DNA of 52,468 bases, from positions 1 to 52,468 of the forward strand of contig MWCL01000010.1 in assembly GCA_002070025.1 (NCBI GenBank), in the 5' to 3' direction. Position numbers and translations under genes: made by a program. The stretch comes from Spirochaetes bacterium ADurb.Bin215 (GTDB lineage Bacteria > Spirochaetota > Spirochaetia > Treponematales > Treponemataceae). The number at the start of each line of letters is the position of its first letter. Position 1 is the first letter of the stretch. The notes beneath the pieces are model-generated. The model was not told where the DNA came from. It saw only the letters and a list, made by a program, of their open reading frames with translations, and made no database searches. Of this stretch, positions 1 to 52,468 are shown one piece after another.

Positions 1-148
1 GGGGCGGAACGGCAGGTGCTGTGCGCATGAGAACAGAAACCGCCGCACAGACGATATCCGTTCCCGCTGATCCATGTAACGCATGCCCCTGTGCCGAAGC
101 GGAAACAAGCGCTCCGCTTCCGTCGAGGACAAGGTTAACCCGGATCAC
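1..148 (-). CDS. prp: Ribosomal-processing cysteine protease Prp (partial)
   Basis: The first 49 codons of a Prp/YsxB-family cysteine protease are visible; the rest lies beyond the window edge. Members remove the N-terminal extension of ribosomal protein L27 in bacteria that make L27 as a precursor. The motif GHA (His22) and the motif DIVCAAVS (Cys34) match the catalytic His and Cys of the family in both position and spacing. The start is a GTG at 148, chosen because the other GTG, at 150, runs straight into TGA. It lies 3 nt after the rplU stop, with GGAG inside the end of rplU as ribosome site. The family usually sits between rplU and rpmA, so rpmA should follow outside the window. Confidence 0.92.
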   Translation of the reverse strand, partial: MIRVNLVLDGSGALVSASAQGHALHGSAGTDIVCAAVSVLMRTAPAVPP

Positions 149-151
149 ACC

Positions 152-469
152 TTATGCTCCGACGATATTCTCTACAGTGACCATGGTATACCGCTGACGG
201 TGACCAATGGTCCGGTGGTAGTCTTTCTTGCTCTTGTATTTGTAGACAATAACCTTCTTGTCCTTGAACGTGTCTCCAACGACAATCTGAACCTTGGCAC
301 CCTTTACATAGGGAGTACCAACGGTTGCTTTATCACCGTCTGAAACCATCAAAACGGTATCGATATCAATCTTGCTGCCTTTTTCGGCGTCAATCTTGTC
401 TACCTGAATCTGGGCGCCTTTCTCGGCCTTGTATTGCTTTCCCTTATACTCAACAAGTGCGTACATCAT
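152..469 (-). CDS. rplU: 50S ribosomal protein L21
   Basis: L21 binds 23S rRNA in the large ribosomal subunit. The 105-residue length is typical. The N-terminus (YALVEYKGKQYKAEKG) and the C-terminal basic stretch (KYKSKKDYHRTIGHRQRYT) are diagnostic of the family. Two ATG codons are adjacent (469 and 466). AGAGG lies 4 nt before the first and 7 nt before the second, so MYALVEY from 466 is an equally good start. It is the first gene of an rplU-prp unit with its own promoter just past the end of argS. The roughly 80-nt leader contains a hairpin that could mediate autoregulation, as known for other r-protein leaders. Confidence 0.97.
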   Translation of the reverse strand: MMYALVEYKGKQYKAEKGAQIQVDKIDAEKGSKIDIDTVLMVSDGDKATVGTPYVKGAKVQIVVGDTFKDKKVIVYKYKSKKDYHRTIGHRQRYTMVTVENIVGA

Positions 470-499
470 GAACCTCTATTTCCAAAAAATTATTCGTTA

Positions 500-530
500 C
501 TCCGGTATTCGAACGGGTAAAAGACCGGAG
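500..530 (-). promoter_or_regulatory. Hairpin in the rplU leader
   Basis: CTCCGGT (500-506) and ACCGGAG (524-530) form a perfect 7-bp stem with a 17-nt loop between the rplU promoter and start codon. It could be an L21 or L27 autoregulatory leader element. No U-tract follows, so it is not an obvious terminator. Confidence 0.4.
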
Positions 531-552
531 GCACAGTACAACAGGTTTGGAA

Positions 553-582
553 ACTATACCAAATCGGATACCTGAACGTCAA
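553..582 (-). promoter_or_regulatory. Sigma-70-type promoter of rplU
   Basis: TTGACG (577-582) and TATAGT (553-558) on the minus strand are separated by 18 nt, close to consensus. The predicted start gives a leader of about 80 nt before rplU. The promoter lies 3 nt beyond the argS stop codon, so rplU need not be co-transcribed with argS. Confidence 0.75.
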
Positions 583-585
583 GTG

Positions 586-2355
586 CTACATGGACTCCAA
601 AAACGGTACCAGTACCAGATCAAGCGCGTTTTTCAACACAATTCGGCAAGCACGCACCAGCTCGAGACGCGTACGCGCAAGATCGGGCGAACCGGCCGCG
701 AGTATGGGACAATCATGATAAAACCGGCTGAATGCCTTTGAAAGATCATAGATATATCCGGTTATCACGCTCGGATCCTGATTCTGCGCCGCGCGGAGCG
801 TCTGTTTCGGGAATTCACCCAGAATCTTGAGCAGCCCCCACTCGGCATCATGGGTCAACAGGCCGGCTTGTACTGAACCTCCGGCCAAAGACGGGTCATC
901 GGCAACTTTGCGCAAGATCGACGAAATACGCGCGCCCATGTACTGGAGGTACGGACCGGTGTTCCCGGTAAAGGCCAGCGACTCTTTCGGATTGAATATC
1001 ATGTCCTTGGTGGGAGATACCTGGAGCAGGAAATAATGCAGTGCGCCAAGCGCTATTTTCTCGGCAACCGCGGCGGGATCGCCTACGGCCTCGTCCCGTC
1101 CCTTCGCAGATATTTCCTCGAGCGCGCCGTCGCGCAAGGTATTGATAAGATCATCTCCGTCAACAACAGTCCCTTCCCGGCTCTTCATCTTTCCCTCGGG
1201 GAGATTGACCATGCCGTACGACAGGTGATACAGGTTCTCCGCCCAGTCGTAGCCGAGCAGCCGGAGCACATAAAACAGGACCTTGAAATGGTACTGCTGT
1301 TCACTGCCGACCACATAGACAAGCTGATTGAAGTCCCAGTCGGTGTGGCGATAAATGGCTGTTCCCACATCCTGTGTCATATAGAGCGCGGTTCCGTCCT
1401 TGCGGAGAAGCACTTTCTTGTCGAGACCGATGGGCTCAAGATCTACCCACACCGAGCCGTCTTCTTCCCGGTAAAAAAGTCCTTTATCGAGACCGGCGAG
1501 AATTTCCTCCCGGCCTTTCATGTAGGTTTCGCTTTCGTAATAAATTTTGTCGAAGGAAACGCCGGTCCGCGCGTACGTCTGGGTAATGCCTTCTTCGGCC
1601 CAGCCGTTCATCTGTTTCCAGAGGCGCATAACCTCCGGGTCGCCGGCTTCCCAGGCGCGAAGGAGATCTTGTGCTTCGGCCTCCGCTTTTTCCGGTTCGG
1701 CCTTGCTGTATTCGTTGAACTTCACATAACAGTCGCCCACAAAGCGGTCGGACTTGACTCCGCGCGATTCCGGGGTTTCCCCGGCGAAAAACTTCTGATA
1801 CGCGAGCATGGATTTGCAGATATGGATGCCGCGGTTGTTGACAATATTGACCTTGAAAACCTCCGCACCGCAAAAGGCCAGGATACGGGAAATGCTTTCG
1901 CCAAGCGCATCGTTGCGGAGATGTCCCAGATGCAGGGGTTTGTTCGTGTTGGGGCTCGAAAACTCGACCATGACGCGACGGCCGGCAAGGGCATCGCTTC
2001 TCCCCCAGCCGTCACCCGAACCGATGATGTCGGTAAGGGTTTTTCCCGCAACGGCGCCCTTTGCGAGAAATACGTTCACGTAAGGGCCCACGGCTTTTAC
2101 CGTGCCGAATTGCGCAAGAGCGTCATCTGCGGCGAGCCGTGCGGAAACTTCTGCCGCAAGGGCGGGCGGCGCCATGCGGAACACTTTAGCGAAGGGAAAC
2201 AGCGGAAACCCGACATCGCCCATAGCCGGATTCGGCGGAACTTCTGCACTCAACGTGCCCGCGTCCACCGGATCGCCCGGGAGGTCTTTTTCCTGCCGTA
2301 ATGATTCGAGCGCCGAAGCAACCGCTACACGCCATGTTTCCCGTATATCAGACAT
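586..2355 (-). CDS. argS: Arginyl-tRNA synthetase
   Basis: This is the class I synthetase that charges tRNA-Arg in the cytoplasm. The 589-residue length is normal. The N-terminal additional domain carries the [12 protein letters not shown] segment (about 46-57). The HIGH signature is HLGH at 142-145, preceded by [11 protein letters not shown]. The KMSK-type signature is KMKS at 389-392 within [10 protein letters not shown]. The C-terminal anticodon-binding helical domain ends in the typical [10 protein letters not shown]. It lies 39 nt downstream of pgeF, at the end of a three-gene unit with the unknown 570-aa gene. Confidence 0.97.
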
Positions 2356-2394
2356 AGATACTTCTCCTTGAAAAATGCGGGGTGTTCCGCATGT

Positions 2395-3162
2395 TCACAG
2401 AGTGTACCGGAATTGACGGGGTCTTTCAATGCACAACGTGCCGGATAAGGGCCGCCATGTGGGTAAATGAACCGGATCCTTCGCGTGGTTCGAGCCGAAC
2501 TCGCTGCCGCAGGCGGTGCAGAGTCCGGTATCGACAATATGCCCGTCGGGGATCCCCGCTTCCCAGCAGAGATGGCGGTTCGCTTCCGCCAGGGAAAGCC
2601 GCCAGGGCCATACGCTTCCCGCCTGGTTGCGCGCCTCGTCCAGACAAACCGCGTCCGGAGAGAAGTTCTCCGAAAAATACCGCGCGCGATCATCGTCCAC
2701 GGTATAACAGCAGGAGCGGATATGCGGACCCAGAATTACATGAAACCCGGCCGGTTCCGCTCCCCATACCCGGCGGGCAGCAGCAAGCGCTTCACGAATA
2801 ATGCCGGTACCCTTCCAGCCGGAATGAAGTACCCCGAAGCAGGGAGCGCGCTCATGACACAGCCAGATGGGCATACAGTCGGCCACCGTGACACAAGGCA
2901 CAATATCCGGGTTCCCGGCAAGAATCCCGTCTCCTTCCTTCCAGTCCGAAAAGTCTTCGGGCGTTTGCGCCACATACACCGTACGTGAATGAATTTGGGT
3001 CAGGGACACTACACGGGAAGACTCGATACCAAGACCGGAAAAAACACGTGCCCGGTTTTCCTCGTCGGTCCGGCCCTTCATGGGGCCCGCGGCCCGAAGC
3101 GTGAGCACGCAGTCATACGGCAGGGATCCGCCGGAAAATCTGAAGAGCCGGTGCGGAATCAT
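2395..3162 (-). CDS. pgeF: PgeF/YfiH-family polyphenol oxidase-like protein
   Basis: This belongs to the laccase-domain family (YfiH, YlmD, FAMIN). Bacterial members have been linked to peptidoglycan precursor editing and to purine nucleoside phosphorylase/adenosine deaminase activities. The expected His-Cys-His metal and active-site set is present: His58 in TQIHS, Cys96 in VADCMP and His113 in LHSGWKGTG. GPHIRSCCYTV is also typical. The 255-residue length is normal. Its ATG overlaps the stop of the upstream 570-aa gene by 4 nt, so the two are probably translationally coupled. The precise physiological substrate cannot be read from the sequence. Confidence 0.9.
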   Translation of the reverse strand: MIPHRLFRFSGGSLPYDCVLTLRAAGPMKGRTDEENRARVFSGLGIESSRVVSLTQIHSRTVYVAQTPEDFSDWKEGDGILAGNPDIVPCVTVADCMPIWLCHERAPCFGVLHSGWKGTGIIREALAAARRVWGAEPAGFHVILGPHIRSCCYTVDDDRARYFSENFSPDAVCLDEARNQAGSVWPWRLSLAEANRHLCWEAGIPDGHIVDTGLCTACGSEFGSNHAKDPVHLPTWRPLSGTLCIERPRQFRYTL

Positions 3163-4871
3163 ATCGAATCCTTTTCGATTTTCTCCGCTTCACCGAGAAT
3201 CATGAACGCTTCACGAATTAACTGACGAACCATCGTCAATTCCTTGCGGAACCGCTCATTCTGCTTTCCCTGAATCGATGCAAGATTAACCAATGTTTCG
3301 TAGGGCCCGCCCCGCACAACATCAAGAATGCCGCCAAGAATGAGGTCCATACTCGTAAACGCGGTCACCGCCTTCCCGATAATGGTCTCCGTCTCGGAAT
3401 CCGTCGTCAGCATCATGTTTTCAAGCCGGGCCTTGCCCTTGACCGTCGCCATTTTTTCACGCTGAACAATTTCGAACCCCTCGCCAAGATCACCCTTGGG
3501 CGAAAGACGTTCCTCAAAATTTTCGATAATGCTCTGCTCATGCTCCAGCGCGCTGAATGCGTCGGTATACTCCATGAGGTTTTCCCGTTTGTAAAAATCT
3601 CCCTCGATCAGGATGACCTTGAGCGGCTTCATGATCTGGGAGGGATACATGCGGGTAAAAAATCCTTTGAGAAACTGCAGCGACAATTCCCGGCGCAGCG
3701 AAAGCCGGAGCCACATTCCCTCCCAGGGATGATACGTCAGCTGGGGGAGATCGTCCATGCCGAGAAAATCGTGCATGCGGGCCGAAAGAACCGCGCGGCG
3801 GTGCGCCCGACTCCAGGCAGACCACCGCTGTTCAAAACGCTTTTTCCAGGCATTTCGGAAAAGCATGAACCAGTCCTCGCCGCTCTCGCTTACCAGCGGC
3901 CGCCAGCTGACATCATGAATGCTGAAGCGTACAAAATCCGCCAAGGGAATCGTGGACCTGAATTCCGAAATTGCCACAAGATGCCCGGCTGCCGCCGTGA
4001 GAAATTGCGAACATTCCCGCTCAAGGTCAAACCCGCTGTCCCGGACATGCTCCTGTTCGGAAAAAAGGAACAGGGCCTCAAGCATGAGTACGGGTATTTT
4101 CCGGCCACTTGAAAGAATGTTCACCAGGCTCTTCATCTCTTCGGTAACGGAATCGATGGGGCAACCCTGTGCGATACCGGACATTATGTCAAAACGGAGC
4201 AGGATCCGGTCGAGCGGTACGGCGCAGAATTTCCTCATCCACTCGATTCCCTGGGCGGCCTGATACATCCGCGCCCGGTCTTCGGACGGTATATTGTTCA
4301 TTACGGAATCCATCGCCCGTACGCAGGTTAGGCGCACGTCCTTTTGATCACGTGAATCGGAGGGAAACTCGAACGGGTCAGCCGCGGCCGCAATGGCTTC
4401 CGCGGTTTTCTTTATCATGAGTGAAGAGAGGATGATGAAAAATCCCCCCTTGTTTTCCTCGTAGGAACCGAGCAGCGATGAGAAAAAACTTTGAATGGTA
4501 CGGAGACGTTTTAACTCCTGATACAGGGCGGACGAGTACATCCGCTGCCGCGTGTCGATGTAAGACCCCGATGTCCGCGACAGCTTTTTTCCCAGCGATT
4601 CCACGAGATGAAGACTGTACAACTGTACCGGTGTGGAGGAAGAAAAAAGGGAGCAAATACCGAACCACAGCCTGACGAGGAAACTCTGTTCCTTGAACCG
4701 CTCCTCGGGAATTACCCCGCCCTCTCCGGAAATGACTTCAGGCCGTTCCCGGGACTGTGCTTCCTCCGAACGAAGTTCCGTTGTGTCTGCCAGCTTGCGC
4801 AGCAGATCCTGGCGTTCCGAGGATTGAAGACTCCGGACAAGTCGCTCAAAAGTTGTCAGATTATCTGTCAT
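3159..4871 (-). CDS. Conserved protein of unknown function (570 aa)
   Basis: I cannot assign a function. The protein is long and mostly helical, with no signal peptide and no obvious catalytic motif. A hydrophobic patch (SFLVRLWFGICSLF, about 63-76) is too weak to be a sure membrane span. It resembles an uncharacterised spirochaete family that I believe Pfam lists as DUF5312; this is from memory and unverified. It leads a unit with pgeF (ATGA overlap) and argS. A weak -10 (CATACT) lies 8 nt before the ATG. The gene follows the tRNA-Glu terminator. Confidence 0.8.
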   Translation of the reverse strand: MTDNLTTFERLVRSLQSSERQDLLRKLADTTELRSEEAQSRERPEVISGEGGVIPEERFKEQSFLVRLWFGICSLFSSSTPVQLYSLHLVESLGKKLSRTSGSYIDTRQRMYSSALYQELKRLRTIQSFFSSLLGSYEENKGGFFIILSSLMIKKTAEAIAAAADPFEFPSDSRDQKDVRLTCVRAMDSVMNNIPSEDRARMYQAAQGIEWMRKFCAVPLDRILLRFDIMSGIAQGCPIDSVTEEMKSLVNILSSGRKIPVLMLEALFLFSEQEHVRDSGFDLERECSQFLTAAAGHLVAISEFRSTIPLADFVRFSIHDVSWRPLVSESGEDWFMLFRNAWKKRFEQRWSAWSRAHRRAVLSARMHDFLGMDDLPQLTYHPWEGMWLRLSLRRELSLQFLKGFFTRMYPSQIMKPLKVILIEGDFYKRENLMEYTDAFSALEHEQSIIENFEERLSPKGDLGEGFEIVQREKMATVKGKARLENMMLTTDSETETIIGKAVTAFTSMDLILGGILDVVRGGPYETLVNLASIQGKQNERFRKELTMVRQLIREAFMILGEAEKIEKDSI

Positions 4872-4908
4872 ACGGTATCAGTATGGGGTAAAAACCGTTT
4901 TTTTACCA

Positions 4909-4935
4909 ATAAAAAAGCCACTCGTTATGAGTGGC
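4909..4935 (-). terminator. Terminator of tRNA-Glu
   Basis: On the minus strand a perfect 7-bp stem, GCCACTC/GAGTGGC (4917-4923 and 4929-4935), is followed by TTTTTT (4911-4916). It begins 3 nt after the 3' end of tRNA-Glu and is a textbook intrinsic terminator. Confidence 0.88.
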
Positions 4936-4938
4936 AAC

Positions 4939-5010
4939 CGGTCCCTACGGGAATCGAACCCGTCTTTTAAGATTGAGAATCTCATGTCCTAACCGATAGA
5001 CGAAGGGACC
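4939..5010 (-). tRNA. tRNA-Glu (anticodon CTC)
   Basis: This is a complete cloverleaf. The acceptor stem is GGTCCCT with AGGGACC, and the D-arm is GTCT...GGAC. The anticodon stem TGAGA/TCTTA holds the loop TTCTCAA (4973-4979), giving anticodon CTC, which reads GAG. The T-arm contains GGTTCGATTCC. The discriminator base is G, and CCA is not encoded. A 19-bp inverted repeat ends one nucleotide before its 5' end. Confidence 0.95.
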
Positions 5011-5011
5011 T

Positions 5012-5052
5012 GAAGAACGGAAAAAACCTCGTTGAGGTTTTTTCCGTTCTTC
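5012..5052. repeat. Long perfect hairpin abutting tRNA-Glu
   Basis: GAAGAACGGAAAAAACCTC (5012-5030), loop GTT (5031-5033), then the exact reverse complement (5034-5052) form a 19-bp perfect stem. The A and T runs make it look like a bidirectional terminator. A shortened copy of its centre (ACCTC-GTT-GAGGT followed by TTTT) recurs at 5299-5315 on the other side of the repeat array, so the two may be boundaries of an inserted unit. Confidence 0.8.
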
Positions 5053-5057
5053 TTGAA

Positions 5058-5284
5058 GTTCCGCTTCGCGGAACTTCACAGAACTACGTCAAGTTTCGCT
5101 TCGCGAAACTCCACAGTATCATTTCACGTTCCGCTTCGCGGAACTTCACAGAACTACGTCAAGTTTCGCTTCGCGAAACTCCACAGTATCATTTCACGTT
5201 CCGCTTCGCGGAACTTCACAGAACTACGTCAAGTTTCGCTTCGCGAAACTCCACAGTATTATTTCAAGTTCCGCAAAGCGGAAC
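5058..5284. repeat. Tandem array of 70-bp hairpin repeats
   Basis: Three near-identical 70-bp units begin at 5058, 5128 and 5198. A fourth, partial copy begins at 5268. Each unit carries two perfect hairpins: GTTCCGC-TTC-GCGGAAC and AGTTTCGC-TTC-GCGAAACT. The partial copy has the loop AAA instead of TTC. The array fills the space between tRNA-Gln and tRNA-Glu and would be co-transcribed with them. The only long reading frame through it (5032-5346) simply follows the repeat period and is not a credible gene. Confidence 0.9.
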
Positions 5285-5351
5285 TTTACTTCTTGCATAC
5301 CTCGTTGAGGTTTTTGTTTCATACATTTTTCAGGAAACGGTGGTAGGCAAT

Positions 5352-5422
5352 TTCCCCAGGGAGGATTCGAACCCCCACATGCAGAACCAGAATCTGCGGT
5401 GCTACCATTACACAACCGGGGA
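5352..5422 (-). tRNA. tRNA-Gln (anticodon CTG)
   Basis: The acceptor stem TCCCCGG/CTGGGGA contains one G-U pair. The anticodon stem is GCAGA/TCTGC with loop TTCTGGT (5386-5392), giving anticodon CTG, which reads CAG. The T-arm GGTTCGAATCC is present, the discriminator base is A, and no CCA is encoded. A strong promoter lies immediately upstream. No terminator separates it from the repeat array and tRNA-Glu, so one precursor transcript is likely. Confidence 0.93.
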
Positions 5423-5437
5423 ATGAGGTCGTGGTGA

Positions 5438-5466
5438 AAATTACCACACAGGAACTTCTTTGTCAA
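5438..5466 (-). promoter_or_regulatory. Promoter of the tRNA-Gln/tRNA-Glu unit
   Basis: On the minus strand TTGACA (5461-5466), a 17-nt spacer and TAATTT (5438-5443) form a near-consensus promoter. Its predicted start lies about 9 nt before the mature 5' end of tRNA-Gln. Confidence 0.8.
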
Positions 5467-5477
5467 CTATTCCGGTG

Positions 5478-6014
5478 CTATTCGCCGTGATACTCTATCA
5501 GGGTTTTCACCGGAACAGAATCGCCAAGAACGGCGGCGTAGGACAGGAACGGGAGGCCGACAACACCGAAAAATCCGGTTACGGTAGCGCCGCCCTGCTC
5601 AAGGACGTTCCGTGCAGCGTTGAGTGTTCCGCCGGTTGCGATAAGGTCATCCATAACCAGAATTCGCTGACCGGGACGCACGTCGGTCTGGTGTACTTCA
5701 ATTTCAGCTGTTGCATATTCAAGGGCATATTTACAGGAATAGGTCTTGCCCGGCAGTTTTCCCTTTTTCCTGATCAAGATCAGGGGAATCCCCATCCGTT
5801 CGGCAAAAGGCGCCGCAAAGATGAAACCCCGCGACTCGATTGCCGCTATGGCATCCAGATGGTCGTTTTTGTACAACTCGACCATGCGGTCAATACAGTA
5901 CCGGAACGCGGGAGGATTAACCAGTATTCCGGTTATGTCGTAAAAAAGAATCCCCGGTTTCGGAAAATCGGGGATTTTTCGTATTGCCGAATCAAGCGAA
6001 AAGGATTCCTTCAT
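5478..6014 (-). CDS. apt: Adenine phosphoribosyltransferase
   Basis: This cytoplasmic purine-salvage enzyme makes AMP from adenine and PRPP. The 178-residue length is normal. Landmarks are the N-terminal IPDFPKPGILFYDIT, the AIESRGFIFAAP loop, and the PRPP-binding motif VLVMDDLIATGGT (seen here as ILVMDDLIATGGT, about 114-126). It lies 29 nt downstream of tsaD, probably the last protein gene of the deacetylase-tsaD-apt unit. The tRNA-Gln promoter lies just inside or beside its 3' end. Confidence 0.95.
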   Translation of the reverse strand: MKESFSLDSAIRKIPDFPKPGILFYDITGILVNPPAFRYCIDRMVELYKNDHLDAIAAIESRGFIFAAPFAERMGIPLILIRKKGKLPGKTYSCKYALEYATAEIEVHQTDVRPGQRILVMDDLIATGGTLNAARNVLEQGGATVTGFFGVVGLPFLSYAAVLGDSVPVKTLIEYHGE

Positions 6015-6043
6015 GAGGGAAATACTAGTACATCGGAGGCTGT

Positions 6044-7090
6044 TCAGTCAACGGACGAAAGAGTCGGCGTGAATAATCGCCGTCCGTATTTGCGGAATCC
6101 TTCTACCCGGGCGCTGGTGTTTACCGTCCACGGGCTGGTTATGCCGCGGGAAAGATACTGATAGCCTATTCCGGCTATCATGGCACCATTGTCGCCGCAA
6201 AGGTTGAGCGGGGGAAAAATGCAGTTCAAGTCGGTTCGCTGAGCGAGTTTTTCCCGGAGGCTGCTGTTCGCGGCCACACCGCCGCCGGCGACAATGGTCG
6301 TCAGCCCGGTATCTTCCACTGCGCGGAACAGTCGGGTAAGAAGAATTTTTACGGCGGTTTCCTGAAAGGCGGCGGCTATGTTTTCCGGAGTCCGTTCATA
6401 CGTGTCATCCCAGAACTGGTCTATCTGGTTAATGGCCGCCGTCTTGAGCCCGGAGTAGGAAACATCGTAGGCATGGCCGTCACCATGGATGTTGGGAAGC
6501 GGAAATCGCGCAGCGCGGGGATCGCCGTTTTTTGCCAGACGGTCAATGATTACTCCGCCCGGATACCCGAAGTCATAGAACTTGGCAACCTTGTCAAAGG
6601 CCTCGCCCGCGGCATCGTCTATGGTCGTGCCGAGCACCTCAATGTCATCAAAACCAGATACCCTGCAGATAATGGTGTGCCCGCCCGAAACGAGCAGACC
6701 CAGATAGGGATAGGTGATATCAGTGTGCAAATGAGCCGCGTAGAGATGGGCAAGCATATGATTTACCGCAACGAAGGGTTTTCCGGTCGCCCAGGCGAGC
6801 GTTTTGCCGAACGTAAGCCCGACGAGTAATGATCCCATGAGTCCGGGCCGATTTGTTGCCGCTATTCCGTCAATCCGGTCAAGGGTGCAATCAGCTTCCC
6901 CGAGCGCCTGTTTTACTACCGGCAGTATCCATTCGGTATGTTTTCTGCTCGCTATCTCGGGCACCACCCCGCGGTATTCCTCATGAAAGGGGATCTGCGT
7001 CGCCACGACATTGCTGAGAATGGTGGTACCATCCACAACGACAGCGGCGGATGTTTCATCACAGGAGCTTTCGATACCGAGAACGGTCAT
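6044..7090 (-). CDS. tsaD: tRNA N6-adenosine threonylcarbamoyltransferase
   Basis: TsaD (Kae1/Gcp) transfers threonylcarbamoyl from TC-AMP to A37 of ANN-decoding tRNAs, working with TsaB and TsaE. The start MTVLGIESSCDETS is diagnostic. The metal-binding HMLAH is at 111-115, and the C-terminal GGGVAANS...CGDNGAMIA is present. The 348-residue length is normal. Its ATG overlaps the stop of the deacetylase gene by 4 nt, so they form one operon. tsaB and tsaE are not in the window. Confidence 0.97.
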   Translation of the reverse strand: MTVLGIESSCDETSAAVVVDGTTILSNVVATQIPFHEEYRGVVPEIASRKHTEWILPVVKQALGEADCTLDRIDGIAATNRPGLMGSLLVGLTFGKTLAWATGKPFVAVNHMLAHLYAAHLHTDITYPYLGLLVSGGHTIICRVSGFDDIEVLGTTIDDAAGEAFDKVAKFYDFGYPGGVIIDRLAKNGDPRAARFPLPNIHGDGHAYDVSYSGLKTAAINQIDQFWDDTYERTPENIAAAFQETAVKILLTRLFRAVEDTGLTTIVAGGGVAANSSLREKLAQRTDLNCIFPPLNLCGDNGAMIAGIGYQYLSRGITSPWTVNTSARVEGFRKYGRRLFTPTLSSVD

Positions 7091-8118
7091 TGATCTCCCT
7101 CGTCGCTTGCGGCGATTTTCGCGATGGTGGAAAGAGAGAATCCCTGACTGACCAGCTCCGGGTACATTTCTGTCAGAATCTGCGCGAGTTCATTCGACCA
7201 GACATGACCGATCATGATGGCTGATCCGCGCCGTTCCGCTATTTTCATTCCGCTGTATACCGCATCCATGATCGCATTGCGATCCTGGCTATTGTCCAAA
7301 AACACTGAGCGCTCCAAAATTTGCATGTTGCGTTCCCGCGCAAGCACCGGAGCTACGGTGTCCGAAGTTGTGCGGGAATCGAGAAAGTATAATCCGCGTT
7401 CCGATACGATATCGAATACTGCGGCCATTGCCGTTCTGTCGGCGGTGATTAATGATCCTTCATGATTGTTCAAACCGGTAACCGGCGCGATCTCGTCTAT
7501 ATTTTCACGAACAATCACGCGTATTTCGTCCGGAGTCATGCCCTTACGAATCGCTCCCGGGCCCGGGTCCATTGCAAGGTTTTGAGCCTGCATGGGTTGA
7601 TGCAGCAGGCATTCCTTCCCCGCCGAGCGGATCTTCCGCGCGGATTCCGCAGAATAGCGCAATCGGGGTAAAACGGCAATAGTACAGGGGAAAGGCAGCT
7701 CGAGAAAGGGTTGTAACTGCGCCAGATTATGTCCCGCGTCATCGAAGACAAACACCAGGGTTCCTTTCGGCTCGACGGGAACGGGTTTCTCGAGTGGCGG
7801 GGCTCCGGGAGACAAAGGGGTCGGCTGCCGGGCCGGTTGCTCCGGCGGTTTCGCGGCCGGTTGTTCCGGCGGTTGCTTTTCGACGGCGGTGCCGGAGGGC
7901 TCCCGCCCCGGACTTTCATCCGGCGGACGCTCAATCGCCACGGGAGGTACAAGAAGAAATCGTCCCGTCAGCAGCATGGCAGAGGCGCCGAACAGTATCG
8001 CCAGCAGTACTATATTCGTTTTAAGGGCAGAAGCTTTTTTTCGGGAAGTTTTGGTCCTTTTACGGTTTTGCGGTTTTCGCCGGGGAGTTGAACGCCGCGG
8101 CTGCTTCTTGCTGTCCAT
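7087..8118 (-). CDS. Divergent polysaccharide deacetylase (YibQ family), membrane-anchored
   Basis: A basic N-terminus rich in Lys and Arg precedes one transmembrane helix (about residues 34-54). A Pro/Glu/Ala-rich linker follows (about 60-105), and then a YibQ/DUF610-type divergent polysaccharide deacetylase domain. Recognisable parts are VFVFDDAGHNLAQL, IAVLPRL, LHQPMQ, NNHEGS and GHVWSNEL. The enzyme probably acts on envelope glycans, but no substrate can be named. I place the start at the ATG at 8118. The reading frame continues upstream only to a TTG that is itself part of a TTGACA promoter box. First gene of a unit with tsaD and apt. Confidence 0.85.
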   Translation of the reverse strand: MDSKKQPRRSTPRRKPQNRKRTKTSRKKASALKTNIVLLAILFGASAMLLTGRFLLVPPVAIERPPDESPGREPSGTAVEKQPPEQPAAKPPEQPARQPTPLSPGAPPLEKPVPVEPKGTLVFVFDDAGHNLAQLQPFLELPFPCTIAVLPRLRYSAESARKIRSAGKECLLHQPMQAQNLAMDPGPGAIRKGMTPDEIRVIVRENIDEIAPVTGLNNHEGSLITADRTAMAAVFDIVSERGLYFLDSRTTSDTVAPVLARERNMQILERSVFLDNSQDRNAIMDAVYSGMKIAERRGSAIMIGHVWSNELAQILTEMYPELVSQGFSLSTIAKIAASDEGDQ

Positions 8119-8127
8119 ACACCTATG

Positions 8128-8157
8128 AAGATACGGACAACAAGCCTCCGGTGTCAA
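8128..8157 (-). promoter_or_regulatory. Promoter of deacetylase-tsaD-apt
   Basis: On the minus strand TTGACA (8152-8157), an 18-nt spacer and TATCTT (8128-8133) lie just 9 nt before the ATG at 8118. The predicted transcript has a leader of about 3 nt. Confidence 0.65.
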
Positions 8158-8187
8158 CCGAAGAAGCGCCGCGGCAGGGGAAACTGG

Positions 8188-9015
8188 TTAACTGTACAGC
8201 ATTTCGTGAAGCTCCCGGGACCGTGCCTGGAGCTTCCTCAGCACCCGCAGTTCCACCTGACGTATTGTTTCGGCGGAAACTCCATACTGCTGACCGATAT
8301 TTTTCAGGGTTACCGGCTTTCCCGAGTCATCAAGATTATACCGTTTTATCATGATATCCCGCTCGTTTTCCTTGAGTCCTTCAAGGATTTGCATGATGCA
8401 GTCACGGGTGTATTGTTTCATGAACTGCTCTTCCGGGCAGTAGGTCCGATCCGGAAGCACATCTTTCAACGAGAGGGAGTCATCGTCATCCAGCTGGAGA
8501 TCAAGACTGGATACTGTTCCCGAACTGACGATGATGTCTGAAACCTCGCGGACGGGAAGACACAATTCGCGTGCAATTTCCTCGTTTGTCGGATGGCGTG
8601 AAAAACGCTGATACAACTCGGCGGAGGTCCTGCGGATTCGCCCCGCGAGTTCTTCTTTCCGGAAGGGAAGCCGGATCATCCGGCGCTTGTTCGCGATTGC
8701 CCGGGTTATCGCCTGTTGAATCCACCAGCAGGCATAGGTTGAGAATCGTACATTGTAGGAAAACTCGTATTTTTGGGCTGCGGTAATCAGCCCCATGTTG
8801 CCTTCCTGAATGATATCGAGCAGCGGCATGTCGGGCGCCGCGTATTTCCGGCCAACCGTAACAACAAGACGCAAATTGGATTCGATCAATTGTTTTCGTG
8901 CTGAAAGATCTCCTTCCTGAATCTTCTTTGACAGGGAGAGCTCTTCTTCGAAGCTCAGCAACGGATACTTTCTGATTTCCTTGAGATATTCCTGTAATGA
9001 ATCGTGGTCGTTCAT
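8188..9015 (-). CDS. RNA polymerase sigma factor, sigma-70 group 2 (RpoD/RpoS-like)
   Basis: A 275-residue sigma factor with region 1.2 (QEYLKEIRKYPLLSFEEE), core region 2 (LIESNLRLVVTVGRKY, DIIQEGNMGLI, FSTYACWWIQQAITRAI), region 3, and a region 4.2 helix-turn-helix (TLKNIGQQYGVSAETIRQVE). It lacks the long region 1.1 and the non-conserved insert of a housekeeping RpoD, so it is an alternative, RpoS-like factor. The ATG at 9015 is chosen because GGGGGA lies 5 nt upstream; the in-frame TTG at 9036 has nothing. A -24/-12 element precedes it, suggesting sigma-54 control. It stands alone between the deacetylase unit and the kamA end of the next unit. Confidence 0.93.
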   Translation of the reverse strand: MNDHDSLQEYLKEIRKYPLLSFEEELSLSKKIQEGDLSARKQLIESNLRLVVTVGRKYAAPDMPLLDIIQEGNMGLITAAQKYEFSYNVRFSTYACWWIQQAITRAIANKRRMIRLPFRKEELAGRIRRTSAELYQRFSRHPTNEEIARELCLPVREVSDIIVSSGTVSSLDLQLDDDDSLSLKDVLPDRTYCPEEQFMKQYTRDCIMQILEGLKENERDIMIKRYNLDDSGKPVTLKNIGQQYGVSAETIRQVELRVLRKLQARSRELHEMLYS

Positions 9016-9035
9016 AAAATCCCCCGCTGAATACA

Positions 9036-9052
9036 AGCAATAATTGTGCCAA
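9036..9052 (-). promoter_or_regulatory. Sigma-54 (-24/-12) promoter of the sigma factor gene
   Basis: The minus strand reads TTGGCACAATTATTGCT, with GG and GC exactly 10 nt apart. This matches the RpoN consensus TGGCAC-N5-TTGC at every invariant base. The predicted start is the first G of GGGGGA at 9025, giving a 10-nt leader that begins with the Shine-Dalgarno itself. No enhancer-binding site was identified. Confidence 0.7.
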
Positions 9053-9147
9053 CCGGCCAGTCGGTTTGTACAGCGGGTGTATTTCTATGTATAAGAACAA
9101 TAAATCTCTATTTGCGTAAATTTATGTACACCATCATGTATTATTTA

Positions 9148-10161
9148 TCATACATTCGTGAGGGGATACCTGTATACTTTTCCATCATTTCCCTGTATCC
9201 GGAGAGATACATCGGTCGAATTCGGCAATACCCGATCCGAAAGCGCCGGAACGGAAAGCGGGAATTTTCCCCCGCCGCCGGGCAAATCGACCGCGTATTG
9301 GGGAAGGGATAGACCGGAAAGCATATCGCGAAGTCGAAGCCAGATGTGCATACCCTCGTCCGGCGGAACACGAAACGACGCGGTTCCCGGCGCGAGATCA
9401 CACTGAAAAAGATACCCGGGCTTTACGCCGAGACACACCAGCTCGTGAAAGAGTTCGGCGAGCAGTTCCGGTGAATCATTCACGCCCCGAAGCAATACGG
9501 TTTGCGACTGCTGTGGAATTCCCGCGGTCCGCAAAGCGGTTATACAGTCCCGTTGGGCAGCGCCGAGTTCCGCCGGATGGTTTATATGCGGAATAACCCA
9601 CAGCGGCTGAAGCGCGGCAAGACGATGGACAAATTCGGGAGTAAACTTTTCCGGTGCGAACACCGGACCGCGGGTGCACAACCGGATGAGCAGGTCGGAG
9701 CGAACCGCACGCAGTTTTTCCAGGAACGCGAACAGCGAATCGGGCGGTGCGGTTAACGGATCACCGCCGGAGACGAGTATCTCGCGCACAGCCGGAGTGT
9801 TCGCAAGGTAGGCAACAATGGCGTCCTGTTCGGCTTCAGAGAGGAACCCCCGGGAGCGGGCGGTAAAGCTCTTGCGGAAACAGTAGCGGCAGTGACCAAG
9901 ACACTTGCCGGTAACGAGCGCAAGCACCCGGTTCGGATACTGGTGTACAAGATACGGCGTTACGAGGTAGCGCCCTTCCCCGAGTGGATCGGAGGTTTCT
10001 TCCAGCGCGAAAACATCCTCTTCCGGCGACGGTTCAATCTGCCGTGCAAGCGCAAGGCGCCCGGCACCGTCGGCTTCGTCGATCAAGCGCGCAAATGAGT
10101 GTGGTACAAGGCGGGGAAACCGCGGCAGACCCGCGTCCGTCCGCCAGTCGGCATCGGTCAT
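9148..10161 (-). CDS. KamA-family radical SAM aminomutase (EpmB-like)
   Basis: The radical SAM cluster motif is Cys87-X3-Cys91-X2-Cys94 in CLGHCRYC. The PLP lysine is Lys299 in PGGGGKFPL. Both are typical of lysine 2,3-aminomutases. The 337-residue length and lack of a long C-terminal extension favour the EpmB/YjeK type, which makes beta-lysine for elongation factor P, over catabolic LAM. That is inference, because neither efp nor epmA is in view. It is the last gene of a long minus-strand unit, and its start overlaps the M20 peptidase stop by 4 nt. Confidence 0.88.
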   Translation of the reverse strand: MTDADWRTDAGLPRFPRLVPHSFARLIDEADGAGRLALARQIEPSPEEDVFALEETSDPLGEGRYLVTPYLVHQYPNRVLALVTGKCLGHCRYCFRKSFTARSRGFLSEAEQDAIVAYLANTPAVREILVSGGDPLTAPPDSLFAFLEKLRAVRSDLLIRLCTRGPVFAPEKFTPEFVHRLAALQPLWVIPHINHPAELGAAQRDCITALRTAGIPQQSQTVLLRGVNDSPELLAELFHELVCLGVKPGYLFQCDLAPGTASFRVPPDEGMHIWLRLRDMLSGLSLPQYAVDLPGGGGKFPLSVPALSDRVLPNSTDVSLRIQGNDGKVYRYPLTNV

Positions 10162-11390
10162 TCAGAGGCTTCCCCGAGCATGAGGGCGGCCATGACCGCC
10201 GCGTCTCCGCACAAGTAGTCGAGCACACAGTATTCATTGGGCTGATGGGCGGTTTCATCCATACGGGACCAGACAACGGCGTTATAGCCGTTGTTGCGGA
10301 GCTCTGCGGCGACAGTTCCTCCGCCGACACCGATGGGCCGCGCGGTTGCGCCGTAAACGAGTTCTATGGCCCGCGCGAGCGCAAGAACCACCGGTGCGTC
10401 TTTCGGCGTCGCCTTCGACTCGATCTGCTGGTCAATCCGCCAGCTGATACTCACCCGGTAGCGCTCCTCGATGCGCTTTGCTGTGCGGGAAATCTCGTCG
10501 AGCACGTCGGCCAGGGAATACCGGGGAAGGATGCGGCAGTCGAGGTAGAACACGTCTTCGCCGGGAATGGTATTCACGTTGGGAACATTCGCCTCCTTGC
10601 GGGTCGGCTGAATGGTGGACCGGTCGGGTTCAAAGAGCGTATCCCGGGCGTTAAAGTGCTGTTCGAGCGCATTGAGTTCAAGCGCGAGCGCACAGCCGGC
10701 GAGGTGGGCATTCACCCCCTGATCCGGCCGGGACGCATGGGTTTGCACCCCGCGTGTGGTTATCCGAAGCCAGAGGATGTTCTTTTCCGCAATCTCCATG
10801 GCATCACCGGCGGGATCGCCCCCGTCGGGGATGAGGATGAGGTCTTCCGCGCCGAATAGCCGGTGATGTTCCAAAAGGAACCGGATGCCATACGTGGAAC
10901 CGACTTCTTCGTCGGCAACAAAGAGCAGCTTGATGGTATAGTCCGGCACGATACCGTTTTCCACAAAGGCAAGCGCGGCAAAGACCGACGAGACGAGTCC
11001 CTGCTGATTGTCTTCCACGCCGCGGCCGAAAAGCTTTCCGTCTTTTTCAACGACAGTCCAGGGGTTGCTGTCCCATTTGGAAAGATCGCCCGGCGGTACC
11101 ACGTCGAGGTGGGTCATGATCCAGACGGCTTCACTCCGGCGGCCGGGTATGGTTACCACAAGATTGGGCCTGAAACCCGCCGAAACGCGGGAATCGGGAG
11201 CGTCAAACCGCTCGCCTGAGGGAAGACCGAGCGCTGCGAGTTCTTTTTCAAGGAGGAGGCATTTTTCAAATTCCCCGTCCCCGCCGGATTCGGGCGCAAG
11301 CGCCTGACAGGCGGCAAGTTTTTTCTGGAGATCGATCATCCGGCCGCGCTGGGCGGCAAGCCAGGTCTGTATCGTTTCAAGATTCTTCAT
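10158..11390 (-). CDS. M20-family metallopeptidase/metallohydrolase
   Basis: This di-zinc amidohydrolase/peptidase has 410 residues. The metal-ligand set is visible: His94 in THLDVVPPG, the bridging Asp127 in GRGVEDNQQG, Glu161/Glu162 in VADEEVGS, Asp189 in IPDGGD, and a C-terminal His in MDETAHQPNEY. The dimerisation domain (about 200-310) contains THASRPDQGVNAH. It resembles Sapep/PepV-like dipeptidases, but the substrate is not defined. galE ends one base before its ATG, and kamA overlaps its 3' end. Confidence 0.9.
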   Translation of the reverse strand: MKNLETIQTWLAAQRGRMIDLQKKLAACQALAPESGGDGEFEKCLLLEKELAALGLPSGERFDAPDSRVSAGFRPNLVVTIPGRRSEAVWIMTHLDVVPPGDLSKWDSNPWTVVEKDGKLFGRGVEDNQQGLVSSVFAALAFVENGIVPDYTIKLLFVADEEVGSTYGIRFLLEHHRLFGAEDLILIPDGGDPAGDAMEIAEKNILWLRITTRGVQTHASRPDQGVNAHLAGCALALELNALEQHFNARDTLFEPDRSTIQPTRKEANVPNVNTIPGEDVFYLDCRILPRYSLADVLDEISRTAKRIEERYRVSISWRIDQQIESKATPKDAPVVLALARAIELVYGATARPIGVGGGTVAAELRNNGYNAVVWSRMDETAHQPNEYCVLDYLCGDAAVMAALMLGEASE

Positions 11391-12374
11391 TTATTTCTCC
11401 GCGGTTTGGTGTTTGCGGTATACGTCCCAGGTGCTCGAAATGAGGGTTTTGCAATCCGATAATTCCGCTTCCCAGCCGATGCGCTTTTTGGCGTGAGCGG
11501 AGGTGGCATAGAGTTCGGACGGATCGCCGGGACGGCGATCCACATACCGTGCGGGAATCTCCACGCCGGTAACCTCGCGGGCGGTCTCGAGCATTTCGGT
11601 AACCGTGATACCCGTTTCGCTTCCGAGATTCACCGTAAGGCTTTCATCCTCCCGGTCGATGGTTTCCAAGGCAAGCACATGGGCCCGCGCGAGATCGCTC
11701 ACATGGACATAGTCGCGTACGCAGGTGCCGTCGCGGGTATCGTAGTCGTTGCCAAATATCTGCAGTTCCTTCCGCCAGCCCATGGCCACTTCCATGATGA
11801 TGGGCAAGAGGTTCTGCGGGTTGCTTTCGAGCCCGAGGACGGTACCGTCGGGATCGTAGCCCGCGGCGTTAAAGTAGCGAAGTGCGGCGAAGCGCAGACC
11901 CCGGATACGATCGTACCAGGCAAGTATTCGTTCGATTTCCAGCTTGGTAAACCCGTAGTAGCTTTCCGGATTCGCGGGATGTGCCTCGTCAATGGGAAGA
12001 TACTGCGGCGATCCGAAGATCGCGGCCGAAGAGGAAAACACCATGCGTTTACAGCCGTGCGCGCAGGCCGCGTTGAGGATGTTGATGGTTCCGGAAAGAT
12101 TGTTTACGGAATATTTTTCCGGTTCCGACATGGACTCGCCCACTGCCTTGAACGCGGCGAGGTGGACAAAGGCGTCGAAGCCACGTGAAAAGGCAGCGTC
12201 AAGATCGTCGGGATGGCGGATATCTCCGGCGATAAAGCCGGTTCCCGGAACAAGGTTGATCAACTGCCCGGATGAAAGATTGTCGAATACGGTAACATCA
12301 TGCCCCGCGGAAAGAAATGCATGCACCACATGGCTGCCGATATATCCCGCGCCGCCCACTACCAAAACCTTCAT
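11391..12374 (-). CDS. galE: UDP-glucose 4-epimerase
   Basis: An extended short-chain dehydrogenase that interconverts UDP-glucose and UDP-galactose for envelope glycans. The NAD-binding GGAGYIGSH is at 7-15. The catalytic Ser is in FSSSAAIFG (about 114-116), and YxxxK is Tyr140-Lys144 in YYGFTK. RYFNAAGYDP, typical of GalE, is also present. The 327-residue length is normal. The gene overlaps the upstream ABC-F stop by 4 nt and abuts the M20 gene directly. Confidence 0.94.
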   Translation of the reverse strand: MKVLVVGGAGYIGSHVVHAFLSAGHDVTVFDNLSSGQLINLVPGTGFIAGDIRHPDDLDAAFSRGFDAFVHLAAFKAVGESMSEPEKYSVNNLSGTINILNAACAHGCKRMVFSSSAAIFGSPQYLPIDEAHPANPESYYGFTKLEIERILAWYDRIRGLRFAALRYFNAAGYDPDGTVLGLESNPQNLLPIIMEVAMGWRKELQIFGNDYDTRDGTCVRDYVHVSDLARAHVLALETIDREDESLTVNLGSETGITVTEMLETAREVTGVEIPARYVDRRPGDPSELYATSAHAKKRIGWEAELSDCKTLISSTWDVYRKHQTAEK

Positions 12375-14365
12375 GTGTACTCCCCGAGCGCTTCCGTTAC
12401 CGCTTCCCAGCGGACAGTAAGCGCTTCTATTGTTTGTTCAAGTGATTCTATTTTTTGTTGAACCATTTTACTCTTTTCTCCGTCAGTATACACCTCCGGA
12501 GTCGCCAAAATATGTTCCTGTGCGGATTTTTCCGACTCTTTTTCCGCGATTTCTTCCATGAGTTCGGTTTCCTCGCGTTCAAGTTTTCGCTTCGCTGCCT
12601 TCCGCTGTTTTTCGAAGGCCCGGAGTTCCGCTCCGGAGAGCACCTCGGCGGAGGCACTGGTAGCTGGCAAGCCGGCCGGTCTACCGTTTGCAGCGTCGGA
12701 ACGGGAATCTGCCGATCCGCCGTTCGCCGCCGCGGACTCCGCGGCTATCCGGTCGAGATAGTAGCGGTAATCGCCGGGGAAATTGCGCACCCGCGAGGGT
12801 TCATTGCCGGGAGCTGCGGTCAGTTCAAGCACCCGGGTCGCAAGGCCTTCGATAAAGCCCCGGTCATGGGAGACGAAGATAATTGTACCGGTAAACGCGT
12901 TGAGGGCGTCGAGGAGCACATCCTTGGAGTGTAGATCAAGGTGATTCGTCGGTTCGTCCAGTATGAGCAGATTGAGCGGCCGCAAGAGGAGACGCAGCAG
13001 GGCAAGGCGGCTTTTTTCACCGCCGGAAAGGACGGACACCTGTTTGTATACATCGTCGCCACGGAAAAGGAAGGCGGCGAGCATGTCCCGGAGACGGGGA
13101 ATGAGCTCGAGCGGAGCTTCCGACTCGAGAAGATCGAGTATGCGCTCGCCGCCCGAGAGGAGCTCGGCGCTTTCCTGCGAAAAATAGCCGGGGAGCACGC
13201 CGGCACCGTATTCCACGCTTCCGGTGTAGTCTGAATCCACGCCGGCGAGTACGCGGAGCAGGGTTGACTTACCCGCGCCGTTTCGCCCGACCACTACCAG
13301 CCGTTCGCTCTTTTCCACCACAAAATCGAGGCCGCGGATGACCGGGCGCTCACCATACCCGCGCGAAAGATCCTTCGCGGTAAGCACGAGCCGGCCCGTA
13401 TGCGGCGCGGGAGGAAAATGCACCGTCATCTTGCGGAGATTGACCGGCAACTCTATGCGTTCAATCTTTTCGAGCTGTTTGATCCGGCCCTGCACAATGG
13501 CGGCCTTGGATGCGTTGTAGCGGAAGCGGCGGATAAAATCTTCCTGCTTCGCGATCTCTTCCTGCTGTTTTTCATAGCTTTTTATAAGCGCGGCAAGTTC
13601 CTGTTCGCGCAGCTGTTCATACCGGGTGTAGGTTCCGCGATACAGGTGCAGTTCTCCGTTAAACAGCTCGTACACTTCCTGTACGGTTACGTCGAGAAAA
13701 TACCGGTCGTGACTGACCAGAAGATAGCCGCCGGTAAAGTCGGAGAGCCAGGATTCAAGCCAGTTTCGCGCTTCTATGTCGAGATAGTTCGTCGGTTCGT
13801 CAAGAAGGAGAATGTCCGGCTTTTCCAGGAGCACTTTGGCCAGCGCGATGCGCATCTGCCAGCCGCCGGAAAATTCGTCCACCGCGCGCGAGAAGTCGTC
13901 TTCCGTGAAGCCGAGACCGAGAAGGGTTTGTTCCATGACCGTTTTGCGCCGGTACCAGCCCGATTCCTCGAGGGCAAGTTGTACCTCGTGATGTTCCTCG
14001 GCAAGGCGGAGCGCCTTCGCCGAATCCGGCGGTTCCGCGGCAAGCTGGTCTCCAAGGGCTTCGTAGCGCGCGAGAAGATCCCTCCCGCGGGAAAAAGCGG
14101 TTTCCACCTCGTCGGCAAGCGTTTTTCCCCGGTGCACGATGCCGGACTGGGGCAAGTACGAAACACGGGTATCTTTTTCAACCGCGCGCTCGCCGCTGTC
14201 CGCCTGAATTTCCCCGCTGATGATCTTCATGAGCGTGGTTTTCCCCGAACCGTTTACCCCGGCAAGCGCGGCACGGGATCCCGAAGCAAGATTGAGCGAA
14301 ACGTCCCGGAGAATATCACGGTCTCCGAACGCGAGTGAAACGCGGGAAAACTGGACAAAGGCCAT
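12371..14365 (-). CDS. ABC-F family ATPase
   Basis: A soluble protein with two ABC cassettes and no membrane domain, like the ribosome-associated ABC-F proteins (EttA, Uup, YheS). Cassette 1 has Walker A GVNGSGKTT (36-44) and the signature FSGGWQMRIALAK followed by LLLDEPTNYLD. Cassette 2 has GRNGAGKST and LSGGEKSRLALL, LILDEPTNHLD. The linker (PtIM) lies between them. A charged C-terminal coiled coil (about 580-660) follows a low-complexity spacer, recalling Uup-type members. A translational or ribosome-rescue role is inferred from the family. It overlaps both neighbours at its ends. Confidence 0.93.
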   Translation of the reverse strand: MAFVQFSRVSLAFGDRDILRDVSLNLASGSRAALAGVNGSGKTTLMKIISGEIQADSGERAVEKDTRVSYLPQSGIVHRGKTLADEVETAFSRGRDLLARYEALGDQLAAEPPDSAKALRLAEEHHEVQLALEESGWYRRKTVMEQTLLGLGFTEDDFSRAVDEFSGGWQMRIALAKVLLEKPDILLLDEPTNYLDIEARNWLESWLSDFTGGYLLVSHDRYFLDVTVQEVYELFNGELHLYRGTYTRYEQLREQELAALIKSYEKQQEEIAKQEDFIRRFRYNASKAAIVQGRIKQLEKIERIELPVNLRKMTVHFPPAPHTGRLVLTAKDLSRGYGERPVIRGLDFVVEKSERLVVVGRNGAGKSTLLRVLAGVDSDYTGSVEYGAGVLPGYFSQESAELLSGGERILDLLESEAPLELIPRLRDMLAAFLFRGDDVYKQVSVLSGGEKSRLALLRLLLRPLNLLILDEPTNHLDLHSKDVLLDALNAFTGTIIFVSHDRGFIEGLATRVLELTAAPGNEPSRVRNFPGDYRYYLDRIAAESAAANGGSADSRSDAANGRPAGLPATSASAEVLSGAELRAFEKQRKAAKRKLEREETELMEEIAEKESEKSAQEHILATPEVYTDGEKSKMVQQKIESLEQTIEALTVRWEAVTEALGEYT

Positions 14366-15708
14366 TACTGTCCCCCGTCGGCTTCCGGTTCTTCGGGTGT
14401 AAAGAACAACACGGTGGGATTCAGATCCCGGGAAACAACCACGGCATCCTTGATATTCCCGTTGTCTACCTGTTCGAGCTTCAGACCGTCGGAAGTCAAT
14501 TCATAGAGGAAATTGACCCGTGTTCCGGTTGCCTCAAAGCGGAAGGTAAGAACGCCGGTATACCGGGACGCAAGTGATTCGGACAAGAAACAGCGGAGTT
14601 CGGCGACACCGCCACCCCCCGCTCCGGCCGGAATTACCGAGGGAGTGAGAAGCTGATACCCGCTCCAGAGGAAACGGTTACCCTCCAGGAACTGGAGCAC
14701 ACCGTAACTGCCCGAGGAAAACACCGGTCCGGTTTCGCGAATTGAATCGAATATTTCCTGCCTGCGATCCTGTTCGTCCTTGATGATATCTTCCGGCGTT
14801 TTATTGAGCGTCGCAAAATAGAACACTTGGGGCATACCACGATCGTCGGTGTATTGCACCACAAGCGCATCGCGCCTGCGGACTTCTGCGGTAAGAGAGG
14901 TGCCTTCGAAACGGTACATCCGGTCGCCGGTTTTCATGATGCCGGTATGCTCGAACGTCACCACACCCCCGGCGGTCGCGATACGGGCCACGAGCGATTC
15001 TTCTCCCGGAAAAAAACCCCACAGGGGATGAACGCGGTCAATGTCCACCCGGTTCTCGGCGAGCATTACCCGGTAATGGTCAGGATACCAGATCTGGTTG
15101 ACCAGATATCCACGGTAGGGATCGGCTCCGTCATCTTCCACAAGTTCTTCAACCGGGGCTTCGTCCCGTTCATCGTAGAGAGTCAAATTATAGGAAAAGC
15201 ACCAGCCGGTTGTCCCGTCATTGGTGAGGACCTCAAACCAGTCGCCTTCAAGCGGGGCGTTGCCGGCAATGACCGGTGCACCCTCCCCTTTATCCAGTAT
15301 CCTGATTATTTCTCCCTGGCGCAGCCGGTATACCTGCCGTGCGGTATTTTCGGGGCGGGCACGGACGGGCAGTCCGTCGATCTTGACCGATGCATAGGTG
15401 TACCGGTATTCCTCAAGCTTCGCGGCGGCCTTTCGGGCTCGGGAGCGGGACTTGTGCAAGTCTATCTGCCAGAGGGGTACTTCTATACGGTTCTCCCGCT
15501 CGGGACCGGTGCCAATGACATACACACCACCGATATTTGACTGAATATAGACCGGCACAACATCGCCGGCATGAAGGTTATGGTCCTGGATTGACCAGGT
15601 TACCACGCCGTATCCGATATAGGGAGAACAGGCCGAAAAAAACAACACCGCCGAGAGAAGCGCGAAACGTACCAATGCGGTGATAACAGGTCTGACGTAT
15701 GCATTCAT
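14365..15708 (-). CDS. Lipoprotein with SH3-like domain, unknown function
   Basis: The N-terminus is a lipoprotein signal peptide with lipobox FFSAC (Cys27). A bacterial SH3-type segment follows (about 105-180: VKIDGLPVRARPENTARQVYRLRQGEIIRIL ending in WCFSYNLTLY; the stretch is cited as a whole by position, not as an alignment). The remaining 260 residues have no motif I recognise. Extracytoplasmic and membrane-anchored by inference, perhaps envelope-associated. It lies between the MFS-HEAT gene (24-nt gap) and the ABC-F gene (1-nt overlap), and is probably co-transcribed with them. Confidence 0.82.
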   Translation of the reverse strand: MNAYVRPVITALVRFALLSAVLFFSACSPYIGYGVVTWSIQDHNLHAGDVVPVYIQSNIGGVYVIGTGPERENRIEVPLWQIDLHKSRSRARKAAAKLEEYRYTYASVKIDGLPVRARPENTARQVYRLRQGEIIRILDKGEGAPVIAGNAPLEGDWFEVLTNDGTTGWCFSYNLTLYDERDEAPVEELVEDDGADPYRGYLVNQIWYPDHYRVMLAENRVDIDRVHPLWGFFPGEESLVARIATAGGVVTFEHTGIMKTGDRMYRFEGTSLTAEVRRRDALVVQYTDDRGMPQVFYFATLNKTPEDIIKDEQDRRQEIFDSIRETGPVFSSGSYGVLQFLEGNRFLWSGYQLLTPSVIPAGAGGGGVAELRCFLSESLASRYTGVLTFRFEATGTRVNFLYELTSDGLKLEQVDNGNIKDAVVVSRDLNPTVLFFTPEEPEADGGQ

Positions 15709-15732
15709 GGCTCAAGAATACCCTAAGCGAGC

Positions 15733-17961
15733 TTACATTTCAATCATTCGGGGGTTCGCATACACCGAGACGGCCCAAAAGCACAGGAAAAACCGGAACG
15801 GTTCAAGCCGGTTCAGTTCGGCATCCAGTGCAACGCTTACCAGAAGGGCCGAAAAAATGCCGGTTTTGCCCCGCCGGGTATCCAGAACCCACCGGACAAA
15901 GGGCTCGTCGGCATTCTGGTCCATGAGAAAATTCATGACAATCGTCTGAAATTCCGGATCCTGGCGTTTTTTTCGGGTAAACACCTCGTCAATTTCCTCA
16001 TGCAGAAACACACTGATCCGTTCCCGTTCCCGGGTATATTCTTCGTACCGGTAAAAGAACCGCCGGGGAACGCCCATGAGCACGGACAGGGTCAGGATGG
16101 TTTCATCGGCGACATGGGGCGGCAACTGATCATTCCGCAGAAGGTCGAGAAGGATGGGAACCGCCGCGGTTGTATGCCATATTTCCATTGCCTGAACGCC
16201 GTGAACGAGCACAAAGGGGTTGTTCGACGAGAGCAAAATCTCTCCGGCAAGGAATTGGGCGCGCTCGTCGCCGATCCGGGCAAGGGCGAGCATGGCTTCG
16301 GCAACAAGACGGTAATCCGGACTGTTCAGTGCTTCCCTGAGCGGCCCGGCGGCACTCCGGACGCGGAACATGCCGAGCAGGCGGGCGGCGAGCGCCGCGG
16401 TCGAGAACTCGCCGTGGCTCAGCTCGTCGAGCAGCGTTTCCGTAATACGCGGGGAAAGACGTCTCAGGCGGCCAACGGACTGAAGAGCCTCGTACCGGAT
16501 GGCAAAGCGCGGAGAGGAGAGATGATCAAGGAGCTTTTCCACCGAGATGGGCGATCCCATGGTTCCCAACTCGGTAATGAGTCTTGTTTCCTTGTCCGGA
16601 TCCCGGGTGGTATCCAGTTTGCGCAACAGGGTGAGCGCGCGCATGTCCCGGGGAGAAAAAAGCACGGCCAGCGAGTCGCGTACGGGAAAGCTTCCCAGAT
16701 CCTGAAGCCGGCGCTGGATGAGAATTCCGCAGGCGGCAAGCACCGCGCACAGGGAAAAAAACAGGCGGTACGCGGTAACGGTTGCAAGATCAGTCCCCGC
16801 GAGCACATCGAGAAAGGCCCCGCCCAGAACCGCCCCGGCGGCCCCGGTACCGCCCAGGATGAAAAAATAGAGCATGCTCATGTCCACGATGCGGTTGCGG
16901 GGTATGGCGGCGAAAAAATAAGCCTGGGCGGCGCTTTCCTGACCGGCGAACCCGATATTGGTAGCCGCAGACAGCAGGGCAAGAAAAATCAGGGAGAAAC
17001 TAATGGTTCCGATACCCGGTGCGGCGACCGCAAACAGGAGGCTCGCGGGGATTACGAGGGAAAAAATGATGTACATGGGCTTCGATCCGAGCCGGTCAAT
17101 GACCAGGCGGAGGACCAGTCCCATAAGGAGGGCGCCGAGTATGGAACAGACGGTAAAGAGGGTCAGCACGCTGTCGCTCTGGCCATAGACCGCCTTGCTG
17201 TACACAATGATGAAGGGACGGGCCATGCCGATTCCGAGCGTAATCATGAGGTAACTCAGCATGAAGGTGCGGATATTGGGAGTTGTCCACGCGAGCTGCA
17301 AACTGTCCTGCAACGAGAACTGCCGCTCGGTGGTATCAAAACTCGTCATGCCGGAATCGGGGAGACGGTACAGAAGAAGGGATGCAACGGTTCCGGTTAT
17401 GATTCCGGTTATGGTGACGACATGATAGGTTTCCACCCCGCTGCCGTTCCACAGTAAAAACGCGAGAAAAAGCGTCGCGACCAGGGCAGTGGCGTTGTTT
17501 ACGAGAGAGAGCCAGACAATGTATTCTCCCCGGTCTTTACCGGTGGAAAGGATCCCGATAACCGGATTGTTGGAAATGAGACCGACTCCGCGGAAAAAAT
17601 TGAAGAAGAAAACCGAAAGAATCATGAGCGCGATGGCAATATCCAGAGCTCCGCGGGCATACAGCAGGGGAATGAACAGGAGCGGCAAAAGGGAAAAATT
17701 CCTGAGCATCCAGTTATGGGCAAAGGTTTTTACGAGACCCCGGCGTTTGAGACCGGATCTTCCGAGCGGAATGGAGAAGAACGAGAGAAACATGAACGCG
17801 CCGAGCAAACCGATAACCGTACTGTTCGCGCCGAGCAGCATGGCATAGAGCGTTATGGTGTTTCCGGTAACCAGGGCAAAGGAAAACGAATTGATCCCGG
17901 AAAAGGAATCGAACACTCTCCGTCCCTGCTTGATCCTGAATGCTGACAGTTGCTCACTCAT
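15733..17961 (-). CDS. MFS transporter fused to a HEAT-repeat domain
   Basis: Residues 1 to about 425 form a 12-helix major-facilitator-like membrane domain. It includes SGLKRRGLVK in the loop between helices 2 and 3, and IDRLGSKPMYI at the start of the second half. Residues of about 440-690 are a soluble alpha-helical repeat region of HEAT type: TRLITELGTMGSPISVEKLL, SPRFAIRYEALQSVG, HGEFSTAALAARLLG, SPDYRLVAEAMLALARIGD. The substrate is unknown. The fusion suggests regulation or scaffolding by the repeat domain. First gene of the six-gene minus-strand unit ending with kamA; its promoter overlaps that of pepF. Confidence 0.9.
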   Translation of the reverse strand: MSEQLSAFRIKQGRRVFDSFSGINSFSFALVTGNTITLYAMLLGANSTVIGLLGAFMFLSFFSIPLGRSGLKRRGLVKTFAHNWMLRNFSLLPLLFIPLLYARGALDIAIALMILSVFFFNFFRGVGLISNNPVIGILSTGKDRGEYIVWLSLVNNATALVATLFLAFLLWNGSGVETYHVVTITGIITGTVASLLLYRLPDSGMTSFDTTERQFSLQDSLQLAWTTPNIRTFMLSYLMITLGIGMARPFIIVYSKAVYGQSDSVLTLFTVCSILGALLMGLVLRLVIDRLGSKPMYIIFSLVIPASLLFAVAAPGIGTISFSLIFLALLSAATNIGFAGQESAAQAYFFAAIPRNRIVDMSMLYFFILGGTGAAGAVLGGAFLDVLAGTDLATVTAYRLFFSLCAVLAACGILIQRRLQDLGSFPVRDSLAVLFSPRDMRALTLLRKLDTTRDPDKETRLITELGTMGSPISVEKLLDHLSSPRFAIRYEALQSVGRLRRLSPRITETLLDELSHGEFSTAALAARLLGMFRVRSAAGPLREALNSPDYRLVAEAMLALARIGDERAQFLAGEILLSSNNPFVLVHGVQAMEIWHTTAAVPILLDLLRNDQLPPHVADETILTLSVLMGVPRRFFYRYEEYTRERERISVFLHEEIDEVFTRKKRQDPEFQTIVMNFLMDQNADEPFVRWVLDTRRGKTGIFSALLVSVALDAELNRLEPFRFFLCFWAVSVYANPRMIEM

Positions 17962-17998
17962 CAGTATTCATTGTATCTTGTAGGTATGAAACAAACAA
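17950..17998. promoter_or_regulatory. Overlapping divergent promoters of pepF and MFS-HEAT
   Basis: For pepF (plus strand), TTGCTC (17950-17955), an 18-nt spacer and TATCTT (17974-17979) put the predicted +1 on the A of the ATG at 17986. For the MFS gene (minus strand), TTGTTT (17993-17998), a 17-nt spacer and TACAAT (17970-17975) lie 8 nt before the ATG at 17961. The two -10 boxes share two bases, so the promoters cannot be occupied at the same time. Confidence 0.6.
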
Positions 17999-19791
17999 GC
18001 ATACCCGGCCGGGCCGATGTCCCCGCTGAACACCGATGGAACCTTGATTCCCTCTTTACATCCGATACCGCGTGGGATACCGCGCTTGAGGAACTCTCCC
18101 GCGCGGGGAACGCGGTTTGTGAATACCGCGAAGCCCTGACCGGCACACCGGACGCCGAAACCGCGCTCGCCTGCATTTCCCGCTACCGGGATGCGAACAT
18201 GCTTTCGGAACGGCTCGGCAACTATGCCTTTCTCAATAAATCTGTTGACGAAGGTTCCGCGGAAGCTCAAACCCGCGTGGGCCGGTACATGATGACCGCC
18301 AGCGCTTTTGACGCCGAAACGAGCTGGCTTGTTCCCGCCATTTCGGCCCTCGATGAGGCGACCTTGAAGCAGTGGATTGCCGATCCCGCCTTCGGCGAAT
18401 TCCGCGTCTGGCTCGAACGGCTTCTCCGCATGAAACCGCACATACTTTCCGACAAGGAAGAACGGGTACTCGCTCTCCTTACGGAATCACGCCAGACGCC
18501 CCGGAACGGGTTTTCCGTTCTCACCAATGTGGATCTCGATTTCGGCACCGTTGAAACCCCGGACGGCCCGGAACCCCTTACCCAGACCACCTGGACCCGG
18601 TTTCTCGAAAACCCGGACCGTGCGATCAGAAAGGACGCCTATACCAAATTCTACAACACCTTTGAAGCGCACCAGCATACGATAACCGCACTCTATACCG
18701 GTTCGGTCCAGCAGGACGTTGCCGAAGCCCGCATCCGCGGGCACAAGTCGGCCCGGGCCATGGCGCTCTTTCCCGACCGGGTGAGCGAGTCGGTCTACGA
18801 CAATCTCGTTGCCACGGTACGCAACAACCTCGGGCCGCTCCACCGGTACTACACCCTGCGTAAAAAGGTGCTCAAGGTCGATGAACTCCGCCATTGGGAT
18901 GTGTACGTTCCCCTCGTCGGCGATGTGAAGCGGGTAACGCCGTACGACGAGGCCGTATCCCTCATCGGCGAAGCCCTTGCCCCGCTCGGCGCCGACTATA
19001 CCAACACGCTCACCGAAGGACTCCTCGGCGGCTGGGTTGACCGCTACGAAAACCGGGGTAAACGCTCGGGAGCCTTTTCCTCGGGCGGTTTCACCGGCTG
19101 GCCCTACATTCTCATGAACTACAAGGACGACGTACTCCGCGACGTGTTTACCCTCGCCCATGAAGGCGGCCACTCCATGCACAGCTGGTATTCGTCGCGA
19201 AACAATCCGTTCATGTCGTATGATTACACCATTTTCGAAGCGGAGGTCGCCTCAACGTTCAATGAGGACCTGCTCTTCCGTCATCTTTTGAAGACAGCAG
19301 AAAGCGATTCCATGCGGGCGTATCTTCTCGCGAACCGGGCGAGCGACATTCTGGCAACCCTCTACCGTCAGACCATGTTCGCCGAATACGAGAAACGCAC
19401 TCATGAACTGGTCGAAGAAGGCACCCCGCTTACCACCGAGCTCCTCCGCTCGGAATACCGGAGCCTTCTGGAAACCTACTTCGGGCCTGAAATGCACTTT
19501 GAGGACACGAGTGATCTTGAGGGGTTGCGCATTCCGCATTTTTACAACGCGTTCTATGTGTACAAGTACGCGACCGGCATTTCCGCCTCGCTCGCGCTCG
19601 CGGAGCGGGTCGTCTCCGGCGGAGAAGCCGAACGGCAGGACTATTTCACCTTCCTCAAGTCGGGCGGTTCACGCTTTCCCATCGACTCCCTGCGGGTTGC
19701 CGGAGTGGACATGGAAAGCCCGGAGCCGGTCCAGACGGCCTGCGATTCGCTCGCCCGCATCGTGGACGAGCTCGAAGGCATACTCGGATAA
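17986..19791 (+). CDS. pepF: Oligoendopeptidase F (M3 family)
   Basis: A cytoplasmic zinc metallopeptidase that degrades short peptides. The zinc motif HEGGH is at 392-396, followed by the typical SMHSWYS. The third ligand Glu lies in FEAEVASTFNE, a short way downstream. The 601-residue length from the ATG at 17986 is typical. The frame extends back to 17950, but those codons overlap the MFS start and the promoter. There is no convincing Shine-Dalgarno, and the -10 box is 6 nt before the ATG, so the mRNA is probably leaderless. Confidence 0.95.
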   Translation: MKQTSIPGRADVPAEHRWNLDSLFTSDTAWDTALEELSRAGNAVCEYREALTGTPDAETALACISRYRDANMLSERLGNYAFLNKSVDEGSAEAQTRVGRYMMTASAFDAETSWLVPAISALDEATLKQWIADPAFGEFRVWLERLLRMKPHILSDKEERVLALLTESRQTPRNGFSVLTNVDLDFGTVETPDGPEPLTQTTWTRFLENPDRAIRKDAYTKFYNTFEAHQHTITALYTGSVQQDVAEARIRGHKSARAMALFPDRVSESVYDNLVATVRNNLGPLHRYYTLRKKVLKVDELRHWDVYVPLVGDVKRVTPYDEAVSLIGEALAPLGADYTNTLTEGLLGGWVDRYENRGKRSGAFSSGGFTGWPYILMNYKDDVLRDVFTLAHEGGHSMHSWYSSRNNPFMSYDYTIFEAEVASTFNEDLLFRHLLKTAESDSMRAYLLANRASDILATLYRQTMFAEYEKRTHELVEEGTPLTTELLRSEYRSLLETYFGPEMHFEDTSDLEGLRIPHFYNAFYVYKYATGISASLALAERVVSGGEAERQDYFTFLKSGGSRFPIDSLRVAGVDMESPEPVQTACDSLARIVDELEGILG

Positions 19792-19856
19792 TTTCCTGTT
19801 CGGCGATGTACCGGCGGACCATGCCGTCCGCAGGGCATGCGCAGACGCGGCAGGCC

Positions 19857-20852
19857 TTACCAGCCGCTCCGTGCGACGCGAAAACCCTGTCCGAGCGCTT
19901 CAAGATCGGGCAGGCTGCCGAACTCGCCGCCGATCTGGACGCGGTAAAAGTTCCCCAGCCAGCTTCCGCCGCGCACAACCCGTTTCCGGGAGGCTTCCTC
20001 GGCGAGCGGATTTCCCGCAATCATTTCCGGAGCAACCGGGTTCCGCCAGTCAAATTTCTCGAAACACCATTCCCAGACACTTCCGCTCATATCGTACAGT
20101 CCGAGCCGGTTTGACGCGAGCGTTTTTACCGGGAGACTTGATTCCTGGTTATACACCGCGTACAGGGATGTACGGGAATCAAAATAATATGGATGGGTCC
20201 CTCCGCTCGGATGCCCTCCGGGAGTCCATTCGGTACCGTCAATATACCGCGCCGCGAGTTCCCATTCCGCTGAACGGGGCAGCCGAAATCCTGTTGAGGA
20301 TTCGGACAAGTACAGGATGTCCCCATCCGCGGCGAGTTCCGCGGCTGAGGTAACGGGCCGGCTAACGGCGGAATCCCGGTAATAGACCGGGTCAAATCCG
20401 AGGGCAACCGAGAGCGCGTTGCAGAATACAACTGCGTCCCTCCAGCTCACCCGTTCAAGGGGATGATCCGCTCCGGTGGCTGTTGGAACAGAGCCGAGGG
20501 TATAAAATGCCGAAGCCGGAGAAGCGCGGACCGCGTCCCACAACGCGCCGGTTACTTCGGTTTCCGCCAGGCGGAAGGGCTTGTCCACGACGGTCAGGCC
20601 GGGCTCGTCGGTACAGAGTCCCGGAGCGATACCGGCGGGAACCCGTTTCAGGGCGAAACTGACTATCTGGTCCTTGCCCGACGCATCCCGCAGTACGAGC
20701 TCATGGGTTTCGGTACCGAGCCCGTCATGAGATTTTGGCGTAATGGCAAAGGAAATCAGCTGAGTCGGAAAGGTAATGGCAAGAGCAAACGCGATCAACA
20801 ACACAAGCGGCACAAGCACGGAAAGAAGGGATTTAAGTCGAATTTTAGCCAC
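19857..20852 (-). CDS. Membrane-anchored SUMF1/formylglycine-enzyme-fold protein
   Basis: The N-terminal helix (about 8-28, LLSVLVPLVLLIAFALAI) is a membrane anchor or signal. The rest is a SUMF1/FGE-sulfatase-type domain: LAETEVTGALWDAV, HPLERVSWRDAVVFCNALS, TGFRLPRSAEWELAARY, NRLGLYDMSGSVWEWCFE, KRVVRGGSWLGN, GFRVAR. The segment after GGSW lacks the active-site cysteines of true formylglycine-generating enzymes, so sulfatase activation is unlikely and the role is unknown. The start is a GTG at 20852 preceded by AGGAGA, in place of a longer frame that reads back through the promoter region. Confidence 0.85.
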   Translation of the reverse strand: MAKIRLKSLLSVLVPLVLLIAFALAITFPTQLISFAITPKSHDGLGTETHELVLRDASGKDQIVSFALKRVPAGIAPGLCTDEPGLTVVDKPFRLAETEVTGALWDAVRASPASAFYTLGSVPTATGADHPLERVSWRDAVVFCNALSVALGFDPVYYRDSAVSRPVTSAAELAADGDILYLSESSTGFRLPRSAEWELAARYIDGTEWTPGGHPSGGTHPYYFDSRTSLYAVYNQESSLPVKTLASNRLGLYDMSGSVWEWCFEKFDWRNPVAPEMIAGNPLAEEASRKRVVRGGSWLGNFYRVQIGGEFGSLPDLEALGQGFRVARSGW

Positions 20853-20868
20853 AAGAGTCTCCTGAACG

Positions 20869-20877
20869 CCAGTATAG
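20869..20877 (-). promoter_or_regulatory. Extended -10 element of the SUMF1-like gene
   Basis: The minus strand reads TGCTATACT, an extended -10 box, about 17 nt upstream of the GTG start. The -35 region is weak. Unlike several neighbours, this gene has a leader and a good Shine-Dalgarno. Confidence 0.45.
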
Positions 20878-20981
20878 CACGAAGAGCTGATTTTTCTATA
20901 GCAATTCGCCGCTTTTCCGCTGGCATGACACTCTCGGATATAGTACAATTGGGTCACCGATACTATACATTGAAGGTCGTC

Positions 20982-23138
20982 ATGAAAGTTAGACGCGGAA
21001 ATGTTTTTGCAACCCTTGTTCCGGTTGCACTGATACTCTCCATTACGTTCGCCTTGCTCGGGTCCTGTGTTAATCCCGATATTGTCATACCCCGGGCAAC
21101 AGGGGGCGTCCTCAACCTGTCCGACCACAACTTTGCACAAACCGGTCCCGTTGCGCTCGATGGTGAATGGTCCTTCTTCCCGGGGCAGCTCCTTGAGCCG
21201 GCAGCATTCACCGGATCATCCGGCATTCCCGCTCCGGTTCTCGTAACCCTGCCCGACGAAGGTCTCTGGTCCAGTGTGGAACAGGACGGACAACCCCTAT
21301 CCATCTACGGATGCGCAACCTGGCGCCTCATGGTTACCTTCCCTTCAAACAATGAAACACTCGCGCTCAGAATACCCGAATTCTTTTCTTCGGCGCGCAT
21401 AGTCCTTAACGGTAAAAAGATATTTGCATCCGGTGTCCCGGGCGAAACAGCGGATACGACGCGTCACTGGTTCAGAACCGGAATCGTCCACCTTGAACCC
21501 CGGAACGGTTCCAATGAAATTCTTCTCCAGGTGGCGAATTTCGGTGAACGGCGCGGTGGATTGAGCCGGAGCCTGTGGGTCGGTACCGAACAGGATATCC
21601 AGAACGCCTATATCAGAAGCCTCGCCATGGATATCGTCATATTCGGATCCCTTCTTGCCATGGGCCTCTATCACCTCTGTCTTTTCTGGATCCGGAAAAA
21701 AGACCGTTCCGCCCTCTGGTTCGGTCTTTTCTGCCTCATCATTTCGATACGGAGTCTGCTGTATGGCGAACGCTTTGCCTTCGAACTGTTTCCCGGCCTG
21801 CCGTGGGAGGTCTTCAACCGGCTTGATCACCTGACCTTTTATTTCGGCGTTCCGGTGTTCAGTGCCTACATCATGATCCTGTTCAACAAGGATGTCGTGC
21901 GGCTTCCCTTCTATATTTACCAGAGCCTGGGAATCCTTTTTTCCCTCTTTCTCTTTTTCCCGCCCGCCGTATTCAACACTACCGTAGTCTGGTATGAACT
22001 GATCACCGCCGGGTATGTAGTGTACATCCTCTTTATCATCATCAAGGCATTGATCAAGAAACGGGAAGGAGCCAAGACAACACTGGTGGGCATCGGCATT
22101 TTCCTCTGTTTCGGGATCAACGAGATACTGTTCAACATGGGAGTTATCAATACCTTCAATTCCCTTTCCATCGGCCTTGTGCTCTTTTTGTTCACCCAGT
22201 CCGTACTCATTGCCATGCGTTTTTCGAAAGCCTTCGAGGATTCCGAACTTCTCGGAAAGTCGCTGCTCAACCTTAACCGGTCACTCCGCCGGTTCATCCC
22301 GCAGGAGTTTTTCATGATCCTGCAAAAGCGCCAAATTGAGGACATACAGCTCGGCGACCAGGTTGAAAAAAACATGAGCATCATGTTCTCGGATATACGG
22401 CGCTTCACTCTGCTTGCAGAGCAGCTCGGAGCGGCAAAAACCTTCGACTTCCTCAACGATTACTACAGCCGCATCGGCGATGTAATCCGGTCCTACGGCG
22501 GCTTTGTAGACAAGTATCTTGGAGACGGATTTATCGCCCTCTTCCCGGATTCCCCGGATGCTGCCCTCAAAACGGCAATCGGGATACAACAGGTAGTAAC
22601 AAATTTCAACAAAGAGCGCAGTGAAGAATCGTTTCCGCCCATTGATGTCGGAATCGGCCTGAATTACGGAACCCTCATTCTGGGAACGGTCGGTGAACAA
22701 CACCGCATGGACACCACCGTCATTGCGGATTCGGTAAACCTCTGCAGCCGCCTTGAAGGTTTATCCAAACACTACGGGAAGGGCATCATCGTTCCCTTTG
22801 AATTCCTGGACCTGCTTCTCGACCCTGATGTCTATCACTGGCGCTATCTCGGACTCATCCGGGTGCAGGGACGCAAACAGCCGGTTGAAGTTGCCCATAT
22901 TTACGACGGGCTTGCGGAACAGGACTTCAACCTCTTCCACAGCACCAAGGACCGTTTCGAAGAGGCTTTGCATGCCTACCGGAACGGTGAATATGAAGAA
23001 GCCATGAACGCATTCCGGACTCTTGCACGCGAAGTGCCCGACGATCCCGCAGTATTCACCTTTATAACCCAGATTCACCGTCTCATGACTTCCGGCCTCG
23101 CCGAAAACTGGGATGGCGTGGACACGGCGGAAAAATAG
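20982..23138 (+). CDS. 7TM-DISM sensor adenylate cyclase
   Basis: A 718-residue receptor-type class III cyclase. The signal sequence ends with a lipobox (LLGSC, Cys29). A periplasmic jelly-roll DISM domain (about 45-200) precedes seven hydrophobic helices (about 205-400) and a short linker. The cyclase domain (about 460-620) has metal-binding Asp471 (FSDIRRFT) and Asp515 (KYLGDGF). The adenine-specifying pair is Lys511 and Asp583. Asn586 and Arg590 (VNLCSRLE) supply the transition-state residues, so it should be catalytically active on ATP. The C-terminus has a TPR-like helical pair. The ATG at 20982 is chosen for GAAGG upstream and the signal peptide. Confidence 0.93.
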   Translation: MKVRRGNVFATLVPVALILSITFALLGSCVNPDIVIPRATGGVLNLSDHNFAQTGPVALDGEWSFFPGQLLEPAAFTGSSGIPAPVLVTLPDEGLWSSVEQDGQPLSIYGCATWRLMVTFPSNNETLALRIPEFFSSARIVLNGKKIFASGVPGETADTTRHWFRTGIVHLEPRNGSNEILLQVANFGERRGGLSRSLWVGTEQDIQNAYIRSLAMDIVIFGSLLAMGLYHLCLFWIRKKDRSALWFGLFCLIISIRSLLYGERFAFELFPGLPWEVFNRLDHLTFYFGVPVFSAYIMILFNKDVVRLPFYIYQSLGILFSLFLFFPPAVFNTTVVWYELITAGYVVYILFIIIKALIKKREGAKTTLVGIGIFLCFGINEILFNMGVINTFNSLSIGLVLFLFTQSVLIAMRFSKAFEDSELLGKSLLNLNRSLRRFIPQEFFMILQKRQIEDIQLGDQVEKNMSIMFSDIRRFTLLAEQLGAAKTFDFLNDYYSRIGDVIRSYGGFVDKYLGDGFIALFPDSPDAALKTAIGIQQVVTNFNKERSEESFPPIDVGIGLNYGTLILGTVGEQHRMDTTVIADSVNLCSRLEGLSKHYGKGIIVPFEFLDLLLDPDVYHWRYLGLIRVQGRKQPVEVAHIYDGLAEQDFNLFHSTKDRFEEALHAYRNGEYEEAMNAFRTLAREVPDDPAVFTFITQIHRLMTSGLAENWDGVDTAEK

Positions 23139-23162
23139 CCAAAACAGCCACATTTCGCCTAT

Positions 23163-24797
23163 ATGGCAGGCATGGATCCACTCAAAGAAACAGCATTGCG
23201 GGAATTCGGTATACCCTACCTCTTCCCCTGGCAGCGCCTGGTAATCGCGAACATTCTCGACGCGGTGGACGCGGAACAACGGCTTCGCGCAGGCAAAATT
23301 TCGCCGGACGATCCGGACGGGGAAGTTTTTGACGAAGACGGCGTGCACCGCGGACGGCAGATAGTCCTTTTGCCCACCGGAGCCGGGAAATCGCTCTGCT
23401 TTCAACTGCCCGCGCTCCACCTTGCGGGCCCCACGCTCGTCATTTACCCCCTGCTTGCCCTGATGGGCGATCAACTCCGGCGCCTGTACGGAACCGCGGT
23501 CGATCCGGCCATTTTCCGCGGTGGACAAACACCCGCCGAACGGGACGCACAGTTCCGCCGACTGGAGGGCACCGACGGGAAACAACCCGCGCGCCTGATC
23601 ATTGCCAATCCGGAGATCCTTTCAGCCGGAAGCAACGTTCTTTCCCGGATCAGCGCGCGGAAGGTTTCACACATCGCGATTGACGAAGCGCACTGCGTTT
23701 CCGAATGGGGAGACAGCTTCCGTCCGGCGTACCTTGAACTGGGAACCATCATCAACACGATACAGGCGCCGGCGGTTACTGCCTTTACCGCCACAGCGTC
23801 TCCCCCGGTGCTTTCCCGGATTGCCGACGTACTCTTCTCCGGCGCCGCGCATCTGGTCCGGGGAGATTCCGACCGACCGAACATCCGGTACCGGGTGCGG
23901 CATTGCCGGGCAAAATACCCGGCTCTGGCCATGGAAGCTTCCACACGGAACCGCCCGATGGTCGTGTTTTGCGCCACCCGGGGCGGCACCGAGCGGACCG
24001 CGCGGTATTTGCGTGAAGTGCTCCGGGACACCGATATACGGTTTTACCATGCGGGGCTCCTCCGCGAGGAAAAAGCCGACGTTGAGTCCTGGTTCCACGG
24101 TCATGAACGTGCCATCCTGTGTACTACCTGCGCCTGGGGCATGGGCGTGGACAAGAAAAACGTGCGCACCGTCATTCACCGGGACGCACCGCCTACCGCA
24201 GAGGCCTACATTCAGGAAGCCGGCCGCGGGGGCCGCGACGGCAGCGACGCAGAGGCAGTACTGCTCTGGAGTCCGGAGGACCGCGCGAGGATCGAACGGA
24301 AACCGGAACGTGAAAAGAACCGCGCGCTCGTGCTGGCCCGTTTCGCCGAAAGCGTGACCTGCCGCAGGGAAGTTCTACTCGAAGCGCTGGGTGATCCAAA
24401 GGCCGGAGCGGACGCGCCGGAGGGGGAACGCATTGCCTGTTCCGGTTGTGATGTATGCGACGGTACGGCCCGGAATGTCCCGGGCGACGCGGAACTGGTT
24501 CACAGCTGGATAGCGCGAAATCCCCGGTGTTATACGCCACGGCAGGCGGCGACCAGGCTTACGGAAGCCGGGAACCGTTACGCGAGGGAACTGTACGGAA
24601 AGAATATCTGGAACAACTCCGATTTTACCGATTGTATTCGAGAGATGGAAAAGGCCGGAGAACTCGCAAGGTCACAGTTCTTTCCATGCCGCGGAAGGCT
24701 CATGGTTCCCGGCGGGACTATTCTTCCCCGTCTTCAGGCTCTTCCCGGCCTTCTTCGTCGTTTTCTTCAACGAGTATCGGTTCTTCTTTACTTTTAG
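23163..24797 (+). CDS. RecQ-like ATP-dependent DNA helicase
   Basis: A superfamily 2 helicase: motif I GAGKS (73-77), DEAH box (174-177) in IDEAHCVSEWGDSFRPAY, TAFTATAS, YHAGL, ATP-site QEAGRGGRDG. A Zn-binding cysteine cluster (CRREVLL...CSGCDVCDG) is typical of RecQ, and a short winged-helix-like tail follows. No HRDC domain is visible. It lies 24 nt after the cyclase gene and may be co-transcribed. An in-frame ATG at codon 4 is an alternative start. The last 27 codons overlap, tail to tail, a small minus-strand gene, and the C-terminal GTILPRLQALPG... looks atypical. Confidence 0.88.
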   Translation: MAGMDPLKETALREFGIPYLFPWQRLVIANILDAVDAEQRLRAGKISPDDPDGEVFDEDGVHRGRQIVLLPTGAGKSLCFQLPALHLAGPTLVIYPLLALMGDQLRRLYGTAVDPAIFRGGQTPAERDAQFRRLEGTDGKQPARLIIANPEILSAGSNVLSRISARKVSHIAIDEAHCVSEWGDSFRPAYLELGTIINTIQAPAVTAFTATASPPVLSRIADVLFSGAAHLVRGDSDRPNIRYRVRHCRAKYPALAMEASTRNRPMVVFCATRGGTERTARYLREVLRDTDIRFYHAGLLREEKADVESWFHGHERAILCTTCAWGMGVDKKNVRTVIHRDAPPTAEAYIQEAGRGGRDGSDAEAVLLWSPEDRARIERKPEREKNRALVLARFAESVTCRREVLLEALGDPKAGADAPEGERIACSGCDVCDGTARNVPGDAELVHSWIARNPRCYTPRQAATRLTEAGNRYARELYGKNIWNNSDFTDCIREMEKAGELARSQFFPCRGRLMVPGGTILPRLQALPGLLRRFLQRVSVLLYF

Positions 24798-24957
24798 CCA
24801 CGCGCCGCCAGGGTTTTTTCGCCCGGAACGATTGCTTGCGGTAGCGGACCACATACATGACGAGATTCACATACAGGGCGATAACGATCGTAACAACAAT
24901 CACTTCGCGTGTCGTGAGGATTTTTTGCAACAATGAGAACAATTCGCCCAAACTCAT
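24718..24957 (-). CDS. Small single-pass membrane protein, unknown
   Basis: A 79-residue frame with one clear transmembrane helix (about 18-38, VIVVTIVIALYVNLVMYVV) flanked on the C-terminal side by a basic segment (RYRKQSFRAKKPWRRVAKSK). It ends in a very acidic tail (EENDEEGREEPEDGEE). This inside-positive layout looks like a real inner-membrane protein. I use the ATG at 24957; a longer frame to 25050 would run into hisH. It diverges from hisH and overlaps the RecQ-like gene by 80 nt at its 3' end. Confidence 0.5.
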   Translation of the reverse strand: MSLGELFSLLQKILTTREVIVVTIVIALYVNLVMYVVRYRKQSFRAKKPWRRVAKSKEEPILVEENDEEGREEPEDGEE

Positions 24958-25004
24958 GGTATCTCGAGTATCGGCGTTTTTTTTCCGCTTCTTGAATGTC
25001 CCGG

Positions 25005-25033
25005 TTGACCAGCAAATACCGCACCGGTAGGAT
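25005..25033 (+). promoter_or_regulatory. Promoter of hisHF
   Basis: TTGACC (25005-25010), a 17-nt spacer and TAGGAT (25028-25033) end 6 nt before the hisH ATG at 25040. The predicted start point is the A of that ATG. Confidence 0.55.
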
Positions 25034-25039
25034 AGGGTA

Positions 25040-25663
25040 ATGACAGGCATAATTGACTATAACGCCGGAAACATCCGCAGCGTTGAACTGGCTCTGGATA
25101 AAATAGGCGCACCCTTCACCACATCCGCAAACCCGGCGGAACTTTCCGGCATGGACCGGCTCATATTCCCCGGTGTAGGAGAGGCGGCCTTTGCCATGGC
25201 GGAACTCAAAAAAAAGGGTCTCGACTCCTTTCTGCGCGACTGGGCTGCGGCGGGCAAACCGCTTCTCGGGGTTTGTCTCGGCTCCCAGATAATTTTCGAT
25301 CACTCCGAAGAAGGAGACACCCCCTGTCTCGGCATACTTCCCGGAATCATCCGCCGGTTTCCCCGGGATTTCCCCGAAAAGGACCTGAAAATTCCTCACA
25401 TGGGCTGGAACGATCTTGCCTTCCATAACGGTGGTTCAACGCTCTTCAACGGAATCCCCGAAGGCAGCGACGTGTATTTTGTGCATTCCTACTATATCGA
25501 CCCGGCGGATCCTTCCCTGGTAACCGCCACGGTCGACTACGGATTTCCCGTCCCCTGCGCGGTAAAGCGCGGATCAGTGGAAGCATTCCAGTTCCATCCG
25601 GAAAAATCCGGTACAATCGGTCTCGGCATGCTCGCGAACTTTACCGGAGGCACCGCATGCTGA
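25040..25663 (+). CDS. hisH: Imidazole glycerol phosphate synthase, glutaminase subunit
   Basis: HisH hydrolyses glutamine and channels ammonia to HisF in histidine and AICAR synthesis. The nucleophile Cys79 is in GVCLGSQ, and His186 and Glu188 are in FQFHPEKSG. The opening [15 protein letters not shown] is typical. The 207-residue length is normal. hisF begins inside the 3' end of hisH (7-nt overlap), so the pair is coupled. No other his genes are present in the window. Confidence 0.95.
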
Positions 25664-26421
25664 AAAAGCGAATCATCATCTGTCTGGACGTAAAGGACGG
25701 CCGCACCACCAAGGGCGTCAAGTTTCTCGACAATGTCGACATAGGCGATCCGGTAATTATGGCGGACGCCTACTACGCCCAGGGGGTCGACGAACTCGTC
25801 TTTTACGACATCATGGCCTCCGCCCATGACCGGGGACCCACCCTTGATCTTGTAGCCAATGTCGCGAAAACGATTCACATTCCCTTCTGCGTGGGCGGCG
25901 GTATTTCCACCGTGGAAGATATCCGCGCAACCATCAAGGCGGGTGCGGAAAAGGTCAGTCTCAATTCTCCGGCAGTACGGAATCCCGCGCTCATCCGCGA
26001 GGGAGCAGCGATATTCGGGAACCAGTGCATTGTGCTCGGGATGGACGCGAAACGGGATCCCGCCATGCCGTCGGGGTACCGGGTGTACATAAACGGCGGA
26101 AGGGTCGCTACAGAACTGGACGCGCTCGAATGGGCGCTCCGCGCGGAAGAACTCGGCGCGGGGGAAATTGTACTCAACTCGATTGACGCCGACGGAACCC
26201 GCGACGGGTACGAAATACCGGTTACCAGCCTCATATCAAGCCGGGTAAGCATTCCGGTTATCGCTTCGGGAGGCGCCGGAAAACCGGAACACCTCGCCGA
26301 AGTACTCACAACCGGCAAGGCTGACGCCGCGCTCATCGCCTCGATGGTTCACTCGGGCGAGTACACGGTTTCGTCAATAAAGGACAGCCTCGCCGGACAG
26401 GGTATTCCCGTCCGGCGCTAG
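25657..26421 (+). CDS. hisF: Imidazole glycerol phosphate synthase, cyclase subunit
   Basis: A (beta/alpha)8 barrel that uses ammonia from HisH to form IGP and AICAR. Catalytic Asp11 is in CLDVKDG, and the second catalytic Asp (about 131) is in VLGMDAKR. The phosphate-binding loops GGGIS and ASGGAG are intact. The VDIGDPV and FYDIMAS variants resemble the Desulfovibrio-like HisF subgroup, judged from memory. The 254-residue length is normal. It ends 4 nt from the convergent DUF4340 gene. Confidence 0.95.
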
Positions 26422-26425
26422 GCGC

Positions 26426-27325
26426 TTACTTCAGAAAACTCTCCCGGTTCCGGACGAGCCGGTCGCCGGTATACGATGAAACCCGGAACGTATAGGGCAA
26501 CTCCGATGACGTACACAGATACATACCGGTTTCTTCATCCTTTTCATGCACGGTAACCGTTACGGTTTTACCGCCGGCGGTCAGCGACAGGATTCCCTGC
26601 GGAGCATCCGGCAAGACGGTATCAACGGAAGCGTATTCCTGTACCCGCAGTGACGCGACCGAACGTATCCAGGCGGCGGTTTTCTCCGCGTCCGGGATAT
26701 CGGTTGAACCGGCAAAATTCCACACCGGAGGATTGCCGCTCCGCTCCAGAACCCAGTCCGCAGCACCGTCCGGTGTGTTGAACACGGCGCGTTCGATACC
26801 CGCGCTGTCCAAGGCGTAGACCGTCTTCTCGCGGAGACTTTCAACAGTCCGGTCGAAGCTGTTCCGGAGATTTCCCGAAACAAGATACACATCATCCGAT
26901 CCGTCAATTCTGCAGTAGGTTTGCAGGGCGTTCGCCGAAACCTTGCCCGCATGGAGCGTGCGAAGTTTTTTTCCGGAAGCAAAAGCGGTAATCGTAAGCG
27001 GCGAGTCAAAACCGAAGTCGCCGCGCTCCGGATTACCGGAAACCCGTCCCGGAGCACGGACCGTTGTGATTGCGGAAACCATGCTCTGAACCGCCGCGGC
27101 ATCCGCGGGATACCGCTCGTCGTTCAGAACCCAACGGTCACCGTCGAGGACGAGACGGACCGTGCCGGCCTGCCCTCCCGTTATTTCAATGGTGTCGGGT
27201 GCCGTTTCCAGAACGAATTCCCGGATGCCGGCAGGGCGGCCGAGAGAAAGTTGCAACACATATACAAGCGCCAGAACGAGTATGGCGGCCAGCAACACTG
27301 TTTTTCGTACGGGAAGATGCATCAT
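26426..27325 (-). CDS. DUF4340 domain protein of the Gld-type ABC operon
   Basis: A 299-residue protein with an N-terminal membrane anchor (about 9-27) followed by an extracytoplasmic beta-rich region of repeated units (FVLETAPDTIEITGGQ, WVLNDERYPADAAAVQSMV, DVYLVSGNLRNSFDR). This is the arrangement of DUF4340 proteins encoded next to GldG-like genes. Function unknown; probably an accessory of the transporter. Its ATG overlaps the gldG-like stop by 4 nt. Last gene of the four-gene operon. Confidence 0.83.
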   Translation of the reverse strand: MMHLPVRKTVLLAAILVLALVYVLQLSLGRPAGIREFVLETAPDTIEITGGQAGTVRLVLDGDRWVLNDERYPADAAAVQSMVSAITTVRAPGRVSGNPERGDFGFDSPLTITAFASGKKLRTLHAGKVSANALQTYCRIDGSDDVYLVSGNLRNSFDRTVESLREKTVYALDSAGIERAVFNTPDGAADWVLERSGNPPVWNFAGSTDIPDAEKTAAWIRSVASLRVQEYASVDTVLPDAPQGILSLTAGGKTVTVTVHEKDEETGMYLCTSSELPYTFRVSSYTGDRLVRNRESFLK

Positions 27326-29397
27326 GCCGCGCCTCCTTTTTCTCCCTGATAGTGTTCACGAATTTTTTCCCGGCGGCGCACGCGCAAACGCCAGGCGCCG
27401 AGGCCGGCCAGTACGGCAAGGAGGGGAACGCCGTAGAGGTTAACCGCACGAACGGCGGAACGGACGGACGGCGTTGTCTCGTCAAGAATCTCCAGGGACA
27501 GACCCTTCGTCCTCATTTCCGCAAACTCGCCGCGCCCGTTCAGATAGTCGATGGCGTTGCGCACAAAAATGGAAACTGGCTGCTTGCCCTCCTCGTCCAT
27601 GACCATGGGCGTGGTAATAGCCGATGTACCGACCACAAGAAGCTTGCCCGGCTGAACACTGCGCGCAAGATGCGTATCCGGCGAAAACGGAGAATCCTCA
27701 TCCGCATCCCCGTTGGTCCCGGAAGGCGGCGGAGAGGCAAAGGCACTGTCAAAGCGCCCCTCTACAAGAACGGCAAGCTGCTGCGCCTTCATCGCATCCT
27801 CTTCGGGAAGGGGCATGGCCCGGGTGTCGAGCGTTATGCGGTCCGCCATGAGCCAGGACTGCGGGGAAGACGTTGCGAGCGGTATGACGGTTTTCCCGTC
27901 TTCACCACTGGCAGCCACGCTGTCCACCGAAGCCGCCTGCAGGAACAACACAAAGGCCAGATCGCGGGAAACCGGATGATTCTGGTTCATGCCGCTGCGG
28001 TCAACGAGCGGCACATAGTACAGAGGAACCTTGCCCACGCCGCGCTGTTGGGCTTCATAACACTTCTTGTCCAGTACGTAGTTCTTGCCCACGGAAACCC
28101 CGTAGCGTTCCAGAAGGGAATCGAGGCCGGTGGAAACCGGCACGAACTGCGGCATACCGCCGTACTGACCGCCCTGGTCGGGGATCTCCATGAACGAATC
28201 GACCAGCAGAAAGACCGACCCGCCCCGGAGCAAAAACTGGTCAAGCGCGTAGCGCGCCTTTTCGTCAAAGGTGTTCTTCGGTCCATTTATCATGAGCATG
28301 GAAACATGGGGCGGAACCTGACCGGTGGAAAGATCCACGGCCTCGAACGTGTAGGTATCGGCTACGAGCTGATTGAGACGGCCGGCGCCGGAGCGCACGT
28401 CTTCGAGAGACAGTTCGCCATGACCCGTCGCGTATCCGATAGTCACCGCATTGTCCATGAGGGAACGGAGCGCTTCGGCGAGACGATCGTCCAGCCGGTC
28501 AAGCCCGGTGATCACGTACGATCCGAAAACCCGGGCAACATCGAGGGGGACCGTCCGGAACCGGTCGCCGTATTCAAGCACGATCCCGAGCGAACCGGCT
28601 CCGGCTTCTTCTCCGTCATTCCCGGCGCTCCAGTTGATCTTCATGACTCCGTAGCGTGCGGCAAGCTCGTCCACCAGGGACGCTTCCTCCGGGTTAACCC
28701 GCTGCCACTCGATCATGTCCATGTTCCGCCGGTTAAGACGGCTGTACGCATCATGGACGGTACGCTCAACCTGGTTGAAACCGGAAAGACCGAGCGCGCC
28801 CAGTTTTTCCGTCGCGTACAAGGTCATGCGGATTTTGGAATCAAGCCCGGCGAGGGAATTGGTCAGCGCGGCCATTTTTCCCATCGAGGTGGTCAGCCGA
28901 TATTCGAGCCCGTCGGTTGTGGTCAGGTTGTCGAGCACTTCGATACGGTCGCTGTAGGTGAGCACAAGACCCATCCACGCGTTTTTGTACCCCACCTCGG
29001 TATCCTTCACTTCGCGGATCTGGACCATGGCAATGCCGTAGGAATCGGCGATTTCCCGGTTCTCCGGTTTTTCCATGTCGAAAAACTCGTAGGTAAAATT
29101 GCGGTTCGCCGCCGTGGAGAATTCCTGGAGAAGGTCCCGGAGATACCGCTCCACCCCGTTATACGGCGCGGGCAGTTTGTCGGAAAAAAACACCTGGACC
29201 GTCATCGGCTCTTCCAGGGTTTGAACAAGTTCCCGGCTTGCCCCGGAAAGCGAATAGGATTGCGACCGGGTCAGATCAAGGCGGAAAAACGCGTTGGTCG
29301 AAACAAGATTGACGAGCACGATCAGTACAACGAATAAAACGAAGTCGCTTTTCGGTCCGGCAATCCAGGCCCACAGGGAGTGAATACGGTTTTTCAT
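27322..29397 (-). CDS. GldG-like ABC-associated membrane protein
   Basis: A 691-residue protein with an N-terminal transmembrane helix (about 18-38) and a C-terminal helix (about 655-675), followed by a basic tail (RLRVRRREKIREHYQGEKGG). The large extracytoplasmic region between them resembles the GldG/ABC_transp_aux family: SRELVQTLEEPMTVQVFFSDKLP near the start and GGSVFLLVDSF in the middle. Such proteins partner GldA and GldF. In Bacteroidetes they support gliding; here the cargo is unknown. A 755-aa antisense frame covers this gene but is a shadow. Confidence 0.88.
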   Translation of the reverse strand: MKNRIHSLWAWIAGPKSDFVLFVVLIVLVNLVSTNAFFRLDLTRSQSYSLSGASRELVQTLEEPMTVQVFFSDKLPAPYNGVERYLRDLLQEFSTAANRNFTYEFFDMEKPENREIADSYGIAMVQIREVKDTEVGYKNAWMGLVLTYSDRIEVLDNLTTTDGLEYRLTTSMGKMAALTNSLAGLDSKIRMTLYATEKLGALGLSGFNQVERTVHDAYSRLNRRNMDMIEWQRVNPEEASLVDELAARYGVMKINWSAGNDGEEAGAGSLGIVLEYGDRFRTVPLDVARVFGSYVITGLDRLDDRLAEALRSLMDNAVTIGYATGHGELSLEDVRSGAGRLNQLVADTYTFEAVDLSTGQVPPHVSMLMINGPKNTFDEKARYALDQFLLRGGSVFLLVDSFMEIPDQGGQYGGMPQFVPVSTGLDSLLERYGVSVGKNYVLDKKCYEAQQRGVGKVPLYYVPLVDRSGMNQNHPVSRDLAFVLFLQAASVDSVAASGEDGKTVIPLATSSPQSWLMADRITLDTRAMPLPEEDAMKAQQLAVLVEGRFDSAFASPPPSGTNGDADEDSPFSPDTHLARSVQPGKLLVVGTSAITTPMVMDEEGKQPVSIFVRNAIDYLNGRGEFAEMRTKGLSLEILDETTPSVRSAVRAVNLYGVPLLAVLAGLGAWRLRVRRREKIREHYQGEKGGAA

Positions 29398-30113
29398 GCG
29401 TCCCTCCCCGCGTCGAGCGCGCGTACGGTAAGGCCCAGGAAGAGCACGGTTATGGACGCGAAATACACCAGATCCCGCGAGTCGATGATTCCCCGGGCAA
29501 TCGATTCAAAGTGGCGGCCGGCCGAAACAAAGTCCAGCAAGCCGACAACCGGTGCCGGAAGGAATACCAGAAACTTGTCGATCAGGGCCAGAACCATACA
29601 GAGGGAAAAGGCTGTGAAGAACGCGACGATCTGGTTTCTGGTAAGCGAAGACGCGAACACCCCGATGGAGGAAAATGCCGCCGCAAGGAAAAGGCTCCCG
29701 AGGTACCCGCCAACGAGCGGCCCCGGATCGGGCGATCCAAGATAAACTATGGTTCCCGCGTACACCAGGGTCGGCACGAGCATGCCGGCGGCGGATATAC
29801 AGGCAGCGGCGAATTTCCCGGCGACCGCGTCGAGCGGAGTAACCGGAAGCGTCATGAGCGTTTCAAGGCTGCCGCTCCGCATTTCCTCCGAAAAGAGGCG
29901 CATGGTGAGCGCAGGGATAAAAAAGGCGAAAAGAATCGGGAGCATCGAAAAAAAGTTCCGGAGCTCCGCCCGGTTGATCAAAAAAAACGTGGAAAAAAAG
30001 AGAAACCCAGAAAAAGCGAGAAAAAGCGCGGCGACAATGTAGGCCACGGGGCCTGAATAAAAGGCCGCCAGCTCCCGCTTCGCAAGGTGAATCCAGACAG
30101 GTTGTTTTCTCAT
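29394..30113 (-). CDS. ABC-2 type permease (GldF-like)
   Basis: A 239-residue membrane protein with about six hydrophobic helices (near 20-40, 58-78, 100-125, 135-160, 165-190 and 210-232). RLFSEEMRSGSLETLMTLPV, between the second and third helices, is the hallmark of ABC-2 permeases. It forms the transmembrane channel with the ATPase encoded just upstream. It overlaps both neighbours by 4 nt. Confidence 0.92.
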   Translation of the reverse strand: MRKQPVWIHLAKRELAAFYSGPVAYIVAALFLAFSGFLFFSTFFLINRAELRNFFSMLPILFAFFIPALTMRLFSEEMRSGSLETLMTLPVTPLDAVAGKFAAACISAAGMLVPTLVYAGTIVYLGSPDPGPLVGGYLGSLFLAAAFSSIGVFASSLTRNQIVAFFTAFSLCMVLALIDKFLVFLPAPVVGLLDFVSAGRHFESIARGIIDSRDLVYFASITVLFLGLTVRALDAGRDA

Positions 30114-31063
30114 GATGCATCTCCTTCTGTGGTAAGACTTCTGAAGACATCTTCCAGGCTGGTCCGCTGCATGGACATCTCATAGAGAACGAGATTCCGG
30201 TCGCGGATTCGGGCAAAAATGTCGGGACGTACATCGCGGCCGCCGGACACGGAAAGAATGACGGTTGCGAGGGGCTTGCCCGCCGTATCCTGTTCGCCGG
30301 AAGCGGTTTGGGTGCACGAGCGCACTCCGTCGATATCCGCACAGGCTTCACACAAGGACTCGGCGGTACACCCTGCAGCGGCGATCCGCACGACCGCTTC
30401 CTCACCGAACCGGCCGCGAAGCTCGGCGGTCGGGCTGTCCGCGACAATGCGTCCCCGTGAAATGATGATGACGCGGTCGCAGAGCATTTCCACTTCGCTG
30501 AGAATGTGGGTGGAAATGATGACGGTTCGGGTACGGCCGATCTCCTTGACCAGCTTGCGTACCTCGATAATCTGGTTCGGATCGAGTCCCGATGTCGGTT
30601 CGTCGAGAATGAGAATCTCCGGATCATGGAGCAGGGCATGGGCAAGGCCGACCCGCTGGCGGTACCCGCGGGACAGTTCGGCGATGTTCTTGTGCATCAC
30701 CTCGCGTATGCCGCACTCCCGGGCAAGACCGGGCAGTTTTTCGTCAGGATCAACGCCCTGAACCCGGGACACATACTCCAGATACTCCTGCACCATCATG
30801 TCGCCGTAGAGCGGGGCCGACTCGGGCATGTACCCGATACGGTGCTTTACCGCGCGCGGATCGGATTGCGGATCCGCGCCGTCGATGAGAACGCTTCCCT
30901 CCGTGGGGTTCAGGAAACCGGTAATCATTCTCATGGTGGTGGTTTTCCCCGCGCCGTTCGGGCCGAGCAGTCCGACAATTTCACCTTTCCGGATGGAAAA
31001 GCTCACATCGTCCACCGCGCGGAAGGAGCCGAAGGAGCGGGATACATGGTTGACTTCTATCAT
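30110..31063 (-). CDS. ABC transporter ATPase (GldA-like)
   Basis: A 317-residue ATPase: Walker [10 protein letters not shown] (about 34-42), Q-loop region [14 protein letters not shown], signature [15 protein letters not shown], Walker [12 protein letters not shown], and the switch His in ISTHILSE. The 90-residue C-terminal extension is typical of the GldA/NatA-like subgroup. First gene of the operon, with GGGAGG 5 nt before the ATG and an AT-rich 50-nt gap after queD. The four genes encode one export or membrane-remodelling system of unknown cargo. Confidence 0.93.
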
Positions 31064-31115
31064 GAATCCTCCCTGTTTTATATATATCTATGTATTTACG
31101 AATTATGGGCCCGGG

Positions 31116-31487
31116 TTACAACGCTCCGGGACCGATGTACCGTGCGCGGTTGGTCGGAGTCTCATACACGTCCACCGCGTACAGGGGAATGTCCCCGGCG
31201 GCCGCCGCGACCGATTCGAAAATGAACCGCGCTATCCGTTCAGCGCTCGGATTGGCGGCAAACACCTCCAGATCATTGAGATTTGAATGATCAAGGGCGC
31301 CGCATACATCGCGGAGGGCCTTCTTGAGCACGCCGAAATCCACCAGCATGCCGCCGGAGTCGAGCTCCGTTCCACGCGCATGCGCCACGACCCGGTAGTT
31401 ATGACCGTGCAGACGTTCACACTTTCCATGATAGTCCGATAAAAAATGGGCGGCGGCAAAATCCGCCTCGACAGAAATTTCGTACAT
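31116..31487 (-). CDS. queD: 6-carboxytetrahydropterin synthase / PTPS-family protein
   Basis: A QueD/6-pyruvoyl-tetrahydropterin synthase-type enzyme of queuosine or pterin synthesis. It has 123 residues. Zinc ligands are His14 (AAHFL), His27 and His29 (HGHNY), and the catalytic Cys23 sits in GKCERLHGHN. DHSNLND and the C-terminal VYETPTNRARY are family landmarks. The start MYEISVEADF at 31487 fits the family; the frame's upstream extension runs antisense to murE and is discarded. The -10 box (TATTAT) ends 7 nt before the ATG. Confidence 0.93.
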   Translation of the reverse strand: MYEISVEADFAAAHFLSDYHGKCERLHGHNYRVVAHARGTELDSGGMLVDFGVLKKALRDVCGALDHSNLNDLEVFAANPSAERIARFIFESVAAAAGDIPLYAVDVYETPTNRARYIGPGAL

Positions 31488-31494
31488 GGCTCCC

Positions 31495-31540
31495 ATAATA
31501 GCGGGAAGGTGTTGCCAACACAAGTGCGCATCGGTACAAT
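31495..31540. promoter_or_regulatory. Overlapping divergent promoters of queD and murE
   Basis: queD (minus strand): TTGTGT (31518-31523), a 17-nt spacer and TATTAT (31495-31500), 7 nt before the ATG. murE (plus strand): TTGCCA (31512-31517), a 17-nt spacer and TACAAT (31535-31540), 7 nt before the ATG. Both predict leaders of about 1 nt. The two -35 boxes are adjacent, so polymerase binding at one would block the other. Confidence 0.6.
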
Positions 31541-31547
31541 TCCATCC

Positions 31548-33086
31548 ATGAACAAACGACTTTCCGCCTTTGCCGGCGCGGTATCCGTTCTCGAAAAAAC
31601 CGGCACCGGCGACCCGGAGATTACCACCCTCGTCTACGATTCCCGCAAGGCGGTACCCGGCTCGCTCTTTTTCGCCCTCAGCGGCCTCCATACCGACGGA
31701 GCGGCCTACATTGCCCAGGCGATTGCCAACGGGGCGCGGGCCGTCGTGCTCTCGGGCAAACCGGAACCGGTTCACCCCGACGTCGTCTACCTCCGGGTGG
31801 AAGATCCCCGCTTTGCCATGTCGGCCCTGGCAGCCGAATTTTACGACCACCCATCGCGCGACATGGCCGTAATCGGCGTAACCGGAACCGAGGGCAAGAG
31901 CACCACCGTCTCGCTCGTCTTCCAGCTCCTGCGGCTCTGCGGAAAAAAAGCCGGCTTCATTTCCACCGTGGACTACTGTCTCGGCGGAGAGATTCTTGCC
32001 AACCCCGAACACCAGACCACGCCCGAAGCGGTGACCATTCATGAAAAACTCGCTCAAATGCGGGATAACGGCGTCGAGTACGCCGTCATAGAGTCTTCCT
32101 CCCACGGCCTTTCCCCGCGTACCAACCGCCTGGGAGACGTCGCGTTCGACGCAGGCATCATGACGAACGTGACCCACGAACATCTCGAGTTTCACGGCAC
32201 GCATGAACAATACAAAAATGACAAGGCAAACCTCTTCCGCGCGCTCGACCGCTTCGATCACGGTAAAAACGGCCGAATCATCCCCTCGTTCGGCGTGGTG
32301 AACGAAGAAGACCCGGCGTCCGTGTATTTCCGCGCGGCGACCGGGAAACCGGTGTACGGCTTTTCAACCTGGGCAAACACCCGCAAAGGCGCGTCGGCCT
32401 CCGCCATCGAAACCGACGCCCGAGGATCCAGTTTTATCCTGTCCGCGTCCGGCGAAGACTTTCCGGCACGGATCAACCTTCCCGGCTCGTTCAACGTGTA
32501 CAATGCGCTCGCCGCGGCCATTACCGTTGCCCGCATTCTTGAAATTCCCGTATCTCAAATAGTACCCCTCCTTCCCGAGCTCATACCGGTTACCGGCCGC
32601 ATGACCCCGATAGATGCGGGACAACCGTTCGAAGTGCTTGTGGACTACGCCCATACGCCCAGCTCGTTCCAGACGGTTTTTCCGCCCCTGCGCAAACGGA
32701 TATCCGGCAAGATTATCAGCGTATTCGGCTCGGGCGGCGAACGCGACACACTCAAACGGGCAGAACAGGGCCGAATTGCCGGGGACTATTCAGACATCGT
32801 CATCCTGACCGACGAAGATCCCCGCAATGAAGAACCCATGACCATTCTCGAAATGATCGCGGCCGGCTGTCCCGGCAAGAAACGCGACGACGAACTCTTC
32901 CTCATTCCTGACCGGCCGGCTGCCATCCGCAAAGCGGTTTCCCTCGCGAAACCCGGCGATCTGGTCCTCCTTCTGGGCAAAGGCCACGAAAATTCAATAA
33001 TTTACCGGGACCGGACCGATCCCTATGATGAAATAAGCGAAGCAAAAAACGCGCTCGCGGAAGCGGGCTACGGGGGAAGCAAATGA
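31548..33086 (+). CDS. murE: UDP-MurNAc-tripeptide synthetase MurE
   Basis: A Mur ligase that adds the third residue to UDP-MurNAc-L-Ala-D-Glu. The P-loop GVTGTEGKSTT is at 110-120, and ESSSHGL and TNVTHEHLEFHG are typical of MurE. The length is 512 residues from the ATG at 31548; upstream codons cross the promoter. The amino-acid-specificity motif, DNPR in DAP-adding MurE, reads EDPR here (423-426, in TDEDPRNEEP), so the added diamino acid is uncertain. No Shine-Dalgarno is seen. The stop overlaps ddl by 4 nt. Confidence 0.94.
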   Translation: MNKRLSAFAGAVSVLEKTGTGDPEITTLVYDSRKAVPGSLFFALSGLHTDGAAYIAQAIANGARAVVLSGKPEPVHPDVVYLRVEDPRFAMSALAAEFYDHPSRDMAVIGVTGTEGKSTTVSLVFQLLRLCGKKAGFISTVDYCLGGEILANPEHQTTPEAVTIHEKLAQMRDNGVEYAVIESSSHGLSPRTNRLGDVAFDAGIMTNVTHEHLEFHGTHEQYKNDKANLFRALDRFDHGKNGRIIPSFGVVNEEDPASVYFRAATGKPVYGFSTWANTRKGASASAIETDARGSSFILSASGEDFPARINLPGSFNVYNALAAAITVARILEIPVSQIVPLLPELIPVTGRMTPIDAGQPFEVLVDYAHTPSSFQTVFPPLRKRISGKIISVFGSGGERDTLKRAEQGRIAGDYSDIVILTDEDPRNEEPMTILEMIAAGCPGKKRDDELFLIPDRPAAIRKAVSLAKPGDLVLLLGKGHENSIIYRDRTDPYDEISEAKNALAEAGYGGSK

Positions 33087-34207
33087 ACATTGTACTGGTG
33101 TTTGGCGGCAAATCGGGAGAACATGAAGTATCACTCATTTCGGGCGCGTCGGTTGCCCGGCACATTCCGAAGGACGGAAACCGTATCAGCCTTGTCGGCA
33201 TAGACCGGGACGGCGCCTGGTACCTCCAGGACGACTCGCTGCTGGAAAGGGTCCGCACCAATCCCGACGCGGCACTTTCAATTACAGCCGATCCCGCCCG
33301 GCGCGTACAGATTGTTCCCGGCGGCGGCTGTTCCGGCGCCCTCCGCTGCGGAGACGTCGCTATCCCGGCGGATGTCGTGTTCCCCGTGCTTCACGGCACC
33401 TTCGGCGAAGACGGCACCATTCAGGGACTCTTTGAAATGGCGGAACTTCCCTATGTGGGCGGCGGCGTCATGGCAAGCGCGGTCGCCATGGACAAGGAAA
33501 AATCGAAGGTTATCTGGCAGGAAGCCGGATTGCCGATAGTCCCCTTTCTCACCGTCCGCGAAGCCGAATGGACTGCCGAAGATTCAACCGCACAGGGCGC
33601 CGGCCGCAACACCGTATGTACCACGATTGAAAAAACCTTCGCCTGGCCGGTCTTCGTAAAACCGGCGCGCGCGGGCAGCTCGGTGGGCGCCTGCAAGGCT
33701 GTTGACCGCGCATCCCTCGCCGCGTGTCTGGACGAAGCCTTCCGCTGGGATACCAAGGTGCTTGTTGAACCCTTCATTACCGCCCGCGAAATAGAATGTT
33801 CGGTAACCGGAAACGGCCGGGCAGTGGCGTACGAGCCGGGCGAAATAGCGCCGACACACGAGTTTTACGATTACGAAGCAAAATACATCGATCCGGACGG
33901 CGCCGTCCTCATTATTCCCGCGCCCCTTACGGCCGAACAAAAGGAACAGGTTACTTCGCTTGCGTGCCGGGCATACGAGCTTCTGGATCTGGACGGTCTT
34001 TCCCGGGTGGACTTTTTCCTGGATAAAACGTGCGGAAAACTCTACCTAAACGAAATAAATACCCTGCCGGGATTCACTTCCATCTCCATGTTCCCCCGGA
34101 TGTGCGAGGCGGCGGGTCTCAACTACCCCGACCTCATTACGCACCTTCTCGACCTGGCCCGTGAACGGTTTGAACACTCACGCCGCCTCAGGACAACGCG
34201 CGCATGA
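33083..34207 (+). CDS. ddl: D-alanine--D-alanine ligase
   Basis: An ATP-grasp enzyme that makes the D-Ala-D-Ala terminus of peptidoglycan precursors. FGGKSGEHEVSLIS is at 7-20, followed by LHGTFGEDGTIQGL, FVKPARAGSSVG and NEINTLPGFTSISMFP. The Tyr-containing loop EFYDYEAKY indicates D-Ala rather than D-lactate specificity. The 374-residue length is normal. It is the middle gene of murE-ddl-dapF-like, with ATGA overlaps on both sides. Confidence 0.96.
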   Translation: MNIVLVFGGKSGEHEVSLISGASVARHIPKDGNRISLVGIDRDGAWYLQDDSLLERVRTNPDAALSITADPARRVQIVPGGGCSGALRCGDVAIPADVVFPVLHGTFGEDGTIQGLFEMAELPYVGGGVMASAVAMDKEKSKVIWQEAGLPIVPFLTVREAEWTAEDSTAQGAGRNTVCTTIEKTFAWPVFVKPARAGSSVGACKAVDRASLAACLDEAFRWDTKVLVEPFITAREIECSVTGNGRAVAYEPGEIAPTHEFYDYEAKYIDPDGAVLIIPAPLTAEQKEQVTSLACRAYELLDLDGLSRVDFFLDKTCGKLYLNEINTLPGFTSISMFPRMCEAAGLNYPDLITHLLDLARERFEHSRRLRTTRA

Positions 34208-35127
34208 CCCTGCCCTTTTACAAGATGCAGCTCGCGGGCAACGGCTTCATCCTCGTGGACCTGAACGCGCTGGAAGCGGGAAAAACCGGACCGTCAGCAA
34301 GCAACACGGAAACGTTCGAACCTGACGACTTCGGACAAGCCGCCCGCATTCTGTGCAGCCGTAAATTCGGCGTTGGAGCGAACGGCGTCATCTTTCTCGC
34401 GGAGAACAACACGATCAGGATATTTTCTCCCCGGGGAAAACCGGTGTATCCCGCCGACGACGCCATTCTCTGTGCCGCCCGTTTCGCCTTCGACACCGGC
34501 CGTGTGGCCTCGGGCCGCATCGAATTCTCCACGATACGGGGTCCGCTTTCCCTGGACGTACTCGGAGCCCACCAGTTCCGTCTTGCCCTGGGCTCTCCCT
34601 TTTCCCTGCTGAACGGCGCGCTCATCGGAAAGGACTGCAATAAACTTGTTGAAACCATTACTCATGAAGGCGCCGAAATAGGCTGCTCGGCCGTTCATAT
34701 CCGCCAGGATGTTGTAACGGCTTTTCCGCGCTCGCTCGGCACCCTGGACTTCACGGGATTCTCCGCCCTGGTTCACCAGGCCTTCCCGGACAAGACGATA
34801 ATTCCGGTAATCGCCCATTCGATAACCGCTGATACCATCATACTCAAAACCCGCCCCCGGCTGGAGTCCGCAGTCTGCGCAAGCGCGGCGGCGGCCCTGG
34901 TAACCGCCGTTTGCTCGGGGCTCTCCGATCACGAGATTCTCGTCATGTTTGAAACACCGGGAACGGACGGTCAGCCGGACGCCATCATCGCGCAGGACCG
35001 CGACAACACGAGCCGCCTCGCCGCGCGGTGGGATACGGAAGAAAACGAACTGTTCGTTGTCGGCTCGGGCGGCTATGTATTCGAAGGAAAATTCGACCTG
35101 CACACCACCTCAGCGGCCGATCAGTGA
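34204..35127 (+). CDS. DapF-like protein lacking a catalytic cysteine
   Basis: A 307-residue homologue of diaminopimelate epimerase. The fold signatures YKMQLAGNGFILVDL (1-20 region), CSRKFGVGANGV and RIFSPRGKP are recognisable. The first catalytic motif CGNG is replaced by ADDA (Ala84 where Cys should be). The second keeps Cys225 (LESAVC), but the following G-T/S-G loop is ASA. With half of the two-base Cys pair and the substrate loops gone, normal DAP epimerisation is unlikely. It is coupled to ddl by an ATGA overlap, which implies a cell-wall role. Its end overlaps the convergent fecR-like gene by 18 nt. Confidence 0.85.
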   Translation: MTLPFYKMQLAGNGFILVDLNALEAGKTGPSASNTETFEPDDFGQAARILCSRKFGVGANGVIFLAENNTIRIFSPRGKPVYPADDAILCAARFAFDTGRVASGRIEFSTIRGPLSLDVLGAHQFRLALGSPFSLLNGALIGKDCNKLVETITHEGAEIGCSAVHIRQDVVTAFPRSLGTLDFTGFSALVHQAFPDKTIIPVIAHSITADTIILKTRPRLESAVCASAAAALVTAVCSGLSDHEILVMFETPGTDGQPDAIIAQDRDNTSRLAARWDTEENELFVVGSGGYVFEGKFDLHTTSAADQ

Positions 35128-36135
35128 AAGAAGCGTCACCACGGTACCCGATCCGATCATGATACAGCCAGACGTGTGAGCCGCGCGGACCATCCAGTCG
35201 TCCGACGTCATGGAATCGAGGACAGCCGCAGAAACAAGAGCGGAAGATCCGAGAACCATGAGCGTTGCCGTAATGGTTCCTGGAACGCGCAGATGGCCGG
35301 CAGAACGTTCCGGTGCAAACCGCGGCTTCCGCGCGGGCACGTCCCGCACACCCTCGTCTTCCACGGGAATGATTCCGGCCTCAATACCCTTGAAGGGCCG
35401 GGAATCCCAGAATGCCCTGATTTCGCTGTCTATTGTCATTTTTTCAAGCGGGCCGGTTTCAGCCGTTCCCGCCAGTACGAGACGTTCAACCTTCTCGCCT
35501 GCCGTCAGAACCACCGTTTCCAGCTCGGGGCCCGAAAAATCACCCACGAGAACAGAACCGTCAAAACAGAAAACCCGGTGGAGCACGGTGGCGTCGCTGT
35601 CGTTCACGGCATAATCCGGATCACCGGTATCGACAGATACAGAGCCGTCAGCGGCAACTGGTTGTACCCCGGTATCCGGACTCCGCCGGAATGCGATCAC
35701 GTCCAGACCGAAATCGGTTCCCCGCACTCCGGCAACCAATGAGGGAGAGGTTATACGGTAGGTGCTCCCGCGCGCAAGGCGGGTTACCTTGGCCCGAACC
35801 CGGCCGTAATACAATTCACCGGTTGTCCGGTTATCTTTCGGCTCACGGTCGTAGCGGAACGAGGTATTTTCCGCGATCTTCACGACGGCTCCGGCTTCCC
35901 GGATACCGAGTTCAAGCATTGTTTGTGACGCTGTCTGGAAAATATCCCCGGGAATAACTTCCATACCGAAAACCTCATCGCTGTCCACGGAAATCTGCCG
36001 CGAAGTGCCGTTCCGGACCAGCCGGAACGAAGAGCCTTCGGCATATATGATCGTTCCGTACACCTCGGCCGCAAGCTGCGGAACACCGCAAAGAATGATC
36101 ACCAGGGATAAAAGAGCGCTTTTAATTCGCTTCAT
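35110..36135 (-). CDS. FecR-domain protein
   Basis: A 341-residue secreted or membrane-anchored protein. It has a signal peptide (MKRIKSALLSLVIILCGVPQLAA), then a FecR-type domain (about 60-150) with GDIFQTASQTMLEL, NTSFRYD and the characteristic YRITSPSLVAGVRGTDFGLDV. Two hydrophobic segments lie near the C-terminus (about 288-306 and 322-340). No sigma/anti-sigma partner is adjacent. A TATAAT box on the minus strand (36144-36149) lies 8 nt before the ATG, overlapping the promoter of the divergent gene at 36156. Confidence 0.88.
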   Translation of the reverse strand: MKRIKSALLSLVIILCGVPQLAAEVYGTIIYAEGSSFRLVRNGTSRQISVDSDEVFGMEVIPGDIFQTASQTMLELGIREAGAVVKIAENTSFRYDREPKDNRTTGELYYGRVRAKVTRLARGSTYRITSPSLVAGVRGTDFGLDVIAFRRSPDTGVQPVAADGSVSVDTGDPDYAVNDSDATVLHRVFCFDGSVLVGDFSGPELETVVLTAGEKVERLVLAGTAETGPLEKMTIDSEIRAFWDSRPFKGIEAGIIPVEDEGVRDVPARKPRFAPERSAGHLRVPGTITATLMVLGSSALVSAAVLDSMTSDDWMVRAAHTSGCIMIGSGTVVTLLSLIGR

Positions 36136-36142
36136 AATACTA

Positions 36143-36149
36143 TATTATA
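36143..36149. promoter_or_regulatory. Shared -10 region of the fecR-like gene and the 303-aa gene
   Basis: TATTAT on the plus strand (36143-36148) lies 7 nt before the ATG at 36156. TATAAT on the minus strand (36144-36149) lies 8 nt before the ATG at 36135. The two starts are only 20 nt apart. The -35 regions are weak (TTTTAA and TTTGTA). Confidence 0.45.
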
Positions 36150-36155
36150 AACTAC

Positions 36156-37067
36156 ATGGGCAGGAATACAAACAAGACCGAGGTTTCCGACACCACGATA
36201 CATGCCGCCCTGCGCGACATACAACCGGTCCGTACAACCGGCCCTGCGGTGGTATTTTACAGCGAAAATGAAGACCAGTTTCTCAAGCTGGACACGCCGA
36301 TTACCATACCCTCCCTTCCCGTACACCACACCATGAACAATACGAATCCGCCCGAAGGCTACCGGGAAGCGATACTGGGCATTGTTGAATTTCTTGGCGT
36401 TCATACCCCGAACCTCCTCGCCGGAACCCGATGGAGTTTTGATCCCCGCTCGATACTTGCCCCGACATTTTCCCGGGTGGAAGAATTTGACGGCCATGCC
36501 TATCTCTACCTGGTTCTCATTGATCTTACCTGCCGCACCCTCGAGGCGGAAATTCTCGAACCGGGAACCAACGACCGCACCCCGGCCTACCGTTCCCGAC
36601 GGTTATACTTTGAAGCCGACTATTTCCCGCTGAACGGACTCGATGCCGACTCGCTCGTGATCAACCAGACCATTCCGGCAACCTGGAAGGGGGAATCCGG
36701 AGAAGGATACATGATACACGGCATCTGGATGGACGCGGACATCAACAAATTTTTCAGCAAGCTCGTTTTGCCCGCCGGGACACGAAACCACCCCTACTAC
36801 CCGGTAACCTGCAAACAACACAGTGTAAGCATGAACGCCTTTGGATTGGAGAACCCGGCCCTGCTCCACGCGATACGGCCGAACATTGAAAATGAACTGG
36901 ACCGTATTCTCGACGAACTGCATGCTAACCCCTTCTCGGAAGATTCGCCGCTTTTCCGGGAACTCAAGGACAGAATGCCGACCGGACCGGGAGAACGCTG
37001 GCAACATCTTTCCGTAACGGCCACGCTGAATGAGCGGGATCAGAAGGAGTACACCGTTGAGTTTTAA
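36156..37067 (+). CDS. Conserved protein of unknown function (303 aa)
   Basis: I do not recognise this family. The protein is acidic and soluble-looking, with no signal peptide. It has a mid-section of alternating beta pattern (YLYLVLIDLTCRTLEAEIL) and ends with TLNERDQKEYTVEF. It lies directly upstream of murD, which starts inside its last codons, so the two are translationally coupled. No catalytic motif is seen, so no function is proposed. Confidence 0.8.
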   Translation: MGRNTNKTEVSDTTIHAALRDIQPVRTTGPAVVFYSENEDQFLKLDTPITIPSLPVHHTMNNTNPPEGYREAILGIVEFLGVHTPNLLAGTRWSFDPRSILAPTFSRVEEFDGHAYLYLVLIDLTCRTLEAEILEPGTNDRTPAYRSRRLYFEADYFPLNGLDADSLVINQTIPATWKGESGEGYMIHGIWMDADINKFFSKLVLPAGTRNHPYYPVTCKQHSVSMNAFGLENPALLHAIRPNIENELDRILDELHANPFSEDSPLFRELKDRMPTGPGERWQHLSVTATLNERDQKEYTVEF

Positions 37068-38463
37068 CAATCCACCCTTTTCAACGCTGGCCGATATCGC
37101 CGGCCTCCGCGTTACCGTCATGGGACTCGGCCTCAACGGCGGAGGCCTTGCTTCCGCCCGCTTTTTCGCCCGCCATGGCGCCGAAGTTACCGTTACCGAC
37201 ATGAAAACGGCCGCCGAACTTGCCCCGTCGATCGAAGCCCTGGCGGAATTCCCCGCCATCCGCTTTATTCTGGGCACCCATGAACTTGACGACTTTTCGA
37301 ACGCGGACATGGTCCTGAAGAATCCCGGTGTAAAACTCGCCGGCAACCGCTACCTGGAAAGCGCGAAATCCATAGAATCCGACGTATCCGTCTTCCTCCG
37401 CTTCTCGCAGGCGCCCGTTCTCGCAGTAACCGGCAGCAAGGGAAAATCGTCCACGGTGAGCGCGCTCCATTACGGCATGAAAAAGCTCGGCTATCCGGTA
37501 TTCCTCGGCGGAAACATTACGGTGAGCCCCTTGAGCTTTCTGGAAGAAACCGGACCGGACACCCCGGTCGTACTCGAACTTTCGAGCTGGCAGCTCGCCG
37601 ACCTTCGCGGACGGGGCCTCCTGAAACCCCGGGTTGCCCTGATCACGCCCATCATGAGCGACCACCAGAACTGGTACGGCAGCATGGACGCCTATGTGGC
37701 CGACAAAAAACTCCTCTATGCCGACATGGGCCCGGAATCCCGCCTCCTCTGCAACGCGGACGACGGCTGGGGCGCAATTTTCGCGTCCGAAACCCGCGCC
37801 GCCGTTCACTGGTACACCGGCGGGGACACGCTTCCCGACTCCGCTTCCAACGGCGCCTGGCTCACCGGCGACGGCCGGGGCATCATGCGAAAAGACAGCA
37901 ATGAAACCGGCATACTCCCCGAAAAACTCGCCGTTCCCGGCGCCCACATGCGCCAGAATCTCCTCAACGCAGCCCAGATGATGGTCCTCTACGGCGCGGA
38001 CGCGAAAGAGGCCGGCGACGCCCTCGCGACCTTCCCCGGAATAGAACACCGACTCGAGTTTTTCCACGAAGAGAACGGCGTCCGCTACTACAACGATTCC
38101 GCCGCGACCATCCCCGAAGCCGCGGCCGCTGCGGCGGCGTCCTTTGAAAAACCGGTTATCCTCCTTTGCGGCGGAACGGACAAAAACCTCGAGTTCACCC
38201 CCCTCGCCGAGGCCGCACGAAACGTACAGCGACTCCTCCTTCTGGACGGTACCGGTACCGAAAAACTCATCCCCCTCCTCGCCGAACGAAACATCCCGTT
38301 CGACGGTCCCTTTGGCTCCCTGGAAGCGCTTGTGGAAGCGGCAAAACGCCGCGCTTCACCCGGCGACATCGTGGTATTCTCTCCCGGAGCCACGAGTTTC
38401 GGCATGTTCAAAAACGAGTTTGACCGGGGCAGAAAATTCAAGGGCCTTTTTCAACAATTTTGA
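37057..38463 (+). CDS. murD: UDP-N-acetylmuramoylalanine--D-glutamate ligase
   Basis: MurD adds D-Glu to UDP-MurNAc-L-Ala. It has the N-terminal Rossmann segment VTVMGLGLNGGG, the P-loop VTGSKGKSSTVS (about 124-135), SSWQLADL, SDHQNWYGSM, EHRLEFF, NDSAATIPEA and LCGGTDKNLEF. I choose a TTG start at 37057, because AAGGAG lies 7 nt upstream while the in-frame ATG at 37030 has no ribosome site. That gives 468 residues. The last codons and stop contain a 21-nt sequence that recurs exactly next to fabF. Confidence 0.94.
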   Translation: MSFNNPPFSTLADIAGLRVTVMGLGLNGGGLASARFFARHGAEVTVTDMKTAAELAPSIEALAEFPAIRFILGTHELDDFSNADMVLKNPGVKLAGNRYLESAKSIESDVSVFLRFSQAPVLAVTGSKGKSSTVSALHYGMKKLGYPVFLGGNITVSPLSFLEETGPDTPVVLELSSWQLADLRGRGLLKPRVALITPIMSDHQNWYGSMDAYVADKKLLYADMGPESRLLCNADDGWGAIFASETRAAVHWYTGGDTLPDSASNGAWLTGDGRGIMRKDSNETGILPEKLAVPGAHMRQNLLNAAQMMVLYGADAKEAGDALATFPGIEHRLEFFHEENGVRYYNDSAATIPEAAAAAAASFEKPVILLCGGTDKNLEFTPLAEAARNVQRLLLLDGTGTEKLIPLLAERNIPFDGPFGSLEALVEAAKRRASPGDIVVFSPGATSFGMFKNEFDRGRKFKGLFQQF

Positions 38464-38514
38464 TAGCACTCGAGATTTTCGTGATTTTTTGGATGTAATT
38501 TCCCGTCCAGGGTG

Positions 38515-38520
38515 TATACT
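38515..38520 (+). promoter_or_regulatory. -10 box of the CHASE2 pseudogene
   Basis: TATACT lies 6 nt before the ATG at 38527, the same geometry as pepF, hisH and guaA. The -35 region is weak. Confidence 0.4.
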
Positions 38521-38526
38521 GGATTC

Positions 38527-39731
38527 ATGAAAAAGTACCTGCATTTCATATTCCCCTGGTCGCGGTCGTCCTCTGTTCCTTCTTTCTCCTGACCACCCTT
38601 GATCACAAGGTATACGACCTGTTTCTCCGCGCAGTTCCCTCACTCGAAGAAGATCCTTCGGTGCTGGTTGTCAAGATTGACGACGTCTCGATGGAACGGG
38701 TGGGTCTCTTTCCCTGGACCCGCGACATCATGGCCGACGCCATCGTATTCTTGCGGGAAATGGGCGCCAAAACCGTCGTATTCGATCTCAGCTACCTTGA
38801 CCGTAGCCCGGTCAAGGTGGATCCGGCCTATGTTCAAAACGAACTGCCCGGATACCTGGATTACGGATTCGAGCAGATCAATTCGGCAGTTGCCCAGATA
38901 CTCGACAGCATCGCCGGACAGAACCCCACCCGCGACGAACTCGAGGCCTACCGCGACATGCTCATTGAATTCAACAGCGGTATCAAGGGCTCCCTGGACA
39001 CCTCCATCGCCTATGTAACCCGCGATGTGGACGAATACTTCGCCAAAACACTCAAGTTTTTCGGGGATTCCTACCTCACCCTGACGATGATCAACGCAAA
39101 CGATATTATCGGCGACGAAAAAACGTTCAATATGGCCAATCATGATACCGAATGGCTGGAATCCCGTATCGCGCTCACCGATCTTTCGGTCCAGCACGAT
39201 ACCAAAACGCCCGAAGCGATCGGTATCCACCCGGCGATTTCCCTCCTCCTCCGCAGCGCGAAAAACACCGGATTTGTAAACGCGGATCCCGACGCAGACG
39301 GCTACCGACGCCGGGTTCACCTCCTGCATAAATTCAACGATCTCTACTACGGCCAGCTCGTCTTCGTTCCCCTGCTGGACTACCTCGGCAATCCGGAAGT
39401 AACCGTAACCGATTCCGCCATTACCCTGACAAACGCGCAGGTACACGGAACCGGAACAACCATCCGGATTCCCCGGACAACCGATGGTTCCATTCTCATC
39501 CACTGGCCCGACGATGAAACACCGCTTGAAAAGTATTCAAATGCCCAGTACATCCGGGAACTCCTGTACGAAGGCGAACAGCCTGACGACGGCATCACCT
39601 TTGCAACCTACCGCGACTACCGTGAGGACTTCTTCTCGTCGGCGGCAAAATTGATTGATCCCGCGTACGAACAGGCCATTCTCGCCGATCTCGACCCGGA
39701 CGACACCGAGCTCACCGAGGAGGTATTTTGA
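38527..39731 (+). pseudogene. CHASE2 sensor (adenylate cyclase type), frameshifted and truncated
   Basis: The ATG at 38527 begins MKKYLHFIFP and then leaves frame. In the neighbouring frame the sequence continues as PLVAVVLCSFFLLTTLDHKV, a perfect membrane helix, and then a CHASE2 domain (SVLVVKIDDVSMERVGLFPW, AKTVVFDLSYLDRS). One extra C in the CCCC run at 38553-38556 would join the two. At the other end the gene stops at 39731, after the CHASE2 domain. The second membrane block and cyclase domain expected in this family are missing. It is therefore a remnant of a spirochaete CHASE2 cyclase. It meets a second broken gene tail to tail. Confidence 0.82.
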
Positions 39732-40721
39732 AAGATCGAGAACCTCGGGCGCGTTCGGAGAAACATAGGCGGCAAGCGCGGAGGCATCTGTCCAGCGGAT
39801 GCTGTTCCGGTTGAATACGCACACGACAACGGGGACACTGATTGTCCGGCTCGAACCGAGCAATTCATACGACACCAGTATTTTTCCGGGCATTTTTCCG
39901 TCTTCGGTAAAATTAAGGATGGACGGGGCAAAATCCGCGTACAGGGGAATATCTACGGACTTCCTTTTGCGCAGGACCTCCACGGTTCCGCAGTTCATGA
40001 GGGAGGCACTGTAGTTGCCGGCCGTAAAATTCACGGTGACAATGCGGATCTCCGCAGACTCGTTATTCATTATGCTCAGGGTGCCGATGCCGTTTTCACG
40101 GTACATGCCGGCGAAAAGCGGAAACACCGGGTCTGGCTGTTCGAGGGAAACAGTAATGCTTCCCTCTGAAGGTTTGGTATCAAGCGCGATATGACCGGAA
40201 AGGCCTGCAAGAATTCCGGCGTACAGGGGTCCCGGTTTATTCTGCATAAAGTTGATGTAGCCCGCACCGACGGAAACCGTTACACGGGGAGAAAAGCGGA
40301 ACCCGGCTTCAGCGTAGCCCTTCCATCACATGTGGAGATAGGTACTGAACTCGGAGATGGATTCATACGCACCAAACGTTGCGCTGGCGCGAACTGATAC
40401 ACGGGAAAAGGGGAAATAAAAGGTAGATACATTCATGCCCAACGCCACAAACTGGACAGTAGAACTTGGGCCATCGAGAGGATTAACATATACCCCTATC
40501 TCGGGTCCCACGGCAAACCTCCCCATAAGCTCGACTTCAGCATTCAGGAAAGCTCCTGCTCCAACAGTAAAAACCGACGTAGATTCGGATCCTGCCGGAA
40601 TAGAAGCAACCGGCGTAAGCCTGAAGCCCAAATCAATCGCCGAAAGCGGCAGGGAAAAAATAATAAGTATCAAAGCAGGAAGCAGACATTTTTTTTCGGA
40701 TACCGCCACGGTATATCTCAC
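39717..40721 (-). pseudogene. Secreted beta-barrel-like/large envelope protein, nonsense mutation and 3' truncation
   Basis: The frame opens with a signal peptide (CLLPALILIIFSLPLSA) and an outer-membrane-barrel-like stretch (GAGAFLNAEVELMGRFAVGP). It hits TGA at 40326-40328 and then continues in the same frame as WKGYAEAGFRFSPRVTVSVG, completing the barrel pattern. The following region (NGIGTLSIMNNESAEIRI, VFNRNSIRW) resembles segments of large spirochaete envelope proteins. It breaks off near 39717-39731 at the end of the CHASE2 remnant. GC is visibly lower in its 5' part. The 246 nt upstream to lysA hold no gene that I can support. Confidence 0.78.
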
Positions 40722-40967
40722 TTTTCTCGTACACGATAACTTTTTACCATGGTGAACTCTAGCACGAGGAGGATACGGTGTCGTCCGGATTTATCATTTC
40801 GCACAATTTGGAGATAACTTTTTTAATGCACATCCCTGTTGCGTACGGAAGAACCCGAAACAGCCCGCCGTCCTTGCGCGGAGTTCGCAGTAAATACATT
40901 CGAGAAATTGTATCACTTGAGAAAGTAAAAAACAATAAAAATGGCCAATATCTACATTTAATCGATA

Positions 40968-42236
40968 TTAAACGGTAAAGCGTCCCAGGCCCTTGAAATC
41001 GAGTGTTGCAAAGTAATCATCCTCGGTTTCCCGACGGCGAATTTCCACGATTTTGCCGTCTCCACGGAGCAAGAGTTCCCCTGCGCGAAGTTTTGCGTTG
41101 TAGTTGAACCCCATGGCCCGGCCATGCGCGCCCGCGTCGTGAATAATGACAAAATCACCCTTCTCTATTTTTGGAAGGCTCCGCTGTACGGCGAATTTGT
41201 CGCAGTTTTCACAGAGGGAGCCCACTACATCGTACACCTGATCATGCGGGGCTTGTTCCTTGCCGGCGACACTCACATGGTGATACGCGCCGTACATGCC
41301 CGGCCGCATGAGATCCGCCATGCTTGCATCCACACCGATGTACTCGCGGTAGGTATGCTTTTCGTGGATTGCGCGACTTACGAGCCAGCCGTAGGGGCCG
41401 GTGATGGGGCGGCCGCATTCGAAGAAAATGGCGACGTTCCCGAGTCCGGCAGGGACCATGATGCGGTCGTAGGCTGCCCTCATGCCGTCCGCTACATACG
41501 TGTAGTCAACCGCGGTCTGCTCAGGGCGGTAGGGAATGCCGATGCCGCCGCCCATGTTGATAAACTCGACCGCGGCGCCGGTTTTCTCCTTGATTTCTAC
41601 CGCGAGCTCGAAGAGCATCACGGCAGTTTCAACAAAGTAGTCGGGATTGAGTTCGTTCGACGCCACCATGGTGTGAAGGCCGAACCGCTTTGCGCCCCGC
41701 TTTTGCACTTCGGCGTACGCGTCGAGTATCTGCGGCCGGGTAAGGCCGTACTTGGCTTCCTCCGGTTTCCCGATAATGGCGTTCCCTTCCTTGAGCGGCC
41801 CCGGATTGTACCGGAAGGAAATGAGCTCCGGAATGCCGCCGAGCGCCTGTTCGAGATAGTCGATGTGTGTGTAATCATCCAGGTTGATGGTGGCGCCCAT
41901 GAGATTCGCGTACACATATTCCTTTTCGGGCGTCTCGTTCGAGGTAAACATGACCTGCTCGCCGGTAATACCTGCTTTTTGGGCGAGAATGAGCTCGGGC
42001 AGGCTCGAACAGTCCGCACCGAAGCCTTCGGAGGCAAGAATTTTCAGAATATAGGGATTCGGGCAGGCCTTTACCGCAAAATACTCGCGGAAACCGGGAA
42101 ACCGGGAAAAGGCCGCGGTAAACCTGCGCGCGTTTTCGCGGATTGCCCGCTCGTCGTAGAGGTAAAAGGGCGTGGGGTATTGCCCGGACAAGCCCTCGAG
42201 CTCGTCCTTGCGCAGGGGAAAGGTCTTTTCATTCAT
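40968..42236 (-). CDS. lysA: Diaminopimelate decarboxylase
   Basis: A PLP enzyme of alanine-racemase-like fold III that makes L-lysine from meso-DAP. PLP lysine is Lys56 in FAVKACPNP. GGGIGIPYRP and ECGRPITGPYG are typical, and CENCD (about 340) is the substrate-side Cys motif of the family. It has 422 residues from the ATG at 42236; upstream codons of the frame run inside asd. It overlaps the asd stop by 4 nt and is the last gene of dapA-asd-lysA. Confidence 0.92.
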   Translation of the reverse strand: MNEKTFPLRKDELEGLSGQYPTPFYLYDERAIRENARRFTAAFSRFPGFREYFAVKACPNPYILKILASEGFGADCSSLPELILAQKAGITGEQVMFTSNETPEKEYVYANLMGATINLDDYTHIDYLEQALGGIPELISFRYNPGPLKEGNAIIGKPEEAKYGLTRPQILDAYAEVQKRGAKRFGLHTMVASNELNPDYFVETAVMLFELAVEIKEKTGAAVEFINMGGGIGIPYRPEQTAVDYTYVADGMRAAYDRIMVPAGLGNVAIFFECGRPITGPYGWLVSRAIHEKHTYREYIGVDASMADLMRPGMYGAYHHVSVAGKEQAPHDQVYDVVGSLCENCDKFAVQRSLPKIEKGDFVIIHDAGAHGRAMGFNYNAKLRAGELLLRGDGKIVEIRRRETEDDYFATLDFKGLGRFTV

Positions 42237-43324
42237 GAAAGGTAGCCTTTGGCCTTGAGCAGTTCGGCATTGAGGATACCACCGCCCGCGGCACCGCGTA
42301 CGGTGTTGTGCGAGAGGCCTACAAAGCGGATGTCGAACACCGGGCATTCGCGGAGGCGTCCCACGGACACGGCCATGCCCTTGTCCTCATCGCGATCGCG
42401 ACGGGGCTGGGGGCGGTTCGGCTCATGGCGCACGATGATGGGCTGCTTCGGCGCGAAGGGAAGATCCAGCTCCTGGGGCAACCCGCGGAAAGCAGTCCAG
42501 ATTCGTTCGATTTCTTCGAGCGAGGGCTTCTTGTCGCCGAACTCGAGGCTCACGCAGGCGGTATGCCCGTTGATGACCGGCACACGGTTGCAGTGGGCGG
42601 CCACAAGCGGGCCTGCTGCATTGACGATCTTGCCGTCCTTGACCGAACCGAAAATCTTGAGCGGCTCGCGCTCGCTCTTCTCTTCCTCACCGCCGATAAA
42701 GGGGACGATATTGTCTATCATGTCCAGACTCGGCACACCGGGATATCCGGCACCTGACACGGCCTGGAGGGTATTCACGATCATGCGCTTGATCTCGTAG
42801 CCAGCCTGCATGAGCGCCCAGAGCGGAGCCATGTAGCTCTGCACGGAACAGTTCGGCTTTACGGCGACAAAGCCGGTATCCCAGCCGTGCGCCTTCTTTT
42901 GCGCGTCAATAACCGAGACATGGTCCGGGTTGATTTCCGGAATGAGCATGGGAACATTGTCCGTCCAGCGGTGGGCCGACGCGTTGGAAACGACCGGAAT
43001 GCCGAGGGCGGCATAGGCGTTTTCCAGCTCCTTGATGGCGTCCTTGGACTCGAGCTCGAGCGCACTGAATACGAAGCGGCACTTGCCCTTCGCCTTTTCC
43101 GGAAAGTTCGCGTCCTCGATCATGAGGTCGGCGACGCCCGCGGGAATGTTCGCTCCCAGCAGCCAGCGGGTCGCTACTACCTCGCGGTAACGCTTCCCGG
43201 CGGAACGGGGACTTGCGGCCACGTAGGTGACCTCGAACCAGGGATGGTCCTGTAATAGATTGATGTAATTCTGACCTACGGCGCCGGTCGCGCCGAGAAT
43301 GCCAACGGGTATCTTGTTACTCAT
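42233..43324 (-). CDS. asd: Aspartate-semialdehyde dehydrogenase
   Basis: NADPH-dependent enzyme that makes aspartate semialdehyde for lysine, threonine and methionine. GILGATGAVGQNY is at 8-20, and nucleophile Cys159 is in VKPNCSVQS. The C-terminal half, with NGHTACVSLEFGDKKPS and PQPRRDRD, marks the archaeal/fungal-like Asd subgroup rather than the E. coli type. The 363-residue length fits. GGAGAA lies 7 nt before the ATG. A 72-nt gap containing a perfect hairpin separates it from dapA. Confidence 0.93.
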   Translation of the reverse strand: MSNKIPVGILGATGAVGQNYINLLQDHPWFEVTYVAASPRSAGKRYREVVATRWLLGANIPAGVADLMIEDANFPEKAKGKCRFVFSALELESKDAIKELENAYAALGIPVVSNASAHRWTDNVPMLIPEINPDHVSVIDAQKKAHGWDTGFVAVKPNCSVQSYMAPLWALMQAGYEIKRMIVNTLQAVSGAGYPGVPSLDMIDNIVPFIGGEEEKSEREPLKIFGSVKDGKIVNAAGPLVAAHCNRVPVINGHTACVSLEFGDKKPSLEEIERIWTAFRGLPQELDLPFAPKQPIIVRHEPNRPQPRRDRDEDKGMAVSVGRLRECPVFDIRFVGLSHNTVRGAAGGGILNAELLKAKGYLS

Positions 43325-43351
43325 GGTATGTTCTCCAAACTGATATAGGGT

Positions 43352-43374
43352 TTGCCGGGCTGCATGCCCGGCAA
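43352..43374. repeat. Hairpin between dapA and asd
   Basis: TTGCCGGGC and GCCCGGCAA form a 9-bp perfect stem around TGCAT. It lies inside the dapA-asd gap and has no U-tract, so it may stabilise or process the mRNA and lower asd-lysA expression without stopping transcription. Confidence 0.6.
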
Positions 43375-43396
43375 GACAATGTCTCCAACCGGAAAC

Positions 43397-44284
43397 TTAC
43401 AACAAACCTGCTTCGGCAAACGCCTTCCGCACGGTATCTTCCAGGTCTTTTGCGAGCGGCGCCAACGGCAGCCGGGTGGTTCCCGCCGGAAGACCCTTCA
43501 TGGCCATCGCGGCCTTGATGGGTACCGGATTGGTATCGACGAACGAACCGCGGAACGCCGACAGGAGCCGGTACTGCAGCTCGCGGGCCTTCTCGAAGTC
43601 GCCGTCCAGGGCCGCTTTGGTAAGCGCGGTTACTTCCGCCGGCGCGAGGTTCGAAACCACCGAGATAACTCCGTCGCCACCTATGGCACACAGGGGCAGA
43701 TTCAGCGCGTCGTCGCCCGAAAGCACCGAGAAGCCCGGTTTTTTCCGAGCGATGGTGGCGATCACGTCCATCATCTGGTTTAGGTCGCCCGAGGCTTCCT
43801 TTACCCCGGCGATGTTCGGCAGCTCTGCTATCCGTGCCAAAAGCGGTGTGGAAATGTTCTTACCGGTTCGACCCACAATGTTGTAGACGATAATCGGAAG
43901 TCCCACTTCAGCGCAGGCCTCGAAGTGGCGGTAAATACCCTCGTCGTTCGGTTTGTTGTAGTACGGGGTTACCACCAGTGCGTAATCGGCACCGGCGGCT
44001 TTTGCGCGTTTCACATATTTAACGGCATCGCGGGTGCTGTTGCTCCCGGCGCCGAGAATGACCGGTACCTTGCCGCCGGCTTCCGCCATGGCGATTTCGA
44101 TGATCTTCTCTTCTTCAGATTCATCGAGTGTGGGGGTTTCCCCGGTTGTTCCCAGCGGCACGAGACCCGAAATACCCTGTTCGAGCTGATACCGTACGAG
44201 CGTACGGAAACCGTCATAGTCCACCGACCCGTCAGGGTTCATCGGGGTGATCAATGCGGTAAATGCTCCTCTCAGTTTCGTCAT
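43397..44284 (-). CDS. dapA: 4-hydroxy-tetrahydrodipicolinate synthase
   Basis: A class I aldolase that condenses pyruvate and aspartate semialdehyde in the DAP pathway. Thr46/Thr47 lie in GTTGETPTL, Tyr134 in IIVYN, Arg139 in GRTG, and the Schiff-base Lys162 in GVKEASGDL. The 295-residue length is normal from the ATG at 44284, which has AGGAGG 6 nt upstream. The longer frame upstream is antisense to the YihY gene. First gene of dapA-asd-lysA. Confidence 0.96.
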   Translation of the reverse strand: MTKLRGAFTALITPMNPDGSVDYDGFRTLVRYQLEQGISGLVPLGTTGETPTLDESEEEKIIEIAMAEAGGKVPVILGAGSNSTRDAVKYVKRAKAAGADYALVVTPYYNKPNDEGIYRHFEACAEVGLPIIVYNIVGRTGKNISTPLLARIAELPNIAGVKEASGDLNQMMDVIATIARKKPGFSVLSGDDALNLPLCAIGGDGVISVVSNLAPAEVTALTKAALDGDFEKARELQYRLLSAFRGSFVDTNPVPIKAAMAMKGLPAGTTRLPLAPLAKDLEDTVRKAFAEAGLL

Positions 44285-44319
44285 GGTGCCTCCTGTAACT
44301 TTATACCAGTTTATTACAT

Positions 44320-44333
44320 ATTTATGCATAAAT
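44320..44333. promoter_or_regulatory. 14-bp perfect palindrome upstream of dapA
   Basis: ATTTATGCATAAAT is a perfect palindrome about 35 nt upstream of the dapA ATG, in the divergent dapA-yihY region. Position and symmetry fit an operator, but the regulator is unknown and it may simply be AT-rich promoter DNA. Confidence 0.35.
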
Positions 44334-44392
44334 TCAAGTGCCCCGGCCCGGCTTTGCGGGAAAAACCACTGTAATTTCCGGATAAAACGCGC

Positions 44393-44398
44393 TATACT
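44393..44398 (+). promoter_or_regulatory. -10 box of the YihY-cNMP gene
   Basis: TATACT ends 9 nt before the ATG at 44408. No Shine-Dalgarno sequence is present, and the -35 region is weak. Confidence 0.45.
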
Positions 44399-44407
44399 TC
44401 CACGATA

Positions 44408-45691
44408 ATGCACCGGAAACGAAATGTCTTTCTCGTCAGTCTTCAGCGTCTCTACATAACCTGGGAATCCTTTGTAGGAAACGATCTTTTCACGTTTGCC
44501 TCCGCGGGAGCCTACAGCTTTCTTCTTTCGGCACTGCCCATTGTACTCATGGTGTTGCTCATTCTCGTGCGGGTGCTTCACACCTCGCCGGAAGCAATCC
44601 AGACCCTCATCAGCGAAAACGGCTTCGAAACTGCGACGGGCACGCTCTCGAAGTACATTGAACCCATGCTCGCGTTCAGAACAGTAGGCATTTTCGAAAT
44701 GATCATCGGCATAACCGTCTTCTGGATGGCGCGCCGGTTTTTCGCGTCGATCCAGCGCGGCATGCGCATGATATACCGCAAGCAGGGAAAAAAGAAGCCC
44801 ATCAAGGAAAACCTCATCGTAATCGCGGCGGAAGTGGTGCTCGTGATCCTGATAGTCCTCATGACGATCTTTCTCATTGCCGGTAACGCCTTCTTCAACA
44901 CGGTCCTTTCCGCCAACCTGCTCTCGCCCGTACTGTTCCGCCTGTTCCGCAACCTCTTCCGTTTTGTCCCCTTCGGCATCATCTTCGTGTTTCTCTTTCT
45001 GGTCTATTTTGCCACGCCCAGTTTGCGCCCGAGGAAAAAACACAGCGTTCAGGCCTCAGCCGCCTGTACCATCTCGTTTTTCATCGTACAGATCGCCTTC
45101 AGCGCCTTTGTTGATCTCTCGCGCTACAACCTCGTGTACGGCATCCTCGGGAACCTCATCGTTATCATGCTCGAAGTGTACATTTTCTTCTTACTGTTTC
45201 TCTTTTTCGCCCAGTTCCAGTATGTGGTACAGTTTTTTGAAACGTTCCTGCTTGCCCAGCTCTACCTTCTTCCCGCCTACGATGACCCGAAAATCCGCCG
45301 ACAGCTTGAACGTATCATGTTTATACGCCCGCCGGTGTTTTATCTCCGGTACGCGGTAACCAAAAAAAAGGGCGAGCTCATCTATTCCATGGACGACACG
45401 TCCACAGAACTCTATTATGTGTGGAATGGCGCGGTGCGCATCATGATGCCGAATCAGGTGACCGACTATTCGCGCGGCCGCATATTCGGGGAGTTTTCGG
45501 GCATTGTGGGCGGAAACCGAACTTCCACTGCGATCGCCCTCACCGATGTGACCCTTTTGAAGATCCCTGCCCGGCTTTTCCGCGCGACCATCGAGATAGA
45601 CGGCGCCATGAGCCGCCGGGCACTCAGACTGATTACCGATTACATTCGAAAAAGTAACCGAATGCCCCTTTCCATCGATTTTGATGTGTGA
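44408..45691 (+). CDS. YihY/BrkB membrane protein with a C-terminal cyclic-nucleotide-binding-like domain
   Basis: Residues 1 to about 290 form a YihY/BrkB-type membrane protein of about six helices, with FASAGAYSFLLSALPIVLM, FWMARRFFASIQRGMRMIY and DLSRYNLVYGILGNLIVIML. Residues of about 320-427 resemble a CAP-like cNMP-binding beta roll: YYVWNGAVRIMM, RIFGEFSGIVGGNRTSTAIA (phosphate-cassette position with Arg), VTLLKIPARLF. The combination suggests a membrane protein controlled by cAMP, which the DISM cyclase in this window could supply. The cassette lacks a clean GE(L/I)A. It starts without a Shine-Dalgarno and diverges from dapA. Confidence 0.87.
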   Translation: MHRKRNVFLVSLQRLYITWESFVGNDLFTFASAGAYSFLLSALPIVLMVLLILVRVLHTSPEAIQTLISENGFETATGTLSKYIEPMLAFRTVGIFEMIIGITVFWMARRFFASIQRGMRMIYRKQGKKKPIKENLIVIAAEVVLVILIVLMTIFLIAGNAFFNTVLSANLLSPVLFRLFRNLFRFVPFGIIFVFLFLVYFATPSLRPRKKHSVQASAACTISFFIVQIAFSAFVDLSRYNLVYGILGNLIVIMLEVYIFFLLFLFFAQFQYVVQFFETFLLAQLYLLPAYDDPKIRRQLERIMFIRPPVFYLRYAVTKKKGELIYSMDDTSTELYYVWNGAVRIMMPNQVTDYSRGRIFGEFSGIVGGNRTSTAIALTDVTLLKIPARLFRATIEIDGAMSRRALRLITDYIRKSNRMPLSIDFDV

Positions 45692-45720
45692 TAGTTTTTC
45701 CCTGTTCCTGGAGGTGCCTC

Positions 45721-47550
45721 ATGTGTGGAATTGTTGGATACATCGGTGACGAGGAAGCCACCCCGGTTTTAATCAATGCGTTAAAAAAACTTGAATACCG
45801 CGGTTACGACTCCGCCGGTATTGCCGTTCTGGGCGACGAAGGACTGGTAGTCCGTAAAGCCAAGGGCGCGCTCAAATTTCTTGAACAGAAAATAGCCGCG
45901 GAAATTATCCGGGGAACCATGGGAATCGGCCATACCCGCTGGGCGACCCACGGCGAGCCTTCGGACCAGAACTCCCATCCCCACACCAACGTGTCGGGAC
46001 AAATCGCCGTCGTGCATAACGGTATCATTGAAAATCACGCGAAACTCAAGGCATGGCTCACAGAACGGGGCGTTGCCTTCCGGAGTGAAACCGACACCGA
46101 AGTTATTGCCCACCTCATAGACTTTTACTATTCGGGTAACCTCCTGGACGCCGTGCGTGAAGCGCTCACCCGCCTCGAAGGTTCCTACGCCCTCGGTGTT
46201 ATATGCCAGACCAACACGGACGAGATTATCGCCGTACGCAAGGACAGTCCTCTCGTAATCGGCGCGGGAGAGGGAGAAAACATCATCGCCTCCGACGTTC
46301 CCGCGCTTCTCGAATATACCCGCAATGTGTACTACCTGGACGACCGGGAGATCGCCGTGCTCAAACGGGGATCGGTGGAATTCTACGACGAGGAAGGACG
46401 GCCGGTTCAAAAGGAACTGTGCCGGGTTGAATGGGATGTGGCCGCCGCGGAAAAGGGCGGCTATGAACACTTCATGCTCAAGGAAATACACGAGCAGCCC
46501 ACCGCCCTTACCGACACCCTCCGCGCCCGTATAAAGACGTACGCGACCAAGAGCATCAACCTCGAGGAAATCGGCTTCAACGAATCCTGGGCGAAGGCCG
46601 ACCGGGTCATCATTACCGCCTGCGGCACCGCCTGGCATGCCGGGATTGTGGGAAAATACGCATTCGAACATTTTGCCCGCATCCCGGTGGATGTGGATAT
46701 CGCGAGCGAATTCCGCTACCGCGACCCCATCTTTAATCCGGGCGACATTTTCATCATCATAAGCCAGTCCGGAGAAACGGCGGATACCCTCGCCGCCATG
46801 CGTATGGCTAAAAAGTCCGGCGCGCGCATCATCGCTATTACCAACGTGGTGGGCTCAACGCTCGCCCGCGAAGCGGACCTCGTCATGTACACCTGGGCGG
46901 GACCGGAAATCGCCGTTGCCTCCACCAAGGCGTTCACCACGCAACTCATGTGCGTGTACCTCATCGCGCTCAAATTCGGTGCCCTCCGCGGCTGTATCAG
47001 CGAAACGGAACTCGCCTATTATATCGACGCGCTCGAGGAACTCCCCGCCCAGGCGGAGAGGATTCTTTCCCACAAGGAAGACATCCAGCGGTTCGCCGCG
47101 GGAAACTTCAACAAAACGAAGGCGTTTTTCATGGGCCGCCTCTTCGACTACGCCATCAGTCTGGAAAGCGCGCTCAAACTTAAAGAGATTAGCTACACCC
47201 ATTCGGAAGCTTTCGCCGCCGGGGAACTCAAGCACGGCCCCATCGCCCTTGTGGACGAGTCCACCCTGGTTGTGGCCATTTGCACCCAGCGAGCCCTCTT
47301 CGAAAAGATGGAATCGAATATAAAAGAGGTAAAAGCCCGTGGCGCGTCCATCATCGTCATTACCTACGACGACGAACACTTCTTCGACGCCGTGGCCGAC
47401 GAAGTATTCCGGATTCCCTGCACTCCCGACCCGCTTACGCCCATCCTTTCGGTAATTCCCTGCCAGTTGTATGCCTACTACTGCGCCGTACAGCGGGGCA
47501 ACGACCCGGACAAACCGCGCAATCTCGCGAAGAGCGTTACGGTTGAGTAA
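45721..47550 (+). CDS. glmS: Glutamine--fructose-6-phosphate aminotransferase
   Basis: Makes glucosamine-6-phosphate, the first step toward UDP-GlcNAc and peptidoglycan. The mature nucleophile is Cys2 in MCGIVGYIG. GYDSAGIAV, GHTRWATHG and the two SIS domains (about 290-430 and 460-600; TACGTAWHAG, SQSGETADT, ELKHGPIAL) are present, with the C-terminus AKSVTVE. The ATG at 45721 is fixed by Cys2 and by GGAGG 6 nt upstream; the frame continues back into the YihY gene. 609 residues. A terminator follows immediately. Confidence 0.97.
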   Translation: MCGIVGYIGDEEATPVLINALKKLEYRGYDSAGIAVLGDEGLVVRKAKGALKFLEQKIAAEIIRGTMGIGHTRWATHGEPSDQNSHPHTNVSGQIAVVHNGIIENHAKLKAWLTERGVAFRSETDTEVIAHLIDFYYSGNLLDAVREALTRLEGSYALGVICQTNTDEIIAVRKDSPLVIGAGEGENIIASDVPALLEYTRNVYYLDDREIAVLKRGSVEFYDEEGRPVQKELCRVEWDVAAAEKGGYEHFMLKEIHEQPTALTDTLRARIKTYATKSINLEEIGFNESWAKADRVIITACGTAWHAGIVGKYAFEHFARIPVDVDIASEFRYRDPIFNPGDIFIIISQSGETADTLAAMRMAKKSGARIIAITNVVGSTLAREADLVMYTWAGPEIAVASTKAFTTQLMCVYLIALKFGALRGCISETELAYYIDALEELPAQAERILSHKEDIQRFAAGNFNKTKAFFMGRLFDYAISLESALKLKEISYTHSEAFAAGELKHGPIALVDESTLVVAICTQRALFEKMESNIKEVKARGASIIVITYDDEHFFDAVADEVFRIPCTPDPLTPILSVIPCQLYAYYCAVQRGNDPDKPRNLAKSVTVE

Positions 47551-47554
47551 GGAA

Positions 47555-47582
47555 CCGCGCCGGTGACACGGCGCGGATTTTT
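47555..47582 (+). terminator. Terminator of glmS, overlapping the guaA promoter
   Basis: CCGCGCCG (47555-47562) and CGGCGCGG (47569-47576) form an 8-bp GC-rich stem with the loop GTGACA, followed by ATTTTT. The loop is also the -35 box of guaA. Confidence 0.8.
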
Positions 47583-47591
47583 GGGTATACT
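47563..47591 (+). promoter_or_regulatory. Promoter of guaA
   Basis: GTGACA (47563-47568), a 17-nt spacer and TATACT (47586-47591) end 6 nt before the ATG at 47598. The predicted +1 is the A of the ATG. Confidence 0.65.
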
Positions 47592-47597
47592 CCCTTC

Positions 47598-49499
47598 ATG
47601 ACGAAGGACAAAATTGTAGTGCTGGACTTCGGGAGCCAGTATGCCCACCTGATAGCCAAACGACTCCGCCTTCTGGGGTTCTATTCCGAAATTGCCCTGC
47701 CCTCAGCGCCGATTACCGAACTGGAAGGGGCGCGCGGCGTCATCCTGTCCGGCGGCCCCTCGTCGGTCTACGAAAAAGACATTCCCCGCTTCAACAGCGA
47801 CATACTCAAACTCGACCTGCCCGTACTCGGTCTCTGCTACGGCCACCAGCTCATGGCCATGGAATCGGGCGGAACCGTAGCCCGGGCCGAGGTTGGCGAA
47901 TTCGGCATAGCCCGACTCCATGCGACGGAGGAAGACGGCACTCCGCTCCCTGAAAGCCCCCTCTTTACCGGGCTTGATTTCCCCGCCCAGGTGTGGATGA
48001 GCCATCAGGACGCCGTTGCCACCCTTCCGGAAGGCTTCCGGGTCATCGGCCGCACCGCCGACTGCCCCTACGCCGCCCTCGAAAACACCGAAAAGAAACG
48101 CTGGAGCCTCCAGTGTCACATAGAAGTAAAAGACACCCCGCAGGGCGACAAACTGCTCGCGAATTTTGCCCGGATCTGCGGCATGGAAAAAAACTGGAGC
48201 CAGGACCAGGTGCTTGAACGCGTAATGGAAGAAATCCGCGCGCAGGCGAACCGTGACGGCCGGGAGCGTAAAGTGCTCCTCTTCCTCTCCGGCGGCGTGG
48301 ACTCCACCGTGGCCTTCGCCCTCCTCAATACCGCGCTCGGCCAGGAACGCGTGCTCGGCCTCCATATAGACAACGGCTTCATGCGCAAAAACGAAAGCGC
48401 CATCATCGCCGAGCGCTACCGCGAAGCGGGCTTCACCAACTTCATGGTGGAAGACGCGAGCGAAACCTTCCTCGCCGCGGTCGCCGGCAAGATCGACCCG
48501 CAGAAAAAACGCATGGCCGTTGGCGAAACCTTCATCACCGTGCGCGACACCGTGGTTGCCCGGCTCGGCCTCAACGAAGACGACTGGCTCCTCGGCCAGG
48601 GCACGCTCTACCCGGACATCATTGAATCCGGCGGCAGCCAGAACGCCCACGTGATCAAAACCCACCACAACCGGGTGGACGGCATACAGGCCCTCATCGA
48701 GAAGGGCCTCATCATTGAACCCCTCCGCGATCTCTACAAGGACGAAGTACGCATCCTGGGGAAAAATCTCGGTCTGGACGACGAACTCGTGTACCGCCAT
48801 CCCTTCCCGGGCCCCGGACTATCCATCAACGTGCTCTGCCAGGACGGAACCCCTGCGGACGAAGCCGCCCTTTCCCGCGCGCGCGAAGAACTTTCCCGCA
48901 TCAATTTGGCCGCCGCCTTTCCGGCCTGCGATACCGCTTGTCCCGGCCGCACGCCCGCGCTTACCGCAACCGACGTACTCCCGGTCAAATCAGTAGGCGT
49001 ACAGGGCGACTACCGCACCTACCGCTTCCCGGCCGTTCTCCGGTTCGCGGATATCTTTACCGCCTTCCCCGCCTGGAGCGACCTCGAGGCCGCTTCGTCG
49101 AAGATTACCAACGCAAGCAAAGAAATAAACCGTACCATCGTGAACCTCTGGGAACGGCACGGAAAACCCTTTTCGCTCAGGGAAGGCTACTGTACCCGCG
49201 ACCGGCTCGACCAGACCCGCGAAGCGGATGCCATCGTCCTCGAGGAACTCAAGAACGCTGGCTGGTATACCCGCATCTTCCAGCACCTCACGATTCACCT
49301 CCCCTGGGCCGCCGAAGGCGGACACGCCTCGATCGTCCTCCGCCCGGTTGTCTCGGAAGACGTCATGACCGCCCGTTTCGCCCACCTGGACATCGCCGTC
49401 CTTGAACGCATTGTTGAACGGATAAAGGCAACCGGTTTTGTGGATGCGATCTACTACGACATAACGAACAAACCGCCGGCAACCTTCGGCTGGGAATAG
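47598..49499 (+). CDS. guaA: GMP synthase (glutamine-hydrolysing), long form
   Basis: Converts XMP to GMP. The N-terminal glutaminase has nucleophile Cys80 (GLCYGHQ) and the His-Glu pair in LQCHIEVKDT. The synthetase P-loop is LSGGVDSTVA (about 230), and HPFPGPGLS and KITNASKEINRTI are present. At 633 residues it is about 100 longer than the common bacterial enzyme (about 525). An insertion lies after HPFPGPGLSI, between NVLCQDG and VLPVKSVGVQGD. This recalls the longer eukaryote-like form. No Shine-Dalgarno; probably a leaderless mRNA. Confidence 0.95.
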   Translation: MTKDKIVVLDFGSQYAHLIAKRLRLLGFYSEIALPSAPITELEGARGVILSGGPSSVYEKDIPRFNSDILKLDLPVLGLCYGHQLMAMESGGTVARAEVGEFGIARLHATEEDGTPLPESPLFTGLDFPAQVWMSHQDAVATLPEGFRVIGRTADCPYAALENTEKKRWSLQCHIEVKDTPQGDKLLANFARICGMEKNWSQDQVLERVMEEIRAQANRDGRERKVLLFLSGGVDSTVAFALLNTALGQERVLGLHIDNGFMRKNESAIIAERYREAGFTNFMVEDASETFLAAVAGKIDPQKKRMAVGETFITVRDTVVARLGLNEDDWLLGQGTLYPDIIESGGSQNAHVIKTHHNRVDGIQALIEKGLIIEPLRDLYKDEVRILGKNLGLDDELVYRHPFPGPGLSINVLCQDGTPADEAALSRAREELSRINLAAAFPACDTACPGRTPALTATDVLPVKSVGVQGDYRTYRFPAVLRFADIFTAFPAWSDLEAASSKITNASKEINRTIVNLWERHGKPFSLREGYCTRDRLDQTREADAIVLEELKNAGWYTRIFQHLTIHLPWAAEGGHASIVLRPVVSEDVMTARFAHLDIAVLERIVERIKATGFVDAIYYDITNKPPATFGWE

Positions 49500-49627
49500 G
49501 AAAGACCGAGGCTCACAAAGGGCCGCAGCGCGCACGGGCCTTGCTCACAGCCGTTCGAAGTAGTGGCCATGACAGGTGGCGATTGACGGGTTTTGAGGCT
49601 TTTTTTAAAAAACCAAGTTGACTATGA

Positions 49628-49650
49628 GTAACCGTCAAATAAACCGCACC
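49628..49650 (+). repeat. IS66 left terminal inverted repeat
   Basis: 23 bp starting GTAACCGTCAAATAAACC; pairs with 51978-52000 with one mismatch. Confidence 0.9.
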
Positions 49651-49710
49651 TACTACGGCGCGTAAAAGCATAGTATTCTTTGCTCCAGAAAACATGAAGA
49701 GGAGTAAAGG

Positions 49711-50031
49711 ATGAAGCGATTTACCCAAAAACAGAAAGACGATCTTGTGCAAGGATATCTGCAAAGCGAAATTCCCTGCACTGAATACTGCAAACAACAT
49801 GATCTGCATCCGAATACCCTGTACCGATGGAAAAAGCAATATGAAACGAAGCCGGGTGAACAAGGATCGTTTGTTGAAATTACGCCAGCAGAATCTGTGT
49901 TGTCTGGCAACAAGCAAAACACGTATATCGAAATCAGGACCAAAAACGCCCGCATCCAGATTCCGGTAACTATCGGGAATGAACAGATTGCGTATCTTTT
50001 TGATCTTATGGGGCTCGCCCATGTTTCCTGA
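49711..50031 (+). CDS. tnpA: IS66 accessory protein TnpA
   Basis: A 106-residue helix-turn-helix protein: KQKDDLVQGYLQSEIPCTEYCKQHDLHPNTLYRWKKQ reads as a Tc5/orphan HTH (residues of about 8-44, given by position). It is the small first protein of IS66 elements and likely binds the ends. AGGAG lies 6 nt before the ATG. Its last codons overlap the tnpB start. Confidence 0.85.
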   Translation: MKRFTQKQKDDLVQGYLQSEIPCTEYCKQHDLHPNTLYRWKKQYETKPGEQGSFVEITPAESVLSGNKQNTYIEIRTKNARIQIPVTIGNEQIAYLFDLMGLAHVS

Positions 50032-50368
50032 TTTCTCACAAATCCGGATATTTCTCAGGCCCGGGAATACCGACATGAGAAAGGCCATCAACAGTCTTAC
50101 CGTTCTGGTCAGCGAAGATATGCAGGGAGATCCCCTGAGTGGAAGCCTGTATCTGTTTTGTAACAAGCAGCGGAAGAACATGAAGGTGCTTTATTGGGAC
50201 CGGAACGGATTTTGCCTGTGGCAGAAAAAGCTTGAGAAGCACCGGTTCCCCTGGCCAGACACGGAAGAAGCTGCCCGGGAATTAACCCGGGAAGAACTCG
50301 ATATGCTGCTGAAAGGAATTGATTTCTTTCATGCACATACAAAATTGCAGTATTCGCGAGTTTCATGA
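50021..50368 (+). CDS. tnpB: IS66 accessory protein TnpB
   Basis: A 115-residue IS66 Orf2-like protein. GNTDMRKAINSLTVLV and LYLFCNKQRKNMKVLYWDRNG are hallmarks of the family. The ATG at 50021 overlaps the tnpA end by 11 nt; the frame extends back to 49979 inside tnpA, but that part is not conserved-looking. Required for transposition together with tnpA and the transposase in studied IS66 elements. Confidence 0.9.
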   Translation: MFPDFSQIRIFLRPGNTDMRKAINSLTVLVSEDMQGDPLSGSLYLFCNKQRKNMKVLYWDRNGFCLWQKKLEKHRFPWPDTEEAARELTREELDMLLKGIDFFHAHTKLQYSRVS

Positions 50369-50416
50369 GCAAAAGGAATTCCCATTACTCCAAAGACCTG
50401 ATAGAATTTTCTCAGG

Positions 50417-51964
50417 ATGAATATTGCAGCATTGCCGAAAGACGTACAGGATTATGTTCAATCACTTGAGGAAAACTGGAAGCAACGCTGCAGCACCATC
50501 GATTCATCCTGGCAAGAACGCTACAGCGAACTTGAAGAACAATACAAACTGCTTCTGATCCAGAAGTTCTGCAGGAAAAGCGAAAAGTCCGAAACAGAAG
50601 AAAACCAGCAATTGTTGTTCGCCGAGGAACCCTCCTCACAAGAAGAAGCTGCAAACGAACAGATAGAAACAATAAAGACCTATTCCAGAAAAAAGCCGGG
50701 AAGAAAACCTATCCCCGATTCCCTTCCGCGGGAAGAAGTCGTCATTGATATTCCCGAAGAAGACAAGCACTGCGCCTGTGGTCATGATCTCGTACGCATT
50801 GGCGAAGAAACAGCCGAACGGCTGCAGGTCATACTGCCCAAGATGTGGGTTGAACGGATTGTTCGTCCAAAATACGCCTGCCGGAACTGCGAAGGTTCGG
50901 GCGACGAAGACAAGCACGCGGTGAGAATCGCGCCGCCGTCGGTAAACATTATTCCGAAGAGTATTGTAAGCCCCGGCCTTTTGTCATTTATCATAACCAA
51001 CAAGTTTGTCGATCATCTTCCATACTATCGTCAAGAAGGTCGCTTTGACCGGCTTGGAATTCAAATAAGCCGACAGAACATGAGCAACTGGCAACAGATG
51101 GCCTTTGAAAAGATTCGTCCGCTTCTTGATCTGCTCAAAAAGCATATTCAAAGTGGTCCGGTCATCAATATGGACGAAACCCCGGTGCAGGTGCTGGGAG
51201 AAGCGAATCGGAAGGACACCCAAAAGTCATATATGTGGCTGGTACGCGGTGGACCACCGGAACACCCGGCATTCTTGTATTCGTACCGGGAAACCCGGGC
51301 CAGTAAACATATTACCGAACTACTCGAAGGATTCACCGGTTACCTGCAAACCGACGGCTATGAAGCCTATGCCACCGCACTCAAGGGAAACGACGCAATC
51401 GTGCATGTTGGTTGCATGGCTCATGCAAGGCGTAAATTCGATGAAGCGGCAAAGGTGTCAAAAAAGGAATCAAGCGCCAATGAAGCGTTGAAACACATCC
51501 GGAATCTGTACCGGATCGAAAGTGAATTGCGGTCCATGAATCTTTCCGTTGACGAGTTTGTCCGGATGAGGAAAGAGAAAGCCGGGCCGGTGCTGGAGGC
51601 ATTCAAAAAGTGGCTTGAAAAACGCGTAGTGCAGGTACCGCCATCATTGGGTTTGGGAAAGGCAATTTCCTATACCCTTAATGAATGGCCAAAACTAATA
51701 CGTTATCTTGAATCTCCATATCTTACGCCGGATAACTACGTAAGCGAGAACGCTATCCGTCCCTTTGTACTGGGCAGAAAGAACTGGCTTTTTTCCGGAA
51801 GCCCTGAAGGCGCGGAAAGTTCCTGTGCCATGTACTCGCTTATCGAGACAGCAAAACATAATGGGCTCAATCCGTATGAATATTTGGTAAAGGTTTTTGA
51901 AGCCGCTCCGCTTCTCGAGAAACAGGAAGAATGGGAAGCGATTTTGCCCTGGAATATTAAGTAG
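50417..51964 (+). CDS. tnpC: IS66 DDE transposase (TnpC)
   Basis: A 515-residue transposase. It has an N-terminal coiled coil (LEENWKQRCSTIDSSWQERY region, about 16-50) and a zinc-binding domain with CACGHDL and CRNC (about 119-160). The DDE core is NMDETPVQV, LQTDGYEAY and a Glu in VSENAIRPFVLGRKNWLFS. The C-terminus ILPWNIK is the conserved IS66 end. The frame is uninterrupted, so the element may still be active. Confidence 0.95.
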   Translation: MNIAALPKDVQDYVQSLEENWKQRCSTIDSSWQERYSELEEQYKLLLIQKFCRKSEKSETEENQQLLFAEEPSSQEEAANEQIETIKTYSRKKPGRKPIPDSLPREEVVIDIPEEDKHCACGHDLVRIGEETAERLQVILPKMWVERIVRPKYACRNCEGSGDEDKHAVRIAPPSVNIIPKSIVSPGLLSFIITNKFVDHLPYYRQEGRFDRLGIQISRQNMSNWQQMAFEKIRPLLDLLKKHIQSGPVINMDETPVQVLGEANRKDTQKSYMWLVRGGPPEHPAFLYSYRETRASKHITELLEGFTGYLQTDGYEAYATALKGNDAIVHVGCMAHARRKFDEAAKVSKKESSANEALKHIRNLYRIESELRSMNLSVDEFVRMRKEKAGPVLEAFKKWLEKRVVQVPPSLGLGKAISYTLNEWPKLIRYLESPYLTPDNYVSENAIRPFVLGRKNWLFSGSPEGAESSCAMYSLIETAKHNGLNPYEYLVKVFEAAPLLEKQEEWEAILPWNIK

Positions 51965-51977
51965 CTTTTTTTACCCG

Positions 51978-52000
51978 GGTGCGGTTTAATTGACGGTTAC
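51978..52000 (-). repeat. IS66 right terminal inverted repeat
   Basis: Reverse complement reads GTAACCGTCAATTAAACC... and pairs with 49628-49650. It is followed directly by a truncated 22-bp repeat unit. Confidence 0.9.
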
Positions 52001-52060
52001 ACAATTTTGGTAGCAGTCTTCAACAATTTCGGTAGCAGTTTTCAACAATTTTGATAGCAG
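52001..52060. repeat. 22-bp tandem repeats between IS66 and fabF
   Basis: Two full 22-bp units (52017-52038 and 52039-52060) and one 16-bp partial unit (52001-52016), cut by the IS end. The minus-strand consensus is CTGCTAYCRAAATTGTTGAA plus two bases. Each unit has a TCAA...TTGA quasi-palindrome. The unit at 52039-52059 is identical over 21 nt to 38448-38468 at the 3' end of murD. Confidence 0.85.
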
Positions 52061-52062
52061 TA

Positions 52063-52468
52063 TCAGATTTTCCCGAAAAGCAGCGAACAGTTCTGCCCGC
52101 CGAACCCGAACGAGTTCGAAATTGCCGCGTGTACAACCCGATCCCGCGCCGTGTTGGGCGTGTAGTCCAGGGTACAGTCCGGGTCGGGATGTTCATAGTT
52201 GATGGTGGGGTGAATAACACCGTCGCGCAGGGAGAGAATCGCGGCGATGGCGCCGATCGCGCCAGCAGCGCCGAGCGTGTGCCCGATCATGGATTTGGTG
52301 GAACTCACTGATAGCTTGTCGGCATGGGCACCGAAGGCAGAGCGGATGGCGAGTGTTTCTACGGTGTCGTTGGCGCGCGTGGAAGTGCCGTGCGCGTTGA
52401 TGTAGCCCACCGTATCGGGGGAAATTCCCCCGGATCGGAGCGCCTCAGTCATGGCGCGGGCGGCCTGT
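52063..52468 (-). CDS. fabF: 3-oxoacyl-[acyl-carrier-protein] synthase II, C-terminal part
   Basis: The last 134 codons of a KAS II condensing enzyme of fatty-acid elongation; the N-terminal part and nucleophile Cys lie beyond the window. Both active-site histidines are present in NAHGTST and [19 protein letters not shown] carries the conserved Lys, and the C-terminus NSFGFGGQN is diagnostic. Translation is on the minus strand and ends at 52063, two bases before the 22-bp repeats. Confidence 0.95.

Follow-up and report, generated by a model that had tools for sequence, protein, structure and literature searches.

Genes for factors of the sigma-70 family are transcribed by sigma-54 also outside the spirochaetes, as is the case for fliA of polar-flagellate proteobacteria and for a minor promoter of rpoH in E. 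coli. For rpoS of E. coli, no -24/-12 promoter of such a kind is known. The closest described system is the Rrp2-RpoN-RpoS pathway of Borrelia burgdorferi. The -24/-12 promoter of Borrelia rpoS was mapped by primer extension and is RpoN-dependent, and Rrp2 does not bind upstream DNA at this gene, nor does it require any (PMC1976401). Both the origin and the naming of Borrelia RpoS (BB0771) are disputed, and an independent duplication has been proposed (PMC6719511). Here, an RpoS-like sigma factor gene of Spirochaetes bacterium ADurb.Bin215 is compared with these systems. The window referred to below is the whole stretch of DNA that was analysed, i.e., the 52,468 nucleotides of contig MWCL01000010.1 from position 1 onwards, and coordinates without further indication are those of the window.

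The -24/-12 element and its conservation

The gene in question is located on the minus strand (8188..9015) and is predicted from Pfam, tree and synteny to encode an RpoS-like, group-2-type sigma factor of 275 aa belonging to a subfamily that we call A. It is preceded by the sequence TTGGCACAATTATTGCT (9052..9036, minus strand), in which GG-N10-GC, TGGCAY and TTGC, as in sigma-54 promoters, are all present. The C of the GC doublet is position 9037 and the ATG occupies 9015-9013 on the minus strand, which places the start codon 22 nt from the -12 C and 20 nt from where the 17-mer ends. The initial annotation, which had described a sigma-54 promoter with GG and GC 10 nt apart and all invariant bases in place, is borne out here by an exact match. 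When TTGGCAC-N5-TTGCW was searched for in the whole window with up to 2 mismatches allowed, TTGGCACAATTATTGCT was the single match and a perfect one. As approximately 6 matches are expected by chance in the window at this threshold, the count by itself is no proof and the case rests on conservation. In the whole genome of 2.6 Mb, YTGGCAY-N5-TTGCW has 8 perfect matches, TTGGCACAATTATTGCT among them, and most of these sit shortly 5' of a plausible gene. Judged from their translations, the genes behind other perfect matches are gdhA (glutamate dehydrogenase), a peroxiredoxin gene beside that of an enhancer-binding protein (EBP), hsp20 and a second sigma factor gene, while another match lies before a gene whose product is small and of exported type, with a ZraR-like EBP encoded 2 kb away.

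The element stands directly 5' of the sigma factor gene in all 11 same-genus orthologues that were found, at equal distance in 10 of them; conservation in close relatives, which the initial annotation had put forward as a check, is thus complete and extends far beyond the genus. GG-N10-GC precedes 23/23 orthologues from termite-gut and related spirochaetes, and 7/7 additional genomes of the same order or family carry the element. Across the class Spirochaetia, 91 of 96 upstream sequences score at least 7 of 8, the threshold used, whereas dinucleotide shuffles predict 0.19 and the opposite strand has 0; the 96 include one sequence that was later placed in subfamily B (L213) and two that are identical (L101 and L161). 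Four of the five low scorers are near-matches, with GC changed to GT in L194 and L205 and weaker boxes in L173 and L209, and only L204 among the 96 upstream sequences has no near-match. In the other classes of the phylum 12 of 13 relatives carry the element, and the same -24/-12 element is found upstream of Borrelia rpoS. Among the looser matches, mostly from other phyla, the element was present before none of the sigma genes (0/25).

By the usual -12 numbering from the C at 9037, transcription would start at G9025, the first G of the Shine-Dalgarno sequence GGGGGA (9020..9025, minus strand), which gives a predicted leader of 10 nt. In Borrelia, the rpoS start lies 14 bp after the GC doublet (PMC1976401), so that the position predicted here is reasonable, with an uncertainty of about 2 nt. 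The initial annotation had remarked on a 10-nt leader starting at GGGGGA; its arithmetic is reasonable within these 2 nt, but the trait belongs to the genus and is not particular to this genome, a short leader being predicted in 10 of the 11 members. GGGGG is kept in 11/11 members, in L012 despite a longer leader, and therefore looks like a feature of the Shine-Dalgarno sequence and not of the start site. Over the same 11 members, the Shine-Dalgarno consensus before the sigma gene is GGGG(G/A), and not the usual GGAGG.

Orthology and gene neighbourhood of the sigma factor

The protein shows Pfam matches to sigma-70 regions 1.2, 2, 3 and 4. With the NCBIfam model for RpoS (TIGR02394) it obtains 240.5 bits and does not reach the cut-off of 378.7. 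At the position of K173 in region 3 of the E. coli protein, our alignment has E in the window protein and N in Borrelia. In a tree of 72 rows, a branch supported at 100/99 has subfamily A and the Borrelia protein together on one side, and A and B are sister subfamilies, separate from both RpoS and RpoD of E. coli. A tree in which Borrelia was constrained to group with the paralogue B was 24.3 lnL worse, with a p-AU of 0.06 that is above 0.05.

The next gene of the putative operon (7087..8157, minus strand) specifies a divergent polysaccharide deacetylase (PF04748) and is the counterpart of the gene that follows rpoS in Borrelia, with 28% identity in a tblastn comparison with locus L317 (E 3.5e-26). 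It is followed by tsaD, involved in t6A tRNA modification (6044..7090, minus strand, by tblastn), which is 49% identical to its Borrelia match (L317; E 1e-105) and also has matches in loci L323 and L328. The last gene considered is apt for adenine phosphoribosyltransferase (5478..6014, minus strand, by ORF and tblastn), with 50-60% identity in L323/L328; other members of the class also have apt in their rpoS-like locus. The spaces between the four genes are about 30 nt, an overlap and about 30 nt, respectively, which would suit one transcript for sigma-deacetylase-tsaD-apt, the presumed extent of the operon. A survey of sigma-54 regulons from 2025 reports an enrichment of COG0533 (TsaD) in Spirochaetia, in passages that do not connect it with the sigma gene (PMC12316311); this enrichment would be explained by the operon seen here.

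Upstream of the sigma gene, on the minus strand at 9148..10161, a lysine 2,3-aminomutase-like radical SAM protein is encoded (PF04055 above the cut-off, LAM_C sub-threshold). This gene stands where other members have flagellar genes, which are missing upstream of the sigma gene from the locus in the window. The order flgI-flgJ-rpoS-deacetylase-tsaD is found in Borrelia (L317 and L324) as well as in genome G033 (L328), while genome G027 (L323) has flgF/flgG-type genes-flgJ-sigma-deacetylase-tsaD-apt and the window retains sigma-deacetylase-tsaD-apt. The family f19 was taken as Borreliaceae by its OspC/Vsp-family genes and the location of rpoS at approximately 0.82 Mb. One Borreliaceae rpoS match (G093:C1:826178-826969) contains a TAA in frame close to the 3' end, which is probably just the normal stop codon.

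Some repeats were noted in the window as well. Between the genes for tRNA-Glu and tRNA-Gln (window 5056-5286), an array of a 35/70-bp unit (AAGTTCCGCTTCGCGGAACTT...) is present, each unit being a small inverted repeat. Three tandem copies of a 22-bp unit, ACAATTTTGGTAGCAGTCTTCA, are located at 52001-52064 of the window, near the end of the contig; the unit also occurs near the start of contig C17, on which rpoN is located, and at one other locus of the genome (L001:60-78 and L061:773-791).

By gene order and tree, the sigma gene in the window is the orthologue of Borrelia rpoS, which argues that the relay was inherited and not independently recruited. The initial annotation had proposed a relay from sigma-54 to a further sigma factor as in Borrelia, which agrees with the wide conservation of the element and with the presence of rpoN and EBP genes in the genome (see below), but had supposed it to act on a different group 2 factor; this part is not supported by the gene order and the tree. 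The idea that such a different factor came under sigma-54 control independently of Borrelia could draw on an identity to Borrelia RpoS of only about 40%, on the long Borrelia branch and on the location of paralogue B, in many genomes, 4-14 kb from rrp2, as is the case for Borrelia rpoS. Against these points stand the gene order shared with Borrelia on either side of the sigma gene, the placement in the tree, for which the alternative costs 24 log-likelihood units, and the conservation of the promoter, which is unbroken between the two lineages; the reading is already disfavoured and we regard it as very unlikely. The location of B near rrp2 also raised the idea that Borrelia RpoS is the orthologue of B. 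It was rejected, as the genes flanking Borrelia rpoS match those of A (flgI, flgJ, deacetylase and tsaD) and not those of B (groES and a gene for a DinG-like helicase). Another view would be that TTGGCACAATTATTGCT is a chance match and that a sigma-70 promoter drives transcription of the gene. One weak sigma-70-like site (9/12) does exist upstream, at 9176-9147, and the stretch of 5400-9300 contains 4 such sites versus 2.9 expected; all invariant bases of the element are, however, kept across the phylum where about 0.2 sequences would be expected. As a complete explanation chance is already refuted and the probability that we leave to it is negligible, while a secondary sigma-70 promoter is possible.

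The upstream dyad, its candidate activator and the sister sigma gene

When the sequences 5' of the promoters were screened for inverted repeats, a dyad was found, TGTAT-N8-ATACA, which is present in the window as the exact match TGTATGATAAATAATACA (9137..9154, minus strand). It lies 102 nt before the -24 box and overlaps with the stop codon of the preceding gene. By its fixed register throughout the class it is a putative enhancer (upstream activating sequence, UAS). A second exact TGTAT-N8-ATACA lies within the upstream coding sequence (9194..9211, minus strand), outside the conserved register and of uncertain significance. Among 93 upstream sequences of subfamily A, 33 have an exact dyad versus 0.05 expected and 59 have one with at most 1 mismatch versus 2.0, the expectations being derived from simple mononucleotide shuffles. 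For most dyads of the class, the upstream distance from the -24 box is 99 to 116 nt. Two related genomes (L201 and L210), with the dyad at -108 from this box, have both half-sites changed alike to TGTCT-N8-AGACA, as would be expected of a real protein site. No TGTAT-N8-ATACA was present in the four Borreliaceae rpoS upstream sequences that were examined, which fits the report that Rrp2 does not need upstream DNA there (PMC1976401), or in the upstream sequences of subfamily B. The conserved dyad suggests that activation in the window may be the opposite of the enhancer-independent activation reported for Borrelia. Among the best sigma-54 sites of the genome, the subfamily A type of UAS was found only at the sigma gene itself and at no other target, and none was found near the hk2-rrp2 stretch examined, so that there is no sign of autoregulation. 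A strict UAS pattern, WGTATRAAAAWNWATACA, gave no match across the genus and was dropped as too narrow. In T. denticola-like genomes (G032 and G051; L214 and L216) the -24 box is TTTAGCA, with GG changed to AG, while the rest of the promoter is kept and the upstream dyad is exact; this name and 'T. pallidum-like' are judgements from gene content and family.

The presence of rpoN and an EBP, which the initial annotation had left to be checked, was established: contig C17 carries rpoN, a long ORF with a PF00309 match and an RpoN box, and the genome encodes six EBPs. One of these (G000:C51) is an NtrC-type response regulator that is 55% identical to Borrelia Rrp2 and belongs to the same clade; directly upstream of its gene lies that of an HK2-like PAS histidine kinase, with 34% identity to Borrelia HK2. 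The other five (C4, C35, C36, C16 and C30) are in part widespread. An Rrp2 orthologue is present in every genome of the EBP tree, with a 1:1 orthologue in 113 of 119 class genomes. In the 66 genomes with both genes readable and the arginine of the Rrp2 recognition helix kept, the helix is KTLHRK in 64, and a dyad in register was found in 65 with at most 3 mismatches (14 expected) and in 54 with at most 2 (2.3 expected). A changed arginine together with an absent dyad was seen in Borrelia (KTLHNK) and in genome G087 (KTLYQK), and in a T. pallidum-like genome the helix is KTLYLK and the sigma gene is absent; the association of arginine and dyad is a correlation over approximately three independent losses. 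Genome G108 (KTLQRK) has its exact dyad outside the usual register, and 3 mismatches occur in a few others. The T. pallidum-like genome G078 (L258 and L304) has kept rpoN and the Rrp2 orthologue, and neither sigma A nor sigma B was found in it at the threshold used.

In the relay proposed here, RpoN holoenzyme would occupy 9052-9036, and the HK2-adjacent Rrp2 orthologue would, upon phosphorylation, bind through its Fis-type HTH to the TGTAT-N8-ATACA dyad some 110 bp upstream of the promoter, loop to the promoter and open it. The RpoS-like factor would then be made, probably together with the deacetylase-tsaD-apt products, and would redirect RNA polymerase to a regulon of its own. That TTGGCACAATTATTGCT is the sigma-54 promoter of a spirochaete rpoS orthologue is highly likely, an estimate that covers the explanation as a whole, including the Rrp2/dyad relay; that the Rrp2 orthologue is the protein binding the dyad is, taken by itself, likely.

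Both promoter and dyad could be real and yet be served by another EBP, such as the widespread GAF-type C4 protein. Six EBPs are available, C4-type orthologues occur in several class members, and Borrelia Rrp2 needs no upstream site at rpoS (PMC1976401). The only EBP of Borrelia, on the other hand, is Rrp2, which it uses for rpoS (PMC11109971), Rrp2 is the EBP that nearly every genome has, and replacement of its helix arginine goes with absence of the dyad or of the sigma gene, so that we see in another activator a small, though real, possibility. Alternatively, the dyad may be bound by a separate repressor or an architectural protein, with activation as enhancer-independent as it is in Borrelia, where rpoS is activated without a dyad (PMC1976401); a palindrome by itself names no ligand. 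However, the dyad has a fixed position between -99 and -116 relative to the -24 box, as is typical of EBP sites, and the sigma-54 promoters of subfamily B have a different pair of dyads at similar distances, which makes this option an unlikely one. The HK2-Rrp2 relay acting through the dyad is the reading retained below.

The second sigma gene of the genome, sigma B (G000:C13:41210-42096; L016, L034 and L285), is a paralogue with a sigma-54 promoter of its own, which was found in 10/10 genus members examined and in most members of the class (L013-L024, L221-L240). The dyads upstream of sigma B are TGTGTCA-N3-TGACACA, often occurring twice, 40 bp apart, and the gene adjoins groES in several genomes. 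An hsp20 gene (L286:3171 (-), L245, L247 and L248) also has a sigma-54 promoter, with the dyad that is found at sigma B, which suggests a sigma-54-driven protein-stress branch. The receiver-less EBP C30 was considered as the activator of B and rejected, since Pfam detects no HTH in it. The gene between rrp2 and sigma B encodes a helicase according to Pfam. On balance, we lean towards an ancestral two-branch circuit in spirochaetes, in which A would be controlled via HK2-Rrp2 and TGTAT-N8-ATACA and B via the TGTGTCA-N3-TGACACA pair shared with hsp20, Borrelia being a reduced case without B, enhancer or Rrp2 arginine. If this is true, the loss of both the enhancer and the arginine would explain the unusual enhancer-independent activation in Borrelia.

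Comparison with known systems

By every sequence feature tested, the system in the window is a relay of the Borrelia Rrp2-RpoN-RpoS type that differs by the dyad and the sister sigma factor. Both have an orthologous sigma factor, an NtrC-type regulator, an HK2-type kinase and RpoN, and in both a -24/-12 promoter lies directly before the sigma gene and the deacetylase and tsaD genes after it. Borrelia lacks the dyad at about -110 that the window and most of Spirochaetia have, and its Rrp2 has Asn in place of the Arg of the recognition helix. Furthermore, the paralogous sigma B under sigma-54 was not found in Borrelia, which has Rrp2 as its one EBP where the genome studied here has five further ones. 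What is new is the TGTAT-N8-ATACA dyad, kept across the class and absent at Borrelia rpoS; a literature search, with most subscription journals outside its scope, yielded no report of the dyad or of class-wide conservation of the promoter.

These data are best explained if the enhancer-driven HK2-Rrp2-RpoN-RpoS relay goes back to the ancestor of Spirochaetia, and probably to that of most of Spirochaetota; Borrelia represents a derived case that would have retained the relay and lost the upstream site. The data support Borrelia RpoS as a member of an old, spirochaete-wide family that is found behind a sigma-54 promoter almost everywhere. The central virulence switch of the Lyme spirochaete is, therefore, very probably older than parasitism and looks like an ancient spirochaete circuit, not an invention of Borrelia. 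An enhancer-like site that is present in the relatives and missing in Borrelia offers a testable reason why Rrp2 has an HTH and yet activates rpoS without an enhancer, and harmless free-living spirochaetes can be used as models for what the switch originally sensed.

The other systems are more distant. RpoS of gamma-proteobacteria shares the group-2-type sigma-70 architecture (regions 1.2, 2, 3 and 4) but falls outside the spirochaete A+B clade, and the window protein is far below the NCBI RpoS cut-off and has E at K173. The sigma-54-driven fliA and rpoH genes specify sigma factors of different subfamilies, depend on different activators and are not orthologous to the gene in the window.
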